5,447 nucleotides of DNA. Origin: Streptosporangiaceae bacterium. Its GTDB lineage: Bacteria; Actinomycetota; Actinomycetes; Streptosporangiales; Streptosporangiaceae. Location: positions 1-5,447 of the forward strand of contig JASIBJ010000538.1 in assembly GCA_030045215.1 (NCBI GenBank), given 5' to 3'. How positions within the stretch are numbered: position 1 is the stretch's first letter; each line of letters opens with the position of its first letter. Positions 1 to 5,447 of this stretch are shown here, one piece after another. Made by a program: the position numbers and the translations under genes. The notes beneath the pieces were generated by a model. The model was given only the letters and a program-made list of their open reading frames with translations, was not told the DNA's origin and ran no database searches.

Positions 1-1120
1 CTACTTCGGCGACGGGCTAGTGCCCATCGAGCCGTCCTTCAGCAAGGTCGACCCCAGGCTGCCCGCGCTTGGGAACGGCACCGAGCAGTGGCAAGGCTTC
101 GTTCCCTTCAAGGACATGCCGCACAGCGTGAACCCTGCTCAGGGCTACCTCGACAACTGGAACACCAAGCCGTCGCAGTCGGCGTACTACCAGCAGAACG
201 AGGGCGACGAGTACTGGGGCACGATCTTCCGCTCCTCGCTCATCAGCACGATGGTCGCCGCCAGCCGGCACATCACCGTGCGTTACCTGGAAGGCATCGA
301 GCACGCCATCGGCACGATCGACAACCAGGACAACACCCGGCCCGCCGCTCCGTACTTCATCCCCTACCTGGTGGCGGCGTACGACCGGCTGCGGGCCGAG
401 CACAGCCCGCTCACGAGCCCGGCGACGCACCCGGATCTCGCTCGGGCGATCGCCGCGCTGAAGCACTGGAACGACGTCACCACGCTCGGCAGCCCGGCCA
501 TGTCCATCTTCATGAACTTCCTGGAGGCCTACGAGCGCAACGTGTTCGAGGGCGGTGTCTTCCCGGACGAGCAGTACACCGGGACCGTGAACTTCAGTGA
601 CGCGTCGCTGGGCCTGGGCACCTACGGCGGCCTCGGCGGGATGGGGACCTACAACTTGCTCTACCACATCCTGGCTCACACCAGCGGGCTCGATCCGTGC
701 GGGACGCTGTGCTATCACGGCAGCTACTTCGGGCTGCACCGCAATGAACTCCTGGTCGAGAGCCTCAACGATGCCATTACGATCCTGTCGGGCACGGGCA
801 CCCAGCTTGGCCAGGACGTGCCGGGCTTCGGCACGACTGACATCGCCAAGTGGGGCTACCAGCCGGCCCAGGACCAGGACTGGGACAGCCTCGATCCGCT
901 CGCGGTCGGGGTCACCACCCACTGCGGCACGAGCGCCAGCCAGAACCGGAGCACGTTCATGATGGCCGTCGACGTCGGTCCGCACGTGCTCATCGGGCGG
1001 GACGAGCTGCCGCCGGGCGAGAGCGGCTTCATCTCCGCGGCCGGCACGCCAAGCCCGCACTTCTGCGACCAGGTCAGGCTGTTCAACGACTTCAGGTACA
1101 AGGCCATGCCGCCATCCTGA
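1..1120 (+). CDS. Penicillin acylase family protein (Ntn hydrolase), C-terminal part, 5' end outside window
   Basis: This is the C-terminal 372 residues of a penicillin amidase/acylase family enzyme (peptidase family S45), which hydrolyses amide bonds of N-acylated substrates such as penicillins or acyl-homoserine lactones. The reading frame is open from base 2 with no stop. The GTG at 20 is therefore an internal codon, not a start. The signal peptide, alpha chain, spacer and catalytic N-terminal Ser of the beta chain lie upstream. Visible family marks, counted from the first full codon, are the W-Q-G-F segment (about 30-33) followed by NP-x-x-GY-x-x-NWN (about 44-54). This segment matches the region holding the oxyanion-hole Asn (beta-Asn241 of the E. 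coli enzyme). The C-terminal block PPGESGF...H-x-x-DQ-x-x-x-x-x-x-F is the classic family ending. Four Cys (about 233, 237, 308, 355) could form disulphides in an exported enzyme. The family is firm, but the substrate cannot be read from this half. The gene converges on the MFS gene 60 nt away. Confidence 0.93.
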   Translation, partial: YFGDGLVPIEPSFSKVDPRLPALGNGTEQWQGFVPFKDMPHSVNPAQGYLDNWNTKPSQSAYYQQNEGDEYWGTIFRSSLISTMVAASRHITVRYLEGIEHAIGTIDNQDNTRPAAPYFIPYLVAAYDRLRAEHSPLTSPATHPDLARAIAALKHWNDVTTLGSPAMSIFMNFLEAYERNVFEGGVFPDEQYTGTVNFSDASLGLGTYGGLGGMGTYNLLYHILAHTSGLDPCGTLCYHGSYFGLHRNELLVESLNDAITILSGTGTQLGQDVPGFGTTDIAKWGYQPAQDQDWDSLDPLAVGVTTHCGTSASQNRSTFMMAVDVGPHVLIGRDELPPGESGFISAAGTPSPHFCDQVRLFNDFRYKAMPPS

Positions 1121-1136
1121 CCGGGTCGGATGCCGA

Positions 1137-1167
1137 CGCGGGCCCGGCTGGCTCAGCCGGGCCCGCG
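1137..1167. terminator. GC-rich hairpin between convergent genes, probable bidirectional terminator
   Basis: A perfect 13-bp inverted repeat (arms 1137-1149 and 1155-1167) has a 5-nt GGCTC loop. It lies 16 nt past the acylase stop and 13 nt past the MFS stop on the other strand. There is no T-tract on either side, which is common for terminator-like hairpins in actinomycetes. Its position between two convergent stops fits a shared terminator. Termination itself is inferred. Confidence 0.75.
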
Positions 1168-1180
1168 CCTGAGTTCCCGG

Positions 1181-2536
1181 TCAGCTCTTCTGCTCCGGCC
1201 ACCGGGCCCGCCACAGCTCGCGCTTGGTGGAGCAGTACCCGACCCCGAGGGCCAGCACCGCCACCAGCACCAGCATGGCCGTCTGCGCGGGCAGCCACTG
1301 CAGCAGCACGCCGGTCCCGGCCATGCCGATCGGCACGCCGACGCTGATCAGCATCATCACGGCCGCGACAAGCCGGCCGCGCTGCTCGTCCGGCGCCTGG
1401 CGCAAGATGAGGACGTCCAGCAGGACCCGCAGCGACGGCACCCCGAGCATGCCGACGAACAGCAGGCCCGCGACCCACCACGGCCCGTACGGGACGGCCA
1501 GCAGGCCGAAGACCGGGATCCACAGGATTCCCATCCCCAGCAGCAAGATTCCCGGCTCCAGCCGGGAGTGCAGCACCTTCACCAGCGGCGCTCCGGCCAG
1601 CCCGCCCACCGCGCCGGCGCCGAGCGCCAGGCCGATCGTGGCCGAGGCGACGTGATGCTGGCGCAGGATGACGATGACCGCCAGGTCGAGCCCGGCGCCG
1701 GCCATGTTCGCGATCATGATCAGCAGCATCGTCGCGCGCAAGACCGGCGCGCGCCACAGCATGCGGATCCCCGCGAGCATGCCGGAGTCCGGCGGGCCGG
1801 CTGCGGGTGCGGACCCGGCGGCGGCGGATCCGGACGTGCCTGCCGCGGTCGCGGAGTAGCCGCCGGGCATCACCTTCATCGCGACCGCCGCCAGCATCGC
1901 GACCACGAACGCCAGTGCCGTGGCCAGGAACGGGATTGCGTGCGACAGCAGCCTGAGCCCGTAGAGCGCGCCGGCCACCGGCGGTCCGGCCAGCAACGCG
2001 CCGTTCTGCCGGACCTCGTCCTGAACCAGCGCCGAGGTCATCTGAGCCGGGGGCACCACCGACCGCACCAGCGGCAGCCGAGCAGCGCCGGAGACCGCAT
2101 TGCCGATGCCCAGCACGGCCGCGGCGACCAGCAGCAACGGCAAAGACAGCCAGCCGAGGATCAAGCCGGCCGCGACCGCGGCGGTCACGATCGCGCGGAC
2201 CGACTCGGCGACTATCACGAGCATCCGCCGGTCGTGCCGGTCCGCCAGTTGTCCGGCCGGCAGGGAACCGGCCAGGATTCCCATCGTCAGCACCGCGGCG
2301 AACAAGCCGGCGCGTGCTGGCGATCCGGTCAGCGTCAGGATCGCGAGCGGGTAGGCCACGTCCGCGACGCTGACCCCCAGCGACGAGGCGGCGCTGCCGA
2401 TCCACAGCGTCTGAAACTGGAGGTTCCGCCGCAGCGGAACGAGGCGCTCGCCCTGATCGCGAGTCTGCGCGCTGGCCTGGTGACCGGCTTGATCGCCGGA
2501 CTGGTCCGATCGAGACTCGACCGCTGGAGTAGTCAT
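1181..2536 (-). CDS. MFS transporter, EntS/MFS_3-like exporter
   Basis: This encodes a 451-residue, 12-helix-type major facilitator superfamily protein of the inner membrane. It is most like proton-driven exporters of the EntS/MFS_3 group, which pump out drugs or siderophores. The first helix starts near residue 44. The MFS motif A appears after helix 2 as G-x-LADR-x-DRR (95-104). A Gly/Ala/Ser/Pro-rich cytoplasmic loop (about 225-252) separates the two six-helix halves. The stretch RGRLVAAV...VP-x-G (386-403) is typical of the second half in this group. The N-terminal tail (1-40) is hydrophilic and rich in Gln and Asp. The ATG at 2536 is chosen because GAGGG lies 8 nt upstream of it. An in-frame TTG at 2551 would overlap that ribosome binding site and has none of its own. 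The gene is divergent from an ArsR-type regulator, with a shared palindrome between them, so regulator-controlled efflux is the likely role. The substrate is unknown. Confidence 0.9.
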   Translation of the reverse strand: MTTPAVESRSDQSGDQAGHQASAQTRDQGERLVPLRRNLQFQTLWIGSAASSLGVSVADVAYPLAILTLTGSPARAGLFAAVLTMGILAGSLPAGQLADRHDRRMLVIVAESVRAIVTAAVAAGLILGWLSLPLLLVAAAVLGIGNAVSGAARLPLVRSVVPPAQMTSALVQDEVRQNGALLAGPPVAGALYGLRLLSHAIPFLATALAFVVAMLAAVAMKVMPGGYSATAAGTSGSAAAGSAPAAGPPDSGMLAGIRMLWRAPVLRATMLLIMIANMAGAGLDLAVIVILRQHHVASATIGLALGAGAVGGLAGAPLVKVLHSRLEPGILLLGMGILWIPVFGLLAVPYGPWWVAGLLFVGMLGVPSLRVLLDVLILRQAPDEQRGRLVAAVMMLISVGVPIGMAGTGVLLQWLPAQTAMLVLVAVLALGVGYCSTKRELWRARWPEQKS

Positions 2537-2540
2537 TTGC

Positions 2541-2549
2541 TCGGCCCTC
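2541..2549 (-). promoter_or_regulatory. Ribosome binding site deciding the MFS start
   Basis: Read on the minus strand, TGAGGG followed by CCGAGCAA precedes the ATG at 2536. The GAGGG core is 8 nt from that ATG, a normal spacing. It makes the upstream TTG (2551), whose last bases belong to the same purine tract, an unlikely start. Confidence 0.65.
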
Positions 2550-2564
2550 AACGTTCTTGGTCAC

Positions 2565-2594
2565 GCCATCATTCACGTATACATGAATGATGGC
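2565..2594. promoter_or_regulatory. 30-bp palindromic operator in the divergent MFS/regulator control region
   Basis: This is a two-fold symmetric site of 30 bp. The outer arms GCCATCATTCA (2565-2575) and TGAATGATGGC (2584-2594) are perfect reverse complements. The centre is GTATAC (2577-2582), also self-complementary. Only the pair 2576/2583 (C/A) breaks the symmetry, so 14 of 15 pairs match. It is AT-rich against a very GC-rich background. It sits between the divergent exporter and winged-helix regulator genes and overlaps the first possible start codon of the regulator. A dimeric or double-dimeric repressor site is the natural reading, and the adjacent regulator is the obvious binder. Binding is inferred. 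Confidence 0.8.
2576..2583. promoter_or_regulatory. Overlapping divergent -10 elements inside the palindrome
   Basis: The symmetric core gives TATACA on the plus strand (2578-2583) and TATACG on the minus strand (2581-2576). Both are acceptable -10 hexamers. No convincing -35 hexamer is seen at 16-18 bp for either. On the minus strand transcription would begin near 2569, leaving a leader of about 33 nt that contains the GAGGG site of the MFS gene. On the plus strand it would begin near 2590. That would place the ATG at 2583 outside the transcript and favour a later start for the regulator. Confidence 0.4.
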
Positions 2595-3272
2595 AGTCGC
2601 GTGAGCATGTGGCAAGATGAAACTGTGGAAAACGAGCAGCGATCAGTCGGCGCGGCGGTGACCGCCGGCTCGGCCCCGGCCGAGGTGAAGACCGTCGACG
2701 ACGTAGAGAGCCTGCGCGCCATGGCTGATCCGACCAGGCTCGCGATCCTGGGCGTGCTCATGGATGGGCGCGAGGACCTGCCGGTGATGTCGGTGAAAGA
2801 GCTTGCCGCGCGCCTGGGCGAGCCCCAGACCAAGCTCTACCGGCACATGCGGCAGCTTGAGGCCGCGGGCCTGATCAAGGTGGCCGCCACGCGCATGGTG
2901 TCGGGCATCCTCGAGCAGCGTTACCAGGCGTGCCAACGGGACCTGCTGTTCGACGGCAGGTTCCTCCGCGCGCACGCGGATGACTCAGAACGGGCCGTGA
3001 CGGCCGTGCTCGACGGCTTCCGGCGCGGGTTCTTCGCGGCATTCAGGGACGAGCGGCTCGCTCCGGACGCCGTCCCGGAAGCAGAGGACTACCGCAAGCC
3101 GGCGATCTCCGCCTCCGAAATCCGGGTCAGCCCGGCCAGGGCGGCGGAGATAAAGACCAAACTCAAGGAGCTGATGGACTGGCTGGGGGGTCAGAAGACC
3201 GAGGACTCCGGCAGCATCCAGGTCGATATCATGATCGGGTACTACGCCGCCGGGCCGCCCGACCAAACCTGA
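2583..3272 (+). CDS. ArsR-type winged helix-turn-helix transcriptional regulator
   Basis: This encodes a regulator of up to 229 residues with an N-terminal winged helix-turn-helix of the ArsR/HTH_20 kind. The hallmark MADPTRLAIL segment is at 47-56, the helix-turn-helix at about 70-98 (VKELAARLGEPQTKLYRHMRQLEAAGLI), and a wing at about 99-115. The metal-binding Cys motif of classical ArsR/SmtB sensors is absent (only Cys117 is present), so a metal signal is unlikely. A charged C-terminal domain of about 110 residues, which I cannot assign, may bind a ligand or form the dimer. The start is uncertain. The longest frame begins at ATG 2583, inside the palindrome and with no ribosome binding site. 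GTG 2601, ATG 2607 and GTG 2625 are in frame, and all precede the conserved domain. Divergence from the MFS exporter suggests autorepression plus control of efflux. Confidence 0.87.
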   Translation: MNDGSRVSMWQDETVENEQRSVGAAVTAGSAPAEVKTVDDVESLRAMADPTRLAILGVLMDGREDLPVMSVKELAARLGEPQTKLYRHMRQLEAAGLIKVAATRMVSGILEQRYQACQRDLLFDGRFLRAHADDSERAVTAVLDGFRRGFFAAFRDERLAPDAVPEAEDYRKPAISASEIRVSPARAAEIKTKLKELMDWLGGQKTEDSGSIQVDIMIGYYAAGPPDQT

Positions 3273-3274
3273 GC

Positions 3275-3308
3275 CGGTGCCCCGGCGGCACTGGCCGCCG
3301 GGGCACCG
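3275..3308 (+). terminator. 15-bp stem-loop terminator after the regulator gene
   Basis: A perfect 15-bp inverted repeat (3275-3289 and 3294-3308) with a 4-nt ACTG loop begins 2 nt after the regulator's stop codon. No T-tract follows. Its position and strength fit a terminator that insulates the regulator from the downstream methyltransferase operon. It also rules out the in-frame ATG-less upstream start near 3277 for the methyltransferase. Confidence 0.75.
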
Positions 3309-3335
3309 TGCAGGTAATGGCGGCGGCGCGTGCTC

Positions 3336-3366
3336 TTGCGCAGACCGCGCGGTCCTGGCGTACGGT
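3336..3366 (+). promoter_or_regulatory. Candidate promoter of the methyltransferase operon, with a palindrome in its spacer
   Basis: TTGCGC (3336-3341) and TACGGT (3361-3366) resemble -35 and -10 hexamers of a housekeeping actinomycete promoter. The spacing is 19 bp, a little long. The predicted leader to the GTG at 3391 is short (about 17 nt) and holds the ribosome binding site. The spacer contains a perfect 12-bp palindrome, GACCGCGCGGTC (3343-3354). The promoter is tentative because such hexamers occur by chance. Confidence 0.4.
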
Positions 3367-3390
3367 GATTCCGGACCCCGAGGAGACGCC

Positions 3391-4125
3391 GTGCCGCTTC
3401 CCCCGCCCGACCGCCGGAACAGCTTCGCGCAGCGGCTGTTCGCCCCCCTCCCCGCTCGATACGACCGGCTGGCCGAGCTGCTCTCGTTCGGCCAGAACGG
3501 GCGCTGGCGCCACGCGATGGTCGGTCACCTCGCGCCGGGCGAGGGCCAGCTGATCCTGGACGTGGCCGCCGGCACGGCCGGCATCTCGCTGCAACTGGCC
3601 AGCCGGCTCGGAGCCCGAGTCGTCGGCGTGGACCTTACCGAGCAGATGCTGCGGCAGGGTGAGCAGAACATCGCCGCGGCCGGAGCCTCCGACCGCATCG
3701 CGCTGGTAGCCGGCCGGGCCGAGCAGCTCCCGTTTCCGGACGCCTCGTTCGACGCGCTGACCTTCAGCTACCTGCTGCGGTACGTGGCTGACCCGCAGGC
3801 GACGCTCGCCGAGCTTGCGCGCGTGGTGCGGCCGGGCGGGACGATCGCGAGCCTGGAGTTCCTGGAGCCCCCGAACCGGTTCTGGCGCTTCTGGTGGCGC
3901 GCGTACACGGCGACGCTGCTCCCGCTCGGCGGCCTGATGACCGGCGGACGAGAGTGGTTCAGGGTAGGCCGCTTCCTCGGCCCGAGCATCAGGGGTCACT
4001 ACCGCGCCTACCCGGTCAGCTGGACCGTCCAGGCCTGGCAGCGGGCCGGCGTGCGGGACGTCGGCTGGTCCGCGATGAGCCTCGGCGGCGGGCTCGTCAT
4101 GTGGGGAATCAGGGCGAGTGGCTGA
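3391..4125 (+). CDS. UbiE/MenG-like class I SAM-dependent methyltransferase
   Basis: This encodes a 244-residue methyltransferase of the UbiE/MenG (COQ5) type, enzymes that C-methylate the ring of prenylated quinones using S-adenosylmethionine. The GTG at 3391 is chosen because AGGAG lies 5 nt upstream. Longer in-frame extensions would run back into the terminator stem. Family marks are the N-terminal F-x-x-x-x-x-YD-x-x...SFGQNGRWR (17-40), SAM motif I LDVAAGTAG (56-64), acidic D81 ending strand 2 (VVGVD), LPFPDASFDALTFSYLLRYV (113-132), and RVVRPGG followed by LEFLEPPN (144-162), close to the UbiE signature RV-x-KPGG...LEF. The ending (about 176-200, LLPLGGLMTGG...SI) also follows the UbiE plan. 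The third residue after the GTAG of motif I and several flanking positions differ from housekeeping MenG, so it may be a specialised paralogue acting on another prenyl or polyketide ring. It overlaps the next gene by 8 nt, indicating an operon. Confidence 0.88.
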   Translation: MPLPPPDRRNSFAQRLFAPLPARYDRLAELLSFGQNGRWRHAMVGHLAPGEGQLILDVAAGTAGISLQLASRLGARVVGVDLTEQMLRQGEQNIAAAGASDRIALVAGRAEQLPFPDASFDALTFSYLLRYVADPQATLAELARVVRPGGTIASLEFLEPPNRFWRFWWRAYTATLLPLGGLMTGGREWFRVGRFLGPSIRGHYRAYPVSWTVQAWQRAGVRDVGWSAMSLGGGLVMWGIRASG

Positions 4126-4906
4126 GCCGCAGCCGGGCGCCATGCCTGGCCGGCCGGCCGCGGCAGCGACGGAGGCCGAGCTCGGGTCCCGGCCGGCCTA
4201 CTACGCTGCTGCTCCGGGCGGATGGCGCGACTGGTGGACCTTACTGCACCCGCCCTACACGGCGTGGCACCTCGCGTACGTGGTCATCGGCGCGTCGCTC
4301 GCGCCGCATGTCCGGCTGACTTCGCTGCTGGCCACGCTCGGCGCGTTCTTCCTCGCCGTCGGGCTGGCGGCGCACGCCCTCGATGAACTGCACGGGCGGC
4401 CGCTGCGCACGCGGATTCCCAGCGGGGTCCTGATTGCGACCGCCGGAGCGGCGCTGGCCGGGGCGGTCGCCCTGGGCGCGGCCGGCGTCGTGCGGGTCGG
4501 CTGGGCGCTCATCCCGTTCATGGTCGTGGGACCGTTTCTCGTCCTCGCCTACAACGCCGAGCTGTTTGGCGGGATCATGCACACCGACGCCGGGTTCGCG
4601 GCTGCCTGGGGAGCCTTTCCGCTGCTGACCGCGTACGTGGCCCAGACCGGAACGCTCTCGGCGGGATCGGTTCTGGCCGCGGGCGGTGCGTTCTGCCTGT
4701 CGGCAGCCCAGCGCAGCCTGAGCACCCCCGCGCGGATGCTGCGCCGCCGCACCTCGATCGTCACCGGCGGCATCACGCTGGCCGACGGCGATGTCATCAC
4801 CCTCGACAGCGCCCGGTTGCTGCAGCCGCTCGAACGCGCCCTGCGCTCGATGTCCTGGAGCATCGTCTTGCTGGCCGCCGGGCTCGCCGTGGCCAGGCTC
4901 GGTTAA
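4118..4906 (+). CDS. Polytopic membrane protein, divergent UbiA/MenA-like
   Basis: This encodes a 262-residue integral membrane protein with about seven hydrophobic segments (about 50-63, 68-86, 103-125, 128-146, 158-178, 183-198, 246-262). I do not recognise an established named family with certainty. The layout recalls UbiA prenyltransferases. HPPYTAWHLAYVVIGASLAP (44-63) resembles their first helix. ALDELHGRPLRTRIPSG (87-103) sits where the first Asp-rich motif and the R-PL-x-SG segment fall. The run from AYN through GAFPLLTAYVAQTGTLS (144-181) resembles the MenA segment ending in YVQTG-x-LS. The second Asp-rich Mg-binding motif is not seen: the matching region reads AAQRSLSTPARMLRRR (196-211). 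The start is GTG 4118, overlapping the methyltransferase stop by 8 nt and suggesting translational coupling. ATG 4142 is an alternative start but has no clear ribosome binding site. If it is a real prenyltransferase relative, it and the methyltransferase would act on the same lipid. This is inference. Confidence 0.75.
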   Translation: MAEPQPGAMPGRPAAAATEAELGSRPAYYAAAPGGWRDWWTLLHPPYTAWHLAYVVIGASLAPHVRLTSLLATLGAFFLAVGLAAHALDELHGRPLRTRIPSGVLIATAGAALAGAVALGAAGVVRVGWALIPFMVVGPFLVLAYNAELFGGIMHTDAGFAAAWGAFPLLTAYVAQTGTLSAGSVLAAGGAFCLSAAQRSLSTPARMLRRRTSIVTGGITLADGDVITLDSARLLQPLERALRSMSWSIVLLAAGLAVARLG

Positions 4907-4921
4907 CCCGCGTCCGCGGGT
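4906..4921. terminator. Short hairpin between convergent genes
   Basis: A short GC-rich inverted repeat, CCCGC (4907-4911) with GCGGG (4916-4920), extends by an A-T pair at 4906/4921 and has a 4-nt loop. It fills most of the 25-nt gap between two convergent stop codons. It is small and could arise by chance in such GC-rich DNA, but its location suits a shared terminator. Confidence 0.35.
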
Positions 4922-4931
4922 GGTCCTGACC

Positions 4932-5447
4932 TCACAGCGCGTCGTGCCGCTGCAGGTACCCCAGCGCCACCCAGCCCACGGGCACCGGCAGCCAGAACGT
5001 GATCAAGCGGAACAGCACCACCGCGGCGAAGGCGTGGGCGCTGGTCAGCCCGGCCACGGTCAGGGTGGTGGTCAGCGCCGCCTCGACCGCGCCGAGCCCG
5101 CCCGGCGTCGGCACCGCGGATCCGACCGCGTTCCCGGTCAGGAACGCGACCGCGATCGCCGGGAGGCTCGCGTGGGCGCCCACCGCCAGCACGCAGGCGG
5201 CGAGGCACAGGGTGTACCCGAGGGTGACCGTCAGCGCGCCGCCGATGCCCTCCGCCAGCTTGTGCGGCTTCTGGGAGATGTCGAGCAGCCGCGGAATGAC
5301 CTGGCCGAGCGCGGGCGCTATCCGCGAGCGGGCGAGTCGGCGGCCGGCCGGGAACGACAAGATGATGAGGACCGCTGCCGCGAGCACGCCGAGCACGATG
5401 TAGACCCAGCCGGGCGGACGGTACCTGGTCGAGTGGACCGCGCCGGT
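4932..5447 (-). CDS. UPF0104/lysylphosphatidylglycerol synthase-type membrane protein, C-terminal part, 5' end outside window
   Basis: The last 171 residues of a multi-pass membrane protein are visible. The frame is open to the right edge, so the GTG at 5396 is internal. It resembles the transmembrane domain shared by MprF lysylphosphatidylglycerol synthase/flippase and AglD-type UPF0104 proteins. The key evidence is PTPGGLGAVEAAL (113-125 of the visible part), the family's characteristic P-x-PGG-x-G-x-x-E motif. A hydrophobic segment VAFLTGNAVGSAV precedes it and paired helices follow (VVLFRLITFWLPVPVGWVAL). Further helices lie at about 14-32 and 69-90. Family members are integral to the cytoplasmic membrane and are thought to move or modify lipids. 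The catalytic aminoacyl-transfer domain of MprF, if present, would be at the other end of a bacterial MprF. Nothing here shows it: the protein ends with GYLQRHDAL just after the last helix. It converges on the UbiA-like gene and is probably a separate transcription unit. Confidence 0.85.
   Translation of the reverse strand, partial: TGAVHSTRYRPPGWVYIVLGVLAAAVLIILSFPAGRRLARSRIAPALGQVIPRLLDISQKPHKLAEGIGGALTVTLGYTLCLAACVLAVGAHASLPAIAVAFLTGNAVGSAVPTPGGLGAVEAALTTTLTVAGLTSAHAFAAVVLFRLITFWLPVPVGWVALGYLQRHDAL

Follow-up and report, generated by a model that had tools for sequence, protein, structure and literature searches.

Divergent gene pairs of a repressor and an exporter are best known from TetR and tetA, where the two genes are separated by a short gap and palindromic operator DNA serves both promoters, as described in the accessible part of PMC3511530. 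In actinobacteria, a comparable arrangement is offered by RifQ of Amycolatopsis mediterranei, which represses the exporter RifP. The sequence protected by RifQ contains an inverted repeat, and repression is relieved by the exported compound (accessible part of PMC5787919). Here, we describe a locus of similar layout in which both the regulator and the candidate operator are of another kind. TetR acts through two 15-bp operators, whereas the present locus has a winged-helix regulator of the HTH_20/ArsR-like type and a single 26-bp dyad whose arms are far apart. RifQ also belongs to the TetR family, and its ligand is rifamycin B; the regulator described here is of a different family, and no ligand is indicated.

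With the ArsR/SmtB metalloregulators, the regulator shares the winged helix and matches to both the HTH_5 and HTH_20 profiles. However, it is ~215 residues long, compared to roughly 90–125 residues for the solved ArsR/SmtB chains listed. The nearest solved folds are PH1932 of Pyrococcus horikoshii (1uly, 2cwe) and Kfla_6221 of Kribbella flavida (4g6q). Their identity to the regulator is 18–21% over the alignment, the TM-score is ~0.4 on the query, and the titles of these entries name no operator or exporter partner.

Results

Gene pair, palindrome, and regulator protein

The window, i.e., the whole stretch of DNA analyzed (5,447 nucleotides of contig JASIBJ010000538.1 from a Streptosporangiaceae bacterium), contains the near-perfect 30-bp palindrome GCCATCATTCACGTATACATGAATGATGGC at positions 2565–2594 (no strand assigned). 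The initial annotation counted 14 complementary pairs out of 15, and our recount agreed, with C2576/A2583 as the sole unpaired position. The site was also correctly described as AT-rich within GC-rich DNA (43% GC, compared to 71% for the window) and as lying between divergent genes for an MFS protein and a winged-helix protein, because matches to PF07690 and PF12840 flank the palindrome.

The MFS exporter gene is located on the minus strand (1181–2536). Its ATG at 2536 is preceded by GAGGG, and its product matches PF07690 with 87.1 bits and PF05977 with 47.2 bits. The regulator gene is located on the plus strand (2625–3272). Its product scored 52.9 bits against PF12840 (HTH_20), above the gathering score of 27, which places it in this family, and 30.4 bits against PF01022 (HTH_5). 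The regulator has three in-frame start options, namely ATG 2583 (within the dyad), ATG 2607, and GTG 2625. GTG 2625 is the probable one, as it aligns with the ATG starts of several relatives, e.g., MEDQQRS (P0010) and MEQPLAE (P0088). The two ATGs upstream of it (2583 and 2607) could also serve, with lower likelihood. With the chosen starts, the gap between the genes is 88 bp, so that the divergent PF12840 and PF07690 genes lie less than 200 bp apart, and the dyad is separated from the two starts by 28 and 30 bp.

Two GC-rich inverted repeats border the gene pair. One (1137–1167) lies between the convergent ends of an acylase gene and the MFS gene, and the other (3277–3306) just past the stop codon of the regulator. 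These repeats are possible transcription ends, in which case each gene would form a single unit; neither of them was called a terminator by the scan of 1000–3500. Further downstream (4118–4903), directly after a UbiE/MenG-like methyltransferase gene, the window encodes a hydrophobic-looking protein of 262 residues without a Pfam or NCBIfam match. Homologues of this protein with 50–65% identity were present in 8 of the 394 genomes of the class sample.

The AlphaFold2 model of the regulator (mean pLDDT 84.3, pTM 0.73) consists of a disordered start, an N-terminal winged helix, and a C-terminal helical region. The closest solved structures were 1uly by sequence (E 9.5e-07), and 4g6q and 1uly by fold (E ~1e-6). 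With a modest pTM and TM-scores of ~0.4, the model does not warrant a docking argument. A TetR HTH profile was absent among the Pfam matches of the regulator at E up to 0.001. The score against the NCBIfam metalloregulator model NF033788 (41.1 bits) was below the cut-off of 55 bits, and an invariant cysteine was absent among 37 or 50 aligned relatives. A site built from Asp, His, or Glu would still be compatible with these alignments. Together, the missing cysteine and the low metalloregulator score make a metal ligand unlikely, and induction by metal is likewise unlikely.

Conservation of the dyad with the gene pair

In a pattern-first scan of genome contigs, the exact sequence CATCATTCA-N8-TGAATGATG was found at 21 loci. 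Three of these were actinobacterial (Catenulispora rubra, Streptomyces MJM8645, and Streptomyces FH025), and in all three the window regulator (40–47% identity in the best local alignments) and an MFS protein were matched on either side of the site. At the other 18 loci, the surrounding DNA that was retrieved matched neither protein at E up to 1e-3.

A protein-first comparison was carried out in the family to which the Catenulispora genome belongs, where 13 of 14 genomes had a regulator ortholog at E<1e-20 and the 14th a match at E 1e-4 only. In these 13 genomes, the dyad was always present between the regulator and a divergent MFS gene, with 0–3 mismatches out of 18. Many of these loci are closely related and hence do not represent 13 independent events. 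When the order sample (293 genomes) was queried with a Streptomyces regulator at E up to 1e-15, the regulator was found in 17 genomes, i.e., the same 13 and G002, G497, G543, and G546. According to the initial annotation, the idea would fail if relatives with the same gene pair had lost the dyad. Such loss was not observed, as the dyad was kept in 13/13 family pairs and, including those, at the same place in 17/17 pairs of the order sample, 15 of them with 0–3 mismatches. The G497 dyad has 5 mismatches out of 18, one of them among the 12 core bases. The G543 dyad has 6 mismatches, two of them among the 12 core bases; it is weak and was counted by its position, as the pattern by itself would not identify it.

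Plasmid records gave two matches. In the Streptomyces plasmid (L121), the gene pair is accompanied by a weaker dyad with 4 mismatches, and in the Chloroflexota plasmid (L122) the dyad is absent. No match was found in phage records. In a class sample of 296 genomes, the regulator matched in 4 genomes at E<1e-20 and in 138 at E up to 1e-3, which shows that close orthologs are uncommon in the class. Closer relatives of the window as DNA were sought at E up to 1e-12 in two groups chosen via the 262-residue membrane protein, and were found in 0/35 genomes of the family of G193 (its order comprises the same 35 genomes) and in 0/3 genomes of the order of G077.

The order-wide pattern search was positive in 37 of 293 genomes, of which 12 represent regulator/MFS loci. 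Judged by sequence, 22 of the remaining 25 share another Streptomyces palindrome, and 3 resemble single chance matches. DNA was retrieved for 18 of these 25, and none of the 18 matched the regulator or MFS protein at E up to 1e-5. As a control, the reversed pattern gave matches in 3 of the 293 genomes. The other Streptomyces palindrome, CATTATTCATCACATGATGAATAATG and its close variants, occurs in L068 (1501–1526) and in 21 other genomes (22/293 sampled). At the one locus inspected, L068, a methyltransferase-like gene is followed by an ABC-transporter-like ATPase gene, and the palindrome coincides with the start of the latter; functions were assigned by eye. This palindrome is probably the operator of another regulator.

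For a comparison in register, we assembled a set of 20 loci, from which repeats of loci were left uncounted (L022–L024, L028, L086–L089, L091–L096, L123, and L127–L139). The 16 distinct 26-mers in this set define the candidate site of the HTH_20 regulator as CATCATTCAC-N6-(G/A)TGAATGATG, at 2567–2592 of the window (no strand assigned). The 30-bp palindrome proposed initially is real, but only these 26 bp are conserved.

Predicted promoters and the direction of control

The only sigma-70-like site called by the scan in 2450–2750 (0.0 expected in shuffles) and in 1000–3500 (0.1 expected) was TTGCCA-N17-CATCAT on the minus strand. The predicted exporter -35 element, TTGCCA (2610–2615, minus strand), coincides with the block TGGCAAGA. 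The predicted exporter -10 element, CATCAT (2587–2592, minus strand), lies 17 bp away in the right arm of the dyad, and exporter transcription would start near 2580. Since the arm itself supplies CATCAT, this -10 element is not independent evidence. For the regulator, a predicted -10 element, CAAGAT (2613–2618, plus strand), begins 12 bp ahead of GTG 2625, which suggests a leaderless transcript. It lacks the first T of the TANNNT consensus. A weak -35 element, ATGGCA (2590–2595, plus strand), may be present at the right-hand edge of the dyad, with 7/12 consensus bases when combined with its -10, and in several loci rival plus-strand matches equal or beat this -35.

The overlap of the site with both promoters is thus a consensus prediction, in which the exporter promoter matches 9/12 bases in 11 of the 17 loci scanned (5–7 of 12 in the other 6) and the regulator -35 is weak. 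The block TGGCAAGA is found at a constant distance from the dyad in 12/20 loci and is missing in 8/20. In each of the 12 loci that have it, CAAGAT is followed by 6–7 nt and the start codon. This position and this spacing would allow the block a double role, as -35 for the exporter and, on the opposite strand, as -10 for the regulator. In G306, G307, and G309, which belong to the same family, the block is absent, but TATCAT or TAACAT is located 6–7 nt before the start codon.

These comparisons divide the interpretation given in the initial annotation. Its shared operator for the exporter/regulator pair is supported by the dyad being kept in all 17 order-sample pairs. In contrast, its proposal that the GTATAC core acts as -10 on both strands was rejected, because the six core bases vary across the 20 loci compared as DNA and GTATAC occurs only in the window. 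A GTATAC-like sequence is nevertheless suggested for some closer relatives by their protein N-termini, which are over-extended. TTGCCA-N17-CATCAT with the overlapping CAAGAT is the better-conserved, still unproven, promoter model.

On this layout, one regulator dimer (or two) would occupy the two arms. The bound regulator would cover the exporter -10 and start site, together with the -35 edge of the overlapping regulator promoter on the opposite strand, so that the exporter would be repressed and synthesis of the regulator itself damped. Release would be brought about by a small molecule, probably a substrate of the exporter. A regulator bound to the same dyad might instead activate the exporter, as the dyad sits between both genes and some divergent regulators, such as AtrA, are activators (accessible part of PMC3511530). 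We consider this very improbable, because the dyad contains both the -10 and the start predicted for the exporter, which suits repression, and because all five TetR-family regulators that were tested and located <200 bp from a divergent gene repressed that gene, according to the accessible part of the same source.

Link between the site and the regulator family

In another order, 3 of 13 genomes have related regulators (36–39% identity), and no MFS match was present in the fetched DNA beside these three. All three have an exact CATTCA-N8-TGAATG upstream (L027 1236–1261, L029 2263–2288, and L030 2248–2273), which differs from the full pattern by 5 mismatches; the association was recognized in retrospect. 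In L027 and L030, the site precedes a short ORF (~70 codons by eye), which is itself upstream of the regulator. Among 46 loci with weaker HTH matches, there were no full patterns at ≤4 mismatches and no 12-base cores at ≤1 mismatch.

Closer relatives of the regulator, with up to 79% identity, are represented by protein sequences only. The over-extended N-termini of some of them, e.g., LPLNVLGYAIIHIYVNDGISVSMWQDG, fit the translation of a kept ATCATTCAC-N6-GTGAATGAT. Among the 120 protein relatives listed, 7 have such an N-terminus, e.g., IHVYVND, which corresponds to translation across a kept dyad. They were counted with a simple search expression that spans the entire dyad and overlooks variants such as VHVYVND. 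Four of the 120 (P0039, P0054, P0057, and P0062) read IIY instead of IIH, which corresponds to a changed left-arm base, and the N-terminus of P0094 is incompatible with a kept left arm. Most other N-termini among those listed begin too late to be judged.

The dyad could also be the operator of another, possibly global, regulator that acts at the same promoter. However, the exact site occurs only once in each of the genomes of Catenulispora rubra, Streptomyces MJM8645, and Streptomyces FH025, so that no regulon is visible in these three pair-carrying genomes. Two of them have one further site with 3 mismatches, which is at background level, as one of these genomes also has a single match to the reversed control pattern. 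Moreover, the core is found upstream of the three related regulators that lack an MFS match. Control by a different protein is therefore very unlikely. The assignment of the dyad to its neighboring regulator is well supported, because the dyad is conserved with the gene pair and CATTCA-N8-TGAATG lies upstream of the three distant regulators.

Anatomy of the conserved site

The arms accompany the regulator and the divergent MFS gene across several lineages, while the center and the flanks vary. In the 20 loci aligned in register, the mean pairwise identity was 0.90 in the arms (positions 2–10 and 17–25), compared to 0.62 in the core (11–16), 0.42 in the left flank, and 0.56 (27–43), 0.55 (44–52), and 0.39 (53–80) on the right. 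With ten representatives, picked by eye as one per cluster, the values were 0.88 for the arms, 0.55 for the core, 0.39 for the left flank, and 0.46, 0.45, and 0.33 for the right flanks. The ATTCA/TGAAT pairs are standard in 18–20 of the 20 loci. The outer pairs of the left arm turn to A-G, C-A, or T-G in several loci, and of the 20 loci, 14 keep a match at pair 1, 13 at pair 3, and 15 at pair 4. The two pairs of the 30-bp palindrome that lie outside the 26 bp match in 6 and 8 of 17 loci, where ~5 are expected from base composition.

A third half-site, CATTCA, is present ~20 bp upstream of the left-arm CATTCA in 9 of 13 loci of the Catenulispora family (L001, L060, L061, L062, L064, L065, L066, L085, and L090) and absent in the window. 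It could hold an extra regulator dimer. We also considered a conserved leader peptide, MNDxxxVSxWQD, which can be read from the dyad in one frame common to the window and Catenulispora. We did not adopt it as the main reading, since the frame of this block in Catenulispora differs from that of the regulator, while the DNA TGGCAAGAT is kept.

As an inverted repeat, the dyad could in principle fold as RNA and form a leader hairpin or a terminator rather than a protein site. The frequent, uncompensated changes in the outer left arm argue for recognition as DNA and not for RNA pairing. In addition, no Rfam match was obtained in 2400–2750 at E up to 0.1, no terminator-like site was found in 2450–2750, and the predicted exporter start falls within the dyad. 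An RNA hairpin was rejected on the uncompensated changes and the absence of an Rfam match, and any RNA role of the dyad is highly improbable.

The site scored highest among all 30-bp palindromes in the window. The analytic expectation for a palindrome with 14/15 pairs is 0.002 per window, and only 1 of 400 first-order Markov sequences of window length attained this value. The initial statement that such a palindrome is not expected by chance thus holds for the window but not at the genome scale, where the same per-position figure gives ~3 chance palindromes of this quality per 8-Mb genome. Symmetry alone is therefore not decisive, and position and conservation have to decide. An origin by chance, which those ~3 palindromes would allow, is already contradicted by sequence conservation, with the dyad kept between the same two genes in 17/17 orthologous pairs (one weak) and the arms better conserved than the flanks, and its probability is negligible.

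Discussion

Taken together, the comparisons suggest that the dyad is very likely the operator of the neighboring HTH_20/ArsR-like regulator, shared by the exporter/regulator pair. Judged from the sequence, binding of the dyad by this regulator can be expected with great confidence. Repression of the exporter is also highly probable, and repression of the regulator gene by its own product is likely. Induction by a small molecule is reasonably plausible.

A more speculative extension, which we regard as doubtful, is that the two promoters are superimposed, with the -35 of each overlapping the -10 of the other (2590–2595 with 2587–2592, and 2610–2615 with 2613–2618). Such an arrangement might admit only one RNA polymerase at a time, while the operator would cover one end and the regulator mRNA would be leaderless. 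The locus would then act as a compact toggle, with repressor and polymerases contending for a few shared turns of DNA, and its regulator might represent an undescribed HTH_20 family with an ATTCA-N8-TGAAT code that is legible from sequence.

The general design of the switch is well known. By analogy, the switch would work like TetR/tetA and RifQ/RifP, in another protein family and with another operator sequence and spacing. The regulator family seems little studied. Our literature search, which covered titles and abstract openings and few subscription journals, did not find the operator or the regulator described among the papers listed, and searches by the motif or by the theme of ArsR plus exporter gave nothing relevant among the matches listed.

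The sequence comparisons would assign an operator, ATTCAC-N6-GTGAAT, to a regulator type of actinobacteria, the HTH_20/ArsR-like proteins of ~215 residues. In the database, 1106 proteins match the regulator at E up to 0.001, not necessarily all of the same type. Such an assignment would permit the prediction of targets from sequence and may provide a handle for finding what MFS pumps of this kind export.
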